A stretch of 64,000 bases of DNA from Neolewinella lacunae (GTDB lineage: Bacteria > Bacteroidota > Bacteroidia > Chitinophagales > Saprospiraceae), in contig NZ_JACSIT010000139.1 in the NCBI RefSeq assembly GCF_014349155.1, forward strand, positions 40,666 to 104,665, given 5' to 3'. Within the stretch, counting starts at the first letter, position 1. Each line of letters begins with the position of its first letter. A program made the position numbers and the translations under genes. Positions 1-64,000 of this stretch are shown here, piece by piece. The notes beneath the pieces were generated by a model that saw only the letters and a list, made by a program, of their open reading frames with translations, had not been told where the DNA came from and ran no database searches.

Positions 1-16
1 AAGCCGCGACAATACC
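1..16. repeat. Partial copy of the REP-like repeat
   Basis: The first 16 bases (AAGCCGCGACAATACC) are identical to the inner end of the right arm of the inverted repeat at 1850-1870. The window edge cuts the copy, so a second cluster probably lies just upstream. Confidence 0.7.
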
Positions 17-184
17 TTGCCCGACCCAAGCCCCCAAAAAAAAGCCCTCCCCATCTGTTAAATCCTCTTCCCAGCGCCACATTCCCCCCCGCAGCCCTAT
101 CTTGGTAGCAGAGAAAAGCCCTGTCCCCAACCCTGGGGGCCTATCTTTCCGGCCCTTACCTTCCGACCTCTACCAAACTTACCC

Positions 185-1237
185 ATGCGGATTCTGTCGT
201 TCTTCCTTTGGCTCTGCCTCACCGCCCCCCTTACCGCCCAGGTGGGTGGCATTTCTGCCTACGAGTTCCTCAACCTGCCCAACTCCGCTACCATCGCGGC
301 CATGGGGGGGCACCACATTGCCTTGATGGACGATGACCTGAGCCTGGCCCTGCGCAACCCCAGTCTGCTCAATCACCGCATGGACCGCAGGGCGGCCCTC
401 AGCCACGCCTTTCACCCGGCGGGCATCAGCAACAGCTCCCTGGCCTACGGGCACTACCGCGAGTCCATCAAAACAACCTTTCAAGTCGGCCTGCAATACG
501 TGGACTACGGGGGGGACCTGGTGCGGCGCGACAACACAGGGACCGTGCAAGGAAGCTTCTCGGCTTCCGACTATGCCCTGACCATCGGCGCTGGCCACCA
601 GATTGAAGATCGGCTTTCGCTCGGGGCCAACCTCAAGGTCGTATCCTCCCAGCTCGCGGGCTACGGAAGCATCGGGCTGGCCACTGACCTTGCCGTTCAC
701 TACCAGGATACCTCCGGCCGCTTCGGCATCAGCCTGCTGGCCCGCAACGCCGGCCGCCAGCTTTCCACCTACGACGAACTCAGCGGCCGCGAACCCCTAC
801 CCTTCGAACTCCAACTCGGCATCAACCGCGAACTGCGCTACCTCCCCTTCCGATTTTCCCTTATCTACCGCTACCTCGACCGCTGGAACATCCTCTACGA
901 TGACCCCGACGCCGAAAACACCTCCCTCACGCTGGGCCCCGATGATCAGCTGGCCGAACGCGGCGCCGGTGCCGTATTTCTGGATAACCTCGCCCGCCAC
1001 TTCGTCTTCAACGGCGAACTCCTCATCGGCAAGGCCCGCAACTTTCGCCTCCGCTTTGGCTACAACCACGGCCTGCGCCGAGAACTTCGCCTGGTGGATT
1101 TTCGCAGCGGCGCGGGCTACTCCTTCGGCTTCGCCTTCCGCACCAAACGCTTTTCCCTGGCCTACGGACGCAGCACCTACCACCTCGGCGGCGGCATCAA
1201 CCAGTTGGGGCTCGACATCGGGTTTGGGCAGCGTTAG
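185..1237 (+). CDS. porQ: Type IX secretion system protein PorQ
   Basis: A 350-residue outer-membrane beta-barrel protein of the PorQ/PorV (FadL-like) group. Seen: a signal peptide ending LTAQ near residue 19, then the family pattern Y-E-F-L-N-L-P-N-S-A, a Gly-rich turn (AAMGGHHIALMDDD) and alternating barrel strands to the C-terminus, which ends in an aromatic-rich strand. PorQ belongs to the T9SS attachment complex with PorU, PorV and PorZ, which processes cargo C-terminal domains and anchors them at the cell surface. Several T9SS cargo proteins lie in this window, so the machinery is clearly used. The -10-like TATCTTTC at 142-149 could serve as promoter, but no -33 TTTG precedes it. It converges with the NTF2-like gene, only about 30 bases apart. 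PorV is the main alternative, but the length and N-terminus fit PorQ better. Confidence 0.85.
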   Translation: MRILSFFLWLCLTAPLTAQVGGISAYEFLNLPNSATIAAMGGHHIALMDDDLSLALRNPSLLNHRMDRRAALSHAFHPAGISNSSLAYGHYRESIKTTFQVGLQYVDYGGDLVRRDNTGTVQGSFSASDYALTIGAGHQIEDRLSLGANLKVVSSQLAGYGSIGLATDLAVHYQDTSGRFGISLLARNAGRQLSTYDELSGREPLPFELQLGINRELRYLPFRFSLIYRYLDRWNILYDDPDAENTSLTLGPDDQLAERGAGAVFLDNLARHFVFNGELLIGKARNFRLRFGYNHGLRRELRLVDFRSGAGYSFGFAFRTKRFSLAYGRSTYHLGGGINQLGLDIGFGQR

Positions 1238-1268
1238 GGTCAGATGACTTACGGGAATCCTCCCGGCA

Positions 1269-1739
1269 CTACTCCCCTCCGGCAAAACCATCCAATAAGC
1301 GCCCGGTAGAAGCCCGGATTTTTCGCCGCAGCATGGGCGACCAACCCACCAACCACCCCGGCAGCCCTAGTGCCTGCCGCGACCACTTCCAAAGATCAAA
1401 CACATCGGTGTGGCGGATGATTTTGCCGTCTTGAAACACGAAGGAGGCGTGAATTTCATTGACCACTTTGCGTCGCTTGGGCCCGTAGAAATATTCTGCC
1501 CGCCAGCTGGCACTGCCCCGGTCGCCCGTTGTCGCCACCTCTCCGTAGCTCACCCGCAACTCACTGCCCCCCCGGGAAAGCAGCATCCTCCACATATTTT
1601 TGGCCCGCTCGCCGCGCAACATCCCAAACGCAGGGTCTTCGAAAACGACATTATCCGCGTAGCAAGCCAGCATCCCGGCGGCATCACCCGCAGCAAAGGC
1701 AGTGTAAAATTGGTGGATCAGCGCGGCGTTAGAAGGCAT
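1269..1739 (-). CDS. SnoaL/NTF2-like family protein
   Basis: A 156-residue cytoplasmic protein with the NTF2-like fold. Seen: an N-terminal helix pattern (IHQFYTAFAAGDAAGMLACYADNVVFEDPAFG) and a C-terminal strand (GKIIRHTDVFDLWKW), both typical of SnoaL-like polyketide-cyclase-related proteins. The reading frame stays open upstream through the inverted repeat cluster, but the residues encoded there are low-complexity Arg/Cys-rich. The start MPSNAAL at 1739 is therefore chosen. Members include isomerases, cyclases and binding proteins, so the substrate cannot be inferred. It stands alone on the minus strand, downstream of the repeat cluster that separates it from the next minus-strand gene. 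Confidence 0.75.
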   Translation of the reverse strand: MPSNAALIHQFYTAFAAGDAAGMLACYADNVVFEDPAFGMLRGERAKNMWRMLLSRGGSELRVSYGEVATTGDRGSASWRAEYFYGPKRRKVVNEIHASFVFQDGKIIRHTDVFDLWKWSRQALGLPGWLVGWSPMLRRKIRASTGRLLDGFAGGE

Positions 1740-1783
1740 TTTGACGGAGGCTTTTTTTGCAATATACACCAAAGGTAGTGATG

Positions 1784-1910
1784 GGTACTGCCGCAGCTTC
1801 AGCCTGACCCCCAGGTATTGTCGCGGCTTTAGCCAGACCTGTATAGTCGGGCTAAAGCCGCGACAATACCTTCCCCGCCTGAAAGGTCGGACGAAAGCCA
1901 CGATAATACT
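1784..1910. repeat. REP-like cluster: two direct and two inverted repeat units
   Basis: A perfect 21-base inverted repeat has arms at 1814-1834 (begins GGTATTGTCG, ends CTTTAGCC) and 1850-1870, with a 15-base loop. It is flanked by diverged copies of the same unit: a forward copy near 1786-1806 (GGTACTGCCG... CTTCAGCC) and an inverted copy near 1891-1910 (GACGAAAGCC... GATAATACT). The layout is symmetric, two forward units facing two reverse units, like a bacterial interspersed mosaic element. It lies between two minus-strand genes and could form a strong RNA hairpin. Confidence 0.8.
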
Positions 1911-1917
1911 AACCCCC

Positions 1918-2520
1918 TCAATTCGACATCTCCCGCACCGCCGCCGGCACCAGCAAATCAATCATCGACGCATTCTCCGGCCGGTATTCTACAAAATACC
2001 AAGGCGCGTTTTCCTTCCTCCGGATGGCAAACATGGATTTGCGGGTGGTTACCTTCAGAATGTTCCTGGTCCGGTCCACCGTCACCTTGCCGTAATTCTT
2101 TTCCAGCATCCGCACCACCCGCTGGAGGTTGTCTGGTTCGCAGTACTTTGCGGAAACGAGGTGAAAAGAGATGCCGTGGTGAAAATCGACCGGTGCGTAA
2201 TCCACCCCCCGGCTGCTGACGATTTCCCCAATGCGGTCAACGGTAAAGTCGGTAACCTTGATGGTGATGTTTTCGTCCGATTGCAGGTTGTTGAACTGGT
2301 GGACCAACACTTCGCGGGGGACGATTTCAAACAGCTGGGGGTCCGTCAAATCCAGCAAGCCTTCTACGTTCCAGGCCATTGTTTGGCGGCCGTATTCGGC
2401 CAGTCGGTTGGCTATGGCATTGTATTCTCCTCCCGGCTGGGCGGCGAGGGAAAAAGCTAGAAAAAAAACAAAGCAGCAAGCAGATAGGCGCAAATCGGGA
2501 TAATTTAGCAACGCGACCAA
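1918..2520 (-). CDS. Secreted protein of unknown function
   Basis: A 200-residue protein I do not recognise. Seen: a hydrophobic N-terminal segment (SACCFVFFLAFSLAAQ) that reads as a signal peptide cleaved after AAQ near residue 28. A mixed alpha/beta mature part follows, with no Cys cluster, no repeats and no T9SS C-terminal domain. The mature part contains LLDLTDPQLFEIVP and a basic stretch (RTRNILKVTTRKSMFAIRRK) near the C-terminus. It is probably periplasmic. A phylum-type promoter lies 55-90 bases upstream. The first 8-10 codons before the hydrophobic core may be over-called. Confidence 0.65.
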   Translation of the reverse strand: MVALLNYPDLRLSACCFVFFLAFSLAAQPGGEYNAIANRLAEYGRQTMAWNVEGLLDLTDPQLFEIVPREVLVHQFNNLQSDENITIKVTDFTVDRIGEIVSSRGVDYAPVDFHHGISFHLVSAKYCEPDNLQRVVRMLEKNYGKVTVDRTRNILKVTTRKSMFAIRRKENAPWYFVEYRPENASMIDLLVPAAVREMSN

Positions 2521-2575
2521 CCGGAAGTCTCACTACTATAGAACGTAGGATCACCGAATCAGCCATAAGACATGG

Positions 2576-2610
2576 CAAAGATACGGGGCTCCGGTAGGGA
2601 AACCAGCAAA
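2576..2610 (-). promoter_or_regulatory. Bacteroidota-type promoter for the 1918-2520 gene
   Basis: On the minus strand a TTTG (2607-2610) is followed after 23 bases by TATCTTTG (2576-2583), a perfect match to the -7 consensus TAnnTTTG. The predicted start of transcription is about 50 bases before the start codon. Confidence 0.5.
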
Positions 2611-2628
2611 CGGCCCGTTTTCCCGTAT

Positions 2629-2636
2629 TATTTTTG
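2629..2636 (+). promoter_or_regulatory. Possible -7 element just upstream of the FAD/Fe-S oxidoreductase start
   Basis: TATTTTTG matches TAnnTTTG and ends five bases before the ATG at 2642, so a transcript from it would be leaderless or nearly so. No clear -33 TTTG is present at the usual distance. Confidence 0.3.
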
Positions 2637-2641
2637 CGAGG

Positions 2642-5563
2642 ATGCTTGTTTCCTCTCCCCCCTGGTCTGATTTATCCGCTGCCCTGACGGGCGAACTGCA
2701 CTTCGATGAAGCCCACCGGATGCTCTACGCAACCGACGCAAGTGTGTACCGGGAGTTGCCACTGGCCGTGGCTTTCCCCCGCCACGAAGCGGATATTGTG
2801 ACCTGCGTCCGCTTCGCTGCCCAGCACGGCATCTCCATCACCCCCCGGGCCGGGGGCACCAGCCTGGCCGGACAGGCCGTCGGCGGCGGACTGGTGGTCG
2901 ACGTCAGCCGACACCTCCGCCAGATCCTCGAAATCAACACCGCTGAGGGCTACGCGGTGGTTGAACCCGGCGTCGTCCGCGACCAACTCAACGCCGCCCT
3001 CCGCCCCCTCGGCTATTGGTTCGGGCCCAACACCAGTACCGCCAACCGCTGCACCCTGGGCGGCATGTTCGGCAACAACAGCTGCGGCAGCACGAGCATC
3101 ACCGTAGGCAGCACGCGCGATCATACGCTGGCCGCCCGCGTGGTGCTTTCCGATGGGGAGGTACACGACATCGGGGCGCGGCCGCAGGTGCAGGCAAAGG
3201 ACCTGGAGCAAGGAACGGCCACCGGAGCCCTCGCCCGTGCCCACCGCTACCTTGCCCAAACCCTGACCAACCCTGCCACCCGCCGCGCCATCGCCGAAGC
3301 TTTTCCCAACCCCGCTATTCAGCGTCGCAATACGGGTTACGCCCTCGACCTCATCGCCCGGCAAAAGCCCTTCGACCCGGCGGGGCCCGACTTCAACCTC
3401 TGCACCCTCCTGGCCGGATCGGAAGGAACCCTGGCCTTCACCACCCGCCTGACGCTGCGCATCCTGCCCCTGCCCCCCGCGGGTACGGCCGTGGTAGCCC
3501 TTCACTTCAATTCCATCGACGCCGCCCTCCGCGCCACCCAGGCCGTGATGCTACACCGGCCCTTCAGCTGTGAGTTGATGGACGACACCATCCTCCGCCT
3601 GGCCCTCGAAAACCCCGAACAACGCAAAAACGCCCGCTTCGTCGTCGGCATACCCCGCGCCCTGTTGCTGGTGGAGTTTCGGGCGGAGACCGACGCTGCC
3701 GCCGCCGCCCTTGCCCTGGCGGCCACCAGCCAGCTGGCCGGCGAGGCCCCCTACGCCCAGCCCGTCCTCGCCGGCAGCCCCGCCGCCAACCAGGTCTGGG
3801 CCCTCCGCGCCGCCGGCCTGGGCATCCTCGGCAATATGGTCGGCGACGCCAAAGCCGTAGCCTGCATTGAAGACAGCGCCGTAGCCCTGCCGGACCTGGC
3901 CGACTACATCGCCGACGTTACCAAACTCATGGACTTCTACGGCCAACACCCCGTGTACTACGCCCACGCGGGAGCCGGGGAGATTCACCTGCGGCCCGTC
4001 CTGGACCTCAAAACCACCCAGGGCCGCACCGACTTTTACCACATCACCAAAGACGTGGCCGCCCTCGTCAAGCGCTACCGGGGCAGCTTCAGCGGTGAGC
4101 ACGGCGACGGCCGGGTGCGGGCACCGTTTCTGCCCGACTTGCTGGGCCCCGAAGTCTACCAACTCCTGGTAGGCCTCAAACGGGCTTTCGACCCCCAAAA
4201 CCTCTTCAACCCCGGCAAGATCGTCGAAGCCCCCCCGATGAACGAAGGCCTCCGCTACGCCGCAGACCAGCCCACGCCGGAGTACCGGACGGCGCTGGAC
4301 TTCAGCCGCGAAGGAGGCCTCCTGGCCGCGGTAGAAAAATGCAATGGCTCCGGAGATTGCCGCAAACTGGAAGGGGGGGCCATGTGCCCGAGTTACCGCG
4401 CCTTGCTTTCAGAACAACACAGCACCCGCGGCCGCGCCAATACCCTGCGCGAGGTACTCACGCAGCACCAACACGCCGAACCCTTCGGCCACCCCGCCCT
4501 GGCCGAGGCCCTCGACCTCTGCCTGGCCTGCAAGGCCTGCACCAGCGAATGCCCCAGCTCGGTGGACATGACCAACCTGCGCGCCGAGTACCTCTACCAG
4601 CGGGGGCGGGTGAGCCTGCGGACGCGCCTGTTTGCCGCCAACGAACACCTGTACGCCCTGGGGAGCTGTCTGCCAAAGCTGGCCAATTTCCTGCTCCGCA
4701 CCACTGCCCCCGTCCTCAAACGCCTGGCGGGCATCGCCCCGGAGCGCAGTTTGCCCGTCTTCCCGGCCGAGCGGCTGCGCACCTGGTGGCAACGCACCCC
4801 TGCACCTGCCACCGGGCCCACGGTTTACCTCTTCGGCGACGAATTCACCGACCTCCAGGATCCGCACACCGGCCGCGCCGCCATCACTCTGCTGCGCCGG
4901 CTGGGCTACCAGGTGGTGTGGCCCGCCCACGCCAGCAGCGGCCGCGCCCAACTGAGCAAAGGCCTCCTCAACGCCGCCCGCCGCCGCGCCAGCCGCAACG
5001 TAGCCACCTTCGCCCCCCTCGTCTCGGCCAGCACCCCCCTGGTGGGCCTCGAACCCTCTGCACTGCTGGGCTTCCGCGATGAATACCCCAAGCTGCTCCG
5101 TGGCCAGGAAGCCGAAACCGCCCGCGCCCTGGCCCGGCACGTTTATACCCTCGATGAGTTTCTCTTCCGGGAATTTACCGAAGGACGGCTCAGCCCCGCC
5201 AGCTTTGGGCCCCACCCCGCCCGACTGGTCTTGCACGTGCACTGCCACGAAAAAGCCCTGGGCGAAGCCGCCCAGTGCGCCGCAACGCTCGCGCTGCCCG
5301 CCAATTTTTCCGTTACCCTTCTGGACAGTGGCTGCTGCGGGATGGCAGGCTCCTTCGGCTACGAAGCGGAGCACTATGACCTGAGCACGCGCATCGCCGA
5401 AGACTCCCTGCTGCGGCATCTCCGTACTTTGCCTGCCCACACCAAGCTCGTCGCCAACGGCACCAGCTGCCGCCACCAGGTTAAAGACCTCCTGGGGCTG
5501 CGCGCGCTGAGCACCGCCGAAGCCCTGCTGGCCAGCTGGGATCCGCTGGATTCCGGCCACTGA
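2642..5563 (+). CDS. FAD-binding and (4Fe-4S)-binding D-2-hydroxyacid dehydrogenase
   Basis: A 973-residue fused flavin/iron-sulfur dehydrogenase of the YdiJ/Dld type, which oxidises D-lactate or D-2-hydroxyglutarate and passes electrons onward. Seen in order: an FAD-binding PCMH domain (residues about 30-210, with TPRAGGTSLAGQAVGGG and NNSCGS), an FAD-oxidase C-terminal domain (about 240-540, with GEHGDGR), and a first Cys cluster near 567-585 (C-NGSGD-C and GGAMC). A classic ferredoxin motif follows (CLACKACTSECPSS, about 625), then a C-terminal CCG domain (HVHCHEK near 866, SGCCGMAGSFGYE near 896, SCRH near 940). Both substrate and iron-sulfur halves are intact. Many bacteria split these parts between genes; here they are one polypeptide. 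The exact hydroxyacid cannot be read from the sequence. One copy of the dispersed 16-base repeat lies in frame at 3176-3191. Confidence 0.88.
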   Translation: MLVSSPPWSDLSAALTGELHFDEAHRMLYATDASVYRELPLAVAFPRHEADIVTCVRFAAQHGISITPRAGGTSLAGQAVGGGLVVDVSRHLRQILEINTAEGYAVVEPGVVRDQLNAALRPLGYWFGPNTSTANRCTLGGMFGNNSCGSTSITVGSTRDHTLAARVVLSDGEVHDIGARPQVQAKDLEQGTATGALARAHRYLAQTLTNPATRRAIAEAFPNPAIQRRNTGYALDLIARQKPFDPAGPDFNLCTLLAGSEGTLAFTTRLTLRILPLPPAGTAVVALHFNSIDAALRATQAVMLHRPFSCELMDDTILRLALENPEQRKNARFVVGIPRALLLVEFRAETDAAAAALALAATSQLAGEAPYAQPVLAGSPAANQVWALRAAGLGILGNMVGDAKAVACIEDSAVALPDLADYIADVTKLMDFYGQHPVYYAHAGAGEIHLRPVLDLKTTQGRTDFYHITKDVAALVKRYRGSFSGEHGDGRVRAPFLPDLLGPEVYQLLVGLKRAFDPQNLFNPGKIVEAPPMNEGLRYAADQPTPEYRTALDFSREGGLLAAVEKCNGSGDCRKLEGGAMCPSYRALLSEQHSTRGRANTLREVLTQHQHAEPFGHPALAEALDLCLACKACTSECPSSVDMTNLRAEYLYQRGRVSLRTRLFAANEHLYALGSCLPKLANFLLRTTAPVLKRLAGIAPERSLPVFPAERLRTWWQRTPAPATGPTVYLFGDEFTDLQDPHTGRAAITLLRRLGYQVVWPAHASSGRAQLSKGLLNAARRRASRNVATFAPLVSASTPLVGLEPSALLGFRDEYPKLLRGQEAETARALARHVYTLDEFLFREFTEGRLSPASFGPHPARLVLHVHCHEKALGEAAQCAATLALPANFSVTLLDSGCCGMAGSFGYEAEHYDLSTRIAEDSLLRHLRTLPAHTKLVANGTSCRHQVKDLLGLRALSTAEALLASWDPLDSGH
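3176..3191 (+). repeat. Dispersed 16-base repeat, exact copy (in CDS)
   Basis: GCGCGGCCGCAGGTGC, read in the frame ARPQV of the FAD/Fe-S dehydrogenase. The following bases (AAAGGACCTGGAGCAAGGAACGG) resemble the body of the intergenic copies. Confidence 0.8.
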
Positions 5564-5682
5564 AGTCCGCAGCGCATAACCATGCCCCACCCTCTTGCGT
5601 TAAGCATTTTACCCCTCCCCAATTTCAGCGCTCCCGGAAGGAAATCCCCGCCAGGGCCGTTGCCGCCTTCATACCATTACCT

Positions 5683-6261
5683 ATGTACCTGATTGGATCC
5701 GTGCTGGTTAGTACCGACGTCGTCGAAGAACAATTTGCCTGCAACCTGAGCGCCTGCAAGGGTGCCTGCTGCTGGGAAGGCGATTTTGGTGCGCCCCTCG
5801 AAGCGGAAGAACTGCCCATCCTCGACGACATCTACCCCCGCATCGCGCCTTTGCTCAGCCCCGAAGGCCGCGCCGCCATCGCAGCACAGGGGCGCTATAC
5901 CAAATCCCCGGAAACGGGTGGACACGATACGCCCCTGCTCGCCAACGGCGCCTGTGCCTACCTCACCAAAAACGCGCTCGGCATTGCCCAGTGCGGCATC
6001 GAGCAGGCCCACCAGGCGGGGCTTACCGACTGGAAGAAGCCCATCAGTTGCCACCTCTACCCCATCCGGGTGAAGTCGCGGCCGGAGGTGCGTTTTGAAG
6101 CCCTCAACTATGACCGTTGGGACATCTGCTCGGCCGCCTGCACCCGGGGAGCCCAGGAGAAAATCCGCGTGTTTGAGTTCGCCCGGCCCGCGCTGGAACG
6201 CAAATACGGCACCGCCTGGTACGAAGAACTGGAAGCCGCCGTAGCCCAGGGAACGGAGTAA
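5683..6261 (+). CDS. DUF3109 family cysteine-rich protein
   Basis: A 192-residue cytoplasmic protein of the DUF3109 family, which is conserved in Bacteroidota. Seen: an N-terminal Cys cluster CNLSACKGACCWEGDFGAPL (residues about 26-45), an acidic segment EAEELPILDDIYPRIAPLL, a middle Cys (CAYLTKN and QCGIEQAH), the motif ISCHLYPIRV near 125, and a late pair CSAAC near 150. The conserved cysteines resemble those of YkgJ-type zinc/iron-sulfur binding proteins, so metal binding is likely. No catalytic function is known to me. The gene sits about 120 bases after the oxidoreductase in the same direction, so cotranscription is possible. Confidence 0.85.
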   Translation: MYLIGSVLVSTDVVEEQFACNLSACKGACCWEGDFGAPLEAEELPILDDIYPRIAPLLSPEGRAAIAAQGRYTKSPETGGHDTPLLANGACAYLTKNALGIAQCGIEQAHQAGLTDWKKPISCHLYPIRVKSRPEVRFEALNYDRWDICSAACTRGAQEKIRVFEFARPALERKYGTAWYEELEAAVAQGTE

Positions 6262-6443
6262 GCAGGTGCCAGCCCAACGCCCGGCTACCGGGCCATACCA
6301 GCGGGAAAATGCCAAAAATCACGGCCGAAATCCGGGATTATTTACCGATACCGCCAAAATTCCATTTTCTGGCATATTAACCACCTGATTATCAATAGCT
6401 AACGACCCAAAAAACAGCCTCACAATGAGAAAAAAGATGGAAA

Positions 6444-6642
6444 TAATAAAAATAAAAAGACCGGTTGTGCAAAGCACAGCCGGTCCAGAAATAAACACCT
6501 AAAACCCTATTAACATCTTCAGAATGTTGGGGCAAACCAACACCCAGAAATTTATGAGTAGCCTGAGCAGGCACCCATCGTTCTTAAGTTGGTGATACGT
6601 AGTCTCTCCAACTTGATTGCGAAGTTAAGTACAATACTCGAA
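6444..6642 (-). ncRNA. Candidate structured small RNA on the minus strand
   Basis: This AT-rich stretch has no convincing coding frame. It holds, in minus-strand order, an AATCTTTG -7-like box (6648-6655), a 7-bp hairpin (6586-6592 with 6608-6614), a short hairpin GCCT/AGGC (6561-6572), a 6-bp hairpin (6525-6530 with 6537-6542) and an intrinsic terminator (6459-6485 plus T-rich tail). The transcript would be about 200 bases. I cannot match it to 6S, tmRNA or SRP RNA by eye. The start is inferred. Confidence 0.4.
6446..6485 (-). terminator. Intrinsic terminator, minus strand
   Basis: A 12-bp stem (6459-6470 with 6474-6485, one G-U pair) has a 3-base loop. On the minus strand it is followed by TTTTTATTTTTATT. 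No minus-strand protein gene precedes it, which is why a small RNA is proposed. Confidence 0.75.
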
Positions 6643-6669
6643 CCTGCCAAAGATTTGTAAAAAAAATTT

Positions 6670-7542
6670 ATGCTCGATCTGCTAATCGCCCTGGTGCTCG
6701 CCGTTGTCATGTTCAGTATTGGATTGAGTCTCAAAGCTTTATCTTTCAGAAGATTGTTTACATCGCCACTAGTGTTGGTACTTGGGTTACTCCTGCAACT
6801 ATTGTACTTACCAGCTTTGGCCTTTGGGGTGGCGCTGTTGCTGGACCTTCCTCCAGCCTTTGCCACGGGCCTCGTGATTCTTTCGGCTTGCCCGGGTGGC
6901 CTAACGAGTAACTTCATCAGCTATCTCCTGAAGGCGAATACTACGCTGGCGGTCAGCCTGACGATTTGCAACACTTTTTTGTCCATGCTCACCATCCCGC
7001 TCATTGTGAATTTGGGGCTGGATGTGTTTTGGACGGGCGAGGGCCTGGCCCACCTCCCGGTGCTCCCTACGGCGGCGCGGATTTTTGTGGTGGTGCTGAT
7101 TCCCGTCCTTCTGGGCATGGTCTTCCGGGCACGGTGGGAGGAGCGGGCGGAGGTTTTGCAGCGGCAGCTTCGTTGGGTCAGCGTCGTACTGCTGGGCATC
7201 CTGTTCGGTCTCAAATTGTTTGCGCCCAGCAGCGCCGGGGGCAGCAACCTGACGCTGGCAGAAATTGGCATCATCCTGCCCGCCTCCTTGCTCGTTAATG
7301 TCCTGGCCTTGTTCTCCGGCCACGTTTTTGGCAGGCTTTTTGGCTTCGGGCGCAATGCCCAGATCACGCTGGGCGTGGAGGTTGGTATCCAGAATACGAG
7401 CCTGACTTTTCTGATCACCTCTACCTTGCTGCAAAACGAGCAAATGCTCAAACCCGCCCTGGTGTACGCCATGTTCACCTTCTTCACGGCGCTGGCCTAC
7501 GGTCTTTGGCTGAAACCCGGTGCGTGGCGGAAGATGCTCTAA
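6670..7542 (+). CDS. Bile acid:sodium symporter (BASS/SBF) family transporter
   Basis: A 290-residue inner-membrane protein with eight to ten predicted hydrophobic segments spread over its whole length. Seen: the family hallmark around the first crossover helix (GLVILSACPGGLTSNFISYLLKANTTLAVSLT, residues about 66-97) and the second one (QITLGVEVGIQNTSLTFLI, near 235), which form the sodium and substrate site in BASS transporters. Family members move bile acids, 2-keto acids, pantoate or other organic anions with sodium, so the substrate here is unknown. The first 40 codons are noticeably more AT-rich than the rest, continuing the AT-rich intergenic region upstream. The start ATG follows an A/T-rich leader without a Shine-Dalgarno sequence. 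Confidence 0.88.
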   Translation: MLDLLIALVLAVVMFSIGLSLKALSFRRLFTSPLVLVLGLLLQLLYLPALAFGVALLLDLPPAFATGLVILSACPGGLTSNFISYLLKANTTLAVSLTICNTFLSMLTIPLIVNLGLDVFWTGEGLAHLPVLPTAARIFVVVLIPVLLGMVFRARWEERAEVLQRQLRWVSVVLLGILFGLKLFAPSSAGGSNLTLAEIGIILPASLLVNVLALFSGHVFGRLFGFGRNAQITLGVEVGIQNTSLTFLITSTLLQNEQMLKPALVYAMFTFFTALAYGLWLKPGAWRKML

Positions 7543-7586
7543 AGCCGGGGTGCTGCCACACCTTCCCACTAATTTTCCTTTCCACT

Positions 7587-7618
7587 GTTGCTCATAATAA
7601 ACGGAGCGCTTATCTTTG
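7587..7618 (+). promoter_or_regulatory. Promoter of the CAT tRNA gene
   Basis: GTTG (7587-7590), a 20-base spacer and TATCTTTG (7611-7618) give a near-perfect Bacteroidota sigma-A promoter 40 bases upstream of the mature tRNA 5' end. The same GTTG-spacer-box layout precedes the tRNA-like pair at 45.1 kb. Confidence 0.75.
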
Positions 7619-7658
7619 CACCCGCTTAAGCCCAGGGCCACCTGGGTTGGGCGCCTTT

Positions 7659-7735
7659 GGCGCGGTAGCTCAGCCGGTTAGAGCGTGCGATTCATAATCG
7701 CAAGGTCGGGTGTTCGAGTCACCCTCGCGCTACCA
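7659..7735 (+). tRNA. tRNA with CAT anticodon (Met elongator, or Ile-CAT)
   Basis: A full cloverleaf of 77 bases: acceptor GGCGCGG pairs with TCGCGCT, D-stem GCTC/GAGC, anticodon stem TGCGA/TCGCA around loop TTCATAA, T-stem GGGTG/CACCC around TTCGAGT, discriminator A and an encoded CCA. The acceptor stem has G-U pairs at both its first and last positions. A CAT anticodon fits elongator Met or, if lysidine-modified, Ile. I favour Met. Confidence 0.92.
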
Positions 7736-7740
7736 AAATG

Positions 7741-7773
7741 AAAAGGAGTTGGGGTTTTCCCCGGCTCCTTTTT
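7741..7773 (+). terminator. Intrinsic terminator after the tRNA
   Basis: A two-part stem, AAAAGGAG with CTCCTTTT outside and GGGG/CCCC inside around a TTTT loop, ends in a T tract five bases after the CCA. The A tract on the other side means it could also work on the minus strand. Confidence 0.8.
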
Positions 7774-7820
7774 GATTTTCCCAACCTCCCCTCTTTTTGC
7801 TGCTGGCGAGCAGCCATTTG

Positions 7821-7836
7821 GCGCGGCCGCAGGTGC
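7821..7836 (+). repeat. Dispersed 16-base repeat, exact copy (intergenic)
   Basis: An exact GCGCGGCCGCAGGTGC between the tRNA terminator and the end of the FG-GAP gene. The bases after it (CAGGGACCATGAGCAACGG) match the body shared with other intergenic copies. Confidence 0.8.
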
Positions 7837-7879
7837 AGCTACAGGGACCATGAGCAACGGAAGTCCCAGCACAGGTACT

Positions 7880-10800
7880 TTACTGTGGCACCCGCAGTAA
7901 TTTCAACGCAGCATTATTTCTAGCCACGAGAAAGGCCGGGCGGCCGCCAACGGTAATGGGACGAATGGCGCGGACCTCGCCATCAATGCGCAAATTCCCC
8001 AGGCGCTGGGTCCCGAGGACTCCCTCCGGGCTCACCGTCAGGGCCTGTACCGTGCTGGCGTCGTACCAGCCCATTTCGATGTTGGACCCCTTGAAATTAC
8101 CACCCACCAGCCAGGTGCTGCCGCCATTTTCCATGGCTGGCATCCGGGCGGCCGCGCCGAGGGTGGAATACTGGAGGGGATCGGGGAGCAGTTCGGTGGA
8201 GAAATTGCCGTTGCCGTCGTTGGCCAGGTAGGCGCTTTCCAACTGGGTGACCTGAATTTTTTTGGCCTTCGTCAGTTTGTCCTTCCCAAAAATTTCGTCC
8301 ATGCTGGATTTGGCCATGTCCTGGGCAAAGAGGTAGCGCTTCTTCATGGACGGAAACTGCTTCATCAATTCGGAGTGGCTGGCGAAAGGGATTTCCACCC
8401 CTTTCACGTAATAGGTCAGCACCTGGTCGAGTTTCTCATCGCCATCAAAATCGTTGAGGTAGAGGGAAAGCGGAGTTTGGGGGGTGGGTTTGAATTTGTT
8501 GTTCGCGCCCAGGTTACCCGCCAGGATATCCAGGTCGCCGTCACCGTCAAAGTCGGCCGCCTCTACCGTATTCCACCAGCCGGCTACGGTAGTGAGTTCC
8601 CGCCGGACGAAGCGGTCGCCCTCGTTTTGAAACAGCAAAATGGGCTCCCAGTCTACGGCCAGGAGGAGGTCCTGGTCTCCGTCCTGGTCCAGATCCACCC
8701 ACTGCCCGTCTTTCACCATGCCTGCTGCGGGTAGTTCTGGGGACCAGTCGGCAGTGCGGTCCTCGAATTGTCCGTTGCCCAGGTTGATGAAGAGGTAGGA
8801 GGCCGGGATTTCTCCGTAGAACCGGGGAACGACGCGGCCGGCAAAGAAGAGGTCCGTAAGCCCATCACCATTGACGTCGGCGGGCAACACCCGGGAGGCG
8901 GTCATGAAGAGGTCGGGGAAAACAGCCTGCCGGGTAAATTCGCCTTGGCCGTTGTTCACGTAGACGCGCTGGCCGCGGGGCTCCTGGTTGGCAAAGTACT
9001 CGTTGCCGCCGGCGGCGACCACCAGATCGAGATCGCCGTCATTTTCCAGGTCAAAAAAGGCAGCATCAACGTCTTCAAAAATGCTGTCCTGGTAAATTGC
9101 CCGAGCATCGCTTTGCTGAAAGGACCCGTCGGGCCGTTGGAGGTACAGGGCGCTGTGAAAGCGTTTGGAAGACCCCACGAAGAAGTCGTCTAACCCATCG
9201 CCATTCACATCGCCCACCGCCAGGGCTGGCCCTTCGGTGGAGACCATGTGGGGAATGAGGGGCTCGCGCGTAAAGTCGACGAAGGGATTTTCCTCGTGGA
9301 AAAAGTCAATACCAGTTTCCTGCGTAATGTCCTCCAGCGCCAGTTCAGCAGGACTGGCCACGGTACGCCGCGAAAAGTCGTAGGCAGGCAAGCCCGCCTC
9401 CCAGGCAACCGTCAGCAGGGTGTCGTATTGCACCGTCGGCATACGGGTGTAAGTGCGGTCGGGCCAGACGACAAGAATGGAGTCAATGTCTTCTACCCCC
9501 CCCAGGCCAAGGTGCAGGGGGCCGGCGCTGCTGGATTGGTAGCCGCGCACGGGGTAATTTTCATAAATCTTACGACTACCAGCGGCATAAACGATGGCAG
9601 AAGCCCCGATGGCATTGCGGTTGCCAGTGGGTCCGCGCAAGTCCAATTGTAAATAATGCCCCCGCCCGGGCTGGCCATTGATGAGGTTCTCGTACACGAA
9701 GGGCTCGTCGTCAATGTTGTTGGTCACCACGTCCAGATCCCCGTCGTTGTCCAGGTCGGCCACTATGGCGCTGCTGGAGTAGGATACTGCGCCGTTGCGT
9801 ACCACCTCGCTGAGGTCTTCAAAGCGCAGATTGGCCTGGTTGCGGTAAAACTTGTTCTTTATTTTGACCTCTGGCATTTTATCCACGTAGGAAAGATCAT
9901 CCTTATTGATGTCATTGAAGCTTTCCTTGAATTTGAGGTCATCGTTGGTCTTGAAGTTGATGTAATCGATGTCGTTCATCCGCCGGGGAATGCCGTTGCT
10001 GACGAACAAATCCTTCAGCCCGTCGTGGTCCATATCGAAGAAAAGCGGGGCCCAAGACCAGTCCGTAGCGTGAATACCCGCAAAGGCCCCGATCTCACTG
10101 AAGGAACCGTCACCGTTGTTCAGTTGCAGGGTATTGCGCGAAAACTGGGGGTTGTACCCGAAACCGAGCTTGAATTTAAAGACGTCAAAACCGTCTTCGC
10201 CCAACGAGCTTTTCAGGATGACCGGGTCTTCGGGCAACATATCGAGGGAAAGGATTTCCGCGTTGCCGTCGTTGTTGAGGTCGGCAATATCCACGCCCAT
10301 GGAAAAGCGGCTGGTGTGCTGGATTTGCTCGGTGAGCACTTCCCGGAAGGTGCCGTCCTGGTTGTTGAGATAGAGATAGTCGTTTTCGTGAAAGTCGTTG
10401 CCGATGTAGAGATCGGGCCAGCCATCGCCGTTTATGTCGCCTGCCGCGACGCCCAGCCCGTAGCCAACGACGGAGCTGATGATGCCCGCGCTGGCGGTGA
10501 TGTCGGTAAAACGCCCGCCGTCGTTGCGCAGCAGCCGGTCTCCCGACAAGGGGTGGGGGGCGTCTTTGAGGCCCGCCCTTTTGCCGAAGGTGCCGTTCTG
10601 GTGCAGGGAGTGGTTGAGTTGAAAAAGGTCCAGATCGCCGTCCAGGTCGTAATCAAAAAAAGTGGCCTGGGTACCGAAACCGACCAGGTCCAGCCCGTAT
10701 TCGGCGGCCATATCCTTGAAAACCGGCGTGCCGTTTTCGATGCCTTGGCAGACGTAAAGCTGGTTGCTGCCTTGCAGGACGAGGTAATTGCCTACCTGCG

Positions 10801-11218
10801 AGACGTAGATGTCCAGCAGACCATCTTGGTTGATATCGACTACGGAGGCTCCGGTCGTCCAGCCGCTTTGGCCCGCGAGGCCCGCTTCTGCGCCGACCGG
10901 ACGAAACTTCAACTGGCCTTCGTTGAGATACATTTTGTTCTCCCCCATGTTGCTGGTGAAGAACAAATCGATCAGGCCATCCTGGTTGAAATCCCCGGCG
11001 GCGAGGCCACCACCGTTGTAGAAATACATGTAATTGAAAACGTTGAACTCCGGGCTAAGGGTCAGGGTATTCCGAAAATCCAGGCCAGTCTCCGCCTGTC
11101 GCAGCAACTGAAAAGGAGGCTGGCTGGCTGGGGCCTCATTTTTCGGTTCGCAATTCACTAAAGCCAAGCCCAACCATAGTAATAGTCCTGCTTTTAAAAA
11201 GGAATTCATTCCTTGCAT
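7880..11218 (-). CDS. FG-GAP/VCBS repeat lipoprotein with ASPIC/UnbV domain (copy 2)
   Basis: A large surface or periplasmic lipoprotein of about 1112 residues. Seen: a lipobox (LALVNC), then two sets of beta-propeller FG-GAP repeats carrying calcium-type loops such as DFNQDGLIDLFF, DYDLDGDLDLFQ, DVNGDGLDDFFV and DFDGDGDLDILA. Between the sets lies an ASPIC/UnbV segment (RNAIGASAIVYAAGSRKIYENYPVRGYQSSS and VVWPDRT). The start at 11218 gives a sensible n-region; an upstream ATG (11239) and a downstream one (11209) are also possible. It is a paralogue of the gene just upstream, which has nearly the same length and domain order, about 43 bases away. Such proteins often accompany SusC/SusD units in this phylum. 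Their ligands are mostly unknown, and glycan or protein binding is inference. Confidence 0.88.
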   Translation of the reverse strand: MQGMNSFLKAGLLLWLGLALVNCEPKNEAPASQPPFQLLRQAETGLDFRNTLTLSPEFNVFNYMYFYNGGGLAAGDFNQDGLIDLFFTSNMGENKMYLNEGQLKFRPVGAEAGLAGQSGWTTGASVVDINQDGLLDIYVSQVGNYLVLQGSNQLYVCQGIENGTPVFKDMAAEYGLDLVGFGTQATFFDYDLDGDLDLFQLNHSLHQNGTFGKRAGLKDAPHPLSGDRLLRNDGGRFTDITASAGIISSVVGYGLGVAAGDINGDGWPDLYIGNDFHENDYLYLNNQDGTFREVLTEQIQHTSRFSMGVDIADLNNDGNAEILSLDMLPEDPVILKSSLGEDGFDVFKFKLGFGYNPQFSRNTLQLNNGDGSFSEIGAFAGIHATDWSWAPLFFDMDHDGLKDLFVSNGIPRRMNDIDYINFKTNDDLKFKESFNDINKDDLSYVDKMPEVKIKNKFYRNQANLRFEDLSEVVRNGAVSYSSSAIVADLDNDGDLDVVTNNIDDEPFVYENLINGQPGRGHYLQLDLRGPTGNRNAIGASAIVYAAGSRKIYENYPVRGYQSSSAGPLHLGLGGVEDIDSILVVWPDRTYTRMPTVQYDTLLTVAWEAGLPAYDFSRRTVASPAELALEDITQETGIDFFHEENPFVDFTREPLIPHMVSTEGPALAVGDVNGDGLDDFFVGSSKRFHSALYLQRPDGSFQQSDARAIYQDSIFEDVDAAFFDLENDGDLDLVVAAGGNEYFANQEPRGQRVYVNNGQGEFTRQAVFPDLFMTASRVLPADVNGDGLTDLFFAGRVVPRFYGEIPASYLFINLGNGQFEDRTADWSPELPAAGMVKDGQWVDLDQDGDQDLLLAVDWEPILLFQNEGDRFVRRELTTVAGWWNTVEAADFDGDGDLDILAGNLGANNKFKPTPQTPLSLYLNDFDGDEKLDQVLTYYVKGVEIPFASHSELMKQFPSMKKRYLFAQDMAKSSMDEIFGKDKLTKAKKIQVTQLESAYLANDGNGNFSTELLPDPLQYSTLGAAARMPAMENGGSTWLVGGNFKGSNIEMGWYDASTVQALTVSPEGVLGTQRLGNLRIDGEVRAIRPITVGGRPAFLVARNNAALKLLRVPQ

Positions 11219-11261
11219 GGTATGTTTTTTTGCCGGCAAATCTTCCCGGAAGACCGTCCTT

Positions 11262-14200
11262 TTACTGAACGGGCGCGTTTTCCAACCTAAACACCTGCGG
11301 GGGGGCGTCGTTTACGGTGGCCACCAGATAGGCCCTCCCCCCGATGCTGATGCGGGTCAGCGACTTCATATCGCCGGCCACGGTAAAACCGCTGCGCTGG
11401 TTGGGCAGGAGGGCAAAATTGCCTTGGTTGTCGTTGAGTAACACGTGGCCGTAGCTCGCGTCGAGCTGCGAAAATTGGGGGAGAAAACCGGAAAAATTAC
11501 CGCCCATTATCAGGTCAGTCGCTCCGTCGCCATTGACGTCCGTACAGCTGATGTCACAAACGCACGAGAGCTGAACCTCCTTGGGCAAGGGGCGCAGGGT
11601 AAATTGCCCGTTGCCCTCATTGATGGCTACGGCGGATTTGAAGTAGTTGGCCTCCAGCACGCGGGCTTTTCCCAGCGCTTCGTGCGTAAAGAGATCCTGT
11701 ATCGATTTTTTGGCGTATTCCTCGTGTTTGAGGATGGTCTTTTTCAGGCCCGGCAGTTCGGCGGTCAGGTTACGGCGCATGGCCAGCGGCATATCTTTTC
11801 CGTCCAGGTGCTGCGTCATGATTTTTTCGGTGCGTCCGTTGTTGTCAAAGTCCGCCACCCAGAGTTTAGCGGGGTGTTCGGCGTCGGCGCTGAAGTAAAA
11901 ATTCTCGCCCCGGTTGCCCAGGATGAAGTCCTGGTCGCCGTCGCCGTCCACGTCGGCAGCTTCAATGACGTACCACCAGCCGGCGTAGTTGGCCAGGTTG
12001 GTTTCCATTTCTTCCAGTTTTTGGCCGTTGAAAGTAAAGAAGCGGGGCGTTCCCCATTCACTTACAATGGCCAGGGCGCGGGCGCGGGTGCCGGGCCCGT
12101 TGTCGAGCGATGTCCAGACCGCATCAGTGACCATCCCTACGGATGCCAAAACCGGTGCTTGCTCCCGGGTAACGTCGCGGAACGATCCCGTGCCGTTGTT
12201 TTCGTAGAGGAAGCTGACGGTCTGGGCGGCGTAGTCCTGGGGTTTGCCGCGGGTCCCGACGAAGAGGTCGAGGTCGCCGTCACCGTCGTAATCCAGCGGC
12301 ACGGCCACGGAGGTATTGTAGGCGTAACGGGGCAGCGAATTGCTGCGCATGCTGAAGTTGCCCGCCCCGTCGTTGAACAAGAGCTTATCCCCCAGAAAGG
12401 GGGAATTGACGCCATCAAAGTTGCCGCCCGATCCGGCAAAAATATCCAGATCGCCGTCGCCATCAGCGTCAAACAAGGCGATCCCCGTGTCTTCCGTTTC
12501 CGATAGCTGCCGGAAAATGGATTGCTCCTGCAAGACCAGTTTGCCGTCTTGCTGAAAGTACAATTGGGCGGCCTGGTAGCGGGCACCGCCGATAAAGAGA
12601 TCGTCTTGGCCATCGCCGTTGAGGTCTCCGCTGGCGGCAATGGGGCCTTCGTTGGTCAGGGAACGGATGACTAAGCCTTCGTTGAGCAAGTCCAGGTAAT
12701 CGTCTTCCCGATGGGCAATAAGTCCCAGGTCTACCGGCGTAAACGGGCGGTCGGCCAACTCCGTCTGGGCCGACTTATCCGCAGGAGCCCGGCGGGTGGC
12801 GGAAGCATAGTCGATGGTAAGCAGGGTATTGGCCGCAGGTTGCAGCAGGGTGCTGACCGTCCGATCTGGCCAGGTCACGCGGAGGGAATCTGCTCCTGGC
12901 CCTTGCCCCAGACCGAAAATGGCTTTGTAGTCCACGCTCGACTGAAATCCACGCGTGGGCATAACCTGAGCAGACTTTACTTCCTCTCCTTGGAAAACGT
13001 CAATGCGGGCACCAACGGCGAAGGTGTTTGTTCCGCTGCCCTTCAGGAGAACGGAGAGGTGCTGGTTGGCTAGCGTTTCTGAGCGGTTTTGCATCAGGAA
13101 GGTTTCCTGATTGACGTTGTTGACAACCAGGTCCAGGTCGCCGTCGTTGTCGAGGTCGCCGTAGGCAGCACCGTTGGAGAAGGAGGGCAGATCGCCGCCC
13201 CAGCTGAGGGTTACGTCGGTGAAGCTGAGGTCGCCGTTGTTCCGGAAAAACTTATTGGCGAGGGGCTCGGAAGGCATCTGGGCCAGGACTTTGTCAAAGG
13301 ATTCCTTCTCTCCGGTCAGTACCATTTTCTGAACGACGTCGTTGGCGAAAAAGTCGATAAAATCCTGGTTGGTCAGGTTGTGGTAAATGCCGTTGCAGAC
13401 GAAAATATCCCGTAAGCCATCGTTATCGGCGTCGAAGAGGAGTGCTCCCCAGCTCCAGTCGGTAGCCTCCACGCCGGCGAAGTGGGCGATTTCGCTGAAT
13501 ACCCCGTTGCCCGTATTGAGCTGGAGGGTGTTGTGCATGTATTGGTTGTAGAAACCGCGTTGTTTTTTGAGTTCAAAGACGTTGAGGTCTTCGAATTGTA
13601 CCGTGGTTTTACGGCGATAGTCGCTTTCGGGCAACATCTCGGTGGCGAAGATCTCCGGCGCACCGTCGTTGTTAAGGTCGGCCATATCCGCCCCCATGGA
13701 GGCCAGGCTGAGGTGGCGGGTGCGCTGTTCTACTTCTTCGCGGAAGGTGCCGTCTTGCTGGTTGATGTAGAGATAGTCCCGCTCAAAGAAGTCGTTGGAG
13801 ACGTAGAGGTCGGGGTAAAGATCGCCGTTTACGTCGCCGACGGTGATGCCCAGCCCGAAACCGATGAGGCTGCCGTAGATGCCCGCAGCTTCGCTGACGT
13901 CGGTGAATTTGCCATTGTCGTTGCGCATTAATTTGTCGCCGCCCCCTTTAAGGAAGTCGCGGACTTTCCAGTCGCGGGCGTACAGTTCGCGGTTGTTGCT
14001 GTAGTTGAGGGTGTTAACGGGGATGAAGCTGTTGTTGAGGATGTAGGCATCCAGGTCGCCGTCCAGGTCGTAATCGAAGAAGGCGACGTGGGTGGTGTAG
14101 CCTTCGTCGGCCAGGCCAAATTCCGTGGCAGCTTCGCGGAAGGTGCCGTCCTGGTTATTGATGAAGAGGCTGTTTTTCTGGTCGCTGCCCTTTTGGAAGC

Positions 14201-14618
14201 CGGCGTTGCAGACGTAGATGTCGAGCCAGCCATCGGCATTGAGATCCACCATTGCTACGCCGGTGCTCCATTTGTCGGCCAGTTCAATGCCTGCGGTGGT
14301 GGAGACGTCGTCAAATTTCCAGTTGCCCCGGTTGAGGTAGAGCTTATTGGGGCCCATGTTGGCGGTGAGGAAGACGTCGGCCAGGCCGTCGTTGTTGACG
14401 TCGCCGATGGCTACTCCGCCGCCGTTGTAAAAATTGCGGTAGTTGAAGATGTTGAAATCGGAGGAATTGACCACCTCGTTTTTGAAGGCCAGGCCGGTGG
14501 TGGCGGCGGGCATCAGGTCAAAAAGGCGTGGGCCATTTGCAACGGAGTTCTCCTGCCCTCCCTTGCTCCCACAAGCCAAACACAGCACCAGCGTCAGCGC
14601 CCCAATAAGGTACTTCAT
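11262..14618 (-). CDS. FG-GAP/VCBS repeat lipoprotein with ASPIC/UnbV domain (copy 1)
   Basis: An 1118-residue lipoprotein. Seen: signal and lipobox (VLCLACGS), propeller repeats with calcium-loop motifs (DVNNDGLADVFL, DLNADGWLDIYV, DYDLDGDLDAYI, DLNGDGQDDLFI, DYDGDGDLDLFV, DVDGDGDQDFIL), and a central UnbV-type segment (FAVGARIDVF, MPTRGFQSSVDYK, VTWPDRT). The C-terminal third carries the family sequence KTILKHEEYAKKSIQDLF, also present in similar form in copy 2. It starts after a terminator-like hairpin that separates it from susD, so it may be expressed at a lower level than the Sus genes or from its own promoter. A duplication gave rise to the pair, and the copies have since diverged well beyond DNA similarity. 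Confidence 0.88.
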   Translation of the reverse strand: MKYLIGALTLVLCLACGSKGGQENSVANGPRLFDLMPAATTGLAFKNEVVNSSDFNIFNYRNFYNGGGVAIGDVNNDGLADVFLTANMGPNKLYLNRGNWKFDDVSTTAGIELADKWSTGVAMVDLNADGWLDIYVCNAGFQKGSDQKNSLFINNQDGTFREAATEFGLADEGYTTHVAFFDYDLDGDLDAYILNNSFIPVNTLNYSNNRELYARDWKVRDFLKGGGDKLMRNDNGKFTDVSEAAGIYGSLIGFGLGITVGDVNGDLYPDLYVSNDFFERDYLYINQQDGTFREEVEQRTRHLSLASMGADMADLNNDGAPEIFATEMLPESDYRRKTTVQFEDLNVFELKKQRGFYNQYMHNTLQLNTGNGVFSEIAHFAGVEATDWSWGALLFDADNDGLRDIFVCNGIYHNLTNQDFIDFFANDVVQKMVLTGEKESFDKVLAQMPSEPLANKFFRNNGDLSFTDVTLSWGGDLPSFSNGAAYGDLDNDGDLDLVVNNVNQETFLMQNRSETLANQHLSVLLKGSGTNTFAVGARIDVFQGEEVKSAQVMPTRGFQSSVDYKAIFGLGQGPGADSLRVTWPDRTVSTLLQPAANTLLTIDYASATRRAPADKSAQTELADRPFTPVDLGLIAHREDDYLDLLNEGLVIRSLTNEGPIAASGDLNGDGQDDLFIGGARYQAAQLYFQQDGKLVLQEQSIFRQLSETEDTGIALFDADGDGDLDIFAGSGGNFDGVNSPFLGDKLLFNDGAGNFSMRSNSLPRYAYNTSVAVPLDYDGDGDLDLFVGTRGKPQDYAAQTVSFLYENNGTGSFRDVTREQAPVLASVGMVTDAVWTSLDNGPGTRARALAIVSEWGTPRFFTFNGQKLEEMETNLANYAGWWYVIEAADVDGDGDQDFILGNRGENFYFSADAEHPAKLWVADFDNNGRTEKIMTQHLDGKDMPLAMRRNLTAELPGLKKTILKHEEYAKKSIQDLFTHEALGKARVLEANYFKSAVAINEGNGQFTLRPLPKEVQLSCVCDISCTDVNGDGATDLIMGGNFSGFLPQFSQLDASYGHVLLNDNQGNFALLPNQRSGFTVAGDMKSLTRISIGGRAYLVATVNDAPPQVFRLENAPVQ

Positions 14619-14638
14619 AGTAAAGATAGGTAAGTAGT

Positions 14639-14678
14639 AAAAAGGAGAGAGCGAGCGGATGGTCCACTCGCTCTCTCC
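14639..14678 (-). terminator. Intrinsic terminator between susD and the FG-GAP pair
   Basis: A perfect 12-bp stem (14644-14655 with 14667-14678) has an 11-base loop and on the minus strand is followed by TTTTTACT. It lies between the susD stop and the FG-GAP start, so most Sus transcripts may end here. Confidence 0.8.
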
Positions 14679-14724
14679 GGCCAGGCAGGGTCATTTCATA
14701 GCAATGGCCCTTCCAATTTCCTGG

Positions 14725-16218
14725 TTAGTATCCAGGGTTCTGCTGCAGGTTGGGGTTAGAGTCCAGGGCCTGTTGCGGGATCGGGAAGAGTACGCGGGTG
14801 GGGTCGCTACTGGTCTTTTCCGTCCAGCTGTCGGTGAAGGTTCCGAAACGTACCTGGTCGATGCGACGGAGGCCTTCCCAGTAGGTTTCGAAGCTGCGCT
14901 CGGCCAGCATAGCTGCTTCGTCAATGGAGCCCAAGGTGGCACCACCGCGGGCGGTACGCATTGCGTTGATGGTGGCGAGGGCACCGGCGCTGTCTCCTTT
15001 GCGGAGTTGCGCTTCGGCCTTGTTCAGCTGCGCTTCGGCGTAGCGGAGGATGATGTATTTAGAAGCGCGGGCGGGGTGGTACTTGATGACGCGGATACCC
15101 TGGGCAGTTGGTGCGCCGGCGAGTTTCACCTCTTCGGTGAACTGGAGGGGCATCTGCGTGCGGGTATCAATAATGATATTGCCGTTGTCATCAAACTGCT
15201 GTCCTTGGAGCATACCGACGCCAATGCCGGAGAAGGCCGTTCCATCGGGCGTCGCGTCCCGGCCGAAGCGGGGGTCGTTCTGGTCCCACTGGTCGTAGAA
15301 ATCAGAAATGGTGGTGAAGCCGTTCCAGCCGGAGGGGTTTTGGCTGTAGTGAAGCGTCATCATCCAGCGGTTCTGGCCGGAGCCTTGGTTGCTGACGAGG
15401 ATGGGCTCTTTGTCGGTGCCAACTTCCCAGATGCTGAAGTAATCGTCGTCGAACTCGTAGCCTTCGGCCGTGAGGAGATCCGCGTACTGAATCACTTTGT
15501 CGAGGTCTGCGGGATCGTGCTGGTAGGGACCAGCGGGGTCGGCGGCCGTGTAAACGGCTTTATTGAGGTACATCCGGGTCAGGATGGCGTAAGCGGCTGC
15601 TTTGCTGCCACGGATGTTCTCGCCGGGCCCCACGCTGGGCAGGTTGCTGATGGCACCTTCTACCCTCTCGATGGCACGGTTGAGTGCTTCGGAACGGGAA
15701 AGGACGCGGGGAAGGACGTCCACGCCTTCGTCGAATTCACGGAAAGGAACCTGACCGTAGAGGTCAAGTACGTGCCAGATGTAGAACCCTTGCAGGAAGT
15801 TGGCCTGGGCAGCTTGCTCCGCATTGGGGTTGGAAGCCAGGATTTCTGCAGTTTTGAAGATCCGCTGGTTGAGGGCGTTCCAGGCGTTGAGCACCTGCTC
15901 GTGGGTAGGGTCCCAGGAGTGTGCGTGCAGGGTACGCCATACGCCGTTGTCTCCCCAGTCTACCCCACGAGTAGGTGGGATCATCTCATCGGAAGGGTGC
16001 TGGAAAAGGCTGTAAAGATTGGCCTGGTCGGTGAAGACGCTCAGGTCGTTGTACGCCGCTTCGATTAACTGCGCAGGGTCTCCTGCGCTCGCGCCGCCGG
16101 AAGACTCAATGACGACCGAGTCAATCTCTTCAACCTGAAGGTCGGTACAACTATTGAAGGCAAAAAAGGAAAAAGCCACCGTGGCGATAATTCCTTTTGA
16201 AAGATAGTTAGACTTCAT
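14725..16218 (-). CDS. SusD/RagB family outer-membrane nutrient-binding lipoprotein
   Basis: A 497-residue lipoprotein that caps a SusC channel and binds its nutrient at the cell surface. Seen: a signal ending in the lipobox FNSC, then the Sus-type helical repeat scaffold. Examples are LIEAAYNDL near residue 52, a long helical region with RSEALNRAIERVEGAI and AAAYAILTRMYLNKA, and the C-terminal block YIILRYAEAQLNKAEAQLRKGDSAGALATINAMR, typical of RagB/SusD. The C-terminus DPTRVLFPIPQQALDSNPNLQQNPGY is the usual family ending. It lies directly downstream of its susC partner. No glycoside hydrolase is nearby, so the substrate may be a peptide, protein or unknown glycan. Confidence 0.93.
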   Translation of the reverse strand: MKSNYLSKGIIATVAFSFFAFNSCTDLQVEEIDSVVIESSGGASAGDPAQLIEAAYNDLSVFTDQANLYSLFQHPSDEMIPPTRGVDWGDNGVWRTLHAHSWDPTHEQVLNAWNALNQRIFKTAEILASNPNAEQAAQANFLQGFYIWHVLDLYGQVPFREFDEGVDVLPRVLSRSEALNRAIERVEGAISNLPSVGPGENIRGSKAAAYAILTRMYLNKAVYTAADPAGPYQHDPADLDKVIQYADLLTAEGYEFDDDYFSIWEVGTDKEPILVSNQGSGQNRWMMTLHYSQNPSGWNGFTTISDFYDQWDQNDPRFGRDATPDGTAFSGIGVGMLQGQQFDDNGNIIIDTRTQMPLQFTEEVKLAGAPTAQGIRVIKYHPARASKYIILRYAEAQLNKAEAQLRKGDSAGALATINAMRTARGGATLGSIDEAAMLAERSFETYWEGLRRIDQVRFGTFTDSWTEKTSSDPTRVLFPIPQQALDSNPNLQQNPGY

Positions 16219-16244
16219 GTCTTGTTTATTTAGGAAAGTAAACG

Positions 16245-16316
16245 GACAAAAATGTTAATGCACTTGGGAAGAATACCCAGAAATTCCAGGCCAATATACG
16301 CCCAAATGCATTAACA
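16245..16316 (-). terminator. Terminator-like long hairpin between susC and susD
   Basis: A 16-bp inverted repeat (16253-16268 with 16301-16316, one G-U pair in the transcript) encloses 32 bases and is followed on the minus strand by TTTTTG. It could attenuate readthrough from susC into susD or protect mRNA ends. Confidence 0.65.
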
Positions 16317-16343
16317 ATTTGTCAGTTTAACTTCATAAGTTAA

Positions 16344-19300
16344 TTAAAATGATGCGTTTACACCAATGGTGACGGTACGGGCCCGTGGGTAGGCCGTGTA
16401 GTCGATCCCGATGGAAGGAACACCATTGATGGGTTTGCTGATGCTGACCTCGGGGTCCTGGCCGCTGTAGCCAGTGATGACGAACAGGTTCTGACCAGAA
16501 ACGGTGAAGCGCAGGTTAGAGAACACGTTGCCGGATACGGGTACGGTGTAACCGAGGGATACGTTCTGGAGGCGTACGAAGTCACCTTTCTCGAGGAAGC
16601 GGGTGGATACGTCGGGGGCATTGAGGGGACCTTCACCGTTTCCAACTACGTCACGGGTTACGTTGCGGCCGTTGGCCAGAGAGCCAGCGGTGAAGAAGGC
16701 GTTGGCCGTATTGCTGTAGATGGAGTGACCGAACTGGCCGGAGAAGAAGATGTTCAGGTCGAGGTTACCCAGGCGGAAGATGTTGGTAAGGCCACCGGTA
16801 AGGGTGGGCAGGGGGCTGGCACCGACGAACTCCTGAAAGTCACCGTTGGGATAGATGGATACCCCTTCTGCATCGTAACCGCCGAACTCCCGGAGGAAGT
16901 AAGCGTAAAGCGGCTGTCCTTCGGCAATCCGCTGGGCAAAAGCACCGGTAAGACCCTGACCGTTGATTTGTCCGGTATTGATCAAGCCGCTGAAGTTTTT
17001 GACTACGTTGTTGTTGTAACCGGCGTTGAAAGAGATATCCCAGCCAAAGTTTTCCTTGTCTACTGCGACGAGGTTAAGGGCAAGTTCTACCCCTTCGTTG
17101 ATGATGTCAGCGTCGAGGTTGTCCCACACGAAAGGCGTAACGGCCGGCTGAGCAGAGGTGATCTGGATCAGGAGGTCATTGGTATTCTTGCGGTAGTAAT
17201 CAAAAGAGCCGGAGATGCGGTTGTTGGCAAAACCGAAGTCAATACCAGCGTTGATCTGCGCGGTAGACTCCCACTTCAGGTCGGGGTTGGCAAAGGCGAT
17301 GGTGCTCAGGTTACCACCGTCGATGTTGTCGACACCGTTGTTGAAGTTAAAGTCGCTGTAACGCTGGCGGGTTTGGTAGAGGTTGTGGGGCAACTCCTGG
17401 TTACCCGTGATACCGTAACCTACCCGCAGGCCGAGGTCGGAGAATGCATCCGGCACAAATCCCTCGTCAATCATACGCCATTTGAAAGCCGCCGAGGGGA
17501 AAACACCGTAGCGGTTTCCACCACCGAAGCGAGTGGAACCATCCGCACGGACGGTAGCCGTAAGGAGGTACTTATCGGAAATACCGAAGTTAACCCGGGT
17601 GTAGTAAGACTGAAGTTCGTCTACCGTGCGGAAAGAGTTCGTACCCACAGCACCTGCATTACCCAAAGACTGATTTGCAGAAGCCAGGTTGTTGATCATA
17701 ATGTCCAGGTCAGACGTGCGGAAATCGGCGTAAGCAGCTCCTTTTCCGGCACGCTCGAAGCGCTGGTAGGAATAGCCAACAAGGCCGGTGAAGTCTACTG
17801 AACCCACTTTCCTGGTATAGGTGAAGTAGTTTTCCCACAGGTCATTCTCCACCTGGATATCGTTCAGGTTCAAACGGCCGATACCGAATACCCCGGTGCC
17901 GGCCAACAAGTCCCGGGACTGTGCATCAACGCGGCTGGAGAAAGAACGGTCCAGACCAACGACGGTCTTGAAATTCAGGCCTTCGGCGATTTTGAGGTCG
18001 GCAGAAACGTTGCCCAGCATGCGCAGGGTATTGGTGAAACCTTCGTAGAGGTTCAGCAGCGCTACCGGGTTAGGCTCGGTGTTGCTCAATTGGTTGAGGG
18101 TACCATCGGGGCGGAAAACGGGTTGCGTCGGGTTCGCTTTCAGGATGTTGCCCAGCAGGTCACCTTCAAAACCAGAGTTGGTCGTGATGGGAACGTTGTC
18201 GTCGTGGATGTCAGACACCGTTACTTGCGTACCGAGGGTCAGACGGTCGTTGATGAACTTCTTGGTACCGTTGAAACGAGCGGAAAGACGCTGCAGGCCA
18301 GACTCTTCCACGATGCCCTCCTGGTCCATGTAAGATACGGAGAAACGGTAGTTGCCGTCGGTATTACCGCCACCAAAAGAGAGGTTGTGGTTGGTGGTGA
18401 TGCCCGTGCGGAAAATTTCGTCCTGCCAGTCGGTTTCGGTACCGCCATCCAGCACGGCGGCAGCCGCAGCACCGTTGAAGTCGGTGTAGGCGTCAAGGAA
18501 TTCATCGGCGTTGAGCAAGTCGTAGCGACGGGAAATTGCGGCAAAACCTACGCTGAAGTTGTAAGACAATGAGCCACGCTCACCCGCACCAGACTTGGTA
18601 GTGATGATTACAACACCGTTGGCACCCCGCGAACCGTAGATGGCCGTTGCAGAGGCATCCTTGAGTACGTCAATACTGGCAATGTCGTTAGGGTTAAGGA
18701 AGTTGAGCGGGTTACGCGCGGTGGTGTTACCCAGACCGCTGATGGAACCGTCGGCGGAAGTGTTTTCGCCGGACAGCGGAACACCATCCACCACGAAAAG
18801 CGGGTTGTTGTTACCGCGCACGGAAGAAGTACCACGGATGCGGAAGTTGACGCCCGCTCCTGGCTCACCGCTGGTCTGCGTAATCTGCACACCGGCCGCG
18901 CGGCCCTGGATGAGTTCTTCGGGAGAGGTGATCACCCCGGCGTTGAAATCCTCTTCCGTAAGCGCAACCACCGCTCCGGTGATATCAGACTTCTTCACCG
19001 AACCGTAGCCAACAACAACTACCTCGTCCAGCAACTCGCCAGAGGAGAGTGACACGGTGAAAGTTGTCTGGCCATTGATGTCAACAACCTGGGTTGAATA
19101 GCCCGTGTAAGAAATGGTGAGGGATTCGGCGTTGGCGGGCAGGTTGATGGAAAACTTGCCGTCAAAATCAGTTACCGTTCCCGTGGTGGTTCCAGTAACG
19201 AGAACACTAGCCCCGATGAGGGGGTCGCCACTATCCGCGTCAGTTACTGTACCGTTTACAGTGGTCTGTGCCGTCAGCACGCCGGTAAACGCTACAAACA

Positions 19301-19346
19301 GCGCGAAAAGGCAACCACGCATAAAATGGTTGGAAATAAGCTTCAT
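16344..19346 (-). CDS. SusC/RagA family TonB-linked outer-membrane protein
   Basis: A 1000-residue TonB-dependent channel. Seen: signal peptide (LFALFVAFTGVLTAQ), a carboxypeptidase-regulatory-like domain (TVNGTVTDADSGDPLIGASVLV, residues about 29-105), and the TonB-box region ELLDEVVVVGYGSVKKSDITGA. A plug domain follows with the SusC motifs GRAAGVQITQTSGEPGAG, IRGTSSVRGNNNPLFVVDGVP and DIASIDVLKDASATAIYGSRGANGVVIITTK, then a 22-strand barrel ending in VTIGVNASF. It pairs with the SusD gene downstream. About 550 bases of non-coding leader lie upstream. Confidence 0.95.
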   Translation of the reverse strand: MKLISNHFMRGCLFALFVAFTGVLTAQTTVNGTVTDADSGDPLIGASVLVTGTTTGTVTDFDGKFSINLPANAESLTISYTGYSTQVVDINGQTTFTVSLSSGELLDEVVVVGYGSVKKSDITGAVVALTEEDFNAGVITSPEELIQGRAAGVQITQTSGEPGAGVNFRIRGTSSVRGNNNPLFVVDGVPLSGENTSADGSISGLGNTTARNPLNFLNPNDIASIDVLKDASATAIYGSRGANGVVIITTKSGAGERGSLSYNFSVGFAAISRRYDLLNADEFLDAYTDFNGAAAAAVLDGGTETDWQDEIFRTGITTNHNLSFGGGNTDGNYRFSVSYMDQEGIVEESGLQRLSARFNGTKKFINDRLTLGTQVTVSDIHDDNVPITTNSGFEGDLLGNILKANPTQPVFRPDGTLNQLSNTEPNPVALLNLYEGFTNTLRMLGNVSADLKIAEGLNFKTVVGLDRSFSSRVDAQSRDLLAGTGVFGIGRLNLNDIQVENDLWENYFTYTRKVGSVDFTGLVGYSYQRFERAGKGAAYADFRTSDLDIMINNLASANQSLGNAGAVGTNSFRTVDELQSYYTRVNFGISDKYLLTATVRADGSTRFGGGNRYGVFPSAAFKWRMIDEGFVPDAFSDLGLRVGYGITGNQELPHNLYQTRQRYSDFNFNNGVDNIDGGNLSTIAFANPDLKWESTAQINAGIDFGFANNRISGSFDYYRKNTNDLLIQITSAQPAVTPFVWDNLDADIINEGVELALNLVAVDKENFGWDISFNAGYNNNVVKNFSGLINTGQINGQGLTGAFAQRIAEGQPLYAYFLREFGGYDAEGVSIYPNGDFQEFVGASPLPTLTGGLTNIFRLGNLDLNIFFSGQFGHSIYSNTANAFFTAGSLANGRNVTRDVVGNGEGPLNAPDVSTRFLEKGDFVRLQNVSLGYTVPVSGNVFSNLRFTVSGQNLFVITGYSGQDPEVSISKPINGVPSIGIDYTAYPRARTVTIGVNASF

Positions 19347-19895
19347 ACTACTACTTAATGTTTGAAAATTGTGAATGTTATGTAACCCCTACGCATCCGT
19401 ACGGGAGAGGGCGCTCGTCTTTGCAGGACGATGCCATGATTTACCAAAGTGTTGGGGGAAGCGTGTATCCGGCATTGCCTGAGCCGCCGGAACCGGAGAA
19501 TTGCGTGATCGTGTATTGCATGTTCGTAAAACAAAAAATCCCAAGAATAGTATGCAGGCAAATATTATTGCGTAAACATCAACCAGAGCTGAGCCTTTTG
19601 CCCCGCAAAAATGATAATTCCCGGAGTAAGAAACAAGCTATGGCCTCATAATTTTCCCTGCCAATCCCTCGGGCAGGGCAGAGTAAACGCTAAAACTTAA
19701 CACAAAAGTAACGAAACCGTTGGGCTAACGCTGCCTTAGGCCATAGAATTTTTCTCCAAACTACCGAAAGAGCGCAGGATTATTGCCAACGATTCTTCTT
19801 TTTCACCAAACCTTGTTCTGACAACGATTCAAAAAAATGCCTTCCACCGTCAAAAGTTGCGTTGCAACACCTAACTGACCGATCGGGAGACAGCC
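19347..19895. other. Non-coding region between susC and metF
   Basis: About 550 bases with no supported gene. It holds a weak terminator candidate for metF near the right end and, on the minus strand, the presumed susC leader. CAAAAGTA at 19703-19710 (TACTTTTG on the minus strand) fits a -7 box, but no -33 TTTG is at the right spacing. The 9-mer CAACGATTC occurs twice (near 19787 and 19823). No riboswitch class was recognised. Confidence 0.5.
19848..19868 (-). terminator. Possible weak terminator after metF
   Basis: A 5-bp hairpin (19856-19860 with 19864-19868) is followed on the minus strand by TTTTG. The short stem makes this uncertain. Confidence 0.35.
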
Positions 19896-20858
19896 TTAGT
19901 ATACTGCTTTGGCAATGGCCTCAATCGTGCTGGAATCGCCCATCGTGTAGTAGTGCAGGCAAGGGGCGCCGCGCTCTTTTAGCTCCTTGCTCTGGGCGAT
20001 ACACCACTCAATACCGACCTGGAGCCGGGCCGCGTCGGTTTTGGCATCGGTGATGGCCTTGACCAGGTCATCGGGCAAATCGATGTAAAACATGCGGGGA
20101 ATGCTGTGCAACTGGTAGAGCTTGGTGAGGGGCTTGAGGCCGGGGACGATTGGGGCGTCGATGCCAGCGGCGCGTACCGCATCCACGAAGTCGAAGTACT
20201 TCTGGTTATCGAAAAACATCTGGGTGACGATGTAATTCCCGCCAGCGGCGATTTTTTCTTTCAGGTAGCGCAGGTCAATTTCGCGGTTGGGTGCTTCGAA
20301 ATGCTTTTCGGGGTAGCCCGCTACGCCGATGCAGAAGTTCGTGCGGGAGGCTTCGTCGGAGACGGTGAGGTCGTCCAGATAAATCCCGTTGTTCATGTCG
20401 TTGATCTGCCGGACCAGGTCGGAAGCGTAGTGATGCCCATCGGGCTCGGGGATGAATTTGCCCTCGAACTTGCGGGCGTCGCCGCGCAGGGCCAATACGT
20501 TTTGCACGTCGAGGAAACCAAGATCGATCAGGGCATTCTCGGTGTCCTGTTTGGTAAAACCGCCGCAGAGTAAGTGGGGCACGGCATCCACACCGTAGCG
20601 GTGCATGATGGCTGCACAGATACCGACGGTGCCCGGGCGTTTGCGGATGGATGACTTCTCGTAGTAACCACTTGGCCGGCGTTTATAGACGTATTCCTCG
20701 CGGTGATAGGTAACGTCAATGAAGGGCGGCTTGAATTCCATCAAAGGGTCCAGCGTATCAAAAATGGCTTGCATGCTACCGCCTTTCAGGGGAGGCAGGA
20801 CTTCGAAGCTGATGAGGGTGTTGCCTTTGGCCTGGGCGAAATAGTCGGTTACGCGCAT
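19896..20858 (-). CDS. metF: Methylenetetrahydrofolate reductase
   Basis: A 320-residue cytoplasmic FAD enzyme that reduces 5,10-methylene-tetrahydrofolate to 5-methyl-tetrahydrofolate, the methyl donor for methionine synthesis. Seen: the N-terminal catalytic Glu motif ISFEVLPP (residues 17-24), the family block FIDVTYHRE (about 46), the flavin-site motif NVLALRGD (about 117), and ENALIDLGF, YIVTQMFFDN and PIVPGLKPL further on. The length is normal for the bacterial enzyme. It is a single gene here, with no metH or other methionine genes next to it. TATCTTTG, a perfect -7 box, lies 30 bases upstream of the start. Confidence 0.95.
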   Translation of the reverse strand: MRVTDYFAQAKGNTLISFEVLPPLKGGSMQAIFDTLDPLMEFKPPFIDVTYHREEYVYKRRPSGYYEKSSIRKRPGTVGICAAIMHRYGVDAVPHLLCGGFTKQDTENALIDLGFLDVQNVLALRGDARKFEGKFIPEPDGHHYASDLVRQINDMNNGIYLDDLTVSDEASRTNFCIGVAGYPEKHFEAPNREIDLRYLKEKIAAGGNYIVTQMFFDNQKYFDFVDAVRAAGIDAPIVPGLKPLTKLYQLHSIPRMFYIDLPDDLVKAITDAKTDAARLQVGIEWCIAQSKELKERGAPCLHYYTMGDSSTIEAIAKAVY

Positions 20859-20887
20859 TGTGCGTGAGCTGTGCTTGTTGGGGACGG

Positions 20888-20895
20888 CAAAGATA
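20888..20895 (-). promoter_or_regulatory. -7 promoter element for metF
   Basis: TATCTTTG on the minus strand matches the TAnnTTTG consensus about 30 bases before the metF start. The -33 element is not clear. Confidence 0.4.
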
Positions 20896-21073
20896 CACGC
20901 TCACTTACGATATGCCGGAATGCCTTGCGTAAAGCTTTAGTAAAAGGCCTTCCTGGCCTTTTGGACCAATTGCTACCGCAAAGCCTCGGAGAAGCATGTG
21001 ACGCGCGCAACTTATCTTGTCCGCCGGAGAACGCCGAGCCCACCCCACTCTTTCAGTTCCATACCCTACTGTG

Positions 21074-24000
21074 ATGCATCCCGCGCTCGCTTTATCCATT
21101 GCTCTTTGTTGGCTCCCCTTTTTGCTGCCCGCCCAGTGTGACATTTTCCTCACGGCGGGCCCCGACCAGAAAGTTTGCCCGCCCGGGGGGAACACCCTCC
21201 TTCTCGGCGAGGTGCTCGGTGATAATGTGGTGGCGGTGCAGTGGACGCCCGAGGGCAGCGTTTCCGACCCGCGCAGCCTCACGCCGGTAGCGTTCGGGCC
21301 GGGCACCTATACCTTAACCGCCCAAGTCATCGACCCCACGGTCAACCTCATTGTCAACGGCGATTTTAGCGCTGGCGACTCTGGCTTTACCACCGAGTAC
21401 GGGCCCGGGACGGGGGGGGCTTTCGGACCACTATCCACCGAGGGCACCTACGCAATTGTGGCAAATAGCAGCGCGGCCCACAGTAATTTTGCGGCCTGCT
21501 CGGACCACACCGGCGGAGGAAATATGCTGGTCATCAACGGAGCAACCACGCCTAACGAGCAGGTATGGTGCCAGACGGTTGCCGTCCCTGCCAATACCCT
21601 CCTCAGTTTTACCGCTTGGGTAGCTTCGGCCATCAGTGAAAACCCCGCTTTGCTTCAATTTTCCGTCAATGGAGAACTTTTGGGGGAAAGCTTCCGGGCC
21701 TCATCCGCTACTTGCAGCTGGAACCGCTTCGCCGAAAATTGGTTCTCCGGGGGTGCCATGAGCGCAGAAATCTGCATAGTGAACCAAAATACGGTGGGCT
21801 CGGGGAACGACTTTGCCATCGACGACATCTTCTTCGGCCCCTTGTGCGAACAAAGCGACGACGTAGAAGTGACCCTGGCCACCGTAAACGCAGAAGCACC
21901 CGCCACCGTTTTCCTCCCCTGCGACGGAGGATTCAGCGTAGTCCTCGACGGCTCGGCCTCCAGCGCTGGGCCTGGCTATTTTTACCAATGGTCCACCCCC
22001 AATGGCAACATCCTCTCCGGAGCTACCACCCGTACCCCCACCGTGGCTGGCGCGGGCACCTACGTACTGGATGTGAACTACGATAACGGCAGCATCCAGT
22101 GCACCGACCAAACCACCGTCGTGGTTGCCGAAAATCCGGAGATCCCCCTCGCCTTTGTAGACAAGTTCGGCGACATCACGTGCAATTCAACAACCGTCCA
22201 GCTCAACGCCCTCGGCTCCTCCTCCGGCCCGGGCTACAGCTACCAGTGGAGTACTACCGACGGCTTTTTGGTTTCCGGCACCACGGGCAGCAACCCCACG
22301 GTTGGAGCGGCAGGAACCTACCGACTGCTGGTAACCCACGGCCCCAGCGGATGCACCGCCACGGCGGAGGTCCGGGTGGACGAATTCCGGACGCCCCCGC
22401 CGATCCAAATAGAAACACCCGCTCCCTTGGGCTGCGGCAGCCCAACGGTGCAGCTCGACGCCCGCCCCTCTAACCCTGCGCCGGGGGTACAAGCCAGCTG
22501 GACCACCACGGATGGAAGCATAGTAAGTGGTAGCAACGGACTACGCCCCACCGTCGATGCCCCCGGCACCTATACCCTCCGTCTCACCGACGGGGCCACC
22601 GGATGTTTTAGCGAAGCTTCGGTGACGGTGGTGGCCAGCCCCAGTCCGGTCAGCGCCCAAATCACCCCGGCCGACACGCTGAGCTGCCGCCAAACCCAAA
22701 TTGGGCTCGTTGCCGAAACTAATGGCAACAGCACCGGATTCACTTACGCCTGGAGTACGGAACTCGGTACCATCGTTGCGGGAGTTATGAGTGATTCCGC
22801 CACCGTTAGCGCCGCTGGCCCGTATTTCCTTACGGTGCTCGATCCCGCTACGGGTTGTGAGGCCCGGGATACCGTAGTGGTAGTGGCAGACCTTGTCTTG
22901 CCGGACGTGGCCGTCTCGTCCAACGGACCTTTCACCTGCGGCCGCGCCCTAATTACGCTGAACAGTATTGGATCCTCCATTGGACCTGCTTTTGACTACT
23001 TATGGTCGACCAACGATGGTACAATCCTCAGCGATACCACGGGCCCGATGCCCACGATCGGTGCCCCGGGGAGTTATACCCTGACCATTGAAAACCAGGC
23101 TAACGGCTGCCGCGCCGACAGTACCCTGCGGGTGGGCATTGATACTTTGGCCCCGGACATCAGTGCGGGGACGTCCTTCACCCTGACCTGCGCGGCCGAA
23201 CAAGACACCCTGGCGGGCGCGGTACTCGGCGTACCGCCCCCTGCCTATACGGTGGCGTGGACGACCCTCGACGGAATAATTTTGGCCGACGCCGACAGCC
23301 TGCGCGCCATCATCGGCGCTCCGGGCACTTACCTGCTGCGGGTAACCAACCCCGCCAACGGGTGCAGCGCGCTCGATAGCGTGCGCATTTTGCGGGACGA
23401 CAACCTGCCCACGGTGACCATCGCGACGCCGCCACCGCTGGATTGTAACGTGACGACCATTGACCTGAACGCCACGGGCAGCAACGCTGGCGCGGGATTT
23501 GCGCTGACCTGGTCGAGCCCCAACGGCAATTTCCTGGGTGCTACCGATGGGCTCGTGGCCCGGATTGGTGCGCCGGGCAACTACACCCTGCGCGTTCTCA
23601 ATGTCGATAATGGCTGTGTGGATAGCCTGGGGGTCGTCGTTTTGCAGGATACCGTTCGTCCGGTAGTCACCGCGGCCCCACCCCTGCGGCTCGACTGCGC
23701 TACCCCGGTGGGCACGCTCCAGGCGACGGTGAATACGGCCGAGACTTTTGATTTCGCCTGGACCACGCCAAATGGCCGCATCCTGGCAGGCAGTGATGGG
23801 CCAAGTGTGCAGGTGGATACGGCGGGCACGTACCGGCTCGTGGTCAGTAATCCGCGCAACGGCTGTACGACGGAAAGCACGACTACGGTGACGGAAGACT
23901 TCCGGTCCCCAGTGGCCATCGTTGGGCCGACGCAGCGGGTATTGACCTGCCGCGACACCATTTTTGCCCTGGGCAGTACGGCCTTAGTTCCCGATTTGCG

Positions 24001-26695
24001 TTACGCCTGGCAAAGCAGTGGAACCCTGCCTGCGGGCAGTTTAAATGGACCTTCCCTCGTGGTTAATGCCCCGGCGACTTACCGTTTGCTCGTGGTCGAC
24101 ACCCTGAACGCCTGCCGGGATTCGGCGGTAGTCACGGTAACGGAAGACCGGGAGATCCCCGTCGCTACCGTGGAAACGCCCGCAGTGCTCACCTGTGTGA
24201 CGCCGCAAACGACCTTACGCGGGAGCGCCCCGGCGGGCTTCACCGGGCTGGAGATCCGGTGGACCACTACGGGCGGAAACATCACCAGCGGGGCAACGGA
24301 TTTCTTTGCCAACGTGGCGGCGGCGGGCACCTACCAGCTTCACCTGTTTGATCCCCGGACGGGCTGCGCAGACTCGGCACAGGTGGAAGTTTTGGAAGAC
24401 CTGAATCCTCCGTTGGCGGAGGCTGGGTTGGATGCAGTAATCAACTGCGCAGCACCGGTAGCCACCTTGAGCGCGGAGGGATCGGCGAGTGGTCCGTCCA
24501 TCAGCTACCAGTGGACTACCTCCGACGGAACTTTCTCCGGCCCGGCAGATGCTTTTACCAGCATGGCCACCGCCCCTGGCCACTACTTTTTGGAGGTCCG
24601 CAACGACCGGAATGGCTGTGCGGCCACCGACAGCGTGCGGGTGCGGGCGGATTTCGTGGAGCCGGTGGTTAACCTGGGCCCGGACAGTCTGACCCTGACC
24701 TGCCGGGATACCCTCTTCACACTGACCAACCAGGGAGCGAGTGCGCCGGGGTTGCAGTATGACTGGTCGGTACGTAACGGCGGAGCTTTATTGGGTGCAG
24801 ATACCCTGCCGGTGGCCATGCTGCGTTCGCCGGGCGTTTACCTCCTTCGCATCAGCAATCCGGGGAACGGGTGCCGCGCCGAAGATTCCGTGCGCATCGG
24901 GCAAAACACGGTGCTTCCGCGCCTGGCCATCGTCGCACCCGCAGACCTGAACTGCGCCGTAACGGAGCTGACCCTCGACGCCACGGGCTCTTCGGCGGGT
25001 GCGGGTTTTGGCCTGCGGTGGACGACGGGAAGCGGCAACATCCTAAGTGGTGCCACCGGACCAACACCCGTAGTAGACGCGCCGGGCACCTACCAATTGA
25101 GGGTTGAGAACCTAAGCAATGGCTGCGTAGACAGTGCCCAAGTGACGGTGACCCAAGACCGCCAAGCGCCCGAAGCCAACATCGCCCTACCAGCATCGCT
25201 AAATTGCACGGATACGCTGGTGGTACTGGACGCGCGGACTTCCAGCCAGGGCAACCAATTTCGCTACACCTGGACCACCCCTTCCGGTAGCATCGTGGCA
25301 GGAAGCACTACGCTCTCCCCCGCCGTAGCGGCACCGGGTACTTACTTTTTGCGCGTAACGAACATCCAGAATGCCTGTTTCCGCCTGGATTCCGTGACCG
25401 TAACCCAGGACGCAGCTCCCCCGGTGCTCGCGCAACTTACGCCGGAGGTACTCACGTGTACCACGCGTTCGGTACTGCTCAATGCCTCGGCAAGCGGCGC
25501 GGGGGCGGAACCCTCGGTACGCTGGACCACCGTGAATGGCAATATTTTGTCGGGAGAAGACTCCTTCACCCCACGGGTAGACCGGCCGGGAGATTACCGC
25601 CTGCTGGTGATCAACCCGGAGAACCAGTGTACCAATGATCTCGTCATTAGGGTACTCCAAGACACCATCCCTCCCGGGTTGCTCCTGCCGGATACGCTCG
25701 ACCTGGGTTGTGATACCATCCCCGTCCGCCTGGCGGCGATGGTAACGGATGCTGGCAGCTATCGCTTCGTTTGGACTACGGAAGGGGGACGCATCGTAGC
25801 CGACGGCAATACGGCGCGGCCGCAGGTGCAAGGTCCGGGCAACTACAGGGTGATGGTGACCAACGCCAACAATGGTTGCCAACGGGAGGGCAATGTCGAA
25901 GCCGTTCAGGACCTCCCCCTCGACTTCACTTTTTCCCTCGCGCCGCCGACTTGTGCCATGCCCCTAGGGACCCTCACCTTTACGGGTGTTACCGGCGGAC
26001 GGGAGCCCTACCTCTACGCCACTGACGGAGGCCTCGGATTCCGTACCGATACGGTAGTGACGGGCCTCGCCCCGGGAAATTACCCGCTGGTGGTGCAAGA
26101 CGCCCAGGGCTGTGAATTGCGGGCAAGCGTATCCGTTCCCAACCCGCCTGAGCTCGGCCTGGTCTTGTCCCCCCGGGTAGTCATTGCCCTGGGCGAAGAC
26201 TATCGCCTCAATGCCCTGACCAACTATCCCGCTGCGGCCCTGGCCAGTGTATTATGGACACCCGCGACGGGACTAGATTGCCCCACTTGTTTGCGTCCCC
26301 GGGCTTCACCCCTAGCAAGTACGGTCTACACCCTTGAGATCAGTACTGCCGACGGCTGCGTGGCTACGGCCAGCACCGAAATCATCGTCGATCGCCAACG
26401 CAACGTCTTTTTTCCCACCGCATTCTCTCCGAACGGCGATGGCATCAATGATGTCTTCATCCCCTACGCTGACCCCAAACTGGTCAGCCGCGTAATGGCC
26501 TTCCACATTTACGACCGCTGGGGCAATGAAGTCTTCGTCGGCAGCGACTTCGCCCCCGGAGATGGCGCAGCGGGTTGGGATGGTCACTTCAACGGAAAAA
26601 GGATGAATCCCGCCGTCTTCGTCTTTACCGCCACCGTAGAATTTGTTGATGGCAGACAGGTGGATTACCGGGGAGAAGTGGCGCTGGTGCAGTAA
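21074..26695 (+). CDS. Giant Ig-like repeat protein with gliding-motility (T9SS type B) C-terminal domain
   Basis: A secreted protein of about 1873 residues. Seen: signal peptide (SIALCWLPFLLPAQC), an Ig/PKD-like unit, and a jelly-roll-like domain (residues about 95-270, starting NLIVNGDFSAGDSGF and ending DDIFFGP) of the kind that can bind carbohydrate. Then come about 16 tandem repeats of 85-90 residues. Each has a Cys near its start (LTC/LNC), a core Y-x-W-T-T-x-x-G-x-I-x-S-G, and a P-G-T-Y-x-L-R-V-x-N-x-x-x-G-C end. The last 95 residues are a type B domain (FFPTAFSPNGDGINDVF, YDRWGNEVF, GWDGHFNGK). The paired Cys in each repeat suggest one disulfide per unit. Type B cargo usually sits next to a PorP/SprF-like gene; none is adjacent here. 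The role is probably adhesion. Start: MHPALA at 21074 is chosen over an upstream ATG because it opens directly into the signal peptide. Confidence 0.88.
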   Translation: MHPALALSIALCWLPFLLPAQCDIFLTAGPDQKVCPPGGNTLLLGEVLGDNVVAVQWTPEGSVSDPRSLTPVAFGPGTYTLTAQVIDPTVNLIVNGDFSAGDSGFTTEYGPGTGGAFGPLSTEGTYAIVANSSAAHSNFAACSDHTGGGNMLVINGATTPNEQVWCQTVAVPANTLLSFTAWVASAISENPALLQFSVNGELLGESFRASSATCSWNRFAENWFSGGAMSAEICIVNQNTVGSGNDFAIDDIFFGPLCEQSDDVEVTLATVNAEAPATVFLPCDGGFSVVLDGSASSAGPGYFYQWSTPNGNILSGATTRTPTVAGAGTYVLDVNYDNGSIQCTDQTTVVVAENPEIPLAFVDKFGDITCNSTTVQLNALGSSSGPGYSYQWSTTDGFLVSGTTGSNPTVGAAGTYRLLVTHGPSGCTATAEVRVDEFRTPPPIQIETPAPLGCGSPTVQLDARPSNPAPGVQASWTTTDGSIVSGSNGLRPTVDAPGTYTLRLTDGATGCFSEASVTVVASPSPVSAQITPADTLSCRQTQIGLVAETNGNSTGFTYAWSTELGTIVAGVMSDSATVSAAGPYFLTVLDPATGCEARDTVVVVADLVLPDVAVSSNGPFTCGRALITLNSIGSSIGPAFDYLWSTNDGTILSDTTGPMPTIGAPGSYTLTIENQANGCRADSTLRVGIDTLAPDISAGTSFTLTCAAEQDTLAGAVLGVPPPAYTVAWTTLDGIILADADSLRAIIGAPGTYLLRVTNPANGCSALDSVRILRDDNLPTVTIATPPPLDCNVTTIDLNATGSNAGAGFALTWSSPNGNFLGATDGLVARIGAPGNYTLRVLNVDNGCVDSLGVVVLQDTVRPVVTAAPPLRLDCATPVGTLQATVNTAETFDFAWTTPNGRILAGSDGPSVQVDTAGTYRLVVSNPRNGCTTESTTTVTEDFRSPVAIVGPTQRVLTCRDTIFALGSTALVPDLRYAWQSSGTLPAGSLNGPSLVVNAPATYRLLVVDTLNACRDSAVVTVTEDREIPVATVETPAVLTCVTPQTTLRGSAPAGFTGLEIRWTTTGGNITSGATDFFANVAAAGTYQLHLFDPRTGCADSAQVEVLEDLNPPLAEAGLDAVINCAAPVATLSAEGSASGPSISYQWTTSDGTFSGPADAFTSMATAPGHYFLEVRNDRNGCAATDSVRVRADFVEPVVNLGPDSLTLTCRDTLFTLTNQGASAPGLQYDWSVRNGGALLGADTLPVAMLRSPGVYLLRISNPGNGCRAEDSVRIGQNTVLPRLAIVAPADLNCAVTELTLDATGSSAGAGFGLRWTTGSGNILSGATGPTPVVDAPGTYQLRVENLSNGCVDSAQVTVTQDRQAPEANIALPASLNCTDTLVVLDARTSSQGNQFRYTWTTPSGSIVAGSTTLSPAVAAPGTYFLRVTNIQNACFRLDSVTVTQDAAPPVLAQLTPEVLTCTTRSVLLNASASGAGAEPSVRWTTVNGNILSGEDSFTPRVDRPGDYRLLVINPENQCTNDLVIRVLQDTIPPGLLLPDTLDLGCDTIPVRLAAMVTDAGSYRFVWTTEGGRIVADGNTARPQVQGPGNYRVMVTNANNGCQREGNVEAVQDLPLDFTFSLAPPTCAMPLGTLTFTGVTGGREPYLYATDGGLGFRTDTVVTGLAPGNYPLVVQDAQGCELRASVSVPNPPELGLVLSPRVVIALGEDYRLNALTNYPAAALASVLWTPATGLDCPTCLRPRASPLASTVYTLEISTADGCVATASTEIIVDRQRNVFFPTAFSPNGDGINDVFIPYADPKLVSRVMAFHIYDRWGNEVFVGSDFAPGDGAAGWDGHFNGKRMNPAVFVFTATVEFVDGRQVDYRGEVALVQ
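22932..22947 (-). repeat. Dispersed 16-base repeat, one mismatch (in CDS)
   Basis: On the plus strand TCACCTGCGGCCGCGC, one base different from the consensus complement, followed by CC as in most copies. It is translated as FTCGRAL at a repeat start. Confidence 0.6.
25814..25829 (+). repeat. Dispersed 16-base repeat, exact copy (in CDS)
   Basis: An exact copy in the giant Ig-repeat gene, read in the same frame (ARPQV) as the copy at 3176. Confidence 0.8.
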
Positions 26696-26717
26696 AAACA
26701 AAAAGGTCGCTGAGCCC

Positions 26718-26761
26718 CCAAACAAAAGCGCCCCCGCCTGGATGACCAAGACGGGGGCGCT
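26718..26761 (-). terminator. Intrinsic terminator, minus strand
   Basis: A 10-bp GC-rich stem (26727-26736 with 26752-26761) is followed on the minus strand by TTTGTTTG. It ends the TonB receptor/hydrolase unit and may also stop plus-strand transcripts. Confidence 0.7.
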
Positions 26762-26794
26762 TCATGCTGTAATGCGCTCTGGAGCGTCCTTCAG

Positions 26795-28447
26795 TTAGTT
26801 CAACATCACCTTCTTGGCGGTGACGCCTTCATCCAGGCGAAGCTGGAGGATGTAGGTGCCGCGGGGCAGGTTGCCACGTTCGATGCGGAAAGTGCTTTGG
26901 TTAAGGTTGTTGAAGGTGGCAACAATGCGGCCGCTGAGGTCAATCACGTTGATGCTACGGATGGGGTGACCCGTGGCGGTTTTCACGGTAAAGCCTTCGT
27001 TGGCGGGGTTGGGGAACACCTCGAGGCCTACGGCGCTGTTCTGCACCAGGTCATTGCGGGAGGATACCAGTCCGTCCAGATCCAGGGCGTAGTAAGCGCG
27101 GGGGATGAAGTAGGCAATCAGGGTATCGATGTTCGCTTTGGCGGCGGCTGGGTCATCGCGGTGGGGGTTCGTCTGGTCTTCGCCGGCGATGATGTTGTTA
27201 GCGTTGAGGTTGGCCGTAGGTACGTTGACGTTGATGGCGGCAATCGTGGCGCGCAGGGCAGCTTCATCGAACCAGTTCCAAACGCCGGTAGTAGCACCCG
27301 AACCACCAACATTGGGGGGAACCGTGCGCAGAACGGGCCACAGGTTATCACGACCCAACTGGAATTCGTCCAGGGTGCTGGTGGGAATCGGCGAGGTAGT
27401 TGTCACCGTTTTGTAAGCGGCGCTGAACTGGTTGAGGATACGGGAGAGGCTGCCGAATTTGGACTCCAGGGCCACTGAGTTGGCAGGAACGAGGACGTCG
27501 TTGAGGCCTTTATCATTGGCAATCATGGTCACCAGGTTCGAGCCCTGAACGTCCACCACCGGCATGGGAGGAGACGTAGGAACAATAACGGTTCCGGCGT
27601 AGAAGGGCGCGAAGGGATCAGTCAAAGAGTGCATCGAAATGGTCGGCGCTTCTTCACTCATGCCATCCATCCAAAGGGTATCTCCCAGGGCACCGGCCAG
27701 GTTGACCGTGAAGGCTACATTGGAGTTGTAACCGGGGTGGTTTACGACGTTCTGCATCGTGGGCAGCAGACCCTGGGGATTGGAGTTGATGGCTTCGTTC
27801 ACCAGCGGAATACCGGAGGGGGTGTAGAAGTTGGGGTTCTGGAGAATTTCATCCACCCGGTCGAGGAAGTTGTGGGCCAGCACTACGTAGCCACCGGAGC
27901 CAAGGCCCCAATAGGTAATCCGGCTGGTATCAATGCGGTATGGGTTGCCATCCTCGGCAACGCTCTTACGCAGGAACCGCGCCAGGGCGTGGGCATCCTG
28001 TGAAGCCCGGTATACGGCTTGCAGCAGGCTACCCGTACGAATGGAATCCGCCGTAGCGGTAGGCTGCCAGCCCTTACGGTAGGTGGCGGAAATGCCCACG
28101 TAGCCACGCTGCACCAGGCGGCTGATGATCTCCACGTTAGCAGAGTCAGTGGTTGAACCGTAAGGGCCACCGTTGAAGTACTGAGGAAGGAAGTTCCCCG
28201 TGTGGAAAGTTACTACCACTGGCCGCAGGGCCACCGTATCGCCCACGGGTTCGTAAACGTCCATCGTTTGGGGAACAGGACCGGTGGCACCCTGGGAAAG
28301 GGCGATGAGGTCGATATTGTTGGAGTAAACAACGTTGACCGTCGGGTCGCCTACCTCGAACAAGGGATCGATATAGCGGTTTTGCGCGGCCAGCGTGCTG
28401 CACAGACAAAGGCAGGCGGCCAGAAAAAGGGTTACGTTTTTAAGCAT
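26795..28447 (-). CDS. Secreted alpha/beta-hydrolase-like protein with T9SS type A sorting domain
   Basis: A 550-residue exported protein. Seen: signal peptide (FLAACLCLCSTLAAQ), an alpha/beta-hydrolase or carboxylesterase-like N-terminal half (MDVYEPVGDTVALRPVVVTFHTG near 62-84, GYVGISATYRKGW near 115, ARFLRKSVAEDG). A nucleophile-elbow-like stretch WGLGSGGYVVLAHN follows near 175, where the expected G-x-S-x-G is changed to L-G-S-G-G. The last 75 or so residues form a type A T9SS domain (LEVFPNPANEGF, INVIDLSGRIV, GTYILQLRLDEGVTAKKVMLN). It lies 33 bases after the TonB receptor gene, so the two are probably one operon. An esterase acting on material taken up by the receptor is inference, and the altered elbow leaves activity open. 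Confidence 0.8.
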   Translation of the reverse strand: MLKNVTLFLAACLCLCSTLAAQNRYIDPLFEVGDPTVNVVYSNNIDLIALSQGATGPVPQTMDVYEPVGDTVALRPVVVTFHTGNFLPQYFNGGPYGSTTDSANVEIISRLVQRGYVGISATYRKGWQPTATADSIRTGSLLQAVYRASQDAHALARFLRKSVAEDGNPYRIDTSRITYWGLGSGGYVVLAHNFLDRVDEILQNPNFYTPSGIPLVNEAINSNPQGLLPTMQNVVNHPGYNSNVAFTVNLAGALGDTLWMDGMSEEAPTISMHSLTDPFAPFYAGTVIVPTSPPMPVVDVQGSNLVTMIANDKGLNDVLVPANSVALESKFGSLSRILNQFSAAYKTVTTTSPIPTSTLDEFQLGRDNLWPVLRTVPPNVGGSGATTGVWNWFDEAALRATIAAINVNVPTANLNANNIIAGEDQTNPHRDDPAAAKANIDTLIAYFIPRAYYALDLDGLVSSRNDLVQNSAVGLEVFPNPANEGFTVKTATGHPIRSINVIDLSGRIVATFNNLNQSTFRIERGNLPRGTYILQLRLDEGVTAKKVMLN

Positions 28448-28480
28448 GACACATAGGTTGATTAAGAGCGATTGTGAAAT

Positions 28481-31282
28481 TTATTTCCGCTTCCACTCGT
28501 AGGTAGCGGAGATATAGGCCAGGCGGCCAATGCGGGGGCCACCATATACCTGAAATACCTGGTTGTCTAAGATGTTCGAAGCACCAATCTTAACTACGGT
28601 GTTGATGTTCGACAGCGAGAAGTTGATCTGGGCATCGAGCAAGCCATAGCTCTCGATAAAACCCGTAAACTGCGGAGACCCTTCGAAGATAAACCCATCC
28701 ACCCACTTGTAGGCAATACTGAAGCCAAACTCCCGGACGCCGTCACCCAGCAGACTAAACGGAACGTCGCGCCCGCTTACTCCCACGTTGTACTTATGTT
28801 CCGGGGTATTGAAGGCCGGAATGATGGGGTCGTCCGTTGCCGTATTGAGGATGTTCCAGCTGTAGTTGCCATTGAAGGCGAAGTAGTCGGCAAAGTAGTA
28901 GTTGCCCCCGATGCTGAAGCCCTGGGTAGTCACCCGGTCCGTCGCATTAGCCGATACCCGGTAAGCCTGGGCACCGGTGATCTGGGAATTGACAAAGTCG
29001 AGATCAACCCCCAGGTTGAAGCCAATGAAATCCTGGTAGAAACTATAGTAATACGTAGCATCCAGGTACAAACGGTCGAAAAAGGTAGAACGGTAACCCA
29101 CCTCCAGGGTGCGGACCTGCTCGGGGCGGATCGGCGCGACGTCAAAGAAGACGAGGTCGCTCGGCATCCCCGAGTTGGAAAAGTTCCGTACGCTTTCAAG
29201 TGTGTTGAGGCCCGTCACCCCATCAATGTTGCCCAGCAGAATGGCCCGGCCTACGTTGTAGAACAGGTACTGGTCGTTCAGCGTAGGGTTGCGGATGGCC
29301 GAACTGAAGGAAACCCGCGCCGTCGTCCCCTGCGTAGGGGTGAAGACAAAGCTTGCCGCCGGACTGAACAGCAGATTAAAGTTCTGGTTTTTGTCCGCCC
29401 GCAAGCTCGCGCTGATCTTGTAGCGGTTGTTGAGGTGCAGCGTGCCGCCACCGTAGGCTCCAACTTCCCAGGTATCAATGTTGCGGCCCATGGTGTCCAG
29501 CAACAAGGTACCCCGCGAGTCGGGGGTAAACAGACGACCATTGGCACCCACCGTCATCTCCAGTCGGCTGTCGGCGTTGGGTGCCCAGACGTTGGCAAAA
29601 ATTTTCTCACCGTGCAGGTGGTACAGCGCCGAACGATCGAAAAACAGGGTCCCCCCCTCGCTGGCCAGCGTTGAGGTGATGCTGTCAAAAGCCCGGTTAA
29701 AACGATCCGTGCCCACCACGTATTCGTCGCGGCTGTTGATGCCCCGTGCTGCCCGCGCCGCCTCGCGCGCATCGGCGTGGAAACCAAAGAGCAAGTCCTG
29801 GTTCTCCGGCCGGGCCAGGAACTCCCGCTGCTGCGCATCCTGTTCCGGCAACGTACAGTTGACGGGGAAACAGTTCGGCCAGCCTTCCAACATACGAATC
29901 TGGGGGGTTACCACCGATTGCCAGTAGCTGGAATAGTCTCCCGCCCAGGCCCCGTCGCTCTTGGAAAGGTCCTGGAGCTTGATGGCCGTAAAGTAGGGGT
30001 CGTAGCTCCGTCCAGCGTCTTCGTGGGTGACGTAGGCCCGCACGAAGAAGTTGTCCCGGTTGCGCAGTTCGATCCGGTGCTGAAAGAACTGGATGTCGCG
30101 TAGGCTGAAACGGTTGTCGCCCTGGTACACGGTAGTCCCGGTGCTGTAGTTGGTGGTCAGCAGCAGCTCGGTGCTTTCGAGCGTTTTCTCGGGCTGGAGG
30201 CGGAAATGGAAGGCTGCACCCAGCTTGAGGTTCTTGGAGTCGTAGTCCACCAGGTCCTCTTCGTTGTAGCCACCGCGGAAGATGTGACCGAGGCCCGGAC
30301 GCGTGCGCAGGAAGCCGAAGTCGGTGGAGCTGCTGGCCTCGTCTCCGTACCGGTTGATCGCGTCGTAGCCGCCGGGGTTGCTCGGCGACTCCTCGGTGTC
30401 AAAAACCTGGTCGTAATTATCGGCCACCCAATCGTCGGCCCGGAAGCCAAAGGCATTGAGCTTATAGGCAAACCACTCATTGCCATCCTTATTCTTCAGG
30501 GCGTCGGCCCAACGGAAGCCGCCCTCGAACAGGTTGCGCTCGGCAACTTTTACCTGGGCGGAAAGCCCCTTTTGCAGGAAGGGGTCTTTGGTTTCGATCG
30601 CAATGACGCCGTTGAAGGCGTTGGGACCGTAAAAAGCGGAGGAGGCGCCCACTACGAGGTTGACGCGGTTGACGTCCAGCTCCGAAGCCCCCAGGAAGTT
30701 GCCCAGGGAGAAGTTCAGGCCCGGGCTCTGGTTATCGACCCCATCGATGATCTGGAGCGAACGCACGGGGTTGGTGGAGTTGAAGCCCCGCGTGTTGATG
30801 ATCTTAAAACCGAGGCTGGCGGCGGTCAGGTCCACATCCTTAAGGCTGCCAAGGCCATCGTAGAAATTGGCCGCCGGCGTTTGCTTGATGGCAATGGCGT
30901 CGAGGGTCTCCACCGTCAGGGCCGCCTGCCGCTGCTTATCGCTGATGCGCTGGCCCTTTACCTCAATGACCTCGGTCGATATCACGTTGTCGCCCAGCGC
31001 AATGCTGAGGTCCTGGTCGGCGCTGGTCACTTCCACCTCCATCGGGGAATAGCCGATGTAGGAAAATTGCAGGATTACGGGCAGGCCGTCCACCGTCAGT
31101 TCCCAGGTACCGTCAATATCGGTTACCGTTCCCGTCGTCGTACCCTTGGCGAGTACGCTGGCACCAATCAGTTCATCGCCGCTGGACGCTTCAGTGATCT
31201 TGCCACGCAGGGTGACCTGGGCACTCAGCGTACCGCAAAAAAGAAGGCACAACAGTGCAGAAAAGTAGTTTGATAACCTCAT
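28481..31282 (-). CDS. TonB-dependent outer-membrane receptor with carboxypeptidase-like regulatory domain
   Basis: A 933-residue receptor. Seen: signal peptide (LLCLLFCGTLSAQ), a regulatory-like beta domain (LRGKITEASSGDELIGASVLA, residues about 22-95), then a plug with LQIIDGVDNQSPGLNF and VNLVVGASSAFYGPNAFNGVIAIETKDPF. A beta-barrel follows, ending in ISATYEWKRK, a typical aromatic/charged last strand. It lacks the SusC signatures and no SusD follows, so it is a classical TonB receptor for iron complexes, vitamins or similar ligands. The start MRLSNYF at 31282 is chosen; the frame extends 18 codons upstream, but those residues do not look like a signal n-region. It heads a two-gene unit with the secreted hydrolase-like protein. 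Confidence 0.9.
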   Translation of the reverse strand: MRLSNYFSALLCLLFCGTLSAQVTLRGKITEASSGDELIGASVLAKGTTTGTVTDIDGTWELTVDGLPVILQFSYIGYSPMEVEVTSADQDLSIALGDNVISTEVIEVKGQRISDKQRQAALTVETLDAIAIKQTPAANFYDGLGSLKDVDLTAASLGFKIINTRGFNSTNPVRSLQIIDGVDNQSPGLNFSLGNFLGASELDVNRVNLVVGASSAFYGPNAFNGVIAIETKDPFLQKGLSAQVKVAERNLFEGGFRWADALKNKDGNEWFAYKLNAFGFRADDWVADNYDQVFDTEESPSNPGGYDAINRYGDEASSSTDFGFLRTRPGLGHIFRGGYNEEDLVDYDSKNLKLGAAFHFRLQPEKTLESTELLLTTNYSTGTTVYQGDNRFSLRDIQFFQHRIELRNRDNFFVRAYVTHEDAGRSYDPYFTAIKLQDLSKSDGAWAGDYSSYWQSVVTPQIRMLEGWPNCFPVNCTLPEQDAQQREFLARPENQDLLFGFHADAREAARAARGINSRDEYVVGTDRFNRAFDSITSTLASEGGTLFFDRSALYHLHGEKIFANVWAPNADSRLEMTVGANGRLFTPDSRGTLLLDTMGRNIDTWEVGAYGGGTLHLNNRYKISASLRADKNQNFNLLFSPAASFVFTPTQGTTARVSFSSAIRNPTLNDQYLFYNVGRAILLGNIDGVTGLNTLESVRNFSNSGMPSDLVFFDVAPIRPEQVRTLEVGYRSTFFDRLYLDATYYYSFYQDFIGFNLGVDLDFVNSQITGAQAYRVSANATDRVTTQGFSIGGNYYFADYFAFNGNYSWNILNTATDDPIIPAFNTPEHKYNVGVSGRDVPFSLLGDGVREFGFSIAYKWVDGFIFEGSPQFTGFIESYGLLDAQINFSLSNINTVVKIGASNILDNQVFQVYGGPRIGRLAYISATYEWKRK

Positions 31283-31423
31283 ACGCTTTAAAACATGATC
31301 GAGCAAAGAATCTCCCGGGTCGCCCTGGGGCTGCAATTTAGTGAAAATTCGCTAGCGTGGTAGTTTGGGTTGTTTTTTAACGGTAATTCCGACGGCTTCC
31401 CGGCAGGAAAGTGGCTTTTTTGG

Positions 31424-31439
31424 GCGCGGGCGCAGGTGC
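31424..31439 (+). repeat. Dispersed 16-base repeat, one mismatch (intergenic)
   Basis: GCGCGGGCGCAGGTGC, followed by GGGGGACGAAGGAGCAACGCC, which resembles the sequence after the copies at 41515 and 7821. Confidence 0.75.
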
Positions 31440-31496
31440 AGTGGCGGGGGACGAAGGAGCAACGCCAGGCCTCCTCCGCTCTTTGTCTTTTCCCTG

Positions 31497-31512
31497 GCAC
31501 CTGCGGCCGCGC
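31497..31512 (-). repeat. Dispersed 16-base repeat, exact copy (intergenic, inverted)
   Basis: An exact copy in the opposite orientation, 57 bases after the copy at 31424-31439. The two could base-pair into a long stem. Confidence 0.8.
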
Positions 31513-31567
31513 CCGCTGCCATTAACCAAGTTTAACGAACGCTAACCCTTAAGCGGCCGGAATGTGC

Positions 31568-31575
31568 TAGCTTTG
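31568..31575 (+). promoter_or_regulatory. -7 promoter element for the DUF2723 gene
   Basis: TAGCTTTG matches TAnnTTTG 52 bases before the ATG. No good TTTG is visible at the -33 position. Confidence 0.4.
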
Positions 31576-31627
31576 CCGGGTATTTAGCCGAGGCTAGCAA
31601 ATCCTGATTGGAAATACCGACCACCCC

Positions 31628-34600
31628 ATGGGAAAATTGAATCGATTACATCAACTGACCGGCTGGCTGGTCTTTGCCATTGCCACCGTCGTTTACCTGC
31701 TCAGCGCCGAGCGTACCGGGAGCCTCTGGGACTGCGGCGAATTCGTCCTCGGAGCCTACAAAATGCAAGTGGTGCACCCCCCGGGAGCGCCGCTGTTCCT
31801 GCTGATCGGCCGCATGTTTGCCGGGCTGGGCGACGTCCTGGGCGGCAGCAACCAGGCCATGATTGCCTACGCAGTCAACGCCATGTCGGGCGTTTGCACG
31901 GCCTTTGCGGCGGCCTTTGTAGCCTGGATTACGATCCGTTTCAGCATCCTCACCATTCTGGGGCGCAGTGAAACCGCCGAATTGGGCAGTGGGCAGAATC
32001 TGGCCGTTGCCGCCGGCGGGCTGGTGGCCGGCCTGGCCACCGCCTTTTCCACCTCCATCTGGTTTTCGGCCGTGGAGGGCGAGGTGTACGCCATGTCTAC
32101 CTTCTTTACCTGCCTGACGATCTGGGCCATGGTCCGCTGGTACACCCTGGCCGATACGCCGGCGGCCGACCGCTGGCTGCTCTTCGCGCTTTTTGCCTCG
32201 GGGCTGTCCATTGGCGTCCACTTGCTTTCCATCCTGACGATCCCCGCCATGGCGATCTTCTACTACTACAAGAAAAACCAGGAGACCAGCCTTTTCGGGC
32301 TCGGCCTTTCCGTGGTGGCTGGCGTGGTGATCATTGTCTTTATCCAGGCCTTCATCATCGTGGGCATCCCCACGATCTGGCAGTTTTTTGAAATTCCGCT
32401 CGTCAATACCTTCCGCCTGCCGGTGCATTCCGGCATCATTCCCACGCTGCTGTTGCTCCTGGGGGCGATGTACCTGGGCCTGCGCTACGCCCACCGCAAC
32501 AACGTGGCCTGGCTGCAGCAGGTGGTGGTGGGCTTCGGCCTGCTGGTGATTGCCTTCAGCACCGTTGGCGTCGTGGTCTTGCGCGCCGAGGCAAAGACGC
32601 CCGTCAACATGAACAACCCCGATAACGTCACCAGCCTGCTGCCCTACCTCAACCGGGAGCAGTACGGCGAGCGCAGCCTTATCTATGGACAGACGTTTAC
32701 CGCCGACGTCACCTCCACCGAGGTAGTCGACCGCTACGGGCTGGTAGATGGCAAGTATGAGAAAGGCGTCACCCAAAAAATCACACCGGAATACAGCAAA
32801 AAGATGCTCTTCAGCCGGATGTACGACAATACCCAGGGCCGCGTCAGCCTCTACAAACAGTGGATGGGCCTGGACCCCAGCCAGCCCCTGCCGCGCAACC
32901 GGCCCAACCAGGCCGATAACATCCAGTTCCTTTTCCAATACCAGATCGGCTGGATGTACTGGCGCTACTTCATGTGGAACTTCGCCGGCCGGCAGAACGG
33001 AGAGCAGGGTTTTTACAGCTGGGACAAAAGCTCCGGCAACTGGGTCAGCGGCATTAAACCCCTCGATGAAGCCCGCCTGGGCAACCTCGACGAGCTGCCC
33101 GACCACGCAAAAAACGACCCCGCGCACAACCGCTACTACCTGCTGCCCTTCCTCTTTGGGCTCATCGGCCTGTTCTGGCACGCCCGCAAGAACAGCAAGG
33201 ACTTTATCGGACTGCTGACGCTCTTCGTCATCACCGGCATCGGCATCATCATCTACACCAATCAGCCCCCGAACGAGCCGCGGGAGCGGGACTACGTCCT
33301 GGTAGGTTCCTTCTTCACCTTCTGCATCTGGATGGGCATGGCGGTGCCGGCCCTGTACGGCCTGGCCAAAGACAAACTCAACCAGAAGGGCTTCGCAGTC
33401 GCTGCCGGCATCGGAGCGGTCGTGCTGGTCGCCCCCCTGCTGATGGGTTTCCAGAACTGGGATGACCACAGCCGCGCCTTACACTCCGGTGCGCGGGATT
33501 ACGCCGCCAACTTCCTCGAATCCGTTGACCAGAACGCGATCATCTTTACCTACGGAGACAACGATACTTACCCCCTGTGGTACGCCCAGGAGGTGGAAAA
33601 CATCCGCCCCGACGTGCGCGTGGTCAACCTCAGCCTCATTGCGGTAGACTGGTACATTGATCTGCTCCGCTACAAGATGAATGATTCGCCACCCATCAAC
33701 CTGACGCTTACCGAAGACCAGTACCGGGGCCGCAAGCGCAACCAGATCCCCTACCTGAACCGCAACAACCCCGATGGCAACTGCGCCCGCGATACGCCCC
33801 AGAGCCTGGAGCAGTTCATGGCCACCCTGGCTTCCGAGAACCCCGTGCCCCTGCGCGGCGGCGGCAGCCTGGAAACCCAGTACGCCTCCTGCAACGTGGG
33901 CATTCAGGTGGACCCCCGCCGCCTGGCCCAGGCCCCCTGGCTCGTCCCCGCCGGCGAACAGGCCCAGCAGCGCATCCCCATCCGCATCAGCAACAGCCGC
34001 CTGCTCAAAGACGACATCGCCATTCTCGACATCATCAACTCCAACCTCTACGACCGGCCCATCTACTGGGCGGTGACCTGCCAGCAGAGCAAACTCCTCG
34101 GCCTGGAAGATTACCTCCAACTCGAAGGACTGGCCCTCAAGCTGACCGTAACCCCCAACGCAGGCGACCAGCGCAACTACGGCATCATCGGCAGCGGTGG
34201 AATAGACGCCGAAAAAACCGCCGACCTGGTCTTGAACAAGTGGCAGTGGGGCAACTTCGATAACGTGGACACCCACATCTCCACCAGCTATGCCCCCGCG
34301 GTGCAGTCCATGCAGATCGTCATCATGCGCACCATGCGCGACCTGGTGGATAACGGCCAACTGGAACGGGCCCTGGAAGTTGGGGATGCCTATTTCCGGG
34401 CCTTCCCCGACAAAAACTTCCCCTTCTTCTACCAGACCTACCTCATGCTGCAGCCCTACCTGGAAACCCGCAACGCCCAGCGCGCAGCGCCCGTCATTGA
34501 GCAGCTGGCCAGGAACGCAGCCGACCGGATGGACTTCTACAACAGCATCGACGAAAGCATCCGTCAGAGCAGTTACCAGAGCGACATCACCCGGGCCGAG

Positions 34601-34729
34601 AGCCTGATCCGTGGCCTGCTGCAGCAGATCCGCCAGCAGAACGCCCCCGAATTGCAGGCCAGCGTCGAGCAGATCCTCGGTGCCTACCTTTACATGGCCC
34701 CCGGAGAAACGCCCGGAACCCTGGAATAA
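31628..34729 (+). CDS. DUF2723 family multi-spanning membrane protein (GT-C-like)
   Basis: A 1033-residue inner-membrane protein of the DUF2723 family, related to protein O-mannosyltransferase-like GT-C enzymes. Seen: the family N-terminus with a first helix (GWLVFAIATVVYLLS) followed by the acidic loop RTGSLWDCGEFVLGAYKMQVVHPPGAPLF, which carries the conserved Asp/Glu pair. About ten further membrane segments reach residue 620. A long soluble C-terminal part begins near residue 635 (YGDNDTYPLWYAQEVENIRPDVRVVNLSLIAVDWY). Members are thought to move sugars from lipid carriers to proteins or envelope polymers; the activity here is inferred from family membership. A strong terminator follows the gene. 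Confidence 0.88.
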   Translation: MGKLNRLHQLTGWLVFAIATVVYLLSAERTGSLWDCGEFVLGAYKMQVVHPPGAPLFLLIGRMFAGLGDVLGGSNQAMIAYAVNAMSGVCTAFAAAFVAWITIRFSILTILGRSETAELGSGQNLAVAAGGLVAGLATAFSTSIWFSAVEGEVYAMSTFFTCLTIWAMVRWYTLADTPAADRWLLFALFASGLSIGVHLLSILTIPAMAIFYYYKKNQETSLFGLGLSVVAGVVIIVFIQAFIIVGIPTIWQFFEIPLVNTFRLPVHSGIIPTLLLLLGAMYLGLRYAHRNNVAWLQQVVVGFGLLVIAFSTVGVVVLRAEAKTPVNMNNPDNVTSLLPYLNREQYGERSLIYGQTFTADVTSTEVVDRYGLVDGKYEKGVTQKITPEYSKKMLFSRMYDNTQGRVSLYKQWMGLDPSQPLPRNRPNQADNIQFLFQYQIGWMYWRYFMWNFAGRQNGEQGFYSWDKSSGNWVSGIKPLDEARLGNLDELPDHAKNDPAHNRYYLLPFLFGLIGLFWHARKNSKDFIGLLTLFVITGIGIIIYTNQPPNEPRERDYVLVGSFFTFCIWMGMAVPALYGLAKDKLNQKGFAVAAGIGAVVLVAPLLMGFQNWDDHSRALHSGARDYAANFLESVDQNAIIFTYGDNDTYPLWYAQEVENIRPDVRVVNLSLIAVDWYIDLLRYKMNDSPPINLTLTEDQYRGRKRNQIPYLNRNNPDGNCARDTPQSLEQFMATLASENPVPLRGGGSLETQYASCNVGIQVDPRRLAQAPWLVPAGEQAQQRIPIRISNSRLLKDDIAILDIINSNLYDRPIYWAVTCQQSKLLGLEDYLQLEGLALKLTVTPNAGDQRNYGIIGSGGIDAEKTADLVLNKWQWGNFDNVDTHISTSYAPAVQSMQIVIMRTMRDLVDNGQLERALEVGDAYFRAFPDKNFPFFYQTYLMLQPYLETRNAQRAAPVIEQLARNAADRMDFYNSIDESIRQSSYQSDITRAESLIRGLLQQIRQQNAPELQASVEQILGAYLYMAPGETPGTLE

Positions 34730-34757
34730 GCCCCCGGCGAAACCATAAAACCACGGA

Positions 34758-34791
34758 GAGGCAACGACACCGCAGTCGTTGCCTCTTTTTT
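34758..34791 (+). terminator. Intrinsic terminator after the DUF2723 gene
   Basis: A perfect 11-bp stem (34758-34768 with 34775-34785) with a 6-base loop is followed by TTTTTT. Confidence 0.9.
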
Positions 34792-34932
34792 GTGTCCGCC
34801 ACGAACAGAAGGCCAACGACTTTCCAAATTAAACGTTTTATTTGCGTGGGCCTACGCAGGACGGTCCGGCGCTTCACACCGTGTCGATCATTCCCCCTGC
34901 CAACCCGCCAATTCATCAAATCCTATTCTGCT

Positions 34933-35703
34933 ATGTCTTTCTTTGATCGTTTTACCAAGTCTAATAACCCCCTGCTGAAGGAGGAATCCCTCAGCCGCGC
35001 CAGTTCCAGCACCCTGGACGGCAGCATCATTGAGCGGGCAGACGACAACGTGATGACCGTTAGTGGTGCGGTAAACAAGTCTTTCCTGATGGGATTGCTG
35101 CTGCTCCTGACGGCCACTTATTCCTACGCCAACCCCAGCGGGCTCTTCCTCTGGGGCGGTGCAATCGGCGGCCTGGTCCTGGTGCTCATCATGTCCTTTA
35201 AGCGTCACCTCTCCCCCACCCTGGCCCCCGTCTACGCGCTTTTAGAGGGCCTCTTCGTGGGTTCCGTTACGGCCATTTACGCCGCAGGCTTCGGTGCCGG
35301 CATCGTTTTCCAGGCGGTCTTGCTGACGATCTCGCTCCTGTTCATGATGCTCTTCGTTTACAAGACGGGCCTGATCCGCGTAACGCAAAAGTTCCGGACC
35401 GGCATCATGATGGCTACGGGCGGTATTTTCCTGGTCTACCTCCTCAATATCGGCCTCAGCTTTTTTGGCATCAACATGCCTTTCTTACACGAGGGAGGAA
35501 TGATCGGCATCGGCATCAGCTTGTTCATCATCGGCATCGCTACGCTGAACCTGCTGCTCGACTTCGATTCATTCGACCAGGCTGCGGCCATGCGCGCACC
35601 GAAGTACATGGAGTGGTTCTGCGCCATGGGCCTCATCGTTACGCTGGTATGGCTGTACATCGAGGTGCTCCGCCTGCTTTCTATCCTGAGCAGCAACGAC
35701 TAA
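34933..35703 (+). CDS. Bax inhibitor-1/YccA family membrane protein
   Basis: A 256-residue inner-membrane protein. Seen: a short polar N-terminus with SSSTLDGSIIERADDNVMTVSGAVNKSF, then seven hydrophobic segments from residue about 54 on, the fourth starting at PVYALLEGLFVGSVTAIYAAGFG. The C-terminal region has LLLDFDSFDQAAAMRAPKYMEWFCAMGLIVTLVWLYIEVLRLL, where the Asp residues correspond to the family pH/Ca sensor pair. Bacterial homologues (YetJ/YccA) are calcium-leak channels or FtsH modulators. The start is the ATG at 34933; the open frame upstream overlaps the previous terminator. A copy of the dispersed repeat begins six bases after the stop codon. Confidence 0.9.
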   Translation: MSFFDRFTKSNNPLLKEESLSRASSSTLDGSIIERADDNVMTVSGAVNKSFLMGLLLLLTATYSYANPSGLFLWGGAIGGLVLVLIMSFKRHLSPTLAPVYALLEGLFVGSVTAIYAAGFGAGIVFQAVLLTISLLFMMLFVYKTGLIRVTQKFRTGIMMATGGIFLVYLLNIGLSFFGINMPFLHEGGMIGIGISLFIIGIATLNLLLDFDSFDQAAAMRAPKYMEWFCAMGLIVTLVWLYIEVLRLLSILSSND

Positions 35704-35708
35704 TCCGG

Positions 35709-35724
35709 GCGCGGCCGCAGGTGC
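35709..35724 (+). repeat. Dispersed 16-base repeat, exact copy (intergenic)
   Basis: An exact copy preceded by GG, directly after the Bax-inhibitor stop codon. Confidence 0.8.
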
Positions 35725-35784
35725 TGTGCAGGTCGCCGAAGCAAAGGAAGACCTGACCCGGCAGCGGCCCTACGGACGGCGACA

Positions 35785-35828
35785 AAAAAGAATGGGGAAA
35801 ACGGATCGTGTCCGTTTTCCCCATTTTC
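35785..35828. terminator. Bidirectional terminator between convergent genes
   Basis: A perfect 15-bp stem (35791-35805 with 35811-35825) has a 5-base loop, an A tract on the left and a short T run on the right. It suits both the plus-strand Bax-inhibitor gene and the minus-strand deacetylase gene. Confidence 0.75.
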
Positions 35829-35998
35829 GTAAACAGCCTTTAAACAAAACTACTAGTGAGAATAAAGTGAGGCTGTAGAATCTTTCATCATCAAAACTAT
35901 TGGTCAAACGCCCGGCCTTGCCCCTGCGCTGCCTGCTGCAAAAATAATTCTTGCAAAAATTTTACCCGCCAAAGAATTTTCCTCCCCCGAATGCCTGC

Positions 35999-37045
35999 TC
36001 AGTAGGCCGCTCGCAGCAAGTCTACGTACATCCGCCGGGCCTCTTCGATTTCGGCGACGTAGATGAACTCATCGGCGGTATGGCTGCGGGCGCTGTCACC
36101 CGGGCCGAGTTTCAGCGTAGGGAAAGGCAGCAGTGCCTGGTCGGAAAGCGTCGGTGAGCCATAGGTCTTGGCACCGGACCGCACCGCTAAGCCCGCCCGC
36201 ACCAAAGGATGCTCGGGTGCAATGGCACTGGACTGAAGGCGGAGGCTGCGCGGAGTAAGCACTGCCGAACGGCAAACCCCGCGCAACTCCTCAACGGCCT
36301 CCTCGTTGCGGTAGGCTTCGTTGACGCGTAAGTCGATTACAAAAGTGGCGCGGTCGGGGACCACATTGTGCTGGGTTCCCGCCTGCAGGACCGTGACGTT
36401 GGCGGAGGTGGGGCCCAGGAGCTGGCTGGGCCGCGGGAAGACGTGGTTGCGAATGGATTGGATGTCGTCCAGGGCCAGGTAAAGGGCGTTGATCCCTTCC
36501 TGCCGGGCGGCGTGACCGGAAACGCCCCGGCACTCGCCGTCAATCACTACCAGGCCGCGCTCGGCAATGGCGAGATCCAGCAAGGTGGGCTCCCCGACGA
36601 TGCCCGCCGTAATGGGGCCGAGCAGGGGCAGCAAGGCCGCTACGCCCCCCGCTCCACTGATTTCCTCTTCGGCGGTGGTGGCCAGCAGGAGGTTGCAACC
36701 GAGGCTGGGATCGTTTTCCAGCGCAACGAAAGCCGCAATGAGGGCCACCAACGCTCCCCCGGCATCGTTGCTGCCCAAGCCGTAAAGCTTGCCCCCTTCC
36801 AGGGTAGGTTGATACGGGTCGCGGGTGTAGCCAGCGGCGGGCTTCACGGTATCGTGGTGACTGTTGAGCAGGATCACCGGACGGCCCTCCACCCAGTTGC
36901 GGCTGCGCAGCCAAACGTTATTGCCGTGGCGTTGCGGTGCCAGCCCCCGCTCCCGCAGGAAGGCCTCGATCCGGTCCGCCGTCTGGTCTTCGGCCCGGGA
37001 AAGCGATGGCGTGGCAATCAGGGATTGAAGAAGTGCAAGGTACAT
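35999..37045 (-). CDS. M20 family metallo-hydrolase (acetylornithine/acetylcitrulline deacetylase-like)
   Basis: A 348-residue cytoplasmic zinc amidohydrolase. Seen: the first metal motif NSHHDTVKPAAGY (residues about 61-73), the second GLGSNDAGGALVALI (about 90) with the bridging Asp, catalytic and metal Glu pair ATTAEEEISGAGG (about 127), GEPT near 152, the dimerisation lid with SGHAARQEGINALYLALDDI, and a final metal His in SHTADEFIYVAEIEEA near the C-terminus. The sequence fits the ArgE/DapE branch. In many Bacteroidota the ArgE-like enzyme works on N-acetylcitrulline in arginine synthesis. No other arg genes are nearby, so the substrate is an inference from family. Confidence 0.85.
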   Translation of the reverse strand: MYLALLQSLIATPSLSRAEDQTADRIEAFLRERGLAPQRHGNNVWLRSRNWVEGRPVILLNSHHDTVKPAAGYTRDPYQPTLEGGKLYGLGSNDAGGALVALIAAFVALENDPSLGCNLLLATTAEEEISGAGGVAALLPLLGPITAGIVGEPTLLDLAIAERGLVVIDGECRGVSGHAARQEGINALYLALDDIQSIRNHVFPRPSQLLGPTSANVTVLQAGTQHNVVPDRATFVIDLRVNEAYRNEEAVEELRGVCRSAVLTPRSLRLQSSAIAPEHPLVRAGLAVRSGAKTYGSPTLSDQALLPFPTLKLGPGDSARSHTADEFIYVAEIEEARRMYVDLLRAAY

Positions 37046-37101
37046 GCGCAGGTTTTCGAAGAGGACACCGCTCGGCTTGAAAGGGCTTTCTCGGTAGGAG
37101 G

Positions 37102-37992
37102 CTACCGCTCCTTGCGCCTTTCGCCCGTCAGTTCGATGAAGCCCTGGATCTTGTCGTTCGGCACCGTCACGCTGAGGGTGTAGTGGGCGATCTTCCAGCC
37201 ATTAGGTCCACTGCGGCGGACCACTGCGGTGCCCCGGCACGGACCCATCCAGGTGTGCAGGAGTTCATCCCAGTAAGCCACCTGGTTGGCGGGGTCGTAA
37301 AAAACGTGACGCTCGGTGGCGTTGAAATCCCAGGCTTTGCCACGGGCGAAGTAAGGGGCGGCAAAGCCCAGGAACTCTTCCTTGGTCCAGTGTTCTCCCT
37401 TATCGGTCCCGATGTAAATCCCGTCATCTTCCATGGCGTCAAAGAACGTGGCGGAATCCGCCTGTGCGGCGGCCAGGTGCCAGCGGGTAGCCAGGGCATC
37501 GATGGCGTCGTGGGGCGACTGGTCGGAAACGGCTTCGCAATCTCCCGCTCCGTCGCGCCGCGTATCAGTGATGTGGAGGACGCGCCAACGGCCATCCGCG
37601 CCGTCTTTTACCAGCTGGAAGGCATTTACCCCGCAGTGGTGCATTGCTCCCTGGTACATAAAGACGTACGGTGTCCAGGCCGTGGACAAATGCCCGTCGG
37701 TGCGGACTTCGGTATAGTGCAGTTGTTCATCCAATGCACCTGCGGCCGCGCCCTTGATCCCCTTAAACCAACGCGTGATGCTTCCTTCAGAAACCACCGT
37801 GCTTCCGTCCGGCTTGGTCACCACCGAGTGCAGCGTGGCCGAGGGATGGAAATAGGCACGCAGGCCAGTGGTATCGGCCGCTTTCATGGCTGCGAAAATG
37901 GACGTGATGGTCGCCTGCGGCGAATGCGTTTCCTGAGCGCGGGCCGCCAGGGACAGGAGTAAGAGGGCGAAGAGAACAGCAATTTTGCGCAT
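37102..37992 (-). CDS. Secreted protein with two NTF2/SnoaL-like domains
   Basis: A 296-residue exported protein. Seen: signal peptide (AVLFALLLLSLAARAQ), a first NTF2-like domain (residues about 25-145: TITSIFAAMKAADTTGLRAYFHPSATL ... GRWRVLHITDTRR), and a second SnoaL_3-like one (about 160-290: ATRWHLAAAQADSATFFDAMEDDGIYIGTDKGEHWTKEEFLGFAAPYF ... WKIAHYTLSVTVPN). The function is unknown. A copy of the dispersed repeat encodes GAAAGA inside the first domain, at a position that looks like a loop. Confidence 0.8.
   Translation of the reverse strand: MRKIAVLFALLLLSLAARAQETHSPQATITSIFAAMKAADTTGLRAYFHPSATLHSVVTKPDGSTVVSEGSITRWFKGIKGAAAGALDEQLHYTEVRTDGHLSTAWTPYVFMYQGAMHHCGVNAFQLVKDGADGRWRVLHITDTRRDGAGDCEAVSDQSPHDAIDALATRWHLAAAQADSATFFDAMEDDGIYIGTDKGEHWTKEEFLGFAAPYFARGKAWDFNATERHVFYDPANQVAYWDELLHTWMGPCRGTAVVRRSGPNGWKIAHYTLSVTVPNDKIQGFIELTGERRKER
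37736..37751 (-). repeat. Dispersed 16-base repeat, exact copy (in CDS)
   Basis: An exact copy followed by GGG on its 5' side in gene sense. It encodes GAAAGA in the double-NTF2 protein, a different frame from the copies at 3176 and 25814. Confidence 0.8.
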
Positions 37993-38055
37993 AGCCGGGG
38001 GAATTTGCCGCTAAGTAAATCATTTTTTGGCTGGAGAGGTGCTCTCCAGCGGTCT

Positions 38056-39471
38056 TCAGGCCCCGGGCTGGCGCGTCAGCCACTCCACAAAAAGCCGCAT
38101 CCCGAAGCCCGTCGCCTGCCGGTCTTTGGCGTAGGGCCCTTGCTTGAGGGCAACCCCAGCGATGTCGAAGTGTACGTAGGCGGGGTGGTCTTGCGTGAAA
38201 AACTCGAGGAACTTGAAGGCGTCGATGGCTCCCGTAATGGGCCGCCCGGAGAAATTCTTAATGTCCGCCACGTCACTGTCCAGGGCTTCGCGGTATTCAT
38301 CCCAAACGGGCAGGGGCCAGACCCGCTCCGCACATTCTTCGCCAGCGGCGCGGAAGGCCGCCACCAGGTCTTCGTTTTTGCTCATCACGGCGGCGCATTC
38401 ATAGCCGAACGTCCGGACCGCACTGCCCGTCAGGGTGGCCACATCAATCAGCGTACTGGGCGCGTAATGGCGCAGGGCGTAGCTCAGGCCATCACTCATC
38501 ACCAGGCGGCCTTCGGCGTCGGTATCGATGATCTCGATGGTTTTGCCCGAGTGGCCGGTAATGACGTCGGAGGGTTTGATGCTCAGGGCGTCGACGCTGT
38601 TGTCGGTGCTGGGGACGATGCCCACCAGGTGCACGGGTAACTGCAGCCGGGCCGCAGCTTCCAGGGCCCCGAAAGTGGCCGCCGCCCCGCCCATGTCGGA
38701 TTTCATCAGGTGCAGGTTGGCGCTGGGCTTGATGCTTAATCCGCCCGTATCGAAGGTGATGCCCTTTCCGATGATGGCCGTGGGTCCGTCGGTAGCCGCA
38801 CCCGGACCCCGGTATTCCATGACGATGAGGCGGGCGGGGTCTTCGCTGCCGCGGTTGACGGCCAGCAGGGCCCCGAGGCCTTCCGCCGCGCATTCTTTTT
38901 CGTCCAGCACCTTTACCTGGTAGCCGTAGCGCTGGCCGGAATCCTCTGCCCAGGCCGCCAGGTACTGCGGACGTTTAACGTTGGCCGGTGCATCCACCAG
39001 GGCCATGATCCGCATTTGCACTTCGGCCAAAACAATTTCCCGCTGGCTGAGCCGAAAGAGGTTGTGCGCTGCCGCATCCGTGATGTGGTCGGGGACGGCC
39101 CGCGGCAATCGGATACCCGCCCCGGCGGCAGCGAGAGGGTGCGCCTCCTGGGTGGTCTTGAGTTGATCGGAGCGGTAAGTACCCAGCAACAGGCCACCCA
39201 GAAAAGCGGCTGTGAGGGCGTCGCTGCCCGTTTCATTGAGCAAATGCACGTGGGTGCGCAGCTGCTTGGCTTCGTGGTGGCTCAGGCGGCGGGCGAGGTC
39301 GCGCACTTTCGCCGCAGTGGGTGCTTCGGGCAGGCGCACCAGAAAGCCATCGGGGTCCAGCGACCGCAGGTATTTCCCCGGTGCCAGAATGCCTTCCAGC
39401 TCCGGATCATCGTCCCGAAAAAAACGGAGCGTAGTGGTTTCAGCGGGAAGGGAATGGTTGATGAATTGCAT
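38056..39471 (-). CDS. M17 family leucyl aminopeptidase
   Basis: A 471-residue cytoplasmic aminopeptidase that removes N-terminal residues from peptides. Seen: a diverged N-terminal domain and the M17 catalytic domain from about residue 170, with the metal-binding Lys/Asp block AIIGKGITFDTGGLSIKP, then MKSDMGGAA, AIDVLSIKPSDVITGHSGKTIEI-type residues and the signature DTDAEGRLVMSDGLSYA. In the textbook signature the first position is Asn (NTDAEGRL), while here it is Asp; the metal ligands themselves are kept. The C-terminus carries FSGRPITGAIDAFKFLEFF and WVH-like YVHFDIAG as expected. It is 46 bases upstream of the next minus-strand gene's end, consistent with cotranscription with mltG. Confidence 0.9.
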   Translation of the reverse strand: MQFINHSLPAETTTLRFFRDDDPELEGILAPGKYLRSLDPDGFLVRLPEAPTAAKVRDLARRLSHHEAKQLRTHVHLLNETGSDALTAAFLGGLLLGTYRSDQLKTTQEAHPLAAAGAGIRLPRAVPDHITDAAAHNLFRLSQREIVLAEVQMRIMALVDAPANVKRPQYLAAWAEDSGQRYGYQVKVLDEKECAAEGLGALLAVNRGSEDPARLIVMEYRGPGAATDGPTAIIGKGITFDTGGLSIKPSANLHLMKSDMGGAAATFGALEAAARLQLPVHLVGIVPSTDNSVDALSIKPSDVITGHSGKTIEIIDTDAEGRLVMSDGLSYALRHYAPSTLIDVATLTGSAVRTFGYECAAVMSKNEDLVAAFRAAGEECAERVWPLPVWDEYREALDSDVADIKNFSGRPITGAIDAFKFLEFFTQDHPAYVHFDIAGVALKQGPYAKDRQATGFGMRLFVEWLTRQPGA

Positions 39472-39516
39472 GCGGACTAGGGGTATCAGAAAATGGTTTT
39501 TAGGGGGAGGGAGGGA

Positions 39517-40542
39517 CTAGCGCAGTCCCCGCGACTTCAGGTTGGCAACGTATACCGCGATGTTGCGGGTGTGGCCGGCCATCGTGCTGGCAAAGTTATG
39601 CTCTCCGCTGTTGTCGCCCCGGGCGCACATAAAGATGTAATCGTGCTTTTCGGGGTTCAAAACCCCGTCGATGCTCCCTACGCTGGGCATGGTAATCGGC
39701 CCCGGCGGCAGGCCAGTGTGGAGATAGGTATTGTAGGGGCTCTCGAAACTGGTGTGCGAGTAGAGGACGCGGGTGGTGAGAAAATCCCGCGTGGCAAAAA
39801 CGGCGGTGGGGTCCGCTTCCAGGCGCATCCCCTGCCGCAGGCGGTTGAGGTAGAGGCCGGCCACGCGGGGCTGCTCGTGGGCCACCAGGCTTTCCTTTTC
39901 GACGATACTGGCCAGGATGTACACTTCGGTGGGCGTCATCCCCAGGGCCTTGGCTTTTTCACGGCGGCCCTCCGCGTCCCAGAAGCGCTGGTGTTCTTTG
40001 ACCATGCGTTCCATAAACTGCCGGGGGGTGGCGTCCCAGTACATCTCGTAGGTGTTGGGGATGAAGAGGGTCTGGAGCGTCTCGCGCGTGTAGCCCAGGC
40101 TTTTGATGTAGTCCTGGTCTTGAAACAGACGGACGAAAGCCAGGCTATCCCCTTCGAGAAAGCGGGCGACCTTAGCGGCTACGTTTTCGGGCTCCCGTTC
40201 GGTGGTCAGGACGACTTTAACGGCCTCCCGGCTGCCGCTGCGGAGTTTGCGGAGTAAGTCGATGTACCCCATGCCGGGCTCCAGGCGGTACCGACCGGCC
40301 CGCATAACGGGTTTGCGGTAGGCCATCCGCTCGGCCAGCGGGTCAAACAGGGCACGGTCTGGCCGCACCCCAATGGCCGCCAGCGAATCCAGCACCTGCT
40401 CGTAAGTCGCTCCCGTCGGGATGGTCACCACGGGATTTTGCAAATCATTGGGCACCACCGGCGCCAGCATCAAGCGGTAGTAGACGTAGCCGGCAATGAC
40501 GGTGCCGAGGATCACCAGGGCCAGAAGGATTTTTTTCAACAT
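39517..40542 (-). CDS. mltG: Endolytic transglycosylase MltG
   Basis: A 341-residue inner-membrane enzyme (YceG family) that cuts nascent glycan strands and so sets their length. Seen: a single N-terminal membrane helix (KKILLALVILGTVIAGYVYY), a LysM-like segment (VVTIPTGATYEQVLDSLAAIGV), and the catalytic domain with EVYILASIVEKESLVAHEQPRVAGLYLNRLRQGMRLEADPT. The Glu of IVEKES is the catalytic residue. Later motifs are SPYNTYLHTGLPPGPI and HDYIFMCA. The start MLKKILL at 40542 is chosen over an upstream ATG that would add 129 low-complexity residues without family similarity. Confidence 0.93.
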   Translation of the reverse strand: MLKKILLALVILGTVIAGYVYYRLMLAPVVPNDLQNPVVTIPTGATYEQVLDSLAAIGVRPDRALFDPLAERMAYRKPVMRAGRYRLEPGMGYIDLLRKLRSGSREAVKVVLTTEREPENVAAKVARFLEGDSLAFVRLFQDQDYIKSLGYTRETLQTLFIPNTYEMYWDATPRQFMERMVKEHQRFWDAEGRREKAKALGMTPTEVYILASIVEKESLVAHEQPRVAGLYLNRLRQGMRLEADPTAVFATRDFLTTRVLYSHTSFESPYNTYLHTGLPPGPITMPSVGSIDGVLNPEKHDYIFMCARGDNSGEHNFASTMAGHTRNIAVYVANLKSRGLR

Positions 40543-40658
40543 CGTTTTAGTCTTTGGGGGCTTTCGCCTAACGTGAACGCACCGGCCAGCAAAATTATGG
40601 AGTGGCGGAAGAAATAATCCCGGGAGGGCGGGGGCAGGCTTGCCGCCCGGTCCGCACC

Positions 40659-41480
40659 TCAGTACTGTTCCTGGGGCCCGGGGAAGTCTTTGGCCTTCAC
40701 GTCGTTGACGTAGCGCTCGGTGGCGTCCTGGATCACGTCGAAGAGCTCGGCGTAGCGGCGCAGGAAGCGGGGGTGGAAGTCTTTGGTGAGCCCCAGCAGG
40801 TCGTGCGTCACCAGCACCTGCCCGTCGCAGTCCACTCCGCCACCGATGCCGATGGTGGGGATGGCCAGGGCCTGGCTGACTTTGCCAGCCAGGTGGGCGG
40901 GGATTTTTTCGAGGACCAGGCTGAAGCACCCCAGTTCCTGCAGCAGGATGGCGTCTTGCAACAGGCGCTCCGCCTCGGCCTCTTCTTTGGCGCGGACGGT
41001 ATAGGTGCCGAATTTGTAGATCGACTGCGGCGTCAGGCCCAGGTGCCCCATCACGGGAATGCCCGCAGAGAGGATGCGCTTGATGCTGTCGGCCACCTCG
41101 GCACCTCCTTCCAGTTTTACCCCGTGGCCACCGCTTTCCTTCATGATGCGGATGGCGGAGCTGAGGGCAATCTTGCTGTCGCCCTGGTAACTGCCGAAGG
41201 GCAAATCTACGATCACCAGGGCCCGGTTGACCGCCCGGACCACGCTGCTGGCGTGGTAGATCATCTGGTCCAGGGTAATCGGCAGGGTCGTTTCGTGGCC
41301 GGCCATGACGTTGCTGGCCGAGTCGCCCACCAGCAGTACGTCGGCCCCGCCGGCGTCGAGTATCTTGGCCATGGAATAGTCGTAGGCCGTCAGCATGGCG
41401 ATTTTCTCGCCGGCTTCTTTCATGGCACGCAGGGTACTTACCGTGACCCGTTTCGCATCGATTTTCTTGTTTACGCTCAT
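40659..41480 (-). CDS. panB: 3-methyl-2-oxobutanoate hydroxymethyltransferase
   Basis: A 273-residue cytoplasmic enzyme that makes ketopantoate from alpha-ketoisovalerate and methylene-tetrahydrofolate, the first committed step of pantothenate and CoA synthesis. Seen: the barrel start [46 protein letters not shown] with the metal Asp, [18 protein letters not shown]-type motif [33 protein letters not shown], and the catalytic Glu region [44 protein letters not shown]. The start MSVNKKI at 41480 is used; eight more codons lie upstream. Apart from metF at 20 kb, no folate or pantothenate gene is nearby. Confidence 0.95.
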
Positions 41481-41514
41481 GGCCGCGAAGATAGGCCTAA
41501 TCAAGGGTTATTGG

Positions 41515-41530
41515 GCGCGGTCGCAGGTGC
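41515..41530 (+). repeat. Dispersed 16-base repeat, one mismatch (intergenic)
   Basis: GCGCGGTCGCAGGTGC followed by AGGGGGAAGGGACGGGGAGC and GGGGCAACGGCC, the fullest copy of the extended element, in the panB/sigma-factor divergent gap. Confidence 0.75.
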
Positions 41531-41609
41531 AGGGGGAAGGGACGGGGAGCGAGGGGCAACGGCCAGCAAAAAAAATCGTCCTTGCTGTAACATTTACCGG
41601 CCGGCCAAC

Positions 41610-42131
41610 GTGACCAGTGCAAAGCTCCCACTTTTGGACCACTTCACCCACCTCATCCATTCGGTTCGCGACCGACTTTACCGGCTAGCCCTCCGGGTGG
41701 TCAATGACGCCGACGAAGCCCAGGACGTGGTGCAAGACGTCTTAGTCAAAAGCTGGAACAAACGCGAGGAGATTGCCCGGCTCGATAATCCCCCGGCCTG
41801 GCTGATGCGGATGACCCAGCACCAGGCGATTGATCGGCTCCGCGCGGGCCAGGTGCGCAGCGCCCGGGAACGGGAAGCGGCTGGCCCCGACCTCGATCCC
41901 CGCACGCCCTACCGCCTGGCCGCCTCCAGCGATAGCCTGAGCCACATCCACCGGATCATCCAGCAGTTGCCGACCGACCAACGCACCGTCCTTCACCTCC
42001 GCGAAGTGGAGGGCATGGAATACCGGGAAATTGCCGAAGTGACCCGCCTGAGCCCCGAGCAGGTCAAAGTTTATCTCCACCGCGGCCGCACCAGGCTCCG
42101 TACCCTTTTACGCCAAGAAAACATCGCTTAA
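41610..42131 (+). CDS. ECF-type RNA polymerase sigma-70 family factor
   Basis: A sigma factor of about 173 residues. Seen: region 2 (LIHSVRDRLYRLALRVVNDADEAQDVVQDVLVKSWNKREEI, residues about 13-53, then NPPAWLMRMTQHQAIDRLRAGQ), a linker, and region 4 (IIQQLPTDQRTVLHLREVEGMEYREIAEVTRLSPEQVKVYLHRGRTRLRTLL, about 115-167). No ATG lies near the conserved N-terminus, so a GTG start at 41610 is proposed; a TTG at 41631 is possible. The gene opens an operon with an anti-sigma-like membrane protein (two bases later) and two DUF4252 genes, an arrangement I associate with Bacteroidota. Confidence 0.9.
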   Translation: MTSAKLPLLDHFTHLIHSVRDRLYRLALRVVNDADEAQDVVQDVLVKSWNKREEIARLDNPPAWLMRMTQHQAIDRLRAGQVRSAREREAAGPDLDPRTPYRLAASSDSLSHIHRIIQQLPTDQRTVLHLREVEGMEYREIAEVTRLSPEQVKVYLHRGRTRLRTLLRQENIA

Positions 42132-42133
42132 TT

Positions 42134-42595
42134 ATGACCTCTGCCCAAGCCTCCGCCCTCCTGGACCGCTACTTTGCCGGGGAAAGCACCCTGGCCGAAG
42201 AAGCGCAACTCCGCCACTACTTCTGCGCCGGGGACGTTGACCCCGACCTGGCCCACTACGCCCCCCTGTTTGCCTACTGGACGGCGGCCAGTGACGTTAC
42301 CGCGCCACGGAAGTCCCGGCCCGCCCGCCGCCTGCCCCTGCGCTGGCTCGCCGCCGTTGCCGTCGCCCTGGCCCTGGTCTTAGTGGCCAACGGCTGGCAA
42401 CGCCCCACCCAGCCCCTCAGTGCTTTCCCCATCGCCGAAGCCAAGCCGGTAGACTGGAGCAAGTACGAGATAACCGACCAAAAAGAAGCCTACCGCGTAC
42501 TCCGCGCCGCCCTCAAAACGGCCAGCACCGAACTCAACCGTGGCCCCCGCATCACCGTCCGGGAACTTCGCCAGGCAACTGAAGCCCTGCGTTGA
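42134..42595 (+). CDS. Single-pass membrane protein, probable anti-sigma factor
   Basis: A 153-residue protein. Seen: an N-terminal cytosolic segment (ASALLDRYFAGESTLAEEAQLRHYFCAGDVDPDLAHY) resembling the zinc-less anti-sigma helical domain, one membrane helix (LRWLAAVAVALALVLVAN, residues about 67-84) after a basic stretch, and a C-terminal part of about 65 residues. The ATG starts two bases after the sigma-factor stop, so translation is likely coupled. The role as anti-sigma factor is inference from position and topology. Confidence 0.7.
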   Translation: MTSAQASALLDRYFAGESTLAEEAQLRHYFCAGDVDPDLAHYAPLFAYWTAASDVTAPRKSRPARRLPLRWLAAVAVALALVLVANGWQRPTQPLSAFPIAEAKPVDWSKYEITDQKEAYRVLRAALKTASTELNRGPRITVRELRQATEALR

Positions 42596-42638
42596 GCTTT
42601 CCCAACCTTTTCTCCCACTCCTTTAATTATCAACAACC

Positions 42639-43145
42639 GTGAAATACCTCCTCCTCCCCCTGCTCTTCGTCTTTTACCTCGCACCTGCGACCGCGCAAAA
42701 ATTGCCCCAAGACGCCATCTCGACCTACTTCAGCGAATACGTCGATGACCAAAATTTTTCCGCCGTCTACGTCAGCGGTAAAATCTTCCAACTCTTCCGC
42801 GATGCCGATCTTGATCTCGATGATCTCGACGAAGCGGAAGTCAAGGCCATCCTCGAAGTGGTCCAGGACATCCAGGGCATCCGCGTACTGCATACCGATG
42901 TGAACGCCACCGCCCTGTGGAAAGAGGCTAAAAACCGGATCCCGACGGACCGCTACGAGCTCCTTTTTAAGGTCCGGACGAAAGACGGCGACAACGTCGA
43001 GGCCTTCATTCAAGACGAAAAAGCCGTCATCAGCGAACTGTTTTTGCTGGTGGGCGCGGCCGATAATTTTGCCATGCTCAGCTTCATCGGCCGGGTGGAC
43101 CTGACGAAACTGTCCCAACTCCAAAAAGCCTTGGATAACGAGTAG
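42639..43145 (+). CDS. DUF4252 family secreted protein (first copy)
   Basis: A 168-residue exported protein with a signal peptide (KYLLLPLLFVFYLAPATAQ) and a DUF4252 body (FSAVYVSGKIFQLFRDADLDLDDLDEAEVKAILEVVQDIQGIRVL ... YELLFKVRTKDGDNVEAFIQDEKAVISELFLLVGAADNFAMLSFIGRVDLTKLSQL). A GTG start at 42639 is used because no ATG precedes the signal peptide. A copy of the dispersed repeat encodes APATA, right at the signal cleavage region. The family's role is unknown; position suggests a link to envelope stress sensed by the sigma/anti-sigma pair. Confidence 0.85.
   Translation: MKYLLLPLLFVFYLAPATAQKLPQDAISTYFSEYVDDQNFSAVYVSGKIFQLFRDADLDLDDLDEAEVKAILEVVQDIQGIRVLHTDVNATALWKEAKNRIPTDRYELLFKVRTKDGDNVEAFIQDEKAVISELFLLVGAADNFAMLSFIGRVDLTKLSQLQKALDNE
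42681..42696 (-). repeat. Dispersed 16-base repeat, one mismatch (in CDS)
   Basis: On the plus strand GCACCTGCGACCGCGC; it encodes the end of the DUF4252 signal peptide (LAPATAQ). Confidence 0.65.
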
Positions 43146-43151
43146 TATGCA

Positions 43152-43182
43152 GCGGAGCGCCAGGCTAGGGCCGGCGCTCCGC
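43152..43182 (+). other. Stem-loop between the two DUF4252 genes
   Basis: A perfect 10-bp stem (43152-43161 with 43173-43182) begins six bases after the first DUF4252 stop. It has no T tract, so mRNA stabilisation or partial attenuation is more likely than termination. Confidence 0.6.
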
Positions 43183-43226
43183 AACTGCTTTGCCCCCCAT
43201 TTCTGCTAATCACAAACTCCTTTGTT

Positions 43227-43760
43227 ATGTTCAGAACCTTACTTATTTTGCTTTGCCTCGGCGCCTTGCCTTCCATTCTTCCGGCCCAGAACCCTGTGGT
43301 GCGTGACTTCATCCGGCAGCACCGCAAAGGCGGCGAGAACATTGCCGTACGCGTCCCTGGCTGGCTCATCAGCCTGGCCAGCGACATCGGCGACCTGGCC
43401 ACCGACGAGCCCGAGGAGGAACTCATCTTCGCGCTCGCCCAGGAATTCGGCACCACCCGCCTGCTGACGTTTAATACCCGGGATTTTGCTACGGACCGCG
43501 ACGTGACCAAGCTTTTACACGATCTTGAAAGCGACTACGCCTACGAGCGCTGGGCCAGCTTCCGGGGTCCGGAGGGCGAACGCGTCCAGCTTACGGTCAG
43601 GATGGACGACGAGGTGATCAGTGAAATTGTCGCCATCGTCTCCGATCCTTCGGAGGAACGCACCTTTTTTGCCCACTCCCGCACCGACCTGACTGCCGAG
43701 GAACTGGGCCATATCCTCAATCGGCTGATGGCCGAAGAAGACACTACGGGAATAGATTAA
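43227..43760 (+). CDS. DUF4252 family secreted protein (second copy)
   Basis: A 177-residue exported protein. Seen: signal peptide (LLILLCLGALPSILPAQ) and a diverged DUF4252 body (GGENIAVRVPGWLISLASDIGDL ... VTKLLHDLESDYAYERWASFRGPEGERVQLTVRMDDEVISEIVAIVSD). A C-terminal DLTAEELGHILNRLM parallels the DLTKLSQLQKAL end of the first copy. The two are a tandem duplication with low identity. It is the last gene of the sigma-factor operon. Confidence 0.8.
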   Translation: MFRTLLILLCLGALPSILPAQNPVVRDFIRQHRKGGENIAVRVPGWLISLASDIGDLATDEPEEELIFALAQEFGTTRLLTFNTRDFATDRDVTKLLHDLESDYAYERWASFRGPEGERVQLTVRMDDEVISEIVAIVSDPSEERTFFAHSRTDLTAEELGHILNRLMAEEDTTGID

Positions 43761-43867
43761 GGATTCCCCAACCGCGTTTGAACTTTCTGCCCCGGTCCTG
43801 ACTTTTGTTGGGGTTGGGCCGCGTGCTTGTGCCGTGCCCGCAACTTCCTCTTTTTCCTCCTCCCGCT

Positions 43868-44551
43868 ATGGCCCAGATTAAGCCCGCTACCCTCACTTTT
43901 CTGCGCGAACTCGCTGCGAACAACAACCGTGAATGGTTTCAGGATCATAAAAAAGCCTACGACGCGGCCCGGGCCAACGTGGCGGAATTTGCCCAGGCGC
44001 TGCTGGACCGCCTGGCCCAGAGCGACGTGCTGGAGACGGCGGACGGAAAAAAATCGATGTTCCGCATTTACCGGGACGTGCGTTTCAGCAAAAACAAGGA
44101 CCCGTATAAGACTACGCTTTCGGGTTACTTCGTCCGGGATGGCAAGTTGCGCCGGGGTGGGTACTACTACCAATTCTCGCCGGCGGAGTCCATCGTGGGA
44201 GGTGGTTTTTACGATATGGAGAGCCACGACCTGAAGCGGGTCCGGGAGGAATTGGCCGTGGATGGCGGCCCGCTGCGGGCAATCATGGCGAATAAGGACT
44301 TCGTGCGGATTTTCGGCGAGATGCGGGGCGAAAAGCTGAAGACGGCACCGCAGGGCTACGACAAAGCCCACCCCAACATTGATTTGCTGCGCTTCAAGCA
44401 GTTTTACGCCATGCGCGAGTTCACGGAAAAGGAAGTGCTTTCGGCGGGCCTGCTCGATTTGAGCCACGAGGCGCTGCTGGCATTGCGGCCGTTTTTTGAC
44501 TACTTCACGGAAGTTCTCACCACCGACGCCAATGGCGAACTCATCGTTTGA
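43868..44551 (+). CDS. DUF2461 family protein
   Basis: A 227-residue cytoplasmic protein of the DUF2461 (TIGR02453) family. Seen: the hallmark N-terminus TLTFLRELAANNNREWFQDHKKAYDAARANV, then MFRIYRDVRFSKNKDPYKTTLSGYF, GGYYYQFSPAESIVGGGFYDMESHDLKRVREEL and a C-terminal LRPFFDYF. The biochemical function is unknown. The start ATG at 43868 is chosen from this N-terminal similarity. It overlaps the SET-domain gene by one base (TGATG), so the two are translationally coupled. Confidence 0.88.
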   Translation: MAQIKPATLTFLRELAANNNREWFQDHKKAYDAARANVAEFAQALLDRLAQSDVLETADGKKSMFRIYRDVRFSKNKDPYKTTLSGYFVRDGKLRRGGYYYQFSPAESIVGGGFYDMESHDLKRVREELAVDGGPLRAIMANKDFVRIFGEMRGEKLKTAPQGYDKAHPNIDLLRFKQFYAMREFTEKEVLSAGLLDLSHEALLALRPFFDYFTEVLTTDANGELIV

Positions 44552-44931
44552 TGCTGTCGTTGCCCCACCTTTTTGTTGCGCCCAGCGCTCTCGGGGGGCG
44601 GGGGGTCTTTACTGCACGGGCCATTGAGGCGGGAACCATTATTGAACTGGCACCCGTCATTCTGCTGTCGGCGGAAGACCGCGCGCTGGTTCACCGCACC
44701 CACTTGCACGATTATTATTTCCAGTGGGACGGCGAGCAGGCCGCTATTGCCCTGGGCTTAGGCTCACTTTACAACCACTCGGGGGAGCCCAATGCGGAGT
44801 TTGAGCTGGATTACGACTTCGAGCAAATCCGCTTCGTCGCCCTGCGCACCATTGCCGCAGGCGAAGAAATCACCATTGATTACCGTTCGGGAGCGCCAGG
44901 GATGGAACTTTGGTTTGCAACCGAAGCCTGA
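44551..44931 (+). CDS. SET domain protein (putative protein-lysine methyltransferase)
   Basis: A 126-residue minimal SET domain. Seen: the N-terminal motif GGRGVFTARAIEAGTIIE (residues about 15-32), the pseudoknot GLGSLYNHSGEPNAEFELD with the Asn-His pair that binds S-adenosylmethionine (about 71-89), and the final GEEITIDY near 110. There is no post-SET Cys cluster. It probably methylates a lysine on a bacterial protein; the target is unknown. It is coupled to the DUF2461 gene by a one-base overlap. Confidence 0.88.
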   Translation: MLSLPHLFVAPSALGGRGVFTARAIEAGTIIELAPVILLSAEDRALVHRTHLHDYYFQWDGEQAAIALGLGSLYNHSGEPNAEFELDYDFEQIRFVALRTIAAGEEITIDYRSGAPGMELWFATEA

Positions 44932-45080
44932 AGGCACCCACTTCCCCTCAACGACTTGCTTTGCCGCCTTATCTGAATCGCAACCAAAGGGGCGAAGAGG
45001 ATAGTGATTTTGAACATAAATCAACGATACGTCCATTTCGTTAAATGGAATACATAAATTAAATCTTTTTAGTGAAATCT

Positions 45081-45113
45081 GTTGCACAATCGGGGCAGAT
45101 CATTGCATCTTTG
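45081..45113 (+). promoter_or_regulatory. Promoter for the tRNA-like RNA pair
   Basis: GTTG (45081-45084), a 21-base spacer and CATCTTTG (45106-45113) match the layout of the tRNA promoter at 7587-7618. Transcription would begin about 33 bases before the first tRNA-like RNA. Confidence 0.6.
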
Positions 45114-45152
45114 CCAATGCAAGAACGGAACAACGGTGCTGTTCGTAAACAA

Positions 45153-45307
45153 TGTAGAGTGATGAAATTGGCAGCCATGCCCGCTTGTCTCGCGGGTGGG
45201 GAACCAGGAATAAATCACGGCACGGTGCTGCGGGGCAGTTCGCCTCTCCGGAGCAAGGTACCACGACTAACCACCCCTTGCAGGTTCGACTCCTGCCTCT
45301 ACAGCCA
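45153..45307 (+). ncRNA. tRNA-like RNA A, GTC anticodon-type loop, 83-base variable region
   Basis: A 155-base cloverleaf. Acceptor TGTAGAG (45153-45159) pairs perfectly with CTCTACA (45297-45303), then discriminator G and encoded CCA. The D-arm has a 3-bp stem ATG/CAT and an 11-base loop with the GG of tRNAs. The anticodon arm is CCCGC-TTGTCTC-GCGGG, placing GTC at 45187-45189. The T-arm is GCAGG-TTCGACT-CCTGC. The variable region (45197-45279) is far longer than in class II tRNAs and closed by GGGG/CCCC. The base after the anticodon is T, where tRNAs nearly always have a purine. So this is either an aberrant tRNA-Asp-like molecule or a tRNA mimic with another job. Confidence 0.75.
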
Positions 45308-45311
45308 ACCC

Positions 45312-45331
45312 GGTGCTTCGCTGGAAGCACC
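45312..45331 (+). other. Hairpin between the two tRNA-like RNAs
   Basis: A perfect 8-bp stem (GGTGCTTC with GAAGCACC) with a 4-base loop lies in the 30-base spacer. It may help separate or process the two RNAs. Confidence 0.6.
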
Positions 45332-45337
45332 ACATAA

Positions 45338-45456
45338 TGTAGGATGACGAAATTGGCAGCCGTGCCCGCTTGTCTCGCGGGTGAGGGTACCGGGGATAAA
45401 TCAGTCTCGTACTGACTAACCCCCTCTTGAAGGTTCGACTCCTTCTCCTACAGCCC
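45338..45456 (+). ncRNA. tRNA-like RNA B, GTC anticodon-type loop, 47-base variable region
   Basis: A 119-base relative of RNA A. Acceptor TGTAGGA pairs with TCCTACA (45446-45452), D-stem ACG/CGT, T-stem GAAGG/CCTTC: each stem differs from RNA A in both strands so that pairing is kept. The D-loop, the anticodon arm and the T-loop are identical to RNA A. The variable region (45382-45428) is closed by GAGGG/CCCTC, has an inner hairpin TCAGT/ACTGA, and shares ACC...ATAAATCA and GACTAACC with RNA A. The 3' end reads GCCC, so the final A of CCA would have to be added. An intrinsic terminator follows three bases later. Confidence 0.75.
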
Positions 45457-45458
45457 GG

Positions 45459-45486
45459 GGCCCGTACGTACGTGCGGGCCTTTTTT
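45459..45486 (+). terminator. Intrinsic terminator after the tRNA-like pair
   Basis: A 10-bp stem (45459-45468 with 45471-45480, one G-U pair) with a very tight loop is followed by TTTTTT. Confidence 0.85.
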
Positions 45487-45667
45487 ATTTCCGACGCCGG
45501 AATTGCCCTGTGGGGTGATTCCGGCGTTTTGGTTGGTGGTGAGCCGCAAGGATTTTTTTTCGGGGTGAAAAGGGGCACTTGGCCCGCCGGAGAAATTAAA
45601 CGACCTTTGCCAGCCCAAGCGTAAAACATCTCCGGGCGGGTCAGCAACCTGGCGGGGGAAAACTTGT

Positions 45668-45675
45668 TAGGTTTG
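45668..45675 (+). promoter_or_regulatory. -7 promoter element for odhB
   Basis: TAGGTTTG matches TAnnTTTG and ends 30 bases before the odhB ATG. The -33 element is not obvious. Confidence 0.4.
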
Positions 45676-45705
45676 GATAATTCAAAGCTTAAATTCTTGC
45701 CCTCC

Positions 45706-46974
45706 ATGAGTATTGTCGAAATGAAAGTTCCCGTCATCGGGGAATCTGTCACTGAAGTCACCCTGTCTGCTTGGTTAAAAGGTGATGGGGAGTTTGTGGA
45801 GGTGGATGAGATGATCTGTGAATTTGAGTCCGACAAGGCCACGCTGGAATTCCCCGCCGAGGCTGCGGGGCGTTTGATCTACGTAGCCAGCGAAGGCGAT
45901 GACCTAAAGATTGGTGCCCTGGTGGCCAAGATTGACACCAGTGCAACGGCCAACGGGGGCAGCTCCGCCCCTAAAGAGGAAACGACTAAGCCGGCCCCGG
46001 AACCTACCACGGAGGCGCCCAAGGCCAACGTTGCACCGGCCGAGCCCGCGCCCCAGCAGAACTACGCTGCCGGTACACCCAGCCCTGCCGCCGGGAAGAT
46101 TCTCCGCGAGGCTGGCGTTGACGCCGCAAACGTAAACGGTACGGGCCGCGACGGACGCATCACGAAAGACGACGCGCAGAAGGCCGCCGCTTCCCCCGCT
46201 CCTGCGTCCCCCAGCCCTGCACCTGCGGCAGCGCCCGCCAAAGCCCCGGCCGCACCCGCCAACTTCAGCCGCGGTGAGCGGACGGAAAAGATGAGCCGCA
46301 TGCGCCGCACCATCGCCACCCGCCTGGTACGCGCGAAAAACGAGACGGCCATGCTGACCACCTTTAATGAGGTGGACCTGACCGAGGTGATGAGCCTGCG
46401 CAACAAGGTACAAGACAAATTCGTAGAGAAATACGGCGTTAAGCTCGGTTTCATGTCCATCTTCGCCAAGGCCTGTGCACAGGCGCTGCTGGAGATGCCC
46501 GACGTGAATGCCTCCCTGACCGACGAAGGGAAGAGCCTGCAATACCATGATTACGTGGACATCAGCTTTGCCATTTCCACCCCAACCGGCCTGGTGGTAC
46601 CGCCCATCAAAAACATCGAAAGTCTCCACTTTGCCGACATCGAAAAGGGCCTCAAGGACCTGGCCGCCCGCGCCCGGGCCAATAAGCTGAGCATTGAGGA
46701 AATGCAGGGCGGCACCTTTACGATTACCAACGGTGGGGTGTTTGGCAGTATGCTGAGTACCCCCATCCTGAATGAGCCCCAAAGCGCCATCCTGGGCATG
46801 CACAACATCATTGAGCGGCCGGTGGCGATCAACGGACAAGTGGTGATCCGCCCCATGATGTACCTCGCCCTTAGCTACGATCACCGCGTAATCGATGGCA
46901 GCAGCTCCGTGACTTTCCTGGTACGCGTCAAGCAATTGCTCGAGGATCCCACCCTGCTGCTGATGGGACTTTAG
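45706..46974 (+). CDS. odhB: Dihydrolipoyllysine-residue succinyltransferase (E2 of 2-oxoglutarate dehydrogenase)
   Basis: A 422-residue enzyme that transfers succinyl groups from lipoate to CoA in the citric acid cycle. Seen: an N-terminal lipoyl domain ([49 protein letters not shown]), with the lipoylated Lys in ESDKAT near residue 43. Next come an Ala/Pro-rich linker (about 80-125), an E1/E3-binding domain ([31 protein letters not shown], about 125-160), a second Ala/Pro linker, and the catalytic domain with the active-site motif [16 protein letters not shown] near 387. The motif has His and Asp as required. The start MSIVEMK at 45706 is chosen. The E1 gene (odhA) is not adjacent. Confidence 0.93.
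46219..46234 (-). repeat. Dispersed 16-base repeat, one mismatch (in CDS)
   Basis: On the plus strand GCACCTGCGGCAGCGC, in the Ala/Pro linker of OdhB (APAAAP). The linker itself is repetitive, so this copy could be chance. Confidence 0.4.
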
Positions 46975-47079
46975 TAGTTTAATAGTTCATAGTTCACTAG
47001 TTCATATAAAAACTATGACCTACTGAACTATGAACTAGTGAACTACTAGACTACTGAACTACTAGACTACTGAACTACC
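46975..47079. repeat. TAGTTCA heptamer array between convergent genes
   Basis: Three or more forward TAGTTCA/TAGTTCAC units (46983-47005) face about five inverted TGAACTA units (47024-47077), some within a direct repeat of CTACTAGACTACTGAA. The AT-rich array lies exactly between the odhB stop and the PorP-like stop. It can fold into a long stem and probably serves as a terminator or insulator. Confidence 0.75.
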
Positions 47080-48039
47080 CTACCGTTTTCCTTCTTCGCG
47101 GACGCTGCGGCGCTGGGCTTCCACTACACTGGCCCGGCTAAGGGCGTAGCCGACGGTAAACTCGTGGCTGCCATTGTTGTAGGGTTGAAAGCCGCCGAAT
47201 CCCAGATCGTAAGAATAGTAGACCTGAAACCCGTTGAGGTTGGTGCCCAGCAAGAGACCGATGGCCCCGAGATAGCGGTAAGAGAGGCCGGCGATGAACT
47301 GGTCATTGAGGAAACCTGCCTGGAGGTTGAAGTCCATCATGAAGGGCGCATCCTGCACGTCGCGGATCATGATGCTGGGCGTCAGGTTCACGTTGAGTTC
47401 TTCCACCTTGAAGCGTTGCCCGAGGAGGAAAGTAAAATTGAGGCCCTCGTTGGTGTTGGATCCGGAGATGTTCTTGAGTCGGTTACTGACCAGGTTGTTG
47501 ATGGTCAGTCCGCCGAATACCCGATCAAGGTAACTGCCGTAAACGCCGATGCCTGCATCGAATTGGTTGCGGCCGTCGAGTAAGCGCATGATTTCCAGGT
47601 CGCCGGGCTCAATTTGTGGATTATTCAGGATGCTGGGGTCCAGGGTCAGGCGCTGAAACTGCGTAAAAAAGCCAAAGGCCGCCTGGAAAGGCTGCACATC
47701 GCGTACGGCTTCCCCCAGCCCGAAGCGAAAAGCTACGTCAACCTGCCCTTTGAGGCGGCGCTGTTGGGCGGCCGATTCGGTGAAGATGGCTCCCCCGATG
47801 CCGAAACTCTGGCCGATGGGGCCGTTGATGCGGGCTGCAATGGTTTTGGGGGAATCTTCAAATCCCGACCACTGGGCACGGGCGTTGAGAAAAACGACGT
47901 ATTCATCCGCAAATCCCGCTGCGGCGGGATTAAGGATAATGGGATTTTGTACGTAGTGGTTAAATATGGTTTCATCCTGGGCGCGGAGTGCGCCGAAGGC
48001 TACCAGCAATAACACCAGGGAGGGTAGCAGTTTTTTCAT
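47080..48039 (-). CDS. PorP/SprF family type IX secretion system membrane protein
   Basis: A 319-residue outer-membrane protein. Seen: signal peptide (SLVLLLVAFGALRAQ), then the family start DETIFNHYVQNPIILNPAAAGFADEYVVFLNARAQWSGFEDSPKTIAARINGPI and alternating barrel strands with ITESAA-type turns. The C-terminal strands include YYSYDLGFGGFQPYNNGSHEFTVGYAL. SprF/PorP-like proteins are needed for export or anchoring of type B cargo encoded next to them (established for SprB/SprF). Here the giant type B adhesin gene lies just upstream, 85 bases away, so the two most likely work as a pair. Confidence 0.92.
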   Translation of the reverse strand: MKKLLPSLVLLLVAFGALRAQDETIFNHYVQNPIILNPAAAGFADEYVVFLNARAQWSGFEDSPKTIAARINGPIGQSFGIGGAIFTESAAQQRRLKGQVDVAFRFGLGEAVRDVQPFQAAFGFFTQFQRLTLDPSILNNPQIEPGDLEIMRLLDGRNQFDAGIGVYGSYLDRVFGGLTINNLVSNRLKNISGSNTNEGLNFTFLLGQRFKVEELNVNLTPSIMIRDVQDAPFMMDFNLQAGFLNDQFIAGLSYRYLGAIGLLLGTNLNGFQVYYSYDLGFGGFQPYNNGSHEFTVGYALSRASVVEAQRRSVREEGKR

Positions 48040-48081
48040 AGGAGCGGGGGGCTTGTTCGTTTTTGGGATGGGATGGGAGGT

Positions 48082-48113
48082 GGAGGCGGCCCCGGGGGGG
48101 GAGGACCGCCTCC
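48082..48113 (-). other. GC-rich stem-loop between the adhesin and PorP/SprF genes
   Basis: An 8-bp stem (48082-48089 with 48106-48113) encloses a run of eight G on the plus strand. There is no T tract in either direction, so it may tune readthrough rather than end transcription. Confidence 0.5.
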
Positions 48114-48124
48114 GAAAAAGGTTG

Positions 48125-51100
48125 CTAATCTCTTACGATGGTGAAGGAGCCGCGCTGTTGCATGCGTTCGCCCAAGGGATTAGAGAATTCGAAAACGTAG
48201 TAGTAGGGGCCAGCGGGAAGCAGCACACCGTCGTTGGTGCGTCCTTCGAAGCACTGGAGGCCACCATCTTCGCTACAGTCGTAGTCGGCTACCTCGTAAA
48301 CGAGTTGTCCCCAGCGGTTAAAGATTTCGAGGTTGTTGTTGGCGGCGGTTTCATCGCCTGAACAGAAGATGACGAGGGTCTCGTTGAGGCCATCGCCATT
48401 GGGGCTGATCACCTCACGGGTGCTCAGGCAAGGAAAACGCCGATCAAGCACGGTGGCCACCATGGTTACGGTTTGGCAGCCACTGCCGTCACTCACTTCA
48501 ATGGTGTATTCCCCGGGGCAGAGGTTAGCGGCCAGTGCCGAGTTGCCTACTCCCGGCAATTGGGGCCAGTTGAAGCGGTACTCACCACTTCCACCAAGTG
48601 GCAAGACCTGGATGGCCCCGTTGCAGCCATCCGTAGCGTCGGTAGCTACAAAGGTGAGGGCGAGGTCTGCGGGTTCGGTTAATGAGTAGCTGGCTGTTTC
48701 GGTACAGCCGTTGGCGTCAGTGACGGTCAGGCCGTAATCTCCAGCCCCCAGATTTTGGATGCGGGGGGTAGTTGCGCCGGTAGACCAGCGGAAGGTATTG
48801 CCCCCCGCACCGCCGCTTACGGCAACGGAAAGGACGCCATCGCGGGTTTCCCCGCAGCTGATGTTGGTGATCGTTGGGGTAAGGACCAGGGCCGGAGGGG
48901 CCGTAACCGTCAGGGTCCGCACAATTTCACAACCACCGTCGTCGAGGACCGTCAGGGTGTAGGTCCCGGCCGCCGCGTTCTCTAAGACGCTGTCAATGCC
49001 AATGATCTGACCACCCAGAATGTACTCAAAAGTGTAGCTGCTCTGTCCGCTGATGACGGGGACGATCCGGCCATCGGTAGCATCAGGACAGCTTACGCCA
49101 AATCCATTGTAATCGGATACCACGGAGGCCGTAACCTGGAAGCCGGAGGTAACTCCCACCGTGTAGTTGCGCACCAGCGTCGCCCCCGTTGCATCACTAA
49201 TGCTCAGGGTGTATGCTCCGGCACCCACGGAAAGCTGCTCACTGCTCAAAAGGTCTTCGGTGGTGGCCAGCACGGTCATTTCCCCAGCTCGACGCCAGGC
49301 AAAAGTATAAGGTTCCACGCCGCCAGAGATACTGACGTTGATGGATCCATCGGTACCATCCTGGCAAGAGACGTCAGAAATCCCCTCGAGCACTTCGTCA
49401 ATCCGGCCAACCCGAAGGGTATCGGTAAGGGTTGTGCAGCCGTTGGCATCCGTAATGGTGGCGACGTAAGCTCCGGCGCATAACTGGGTGATGGTCTGCC
49501 CCATCTGTCCATTGTTCCACCGAACAGTATACGGGCCGGTGCCGCCAGCCAAAGAGAGGCTGACCATTCCGGAACAGTTCGTGTCTTCGGTGTCAGAAAC
49601 AACGGTAGAACTCGGTACGATGGCGGAGGGGGCACCGACCGTTAGGCTGACCATCAGCATGCCGTCTTGTTCGTCGGTAACCGTAACCTCGTAGGTGCCG
49701 GGCGCAACAGAGATTTCGATGGTGGACGTATCGGAAGTAACTTCCAGGCCCACGGGCTCTACCCGTACTACGAAGGGACCGACGCCGTTGGCAATTACCA
49801 GGCGAATCACCCCATCGGCCTCATCGACACAAGAAGCGGGACGGGTGGAAGTGGCCACAAAAGCAATGGCTGCCGCCCCTACGGTGTAGCAAACGTTGCG
49901 GGTACAGTCGCTTTCGTCGGTCATGGTCAGGCAGTACTCTCCGGGAGCCAGGCCCGTGCGGTTCTGGGTGGTGGGGCCGTCATCCCATTGGAAAGTATAG
50001 GGCGCATTGCCCCCCGTGGGGGTCAACGTGATGGCACCATTATTCCCCATTGTCGCAGCCGTAACCGTTCCGCGGGCACGTAACTGGGCAGGCGCATCAA
50101 CGGTGATGGTGGAGACTACCGTGTTCATTCCACTCGTGACGGTAACGGTATAATCGCCCGGACTCAGGTTGTTCAGGTCTTGGGTCGTTTGCGGAAGGGG
50201 TGATCCACCCTGGCTCCACTGGTAGTTGTAGTTCCCCGTGCCACCGCGGACGGTGATGTCAATCGATCCGTTGTCTTCGCCGAAACAACCAGGATCTACG
50301 GTGAAAGAAACTACGGCCAAGGCTTCAATCACGGCAAAACACTGGCTACGGGTACACATAGCATTGTCCGTCACCGTAACGCAGTAAGTTCCAGGGGTGG
50401 TGATGTTGGCGGGGTCCTCCACCGTCGAGGTATAGCCGCCGGGGCCCGTCCAGGCGTAAGTATAGGGATTACGGCCGCCGGTTACGACGAGGTTTACCCC
50501 GCCGCTGCCGTCGCGGATGTCCACCGGCGTGCCACCAACCTGAAGGGAAGCGGGCTCTGACACCATAATATTGGTTTGGCTGACTACACAGTCGTTGTCG
50601 TCGGTGATGGTAACCGAGTAAGATCCTCCGTCCAGGTTGTTTTGGGCCAAAACATTATCGGGGAGGTTACCACTCCAATCAATGGTGTAAGGGGCTTGCC
50701 CTCCCGAAATCTGCAGGGTGATGCTGCCGTCTTCTTCTCCGTTGCAGGTGACCCCGCTGACGGGACCAACCTGTAAAGAAAGCGGTGTGGGATCAACCAG
50801 GGTGTAACTGCCCGTGGTGGTTTGCCCGGTGCTGCCGTTGGTAACCGTCACAGAGTAGACACCCGCTGCCAGGTTGCTCGCCGTCGCCGTAGTAGAAACG
50901 TTAGGGAGCCAGCGGTAGGTCAGGCTGGGTCCACCACTCACCGTAAGGCTGATTGATCCGGTATTTCCTCCCGCACAGAAGGGGGCGATGACGTTGGCAT
51001 CTACGATGGCTGGCGCGGAGCCGCCGTTGACCTGGCCGTTCAGCAGATCTGAGCTCACAATGCCGGTGAGCGTCTCAAATTCGATGGCAGTTGGGGTATT

Positions 51101-54100
51101 GCCGAAGGAAACCGTAGTAGCTGTGCTGGCCAGAACGCGGAAACAAAGGTCATACAAGGCTCCCCCATCGGGCAGGGTATTGCCCATGGCGTTGTCGTCC
51201 GACCAGATGATGCGCAGGACACCAGGCTGGCTGCTGTTGACCAGCAAGTTGCCGTTGAAAGCAAAGCTGGCTTGCCGGCCTACGTAGGCCAGGACGGCGG
51301 GGTCGTAGTTGATCGTGTACTGGAAGGATACCAGGTCAATGGCTTCGTAGCCAATAACCGGCAGGCACACCGTATCGCCCACCGAAGCCTGGGCCGACCC
51401 AATCTGGAAGGTCAGGCCATCAATGACGGGCGCGTTGGGGTTGATGCTGCCGCCGATGGGGATTACCCCGACGTTCTGTCCGCTGGCATTGCGCGCCTGC
51501 ACCAGCGTGGGGCTATTGGCAAAATTGACATTGGTCGCTACCAGGCGGTCTACCGTAAAGCAGACGTTGAGCAGGCGCTGACCGTCCGCCAGAGTACGTC
51601 CGGCCGTTCCCGGGGCAGTCCAGTTAAAGGTCAAAACCCCAGCAGTTGGATTGGTCACGTTGGCTGCCGTTATGCTGGGCAGGCCAAAGTTCGCCACGCG
51701 GGCAAAAGTCACGGCCGTAGCGTCGTAGGTGATCGAAAAGCTCAGGTTGGTGATGGAGGTAAAGTCCGTCACCACAATGCCAATACAAACCTCCTCTCCT
51801 ACTGCGCCATCGGCACTGCCGAGGTCAAGGACGAGGTTATCCGGCACCCCACCACAATTTTCTCCTTCGTTGATGGTGCCCGCCACACGGTCAAAAGGCA
51901 CAATCGGTTGGTTTTCGGGGGTACTGACCTGTGCGGTAAAACCCGGCAGGGAAACGATTTCCACCGGCGTTTCACAGACTTCCAGCACCCGGAAGCAGAG
52001 GGAAAGAATACTGTTGCCATCTGGCACCGAATTGGCCTCCACGTTGGGATCAAACCAGATAACGCGGACTACTCCGGGCGTAGGACTAAAGCCCTGCAAG
52101 CCAGCCAGTGCGCCGGTAGACGTTGCGCTGACGAACTCCAATTTTGATGCATCGTAGGTGATGGCGAATTGCATCGAGGCAGCATTCTCGAAGTTGAAGG
52201 CCCGCACATCCACGCATACCTCGTCGTTTACTGCTCCGTCGGCATCCCCCGATACCAGGGTCAGGTTATCGTAGGTCACCACGCCACCCGCATTAATTGT
52301 TCCGTTACTGGTGTTAACCGTCAGGTTGGTGCCCTGGCCGTTGGTCGCCGTGGCATTGGTGATCGAGACGGTCGTCTCACTGCCCGTCAAGACGGTCCAA
52401 CACACGGTAAACAGGGCCTGTCCGTTGGCCAGGGTGCGCGGTGTGGCCGAAGTGTAAGTCACCCTCACCTGTCCTGCCGTGCCCGTATTGAAGTTGCCCG
52501 CGCCAAAGCCAGGCAAGGCAGAGTTGGCCGTGACGGAGGCCAGTTGGAGTACTGCGGGGTCAAAGTTGAGGGTAAGCGCCAGGTTCGTCAGGTTGGTAAA
52601 ATTGGCCACGTCGACCTCAACGCACACCTGCTGCCCCACGCTGGCCGTGCCATCCCCAACGTCGAGCCCAAGCGGGCTGGCCGCACAGGGTGCGCAGTTG
52701 GGGCCACCGCAGTCTACCCCCGTTTCTCCGTTGTTTCGGATGCCGTCGGTACAGGTTTCCGTGACCGTACAACCGTTGATCATCCCCGGATTGCCAATGG
52801 GGTTGGGCAGTTGACCGGTGGTTGAGTTGGCCGTGATGTTCGTCACGGTCAGGTTGGTCGTTCCCGCACTGTTATTGGTGAAGCACAGGGTACCAATTAC
52901 CGAGCCATCGGGGTAAGTAACGCCCGTTTGCGACTGCTGAAAGTAAATAATGCGCACCCGCCCGCTGTTGGGCATATTGACCAGCAGGGGGTCACCCAGA
53001 CCTGGATCAGAAGAGGAGCTTACCAGGCTGACACTGCCCGCCGGAAATTCCACATCCGCCTGGAAAGCCGTAATGTTGGTGAACTTGCCCACCGTAAGGT
53101 CAATACAGGCCTGGGCCCCCTGGGCAATTCCACAGGCATCGCCGAGGCACAGGCTGAAGTTGTTGGTGCCCATGCCACAGCTGGTATCCGGACCGCCTCC
53201 CGTGTTACAAGGCGCACAGCTGCCACCGCAGTCGATGCCAGTCTCGTCGCCGTTCATGATGCCGTCGGTACAGGTGGGCGTAGTGCAGTTTACGTTTACT
53301 GCGCCGGGGCCACCCGTGGCGGGTACCCGCGTACCTTGGTCGTCGAATGCCCGCAGCGTAGTGGCGGGGTTGAAGAAGGTCAGCGGCGTTGCCGCAGCAA
53401 CTTCCACCGTGAAGCAAAGCTCAAAGGCTATCGCGTCGGCCGCCAAAGTCACCCCCGTCAGGTTAGGGTCGTTCCAGATGACGTTGAGTCTTCCATCCGA
53501 TGGGTTGCCGGGGGAGGTGCCTTCCACCAGAGCCGCGTTGGGAATGACCCGCGTAAATTGCAGGTTGGCCGGGGCATAGTTCAAGGAAAACTGGAGACCG
53601 CCCAGCGCGTCGAAATTACTGATGTACACGGGTACACAGACCTCTGCACCTGCGGCCGCGCACTCACTACCCACACAAATTTCCACGTCCGTCGGGCTCG
53701 AACCGCATGCCGTAGACTGGCAGGGGGCACAGTTCGGGCCACCGCAATCAATGCCCGTCTCGCCGTTATTCTGGATGCCATCGTTGCAGGTAGGCTGCAC
53801 CGTACAGTCGTTGATGGAGCCTCCGTTTCCAATGGGGTTCGGCACCTGGCCGCCGCTTGCACTCGCCGTGATGTTGCCCAGGCTGAGGTTGGTGATTCCC
53901 GCCATCTGGTTGGTGAAACACACGGTGGCAATCACGTCACCGTTGGCCACGGTCGCTCCCGATTGATCGTTTTGGAAGTACAGCAAGCGTACCGTGCCGG
54001 CGTTCACTACGTTGACCTGAATGGGGTCGACCAAGACCGGTGAGGTGGTAATGCTCTGGTAAAAAAGCCGCCCGCTGGGGAAGGTAATGTCGGTCTGGAA

Positions 54101-56176
54101 AGCCGTAACGCCGTTAAAATTGCCAGCCGTAATGTCCAGACACACGTTAGCCCCTTGCGCAATGTTACACGCATCGCCGAGGCAAAGGCTGAAGTTGCTG
54201 GTGCCCATGCCGCAGTTCGTGTCCGGTCCGCCACCACCCGTATTGCAGGGTGTGCAGCTGCCGCCGCAGTCGATGCCCGTTTCGGTGCCGTTCATGATGC
54301 CATCGAAACAGGTTGGGGTAGTCGTACAAGGGGGGCAACTGCCACCACAATCGATACCCGTTTCCGTGCCGTTCATGATGCCGTCGGAACAGGTGGGTGC
54401 GGTCGTACAACCGTTGACGGAACCATCATTGGCCACGGGGTTGGCAATGATGCCGGTAGTGGTGGTTCCGGAAATGTCCGCCAAATCAAGAATCTTGGTC
54501 CCGGCGGTATTGTTGGTAAAACAGATCGTCCCGAGTACGGTACCGTCGGGGTAGCTCACCCCCGTCTGGCTCATCTGCAAATAAATTACCCGTACTTGTC
54601 CGCTGCTGCGCATGTTCACCAGCGGAGCATCCACCAATCCAGCGTCAAAAGTATGCGAAGAAAGCGCCAGACTGCCCGCCGGGTAGTTGATGTCGAATTG
54701 AAAAGAAGTCACGTTGGTAAACTTCCCGACCGTAATGTCGATGCAAGCCTGGCCGCCAGCGGGGATTCCACAGGCATCGCCCAGGCACAGGCTGAAATTG
54801 TTGGTGCCCATGCCGCAGTTCGTATCCGGGCCACCCGTCGTTGCACACGGCGCACAACTTCCGCCACAGTCAACCCCCGTTTCCGTGCCGTTCTGAATAC
54901 CATCCGAACACGTAGGTTGGGGCGTGCCCCCGCAGCCATTGACGGAGCCGTCATTGGCGATGGGGTTAGGAACTTGCCCGGTGGTATTGCTGGCGGTGAT
55001 GTCCGCCAGGTCCAGTACCGTAGCCGCCGTACCCCCGTTGTTGGTAAAGCAAACGGTGCCAATCACGGTGCCATCCGGGAAAGTCACCCCGTTCTGGTCG
55101 GCTTGAAAATAAATGACGCGCACCTGCCCGCTGTTGCGCATATTGACCAGCAGAGGATCTGCCAAAGCAGGATTGGAAGTAAAAGAAGCCAGGCTTACGC
55201 GCCCGGCGGGGAAGTTGATATCCGTCTGAAAAGAGGTGATGTTCGTGAACTTGCCCACCGTAATATCGATACAGGCCTGGCCACCTTGGGCAATGCCACA
55301 GGCATCGCCCAGGCACAGGCTGAAGTTATTGGTGCCCATGCCGCAGTTCGTATCCGGGCCACCCGTCGTTGCACACGGCGCACAACTGCCGCCACAGTCA
55401 ATACCCGTTTCCGTGCCGTTCTGAATCCCGTCGGAACAGGTAGGCGTAGTGGTACACGGTGGGCAACTGCCTCCGCAGTCGATGCCCGTTTCGTTCCCAT
55501 TGCGGATACCGTCGGTACACGTGGGCGTGGGCGTGCAAGGTGGGCAGCTTCCGCCGCAATCGATACCCGTTTCATTACCATTCCGAATGCCGTCCGTACA
55601 CGTGGGCGTTGGTGTACAGGGAGGGCAGCTTCCACCGCAATCAACGCCCGTTTCGTTGCCGTTCCGGATGCCGTCGGAGCAGGTAGGCATTCCACCCGTA
55701 CCCCCGTTGACCGTTCCATTACTCACCGTGAAGTTGGACACGATCATTTCGTTATCGTTCGTAATTTCGATGGGGATGGAGTTGCTGGTTATGCTTACCG
55801 TCGTCTCCACTTCCTGCAAAACATTGAAGCAGATGGTACCGAACGTGAAAGGCCCGGCGTTGGTGAAACTGGTAGCAAAGAAGGGGCTCCACACCGCCCG
55901 GATATTACCCGGGTTCGCAGCTTGGTTGATGAAGGACATATTCACGCCTCCAATATTGCCCGTTCCTGAAACGAAAGCCAGCACCGCCGGGTCAAAACTG
56001 ACCGTAAACTGTATCCCAGCAATGTTATTGAAGTTGGTGCCAATGAGGTTGACGCACACTTGTTCGCCTACCGCACCGTCGTCGTCCGAAACAATCAGGC
56101 CGAGGGGTTGCGCGCTAAGGCTGGTGGCGAAGCAAGACAGCAGCCCGCCCAACAGCAAGTAGTAAAATAGCTTCAT
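48125..56176 (-). CDS. Giant cohesin- and SprB-repeat adhesin with gliding-motility (T9SS type B) C-terminal domain
   Basis: A 2683-residue surface protein. Seen in order: signal peptide (LLSCFATSLSAQ), about ten cohesin-like domains (residues about 24-1715), each with a start like VGEQVCVNL and a core like IAGIQFTVSFDPAVLAFVS, ending in a CFNV/CFTV strand. Between them sit ten copies of a Cys-rich motif C-x-DGI-x-NG-x-ETG-x-DCGG-x-C-x-PC, four in tandem near residues 160-260. Then come about eleven SprB-type repeats (about 1719-2580) with GSI-x-L-x-V-x-GG and PYT-x-x-W motifs, and a type B domain (STREVISPNGDGLNE, IFNRWGQLVYEV, about 2584-2683). It is followed by its likely PorP/SprF partner. 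An adhesin or scaffold role is inferred. No enzyme domain was seen. Confidence 0.9.
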   Translation of the reverse strand: MKLFYYLLLGGLLSCFATSLSAQPLGLIVSDDDGAVGEQVCVNLIGTNFNNIAGIQFTVSFDPAVLAFVSGTGNIGGVNMSFINQAANPGNIRAVWSPFFATSFTNAGPFTFGTICFNVLQEVETTVSITSNSIPIEITNDNEMIVSNFTVSNGTVNGGTGGMPTCSDGIRNGNETGVDCGGSCPPCTPTPTCTDGIRNGNETGIDCGGSCPPCTPTPTCTDGIRNGNETGIDCGGSCPPCTTTPTCSDGIQNGTETGIDCGGSCAPCATTGGPDTNCGMGTNNFSLCLGDACGIAQGGQACIDITVGKFTNITSFQTDINFPAGRVSLASFTSNPALADPLLVNMRNSGQVRVIYFQADQNGVTFPDGTVIGTVCFTNNGGTAATVLDLADITASNTTGQVPNPIANDGSVNGCGGTPQPTCSDGIQNGTETGVDCGGSCAPCATTGGPDTNCGMGTNNFSLCLGDACGIPAGGQACIDITVGKFTNVTSFQFDINYPAGSLALSSHTFDAGLVDAPLVNMRSSGQVRVIYLQMSQTGVSYPDGTVLGTICFTNNTAGTKILDLADISGTTTTGIIANPVANDGSVNGCTTAPTCSDGIMNGTETGIDCGGSCPPCTTTPTCFDGIMNGTETGIDCGGSCTPCNTGGGGPDTNCGMGTSNFSLCLGDACNIAQGANVCLDITAGNFNGVTAFQTDITFPSGRLFYQSITTSPVLVDPIQVNVVNAGTVRLLYFQNDQSGATVANGDVIATVCFTNQMAGITNLSLGNITASASGGQVPNPIGNGGSINDCTVQPTCNDGIQNNGETGIDCGGPNCAPCQSTACGSSPTDVEICVGSECAAAGAEVCVPVYISNFDALGGLQFSLNYAPANLQFTRVIPNAALVEGTSPGNPSDGRLNVIWNDPNLTGVTLAADAIAFELCFTVEVAAATPLTFFNPATTLRAFDDQGTRVPATGGPGAVNVNCTTPTCTDGIMNGDETGIDCGGSCAPCNTGGGPDTSCGMGTNNFSLCLGDACGIAQGAQACIDLTVGKFTNITAFQADVEFPAGSVSLVSSSSDPGLGDPLLVNMPNSGRVRIIYFQQSQTGVTYPDGSVIGTLCFTNNSAGTTNLTVTNITANSTTGQLPNPIGNPGMINGCTVTETCTDGIRNNGETGVDCGGPNCAPCAASPLGLDVGDGTASVGQQVCVEVDVANFTNLTNLALTLNFDPAVLQLASVTANSALPGFGAGNFNTGTAGQVRVTYTSATPRTLANGQALFTVCWTVLTGSETTVSITNATATNGQGTNLTVNTSNGTINAGGVVTYDNLTLVSGDADGAVNDEVCVDVRAFNFENAASMQFAITYDASKLEFVSATSTGALAGLQGFSPTPGVVRVIWFDPNVEANSVPDGNSILSLCFRVLEVCETPVEIVSLPGFTAQVSTPENQPIVPFDRVAGTINEGENCGGVPDNLVLDLGSADGAVGEEVCIGIVVTDFTSITNLSFSITYDATAVTFARVANFGLPSITAANVTNPTAGVLTFNWTAPGTAGRTLADGQRLLNVCFTVDRLVATNVNFANSPTLVQARNASGQNVGVIPIGGSINPNAPVIDGLTFQIGSAQASVGDTVCLPVIGYEAIDLVSFQYTINYDPAVLAYVGRQASFAFNGNLLVNSSQPGVLRIIWSDDNAMGNTLPDGGALYDLCFRVLASTATTVSFGNTPTAIEFETLTGIVSSDLLNGQVNGGSAPAIVDANVIAPFCAGGNTGSISLTVSGGPSLTYRWLPNVSTTATASNLAAGVYSVTVTNGSTGQTTTGSYTLVDPTPLSLQVGPVSGVTCNGEEDGSITLQISGGQAPYTIDWSGNLPDNVLAQNNLDGGSYSVTITDDNDCVVSQTNIMVSEPASLQVGGTPVDIRDGSGGVNLVVTGGRNPYTYAWTGPGGYTSTVEDPANITTPGTYCVTVTDNAMCTRSQCFAVIEALAVVSFTVDPGCFGEDNGSIDITVRGGTGNYNYQWSQGGSPLPQTTQDLNNLSPGDYTVTVTSGMNTVVSTITVDAPAQLRARGTVTAATMGNNGAITLTPTGGNAPYTFQWDDGPTTQNRTGLAPGEYCLTMTDESDCTRNVCYTVGAAAIAFVATSTRPASCVDEADGVIRLVIANGVGPFVVRVEPVGLEVTSDTSTIEISVAPGTYEVTVTDEQDGMLMVSLTVGAPSAIVPSSTVVSDTEDTNCSGMVSLSLAGGTGPYTVRWNNGQMGQTITQLCAGAYVATITDANGCTTLTDTLRVGRIDEVLEGISDVSCQDGTDGSINVSISGGVEPYTFAWRRAGEMTVLATTEDLLSSEQLSVGAGAYTLSISDATGATLVRNYTVGVTSGFQVTASVVSDYNGFGVSCPDATDGRIVPVISGQSSYTFEYILGGQIIGIDSVLENAAAGTYTLTVLDDGGCEIVRTLTVTAPPALVLTPTITNISCGETRDGVLSVAVSGGAGGNTFRWSTGATTPRIQNLGAGDYGLTVTDANGCTETASYSLTEPADLALTFVATDATDGCNGAIQVLPLGGSGEYRFNWPQLPGVGNSALAANLCPGEYTIEVSDGSGCQTVTMVATVLDRRFPCLSTREVISPNGDGLNETLVIFCSGDETAANNNLEIFNRWGQLVYEVADYDCSEDGGLQCFEGRTNDGVLLPAGPYYYVFEFSNPLGERMQQRGSFTIVRD
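53646..53661 (-). repeat. Dispersed 16-base repeat, exact copy (in CDS)
   Basis: An exact copy in the fifth cohesin-like domain of the giant adhesin. It encodes CAAAGAE, the same frame as the copy at 37736. Confidence 0.8.
55405..55690 (-). repeat. Four tandem Cys-rich repeat units in the adhesin gene
   Basis: Four units of about 72 bases encode C-x-DGI-x-NG-x-ETG-x-DCGG-x-C-x-PC separated by short Thr/Pro linkers. They differ mostly at third codon positions, so selection acts on the protein. Six further single copies lie between cohesin domains at 52.7-54.9 kb. Confidence 0.85.
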
Positions 56177-56228
56177 CTAAAATTTCAGTTGATGGGATTA
56201 AAATCGAATGCTTTTGGAAAGACCCCGC

Positions 56229-57020
56229 TTAGCGCCTACGCCGTTGAAAAATCACTTTGCGGTGCAGTTGCTCCCGGTCTGTGGTAATTCGTACAATGTA
56301 AGTGCCGTCGGCAGGAAAATCCGCAGCTGAAAGTTCATAGTTTACGGTTCCGGAGCTGATGGACCAGGGACGCCGGAACAAGGTCCGCCCCCCCGCATCC
56401 AGCAACTCCAGCGTCGCCTTGCTGGTGTACTGGAGATCCAGCGTGATCCGGCTGAAGTCGCTGAAAGGGTTGGGCGCCACCCGAAAGCGATCGTCTTCCC
56501 CCATCGCCGTCAGCGAAGAGGAGCCCTGGATGATGACTACCCCCGGCACCAGGGTCGTGGTTACCGCCTGGTTCAGGCTGTCCGAAAAGGAGTAGCCGAC
56601 GGGGATTTCCGTAAATTCAATCGGCGTTTCCAGGCTGACCGTCCGCAGGGGCAACAGGCGCAGGGTAAAAAGACGGCTGCTGTCGGGCAGCATCAACCCC
56701 CGCAGGTTACTGTCGAATTCCAGGTAGCCAATCCGGCCTTGTTGTACCTGCCGGCGATTGAAGTTGTCTTCAAAAGTCCCGCCCAGCGCAATGTCCGTCA
56801 CCCCAACAAATTCGAGCGCCAGGGTGTCCCAGGTCAGCGAAAACTGAATCCCGACGACGTGCTCCAGGCCAATGCCCCGGACGCTCACCAGAACTTCCTC
56901 ATCGGAAGTTCCACTGGCATTTTCAACGTAAATTTTGGTTTCCTGCGCCCGCAGAAAACACGTAGCCAAAAGCAACAATGCCGTTGCCCCAAGGCCGCGG
57001 TACAAAATCGGTATGTTCAT
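56229..57020 (-). CDS. Small secreted protein with one cohesin-like domain and T9SS type A domain
   Basis: A 263-residue exported protein. Seen: signal peptide (ALLLLATCFLRAQ), one cohesin-like domain (residues about 27-150: EEVLVSVRGIGLEHVVGIQFSLTWDTLALEFVGV ... GRIGYLEFDSNLRGLMLPDSSRLFTLRLLPL), a short linker, and a type A sorting domain (FRVAPNPFSDFSRITLDL, LELLDAGGRTLFRRP, DGTYIVRITTDREQLHRKVIF, about 180-263). The cohesin unit resembles those of the giant adhesin 50 bases downstream, so the two genes are probably one operon. It could be an anchored receptor for the dockerin-like module in the 57.3-61.8 kb protein; this pairing is a hypothesis. Confidence 0.85.
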   Translation of the reverse strand: MNIPILYRGLGATALLLLATCFLRAQETKIYVENASGTSDEEVLVSVRGIGLEHVVGIQFSLTWDTLALEFVGVTDIALGGTFEDNFNRRQVQQGRIGYLEFDSNLRGLMLPDSSRLFTLRLLPLRTVSLETPIEFTEIPVGYSFSDSLNQAVTTTLVPGVVIIQGSSSLTAMGEDDRFRVAPNPFSDFSRITLDLQYTSKATLELLDAGGRTLFRRPWSISSGTVNYELSAADFPADGTYIVRITTDREQLHRKVIFQRRRR

Positions 57021-57340
57021 TGAATCGGGATTATAAATCCAAGACGATGGCCTCTAATGTGTATTTCCGCCCGCTAAGGTAGCTATTTTCCGGCATCCTG
57101 CGGGGAGCAATCAAAATTCGCACTGCGCCCGCCTCATTTTGCTGCGCAGCTGTTGTTATGGGGCGCCGGAGCGCAGGTGCCGGGAACGGGGAAGGAGCAA
57201 TGCCCCACCCTTCAGCCCGGAAATACTACCGACCACTCAGGCCAGCACCGGACCCGGAGCAGCAAACGGCCTCTTTTACAAAGCGCTGTCTGCCGCACCG
57301 GGCCCGGGTTAATCCGCATCGGCCACCTAACCGGCAACGT
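57021..57340. other. Non-coding region between the two T9SS cargo genes
   Basis: About 320 bases without a supported gene. It contains a degenerate copy of the dispersed repeat (57163-57180) with its extended body (GAACGGGGAAGGAGCAATGCC). No clear terminator or promoter was seen. Confidence 0.5.
57163..57180 (+). repeat. Dispersed repeat, degenerate copy (intergenic)
   Basis: GCGCCGGAGCGCAGGTGC is an altered core with a 2-base insertion, but the downstream body GGAACGGGGAAGGAGCAA supports common origin. Confidence 0.5.
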
Positions 57341-60300
57341 TTATTGCACAATCATTTTCCGGGTAGCCGTAAAGTCGCCGGCCCGCAGGGTGTAGGTAAA
57401 GACACCAGCCGCGCCCAATTCTGCCCGGAATACTGTCACCTGGTTTTCGCCGGCACTTAGCTCCAGCGTGCGTTGGCTGACCACCTTGCCCGTAAGATCC
57501 CGGATGGTCAGTTCACCCGCGCCGCCCGTCTCCGCGCGGAAGCGAATGACGGTGGATTCTTTTACCGGGTTAGGGACGTTTTGCAGCAGCGCCGCAGGGG
57601 CCTCCGTCTCCGGCGCATCGCCAAAGTCAATGGCCAGGCCCTGGTGCTGGCCAGCGGCAGTGTAGCCCTCGGCGTACACCACTTCACTGTTCACGGAAAG
57701 GACCTCCCGCAGCGTCACGTTGCGTTCCGCCACTACCGTCACCCGCAGCAAAGGCAAAGCCGTAGCCAGGCCGTCCGGCGTATGGAAACTAAAGGGTATC
57801 ATTCCCCGGCCCAGGTAGGCGGGGTTGACGTTGCCCGCCTCCAATTGTCCGTAGTCCAGGCCGGTAATCCGGACGCCCTCGCCAAAAACGAAGGTACCCT
57901 GTACACCTGCCAGACCGGCCGTTGCACCAGCTTCCAGTGCGATTTCGTAGGTGTTACCAGCCATCATCGCAATGTTTTCAGCCGCAAACGCCCGTTCTCC
58001 AGCCACACCCCGCGGACGACGGATACCGTCTCCACTGGCGTCTCCTACCATGATGGCAATCAAGTCGGCATCCCGGACGTTGGCGGCCAGGTTGTTGACG
58101 TTGACCACTTCAGGGAAGTTGGTAGCCCAGGGGTTCTGCGCCACGGGGAATACAAATCCAGCATCCACAAAACGGTAGGCCGTATTGTCGTTGTAGCTGT
58201 CGTCCAGGCCCAGGATGAGGCGACGGATGGCAATGATGTCCTGCACCGTAATCTCCTCATCGTTGTTCGCATCCGCCGCCAGACGACGGTAGGGCGAGCC
58301 CAGATCCTCCAGTCCCAGTATGTGGCGGGTGATCAACACAAGGTCAAAAGTGGAAATGCCCTGACTGTGGTTGATGTAGTCATCGAAGAAGGCGTCGACC
58401 GTAAAGTCGCGGCCCACTACCAGCCCATCAAAAACGTAGCGCCCTTGCCCGTCGCTCAGGGTGGCCAGGTTTTCAATCTCCCCGGTAAGGGTCAGTTCCA
58501 CGCCCCCTACTGCAACTCCGTTTTCGGAGAGAATGGTGCCACCAATGGAACTGCGGTTCTCCTCCAAACAGGCGTTCTCGGCCCGCTGGACAAGAACGAA
58601 TACCGCGCAGTAGTCAGCCCGCCCCAGTGGGTCGAAGGCGTAAACCCGCACGGGAACCGTAGCGTCGCTTTCACAGTCCAGAAGGATGCCGTCGCGGCCC
58701 GCCACGGGAGTGAATCCGGCTTCGTTGGCCTCTGCTTCTGTGTAGATAGAATAAGTTACGGTGCCGGAGCAGTCTTCGACTTCGCTGGCAATGAAGTCGG
58801 TAGCCCAGATGGCGGCGTTGCCCCCACCCTCACCGTTTGGCATAAGGGTGACGGTAAGCTGGCCGATGCAGATGGGCGTGGGCGCTTTAGCGTCTTCTAC
58901 GCAGAATTCGATAACTTCCACGTCGACATTGCCACATCCGTCGGTACCGCGTACCCGGATGGCGTGGCTGCCCGTGGGCACATTGGCCAGGGTCACCGTG
59001 TAGTCACCCTCGCCGTTGTCGCTGACTTCACCGGGCAACAACAGGCGGGTGCGGTCAAAACCTGCACTCAGTTCGTAGTCCAGGTCCAGTTCAATCCGGA
59101 AGCCCAGTTGCTCCTGGGCCGTACACTCGTCGGTCAATTCAAAACGCAGGACGACATCGCCGGTGCAGTTGGCCCCGAGGGCTTCAAAGCAGGTCTCCTG
59201 ATTGTTTTCCGTAATCGTGGGCGCTTCCTCGTCGTAAATCTTTACGTACTGAATGTAGCGGAAGGCACCCCGGCTGTTATCGACGCCGTAGGTGAAATTG
59301 TCGTTGTTGTCGTTGCCGTTGTGGTCATCCGTTCCATCGTTGTCGTTGCCATCATCCACCGGCCAGGTAAAGCCATTGTTGTTGCGGATGGCATCAGCAT
59401 CCAGAACGGCGGTGTCGTCCGTCGTAGTGGTCAGGCTGCGGGGCAGGAGATGCAGGAAGGTGCGTTCGCGGAGGTTGTTGTCTCCGTCAAAATCCCGTGG
59501 GAGGAGGTAGGGCTGCCCAAAAGTGTTGTATTCGCACCAGTTAATGACCAGGTACTCGATGCGCAGTTTGTAGCATTCGTCTACCGTGCTTTCCAGCGTA
59601 TCGGTGCTGACCTCCGTCGTGATCAGATCACAGGCGCTACGGATGACTTCTACTCCGCCGATGTTTGGCGTCATACGGCAGAAGGCCTCCGTATCCCCGG
59701 GGAAACTGATAATGTAGTCGTGCACGGCGCTGACCGTAATCCGCTGCTGGCAAATCTGTAGGTTGGTAAAACCCTCCCCATCGGTTGCGGTGAAGGTCCG
59801 GGTGAAAGTACCTACCCCACAACTGTTGATGCCTCCGGTGATGGTTTGGGTGAGGGTCACCTCACAGTTGTCTTCGCCGGCTGCCGTGCCAAAGGCCGCG
59901 TCGAGTTCTTCGTCGCTGGCTTCCTGGATGATGGCGGGCAGGCCAACCGCTTCGTACGCCTGGCAGGTCAGGAAAACAGGGGCGGGTGGCGTACACGTGG
60001 GGGCCAGCTTGTCTTCCACCAGCACGCTGAGCCAGCAGTAGTTTACGTTGCCCGCAGCGTCGGTCGCCCGCAGGCCCACCAATACTTCGCCGAGATCGGC
60101 ACAGGTCACCTCAATCCGCTGGCCGTAGCTCGCTCCTGCCAGCAGTTGGTAAGTGCCGTTGGCGTTTTGCCGTACCCGCCCGATGGCGAGTTGTACGCCC
60201 GAGCAATCATCGTAGCTGCCGTTGTCCAGCATCTCCGGGGTGAGCACCGCCAGGCCCAGACTGCCATCCCCAGTTTGGGATAAGCCTGCCGTAAGGCTGA

Positions 60301-61759
60301 CGTTAAGCCCGTCTTCGCATACCGCAACGGGAGCCGTCCCGTCTATGATCCGGATGTCTACGTCCGTGAAGTCCCGGTTATCGCAATCATCCTGGTAAGT
60401 GTAGCGGATCACGTGGTTGCCCACGGGCAGGAGCGGAGAGATTTCCGCACCGACGTTGTTGAGGTTGAGAAAAACGGTGCCGATGCTGGGAGCATTGGTG
60501 TTACCGTTGGGGAAAATATCGGCACGCAGGGTCAGTGCTCCCGAACAGGCATCCACTAAGCGGATGCCCGGCATATCCAGGCGAATGTAGGCTCCACACT
60601 GGTTGCCAGCGTTGGTAACAAACTGCAGCGGTCCTACGTCGGGTAAACCATCGAAGTTGAGGTCTTGGGTAGGTGCCGTAAAGGTCGGGGGCGTAAAGTC
60701 CCCGATTTTGAGGATTTGCGTGAAGGTGCGGACGTCCTCGGGGGCACACCAGTCGATAACGGTGTACGTACGAATGACTTTGTAGGCCAGCGGGCAGGTA
60801 GGAATCACCGGCGAGTCTTCGTAAGTGAGGCCAAGGTTACAGAAGGTAGCCCCTTGTCCTAAAACCAGCGGAATCTGCGTGCCGTCCGGGCCGTTCAGGA
60901 AGGGAAGATCACCGGGCTGGGGGGCGGGAACATCCCCAAAGTCCAGTCCCAGGGCATTCAGTTCATCGCATTCGATGGTCACTACGTCGGGGATGTTCGA
61001 AACGTCGAGGTCATCCAGCGTGGGGCGAACGAAGGTGATGCTGTAACTGGCCACCGCCGGCGCATTTTCTTCACCGGAAGCGCTCGGGCAGCTGCCGTCG
61101 GTTGCCGTGAAGGTCCGCGTCAGTTCCACGTCGTTGCACAGCGGGTCCACGGAGGAGCGCGTAACGATGTCGTTAACGCAAACTTCCACGATTTCCGAAC
61201 AGTTGTCCGTCACCTCGGGCAGGCCACCACCCGCCAGCAGACGCGCAAGCAGGGCCGGGTTGAGGGTGCCGGGAACGATGCTGTTGGTCCGGGTATTGAC
61301 CGAATAACAGCGGTTAACCGTGTTGGCCAGTAGCCCCAGGTCGATGCCCTCGATCGCCGTACAGTAAAGCGGCCCGGCGGGAGCCGTGGGTACCGAGGTG
61401 AAGACGGGCGGGGTCTTGTCTTCGGCCACCACCGTCATCCAGCCCGTGGTGAAACCGGCAATTCCTTCGGCCGTAATAACTACCCGGAAGGTTCCGCAGT
61501 GGTCAATCACGGGCCCGTTGGAGGGGTCGCTGTCCTCCACCGTAATGGTGAAAGCATCGTAAGGAAGGTTGCCGTTGCCATCCGCGTCAAATTCTCCCAC
61601 CAGAATTTCCTGGGGGATGACGGTGGCGTTGCAGAGATCGTCCAAAGTGATGTTTACGCTGGCAATGGTAACCAGGGCAACACTATCCGTTTGGGCCGCA
61701 AGGAGGTTGGTAAGTAGAAGCGCCAACCCAAGCACTAAAGTGCGTAGGATTTTTGTCAT
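57341..61759 (-). CDS. Giant T9SS type A protein with dockerin type I-like and cohesin-like modules
   Basis: A 1472-residue exported protein. Seen: signal peptide (LGLALLLTNLLAAQ), a long N-terminal part of HYR/Ig-like units with Cys pairs and phrases such as VVAEDKTPPVFTSVP and IRIIDGTAPVAVCEDGL, and a carboxypeptidase-regulatory-like domain (IGGTILSENGVAVGGVELTL, about 1065-1128). A dockerin type I-like pair of helical units follows (about 1128-1187): a first half GISTFDLVLITRHILGLE and a second DANNDEEITVQDIIAIRRLILG that keeps the calcium-loop D-x-N-x-D and position-12 Asp. Then comes a cohesin-like domain (about 1258-1378: MMAGNTYEIALEAGATAGLAGVQGTFVF) and a type A sorting domain (VPNPVKESTVIRF ... 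GVFTYTLRAGDFTATRKMIVQ). The start MTKILRT at 61759 opens the signal peptide; the open frame extends 61 codons further. Confidence 0.87.
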   Translation of the reverse strand: MTKILRTLVLGLALLLTNLLAAQTDSVALVTIASVNITLDDLCNATVIPQEILVGEFDADGNGNLPYDAFTITVEDSDPSNGPVIDHCGTFRVVITAEGIAGFTTGWMTVVAEDKTPPVFTSVPTAPAGPLYCTAIEGIDLGLLANTVNRCYSVNTRTNSIVPGTLNPALLARLLAGGGLPEVTDNCSEIVEVCVNDIVTRSSVDPLCNDVELTRTFTATDGSCPSASGEENAPAVASYSITFVRPTLDDLDVSNIPDVVTIECDELNALGLDFGDVPAPQPGDLPFLNGPDGTQIPLVLGQGATFCNLGLTYEDSPVIPTCPLAYKVIRTYTVIDWCAPEDVRTFTQILKIGDFTPPTFTAPTQDLNFDGLPDVGPLQFVTNAGNQCGAYIRLDMPGIRLVDACSGALTLRADIFPNGNTNAPSIGTVFLNLNNVGAEISPLLPVGNHVIRYTYQDDCDNRDFTDVDIRIIDGTAPVAVCEDGLNVSLTAGLSQTGDGSLGLAVLTPEMLDNGSYDDCSGVQLAIGRVRQNANGTYQLLAGASYGQRIEVTCADLGEVLVGLRATDAAGNVNYCWLSVLVEDKLAPTCTPPAPVFLTCQAYEAVGLPAIIQEASDEELDAAFGTAAGEDNCEVTLTQTITGGINSCGVGTFTRTFTATDGEGFTNLQICQQRITVSAVHDYIISFPGDTEAFCRMTPNIGGVEVIRSACDLITTEVSTDTLESTVDECYKLRIEYLVINWCEYNTFGQPYLLPRDFDGDNNLRERTFLHLLPRSLTTTTDDTAVLDADAIRNNNGFTWPVDDGNDNDGTDDHNGNDNNDNFTYGVDNSRGAFRYIQYVKIYDEEAPTITENNQETCFEALGANCTGDVVLRFELTDECTAQEQLGFRIELDLDYELSAGFDRTRLLLPGEVSDNGEGDYTVTLANVPTGSHAIRVRGTDGCGNVDVEVIEFCVEDAKAPTPICIGQLTVTLMPNGEGGGNAAIWATDFIASEVEDCSGTVTYSIYTEAEANEAGFTPVAGRDGILLDCESDATVPVRVYAFDPLGRADYCAVFVLVQRAENACLEENRSSIGGTILSENGVAVGGVELTLTGEIENLATLSDGQGRYVFDGLVVGRDFTVDAFFDDYINHSQGISTFDLVLITRHILGLEDLGSPYRRLAADANNDEEITVQDIIAIRRLILGLDDSYNDNTAYRFVDAGFVFPVAQNPWATNFPEVVNVNNLAANVRDADLIAIMVGDASGDGIRRPRGVAGERAFAAENIAMMAGNTYEIALEAGATAGLAGVQGTFVFGEGVRITGLDYGQLEAGNVNPAYLGRGMIPFSFHTPDGLATALPLLRVTVVAERNVTLREVLSVNSEVVYAEGYTAAGQHQGLAIDFGDAPETEAPAALLQNVPNPVKESTVIRFRAETGGAGELTIRDLTGKVVSQRTLELSAGENQVTVFRAELGAAGVFTYTLRAGDFTATRKMIVQ
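58200..58375 (-). other. Dockerin type I-like module (within the 1472-residue protein)
   Basis: This segment encodes two helical halves. The second has a complete EF-hand-like calcium loop (DANNDEEITVQD) followed by IIAIRRLILG, closely matching dockerin repeats. The first half lacks the loop acidic residues (NHSQGISTFD), so only one calcium site is convincing. Confidence 0.75.
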
Positions 61760-62170
61760 AAGATCACGATTCTTGAGATTACAGAAAAACAAAAACACTG
61801 TTACTCTTCTCTCAAAGCAGGGCGGCGGTGAACCGCAAAAACACAGGAACAATTTTATACGTCTCGCAAGAATTGGGAGCGATTCCCGCCCGGATATCCT
61901 GCCTGTAAGCGACAGAAACGCGGGCCAAGACGCGCGCTTCATTGCATTCAGGAGGGCAAATGAGGCCGTACAGCACTCACCTTTCCTTCACGAGGGACGT
62001 ATCACCACTGAGTAACATCGAAAACAAAGATACAACACACAAACGTAACCCGCTGACTTTTAACATTGTCAAAAAGCCTTTCTTGTACGCGCACCCGGCC
62101 TGGCCCTGCCAAGCTGGGCAAATCAGGAATTGTAAATAAGCCAGATGCTGCCTGCCTGAATCGACCATCC
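61760..62170. other. Non-coding region with presumed leader of the dockerin gene
   Basis: About 410 bases between the dockerin-bearing gene and rnr, both on the minus strand, with no supported gene. A -7 element lies at 62025-62032; transcription from it would give a leader of about 260 bases. Confidence 0.5.
62025..62032 (-). promoter_or_regulatory. -7 promoter element upstream of the dockerin gene
   Basis: TATCTTTG on the minus strand is a perfect TAnnTTTG match. CAAA on the plus strand at 62040 is too close to be its -33 element. Confidence 0.4.
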
Positions 62171-64000
62171 CTATTTTTTGGGGCCACGGCGTTGCGGCCG
62201 TCCACCGGTAGCCGCCGGCGCCTTGGCACGCCTCGCTCCTCCACCGCGCTTTGCACCTGCGGCCGCGCCCTTCTCCGGCTTGGCGTGCTGATGGGCCGCT
62301 GCCTTGGTACGGGGAGTGCTTTTGGCAGCGGGTTTGGTGGCCGCCGGCCCGTGTTCGTGCGCGTGAAGGACCTCCACCAGGGCCATGTCGATGCGGCGGC
62401 GGGTGAGGTCAACGTCTTCGATGCGCACCCGCACACTGTCACCCATCTTGAGCTTTTTGCCACTCTTGCGGCCGGTGATGAAGAGCTTGCCCGCGCCGAT
62501 GTCGTAGGGCTCGTCCATGTCGTCGTAAGAAATCATCCCCTCCACGTAGTTCTCGGTCAGCTCTACGAAGACGCCAAAGTCGGCCAGGCCATTGATCACG
62601 CCATCGAATTCTTTGCCGACATTATCGAGCATAAACTCGGTCTGCTTGTACTTGATGGATTCCCGCTCGGCCGTCACCGCCTTGCGTTCCTGGGCACTGA
62701 TGTGCTTGCAAAGTTCCTCCAGCTTGAGCGGGTTGGTTTTGTAGAGGCTTCCCTTTTCCAGGTTGGCGAAGAGGATGCGGTGCACCAAAACATCGGCGTA
62801 GCGGCGGATGGGACTCGTGAAGTGGGTATAGTTAGCGAAGGCCAGGCCATAGTGGCCAATGTTCTGGGTGGTGTAGACCGCCTTGGCCATCGTGCGGATG
62901 GCGATGGGCGAGAGCATCTTTACCAGCGGGTCTTCGGCAGCTTTGCTCAACAGGGCATTATAGCTTTTGGCAATGCTCTGCGGCGAACGCAGGTCCATCT
63001 CGTAGCCCAGCGCCTCCGCAAATCGCGCCAACTCCTGTACCTTATCGAAGTCCGGCTCATCGTGAACGCGGAAAACGAAGGGGATGACCTCCCGCAGGCT
63101 TTCCGCCTTTTCGACCATGAAGGTGGCCACCTCGCGGTTGGCCAGCAGCATGAAGTCTTCGATGAGCATATTGGTATCGATGCGCTCCTTGATGTACACT
63201 TCCAGCGGCGTGCCGTCTTCGGCCAGGCGGAAGCGGACTTCGTTGGTCGCAAAGTCGATGGAACCTTCTTTGAAGCGCTTCTTGCGCAGCGTCCGGGCAA
63301 TCTGGTCCAGCAAAACGAGTTCCTCCCGGAAGTCTCCCTCGCCCGTATCGAGCACTTCCTGCGCCTCTTCGTAGGTGAAGCGGCGATCGCTATGGGTTAC
63401 GGTGCGGCCAAACCAGCGTTTGCGGATCTGGTGGGTTTTGGGGTCGAGGGTGAATACGGCGCTGAAGGTCAGCTTATCCTCGTGGGGACGCAGCGAACAC
63501 AATTCGTTGCTGATGCGCTCGGGCAGCATCGGGCACACGCGGTCTACGAGGTAAACGCTCGTGGTGCGCGCCGCCGCTTCTTTATCGAGGGCGCTGCCGG
63601 GCCGGACGTAGTGGCTGACGTCGGCGATGTGGACGCCAACCTCAATTTGTCCGTTTTCGAGCATCTGGATGGAGAGGGCGTCATCGAAATCTTTAGCCGT
63701 CAGGGGGTCGATGGTGAAAGTGGTCACCTCCCGCATATCACGGCGGATGTTGATCTCCTGGGGGCTGATGTTGGCGGGCAGGGCCTCGCTTTCGCGAACG
63801 ACGTCTTCGGGGAAGGTGATCTGGAAACCGTTATTGATCAAAATGCTCTGCATTTCAATCTCGCTGCTGCCTTCGGCTCCGAGCACGGCGGTGATCGTCC
63901 CGCTCAGTTGGCCGAAACGGTTGGGGGTCCAGTCGTCAATCCGGACGACCACTTTATCGTCTTTCTGTCCGCCGAGCATTTCGGCGCGGTGAACGGCAAC
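62171..64000 (-). CDS. rnr: Ribonuclease R (3' part of gene; N-terminus beyond window)
   Basis: The last 609 or so residues of an RNB-family 3'-5' exoribonuclease; the frame is open at the window edge (VAVHRAE precedes the first Met). Seen: part of a cold-shock domain, the RNB catalytic start TTFTIDPLTAKDFDDALSI with its magnesium Asp residues, VGVHIADVSHYVRPGSALDKEAAARTTSVYLVDRVCPMLPERISNELCSL, YTHFTSPIRRYADVLVHR, and an S1 domain (FDGVINGLADFGVFVELTENYVEGMI). A basic Ala/Lys/Arg-rich tail of about 60 residues follows, typical in kind for RNase R and used for structured RNA. A copy of the dispersed repeat encodes GAAAGA in that tail. Confidence 0.93.
   Translation of the reverse strand, partial: VAVHRAEMLGGQKDDKVVVRIDDWTPNRFGQLSGTITAVLGAEGSSEIEMQSILINNGFQITFPEDVVRESEALPANISPQEINIRRDMREVTTFTIDPLTAKDFDDALSIQMLENGQIEVGVHIADVSHYVRPGSALDKEAAARTTSVYLVDRVCPMLPERISNELCSLRPHEDKLTFSAVFTLDPKTHQIRKRWFGRTVTHSDRRFTYEEAQEVLDTGEGDFREELVLLDQIARTLRKKRFKEGSIDFATNEVRFRLAEDGTPLEVYIKERIDTNMLIEDFMLLANREVATFMVEKAESLREVIPFVFRVHDEPDFDKVQELARFAEALGYEMDLRSPQSIAKSYNALLSKAAEDPLVKMLSPIAIRTMAKAVYTTQNIGHYGLAFANYTHFTSPIRRYADVLVHRILFANLEKGSLYKTNPLKLEELCKHISAQERKAVTAERESIKYKQTEFMLDNVGKEFDGVINGLADFGVFVELTENYVEGMISYDDMDEPYDIGAGKLFITGRKSGKKLKMGDSVRVRIEDVDLTRRRIDMALVEVLHAHEHGPAATKPAAKSTPRTKAAAHQHAKPEKGAAAGAKRGGGARRAKAPAATGGRPQRRGPKK
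62253..62268 (-). repeat. Dispersed 16-base repeat, exact copy (in CDS)
   Basis: An exact copy in the RNase R C-terminal tail, encoding GAAAGA, the same frame as the copy at 37736. Confidence 0.8.

Follow-up and report, generated by a model that had tools for sequence, protein, structure and literature searches.

What can two tandem RNAs be that keep the arms of a tRNA, carry a very long variable region and fit no standard tRNA class? The question is raised by a short segment of the window, by which is meant the whole analysed stretch of 64,000 nt from Neolewinella lacunae. A sequence-only reading had placed two tandem tRNA-like RNAs here, and the positions, when re-read, agree with it:

45153..45305, + strand: RNA A, positions 1 to 74 (covariance model match, 126.9 bits)
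45153..45155, + strand: TGT of RNA A, pairing with ACA at 45301-45303 (U1-A72, the GatCAB mark, and G2-C71)
45185..45191, + strand: anticodon-type loop of RNA A, TTGTCTC (AspRS bases G34, U35, C36 and C38 kept; pyrimidine at 37)
45197-45279, + strand: variable region of RNA A, 83 nt (sequence reading)
45338..45454, + strand: RNA B, positions 1 to 74 (covariance model match, 124.9 bits)
45338..45340, + strand: TGT of RNA B, pairing with ACA at 45450-45452 (U1-A72 and G2-C71)
45370..45376, + strand: anticodon-type loop of RNA B, TTGTCTC (sequence reading)
45382-45428, + strand: variable region of RNA B, 47 nt (sequence reading)
45457..45486, + strand: terminator-like hairpin and T run 3' of RNA B (1 found; 1.3 expected in shuffles)

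With the CCA included, RNA A ends at 45307 (155 nt in total) and RNA B spans 45338-45456; the hairpin part of the terminator-like site is 45457-45482. Paired changes between the two copies were verified in the acceptor stem (TGTAGAG/CTCTACA in RNA A, TGTAGGA/TCCTACA in RNA B), the D stem (ATG/CAT and ACG/CGT) and the T stem (GCAGG/CCTGC and GAAGG/CCTTC), as were the shared loop and the lengths of both variable regions. Of the framing signals that had been proposed, the terminator hairpin exists, at a site type that shuffles also yield, and the promoter was not confirmed, no sigma-70-type site being found. Bacteroidota promoters differ from the sigma-70 type; the promoter and the single transcription unit of RNA A and RNA B are putative. 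For single sequences the folding energy of RNA A is unremarkable (z -0.22) and that of RNA B moderate (z -2.36). ARAGORN, run on the window, missed both RNAs and called only a tRNA-Met at 7659, and Rfam 15, its tRNA model included, matched neither of them at gathering threshold and, with E<=10 allowed, yielded no hit above any family's gathering score, which upholds the earlier view that no described class has this shape; the best sub-threshold match was suhB (28.5 of 41 bits), on the terminator end. The possibility that the variable region holds a self-splicing intron was rejected, the region being too short and without an Rfam match, and the anticodon arm being intact. Upstream of the two RNAs lies a small SET-domain gene (44548-44931, + strand). 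Elsewhere in the window a 2683-aa ORF (48125-56176, - strand) contains many repeated DGIxNGxETGxDCGG-like segments and probably encodes a giant surface or secreted protein.

Relatives of the two RNAs are found in many genomes. Searches by blastn with RNA B gave matches in 44 of 100 related genomes, and a script counted 61 units, 59 of them distinct, in 29 of 30 fetched loci, in tandem arrays of up to five. Among the 59 distinct relatives the acceptor, D, anticodon, first variable-arm and T helices are 100% paired; over all base-pair cells 98.4% are paired compared with 89.5% in shuffles, double-change cells number 164 compared with 44.6, and double changes occur at 14 of 29 pairs. When the partners are shifted by 1-3 columns, pairing falls to 47-54%. 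The structure of RNA A and RNA B is far beyond chance, as the sequence-only reading had concluded from the two copies, and the covariance search that it had named as a check did find homologues with kept pairing. The model used, R1, separates members (at least 82.8 bits) from background (at most 66.1 bits); it was built from members, and very divergent ones may escape it, while one spurious 71-nt match was removed from the sequence set. In a sample of the phylum 40 of 395 genomes have an R1 match of at least 88 bits, and in a sample of the window's class 66 of 395 pass E<=1e-18. A scan with a pattern that fixes G34-U35-C36-Y37-C38 matched at least 120 stretches in named genomes and at least 120 in viral contigs; all 80 fetched named loci and all 80 fetched viral loci carry R1 members, two of the latter cut by a contig end. 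The named loci include Neolewinella aquimaris (L139); the titles of 79 of them denote lineages of the Bacteroidota or Ignavibacteriales, and one reads only 'bacterium'. It is confirmed that RNA A and RNA B belong to an undescribed RNA family common to related bacteria and phages, and a literature search by title and start of abstract, with preprints and most subscription journals outside its scope, returned no description. Short GGTTGCAAGTTACAGG-like repeats occur between tandem copies at some loci (L011, L017, L018).

Which bases the family keeps can be set against the rules known for aspartate and amidation. For aspartate in bacteria the identity set consists of G73, G10, G34, U35, C36 and C38, and G1-C72 of tRNA-Asp is crucial; for Glu-tRNA-Gln, amidotransferases depend on U1-A72 (PMC9976931, in part); U1-A72 of tRNA-Asn is recognized by bacterial GatCAB (PMC4206432, in part). 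In the 137 distinct host sequences that were not seeded by the anticodon pattern (loci from the pattern being omitted from this tally), U1-A72, G2-C71, G73, U35 and C36 are invariant, C38 is present in 136, and G34, like the anticodon GUC, in 134. U1-A72 is also found in all 66 complete phage sequences, the 68 phage sequences all being pattern-seeded and two of them dropped from acceptor counts. All 229 host sequences have G73-C74; position 10 in them is A in 152, T in 40 and G in 37, G10 not being kept. C74 is part of the gene sequence and the bases after it differ between copies, which is also the case for many ordinary tRNA genes in the window's own genome. In its conserved bases the family joins the AspRS determinant set with the GatCAB mark U1-A72. 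Charging could be weak, because U1-A72 replaces the crucial G1-C72 (PMC9976931, in part) and G10 is not kept, and the long variable arm might hinder AspRS. The three host sequences without G34 come from G262, which has AsnA, and from G482 and G415, which do not, and the copy in G168, another genome with AsnA, is a 77-nt relic that has the loop CTATCTC and hardly any variable arm; in relation to AsnA these exceptions fit only partly. The copies with a changed base 34 lie at L418 (G168), L087 (G262), L450 (G482) and L469 (G415). The equivalent of E. coli Lys82, an AspRS discrimination site, is Lys in 15 of 16 aligned AspRS from genomes with the RNA, but also in 7 of 11 from genomes with GatB and no RNA, and for that reason the site is weak support.

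The body of the molecule is that of a cloverleaf, with a 7-bp acceptor stem, 5-bp anticodon and T stems and a canonical T loop all present. The variable region, 38-131 nt in the 229 host sequences, opens with a covarying 4-bp stem and then a conserved internal loop; many variable arms have a longer covarying helix (double changes at 18 of 32 predicted pairs in 25 sequences), and an element GGRUNGACCA is found in 69 of 229 host and 57 of 68 phage sequences. Ordinary tRNA-Asp resembles the family in the anticodon arm, G34, U35, C36, C38, G73 and G2-C71, and differs in having G1-C72, whereas the family has U1-A72, a class II body, no A37 and no fixed U33. With tRNA-Leu, another class II species, it shares the D arm, the placement of the variable arm and the T arm (the genome's own tRNA-Leu(GAG) is the top background match of R1, at 64 bits), but it has G73, the anticodon GUC and a far longer variable arm. 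Allo-tRNAs have acceptor/T stems of 8+4 or 9+3; they were rejected as a match, the family having 7+5.

The combination of U33 and a purine at 37, by which decoding tRNAs are judged, is not characteristic of the family. U33 occurs in 112 of the 137 unseeded host sequences, and position 37 is T in 124, C in 9, G in 4 and A in none; the non-purine that had been noticed after the GTC of RNA A and RNA B stands. A tRNA-Asp of unusual form that still decodes GAC and GAU codons would account for the anticodon, for the frequency of U33 and for the phage copies that sit beside ordinary tRNAs. Such a tRNA would however differ at position 37 from all nine ordinary tRNA-Asp examined (the own genome's and eight from phage arrays), which have A37 and none of which starts with U; a tRNA-Asp(GTC) is already present in the own genome and in phages, and the link with GatCAB described below would be left unexplained. 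We regard decoding as very improbable.

Enzymes that could act on the RNA were scored in a panel of 40 genomes with and 40 without it, hand-picked for spread from the phylum and class samples and not random, in which G168, with its relic copy, was counted among those without. GatB exceeded the cut-off in all 40 genomes with the RNA and in 17 of the 40 without, and GlnRS did so in 27 of 40 with the RNA, 2 of 17 with GatB and no RNA, and 23 of 23 with neither. Because GlnRS makes GatCAB unnecessary for glutamine, the 52 genomes with GlnRS were taken as a subset; in these GatB is present in all 27 that carry the RNA versus 2 of the 25 that do not (Fisher p 8.5e-13, uncorrected for kinship, and the panel genomes are related, so that p values overstate independence). 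Fifteen of the 17 genomes with GatB and no RNA are without GlnRS. The contrast also appears within families, where GatB is found in 6/6 genomes with the RNA versus 0/2 without in f20 and in 3/3 versus 0/3 in f23; in f77 and f29 a genome without the RNA (G491 and G168, respectively) also has GatB, both being without GlnRS. The same counts bear on the idea that the RNA is not aminoacylated at all and serves as a decoy or regulator, binding AspRS, GatCAB or a modification enzyme by its tRNA-like shape. The bases that enzymes contact are retained and the decoding features have loosened, as might be expected of a decoy, and a protein could be titrated by the multiple copies at a locus. But a decoy gives no account of GatCAB being kept in GlnRS-containing genomes with the RNA and mostly missing in those without, and the invariant G73-C74 looks as if the 3' end were finished in tRNA fashion; the probability of this explanation appears low.

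tRNA-Asn itself was read in 36 genomes with the RNA (U1-A72 in 28, G1-C72 in 7, one misread; G285 was one base out of register), a reading being absent for four others (G145, G207, G482, G560). U1-A72 was also found in the tRNA-Asn of 12 of 13 genomes read that have neither the RNA nor GatB and, because it is usual in such GatB-less genomes, proves nothing by itself. In all five genomes read from the window's family tRNA-Asn has G1-C72, and the RNA keeps U1-A72 (L032 and others); under the U1-A72 rule that tRNA-Asn should be no substrate for GatCAB.

AsnRS is present in 80 of 80 panel genomes. An E. coli-type AsnB is found in 0 of 40 genomes with the RNA versus 16 of 40 without (the query being one E. 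coli-type AsnB, 829 bits to PDB 1CT9, as TIGR01536 is too broad for scoring asparagine synthetase), and AsnA exceeds the cut-off in 2 and 7 of 40, respectively. Paralogues of TIGR01536 are over cut-off in 35 of 40 genomes with the RNA, the own genome included, and asparagine synthesis by them is possible. The own genome's AsnB-like protein scores 162 bits to a hydroxyamidotransferase versus 125 bits to E. coli AsnB, and the genes around it gave no clue to its role. Neither AsnA nor TIGR01536 is over cut-off in five genomes with the RNA (G246, G285, G344, G415, G490) and four without (G092, G115, G128, G138).

Clustering of ORFs from 157 loci, some of the same genome, revealed one family in 85 loci, on the strand opposite to the RNA in 85 of 85 and upstream of it in 84, at a median distance of 192 bp. 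By Pfam it is an AsnC/Lrp regulator (2 of 2 scanned), and the best PDB match of all three proteins tested is E. coli AsnC (115-132 bits, against 73-87 for the runner-up and 45 for E. coli Lrp where it was listed). Among the 74 named loci with enough upstream sequence to be assessed the gene is divergently upstream in 51; it was not found beside the RNA in the other 23, nor in the window. In E. coli asnA is activated by AsnC, and asparagine abolishes the activation (PMC4482635, in part), so that the place taken by the RNA is often one in which a gene for asparagine supply would be expected. Other identified recurrent host neighbours are SET (the family of the gene at 44548-44931, recurring in 17 loci), AMP-binding, SufB/D, AAA and pseudouridine synthase proteins, among others. 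Mobile or defence cargo was rejected as an explanation, since the identified host neighbours are of chromosomal types and many phage copies sit with tRNAs.

A charged and amidated RNA need not serve the free amino acid pool. Asn (or Asp) might be donated from it to a lipid, peptide or wall precursor through a protein that binds the variable arm, whose conserved elements exceed the needs of charging. A precedent is the non-proteinogenic tRNA-Gly of Staphylococcus, of normal size, which feeds peptidoglycan with Gly with no GatCAB step; it too is a tRNA reserved for metabolism, as proposed for the family. Donation is nevertheless unlikely. That AsnA and E. coli-type AsnB are scarce where the RNA occurs, and that an AsnC-like gene adjoins it, both speak for asparagine supply, and no transferase is seen among the identified recurrent neighbour families (10 proteins scanned).

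The reading that we favour, and consider quite probable, is that these RNAs do not decode but serve as carriers reserved for RNA-dependent asparagine synthesis by AspRS and GatCAB. It is suggested by the retention of the AspRS determinants and U1-A72 (134-137 of 137) while positions 33 and 37 drift, by GatB tracking the RNA, also among genomes with GlnRS, by the missing E. coli-type AsnB together with the AsnC-like neighbour, and by the G1-C72 of window-family tRNA-Asn, whereas the RNA keeps U1-A72. Counting against it are GatB in the 17 genomes without the RNA, the loci (23 of 74, and the window) without an AsnC-like gene, the loss of G34 in G482 and G415 without AsnA, and the TIGR01536 paralogues of 35 genomes. 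From the former we infer charging, amidation, release and exclusion from translation as follows. After tRNA-type maturation and CCA addition, aspartate would be loaded by AspRS via G34, U35, C36, C38 and G73, and the bound aspartate would be converted to asparagine by GatCAB, reading U1-A72; the asparagine would then be freed by hydrolysis or some enzyme and used by AsnRS. On the ribosome Asn-RNA(GUC) would place Asn at Asp codons; what may keep it off is position 37, a pyrimidine with an occasional G, together with the absence of U33 from many members and the bulk of the variable arm. The amount of the RNA would, in many lineages, follow the asparagine level through a regulator of the AsnC type. 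The widest form of the proposal, in which much of the Bacteroidota and the RNA-carrying phages would make or boost free asparagine on a tRNA-derived RNA cofactor that left translation, replacing AsnA/AsnB, controlled by AsnC in many lineages and kept from putting Asn at Asp codons by its variable arm and altered anticodon loop, seems to us somewhat better than an even bet.

A close known parallel to such a carrier is the tRNA-Asn route of a non-discriminating AspRS and GatCAB, in which Asp is likewise placed on an RNA and amidated by GatCAB at a U1-A72 mark (PMC4206432, in part), as is proposed here from sequence. The carrier in that route is the decoding tRNA-Asn(GUU) and requires a relaxed AspRS, whereas here the carrier would be an RNA of its own with the anticodon GUC, chargeable in principle by an ordinary AspRS and apparently lacking decoding features. 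The asnC-asnA layout of E. coli is divergent. There, too, an AsnC-type regulator stands beside an asparagine-supplying gene (PMC4482635, in part), a function proposed for the RNA, but the partner of the AsnC-like gene here is an RNA and not an enzyme. Why bacteria with both AsnRS and GlnRS keep GatCAB is a question raised in PMC4206432 (in part), and the carrier role, if true, would explain this retention in many of them. It would also mean that a tRNA gene has been turned over to metabolism as a dedicated carrier, that these bacteria have a route to asparagine which predictions from protein genes overlook, and that phages bring one more RNA in their translation kit; it is testable with existing enzymes and cultivable species.

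The variable region is shorter than 30 nt in 8 of 68 distinct phage copies and in 0 of 229 host copies (minimum 38). Among 18 viral loci scanned, seven have at least 15 tRNA genes (L230, L238, L246, L247, L283, L284, L293), five have tmRNA (L246, L267, L284, L293, L294), several have one or two tRNAs and L270 has none. On L246, L284, L293, L238 and L230, 16 to 25 tRNA genes lie near the RNA, and three of the five have tmRNA; these five contigs hold close to a whole translation RNA set. Our guess is that phages bring near-complete tRNA sets and that the RNA may likewise secure asparagine. Three phage copies gave no blastn match in INPHARED. In some phage copies (L225, L230, L231, L236, L241, L246, L294) the D loop contains an additional insertion that is partly self-complementary.
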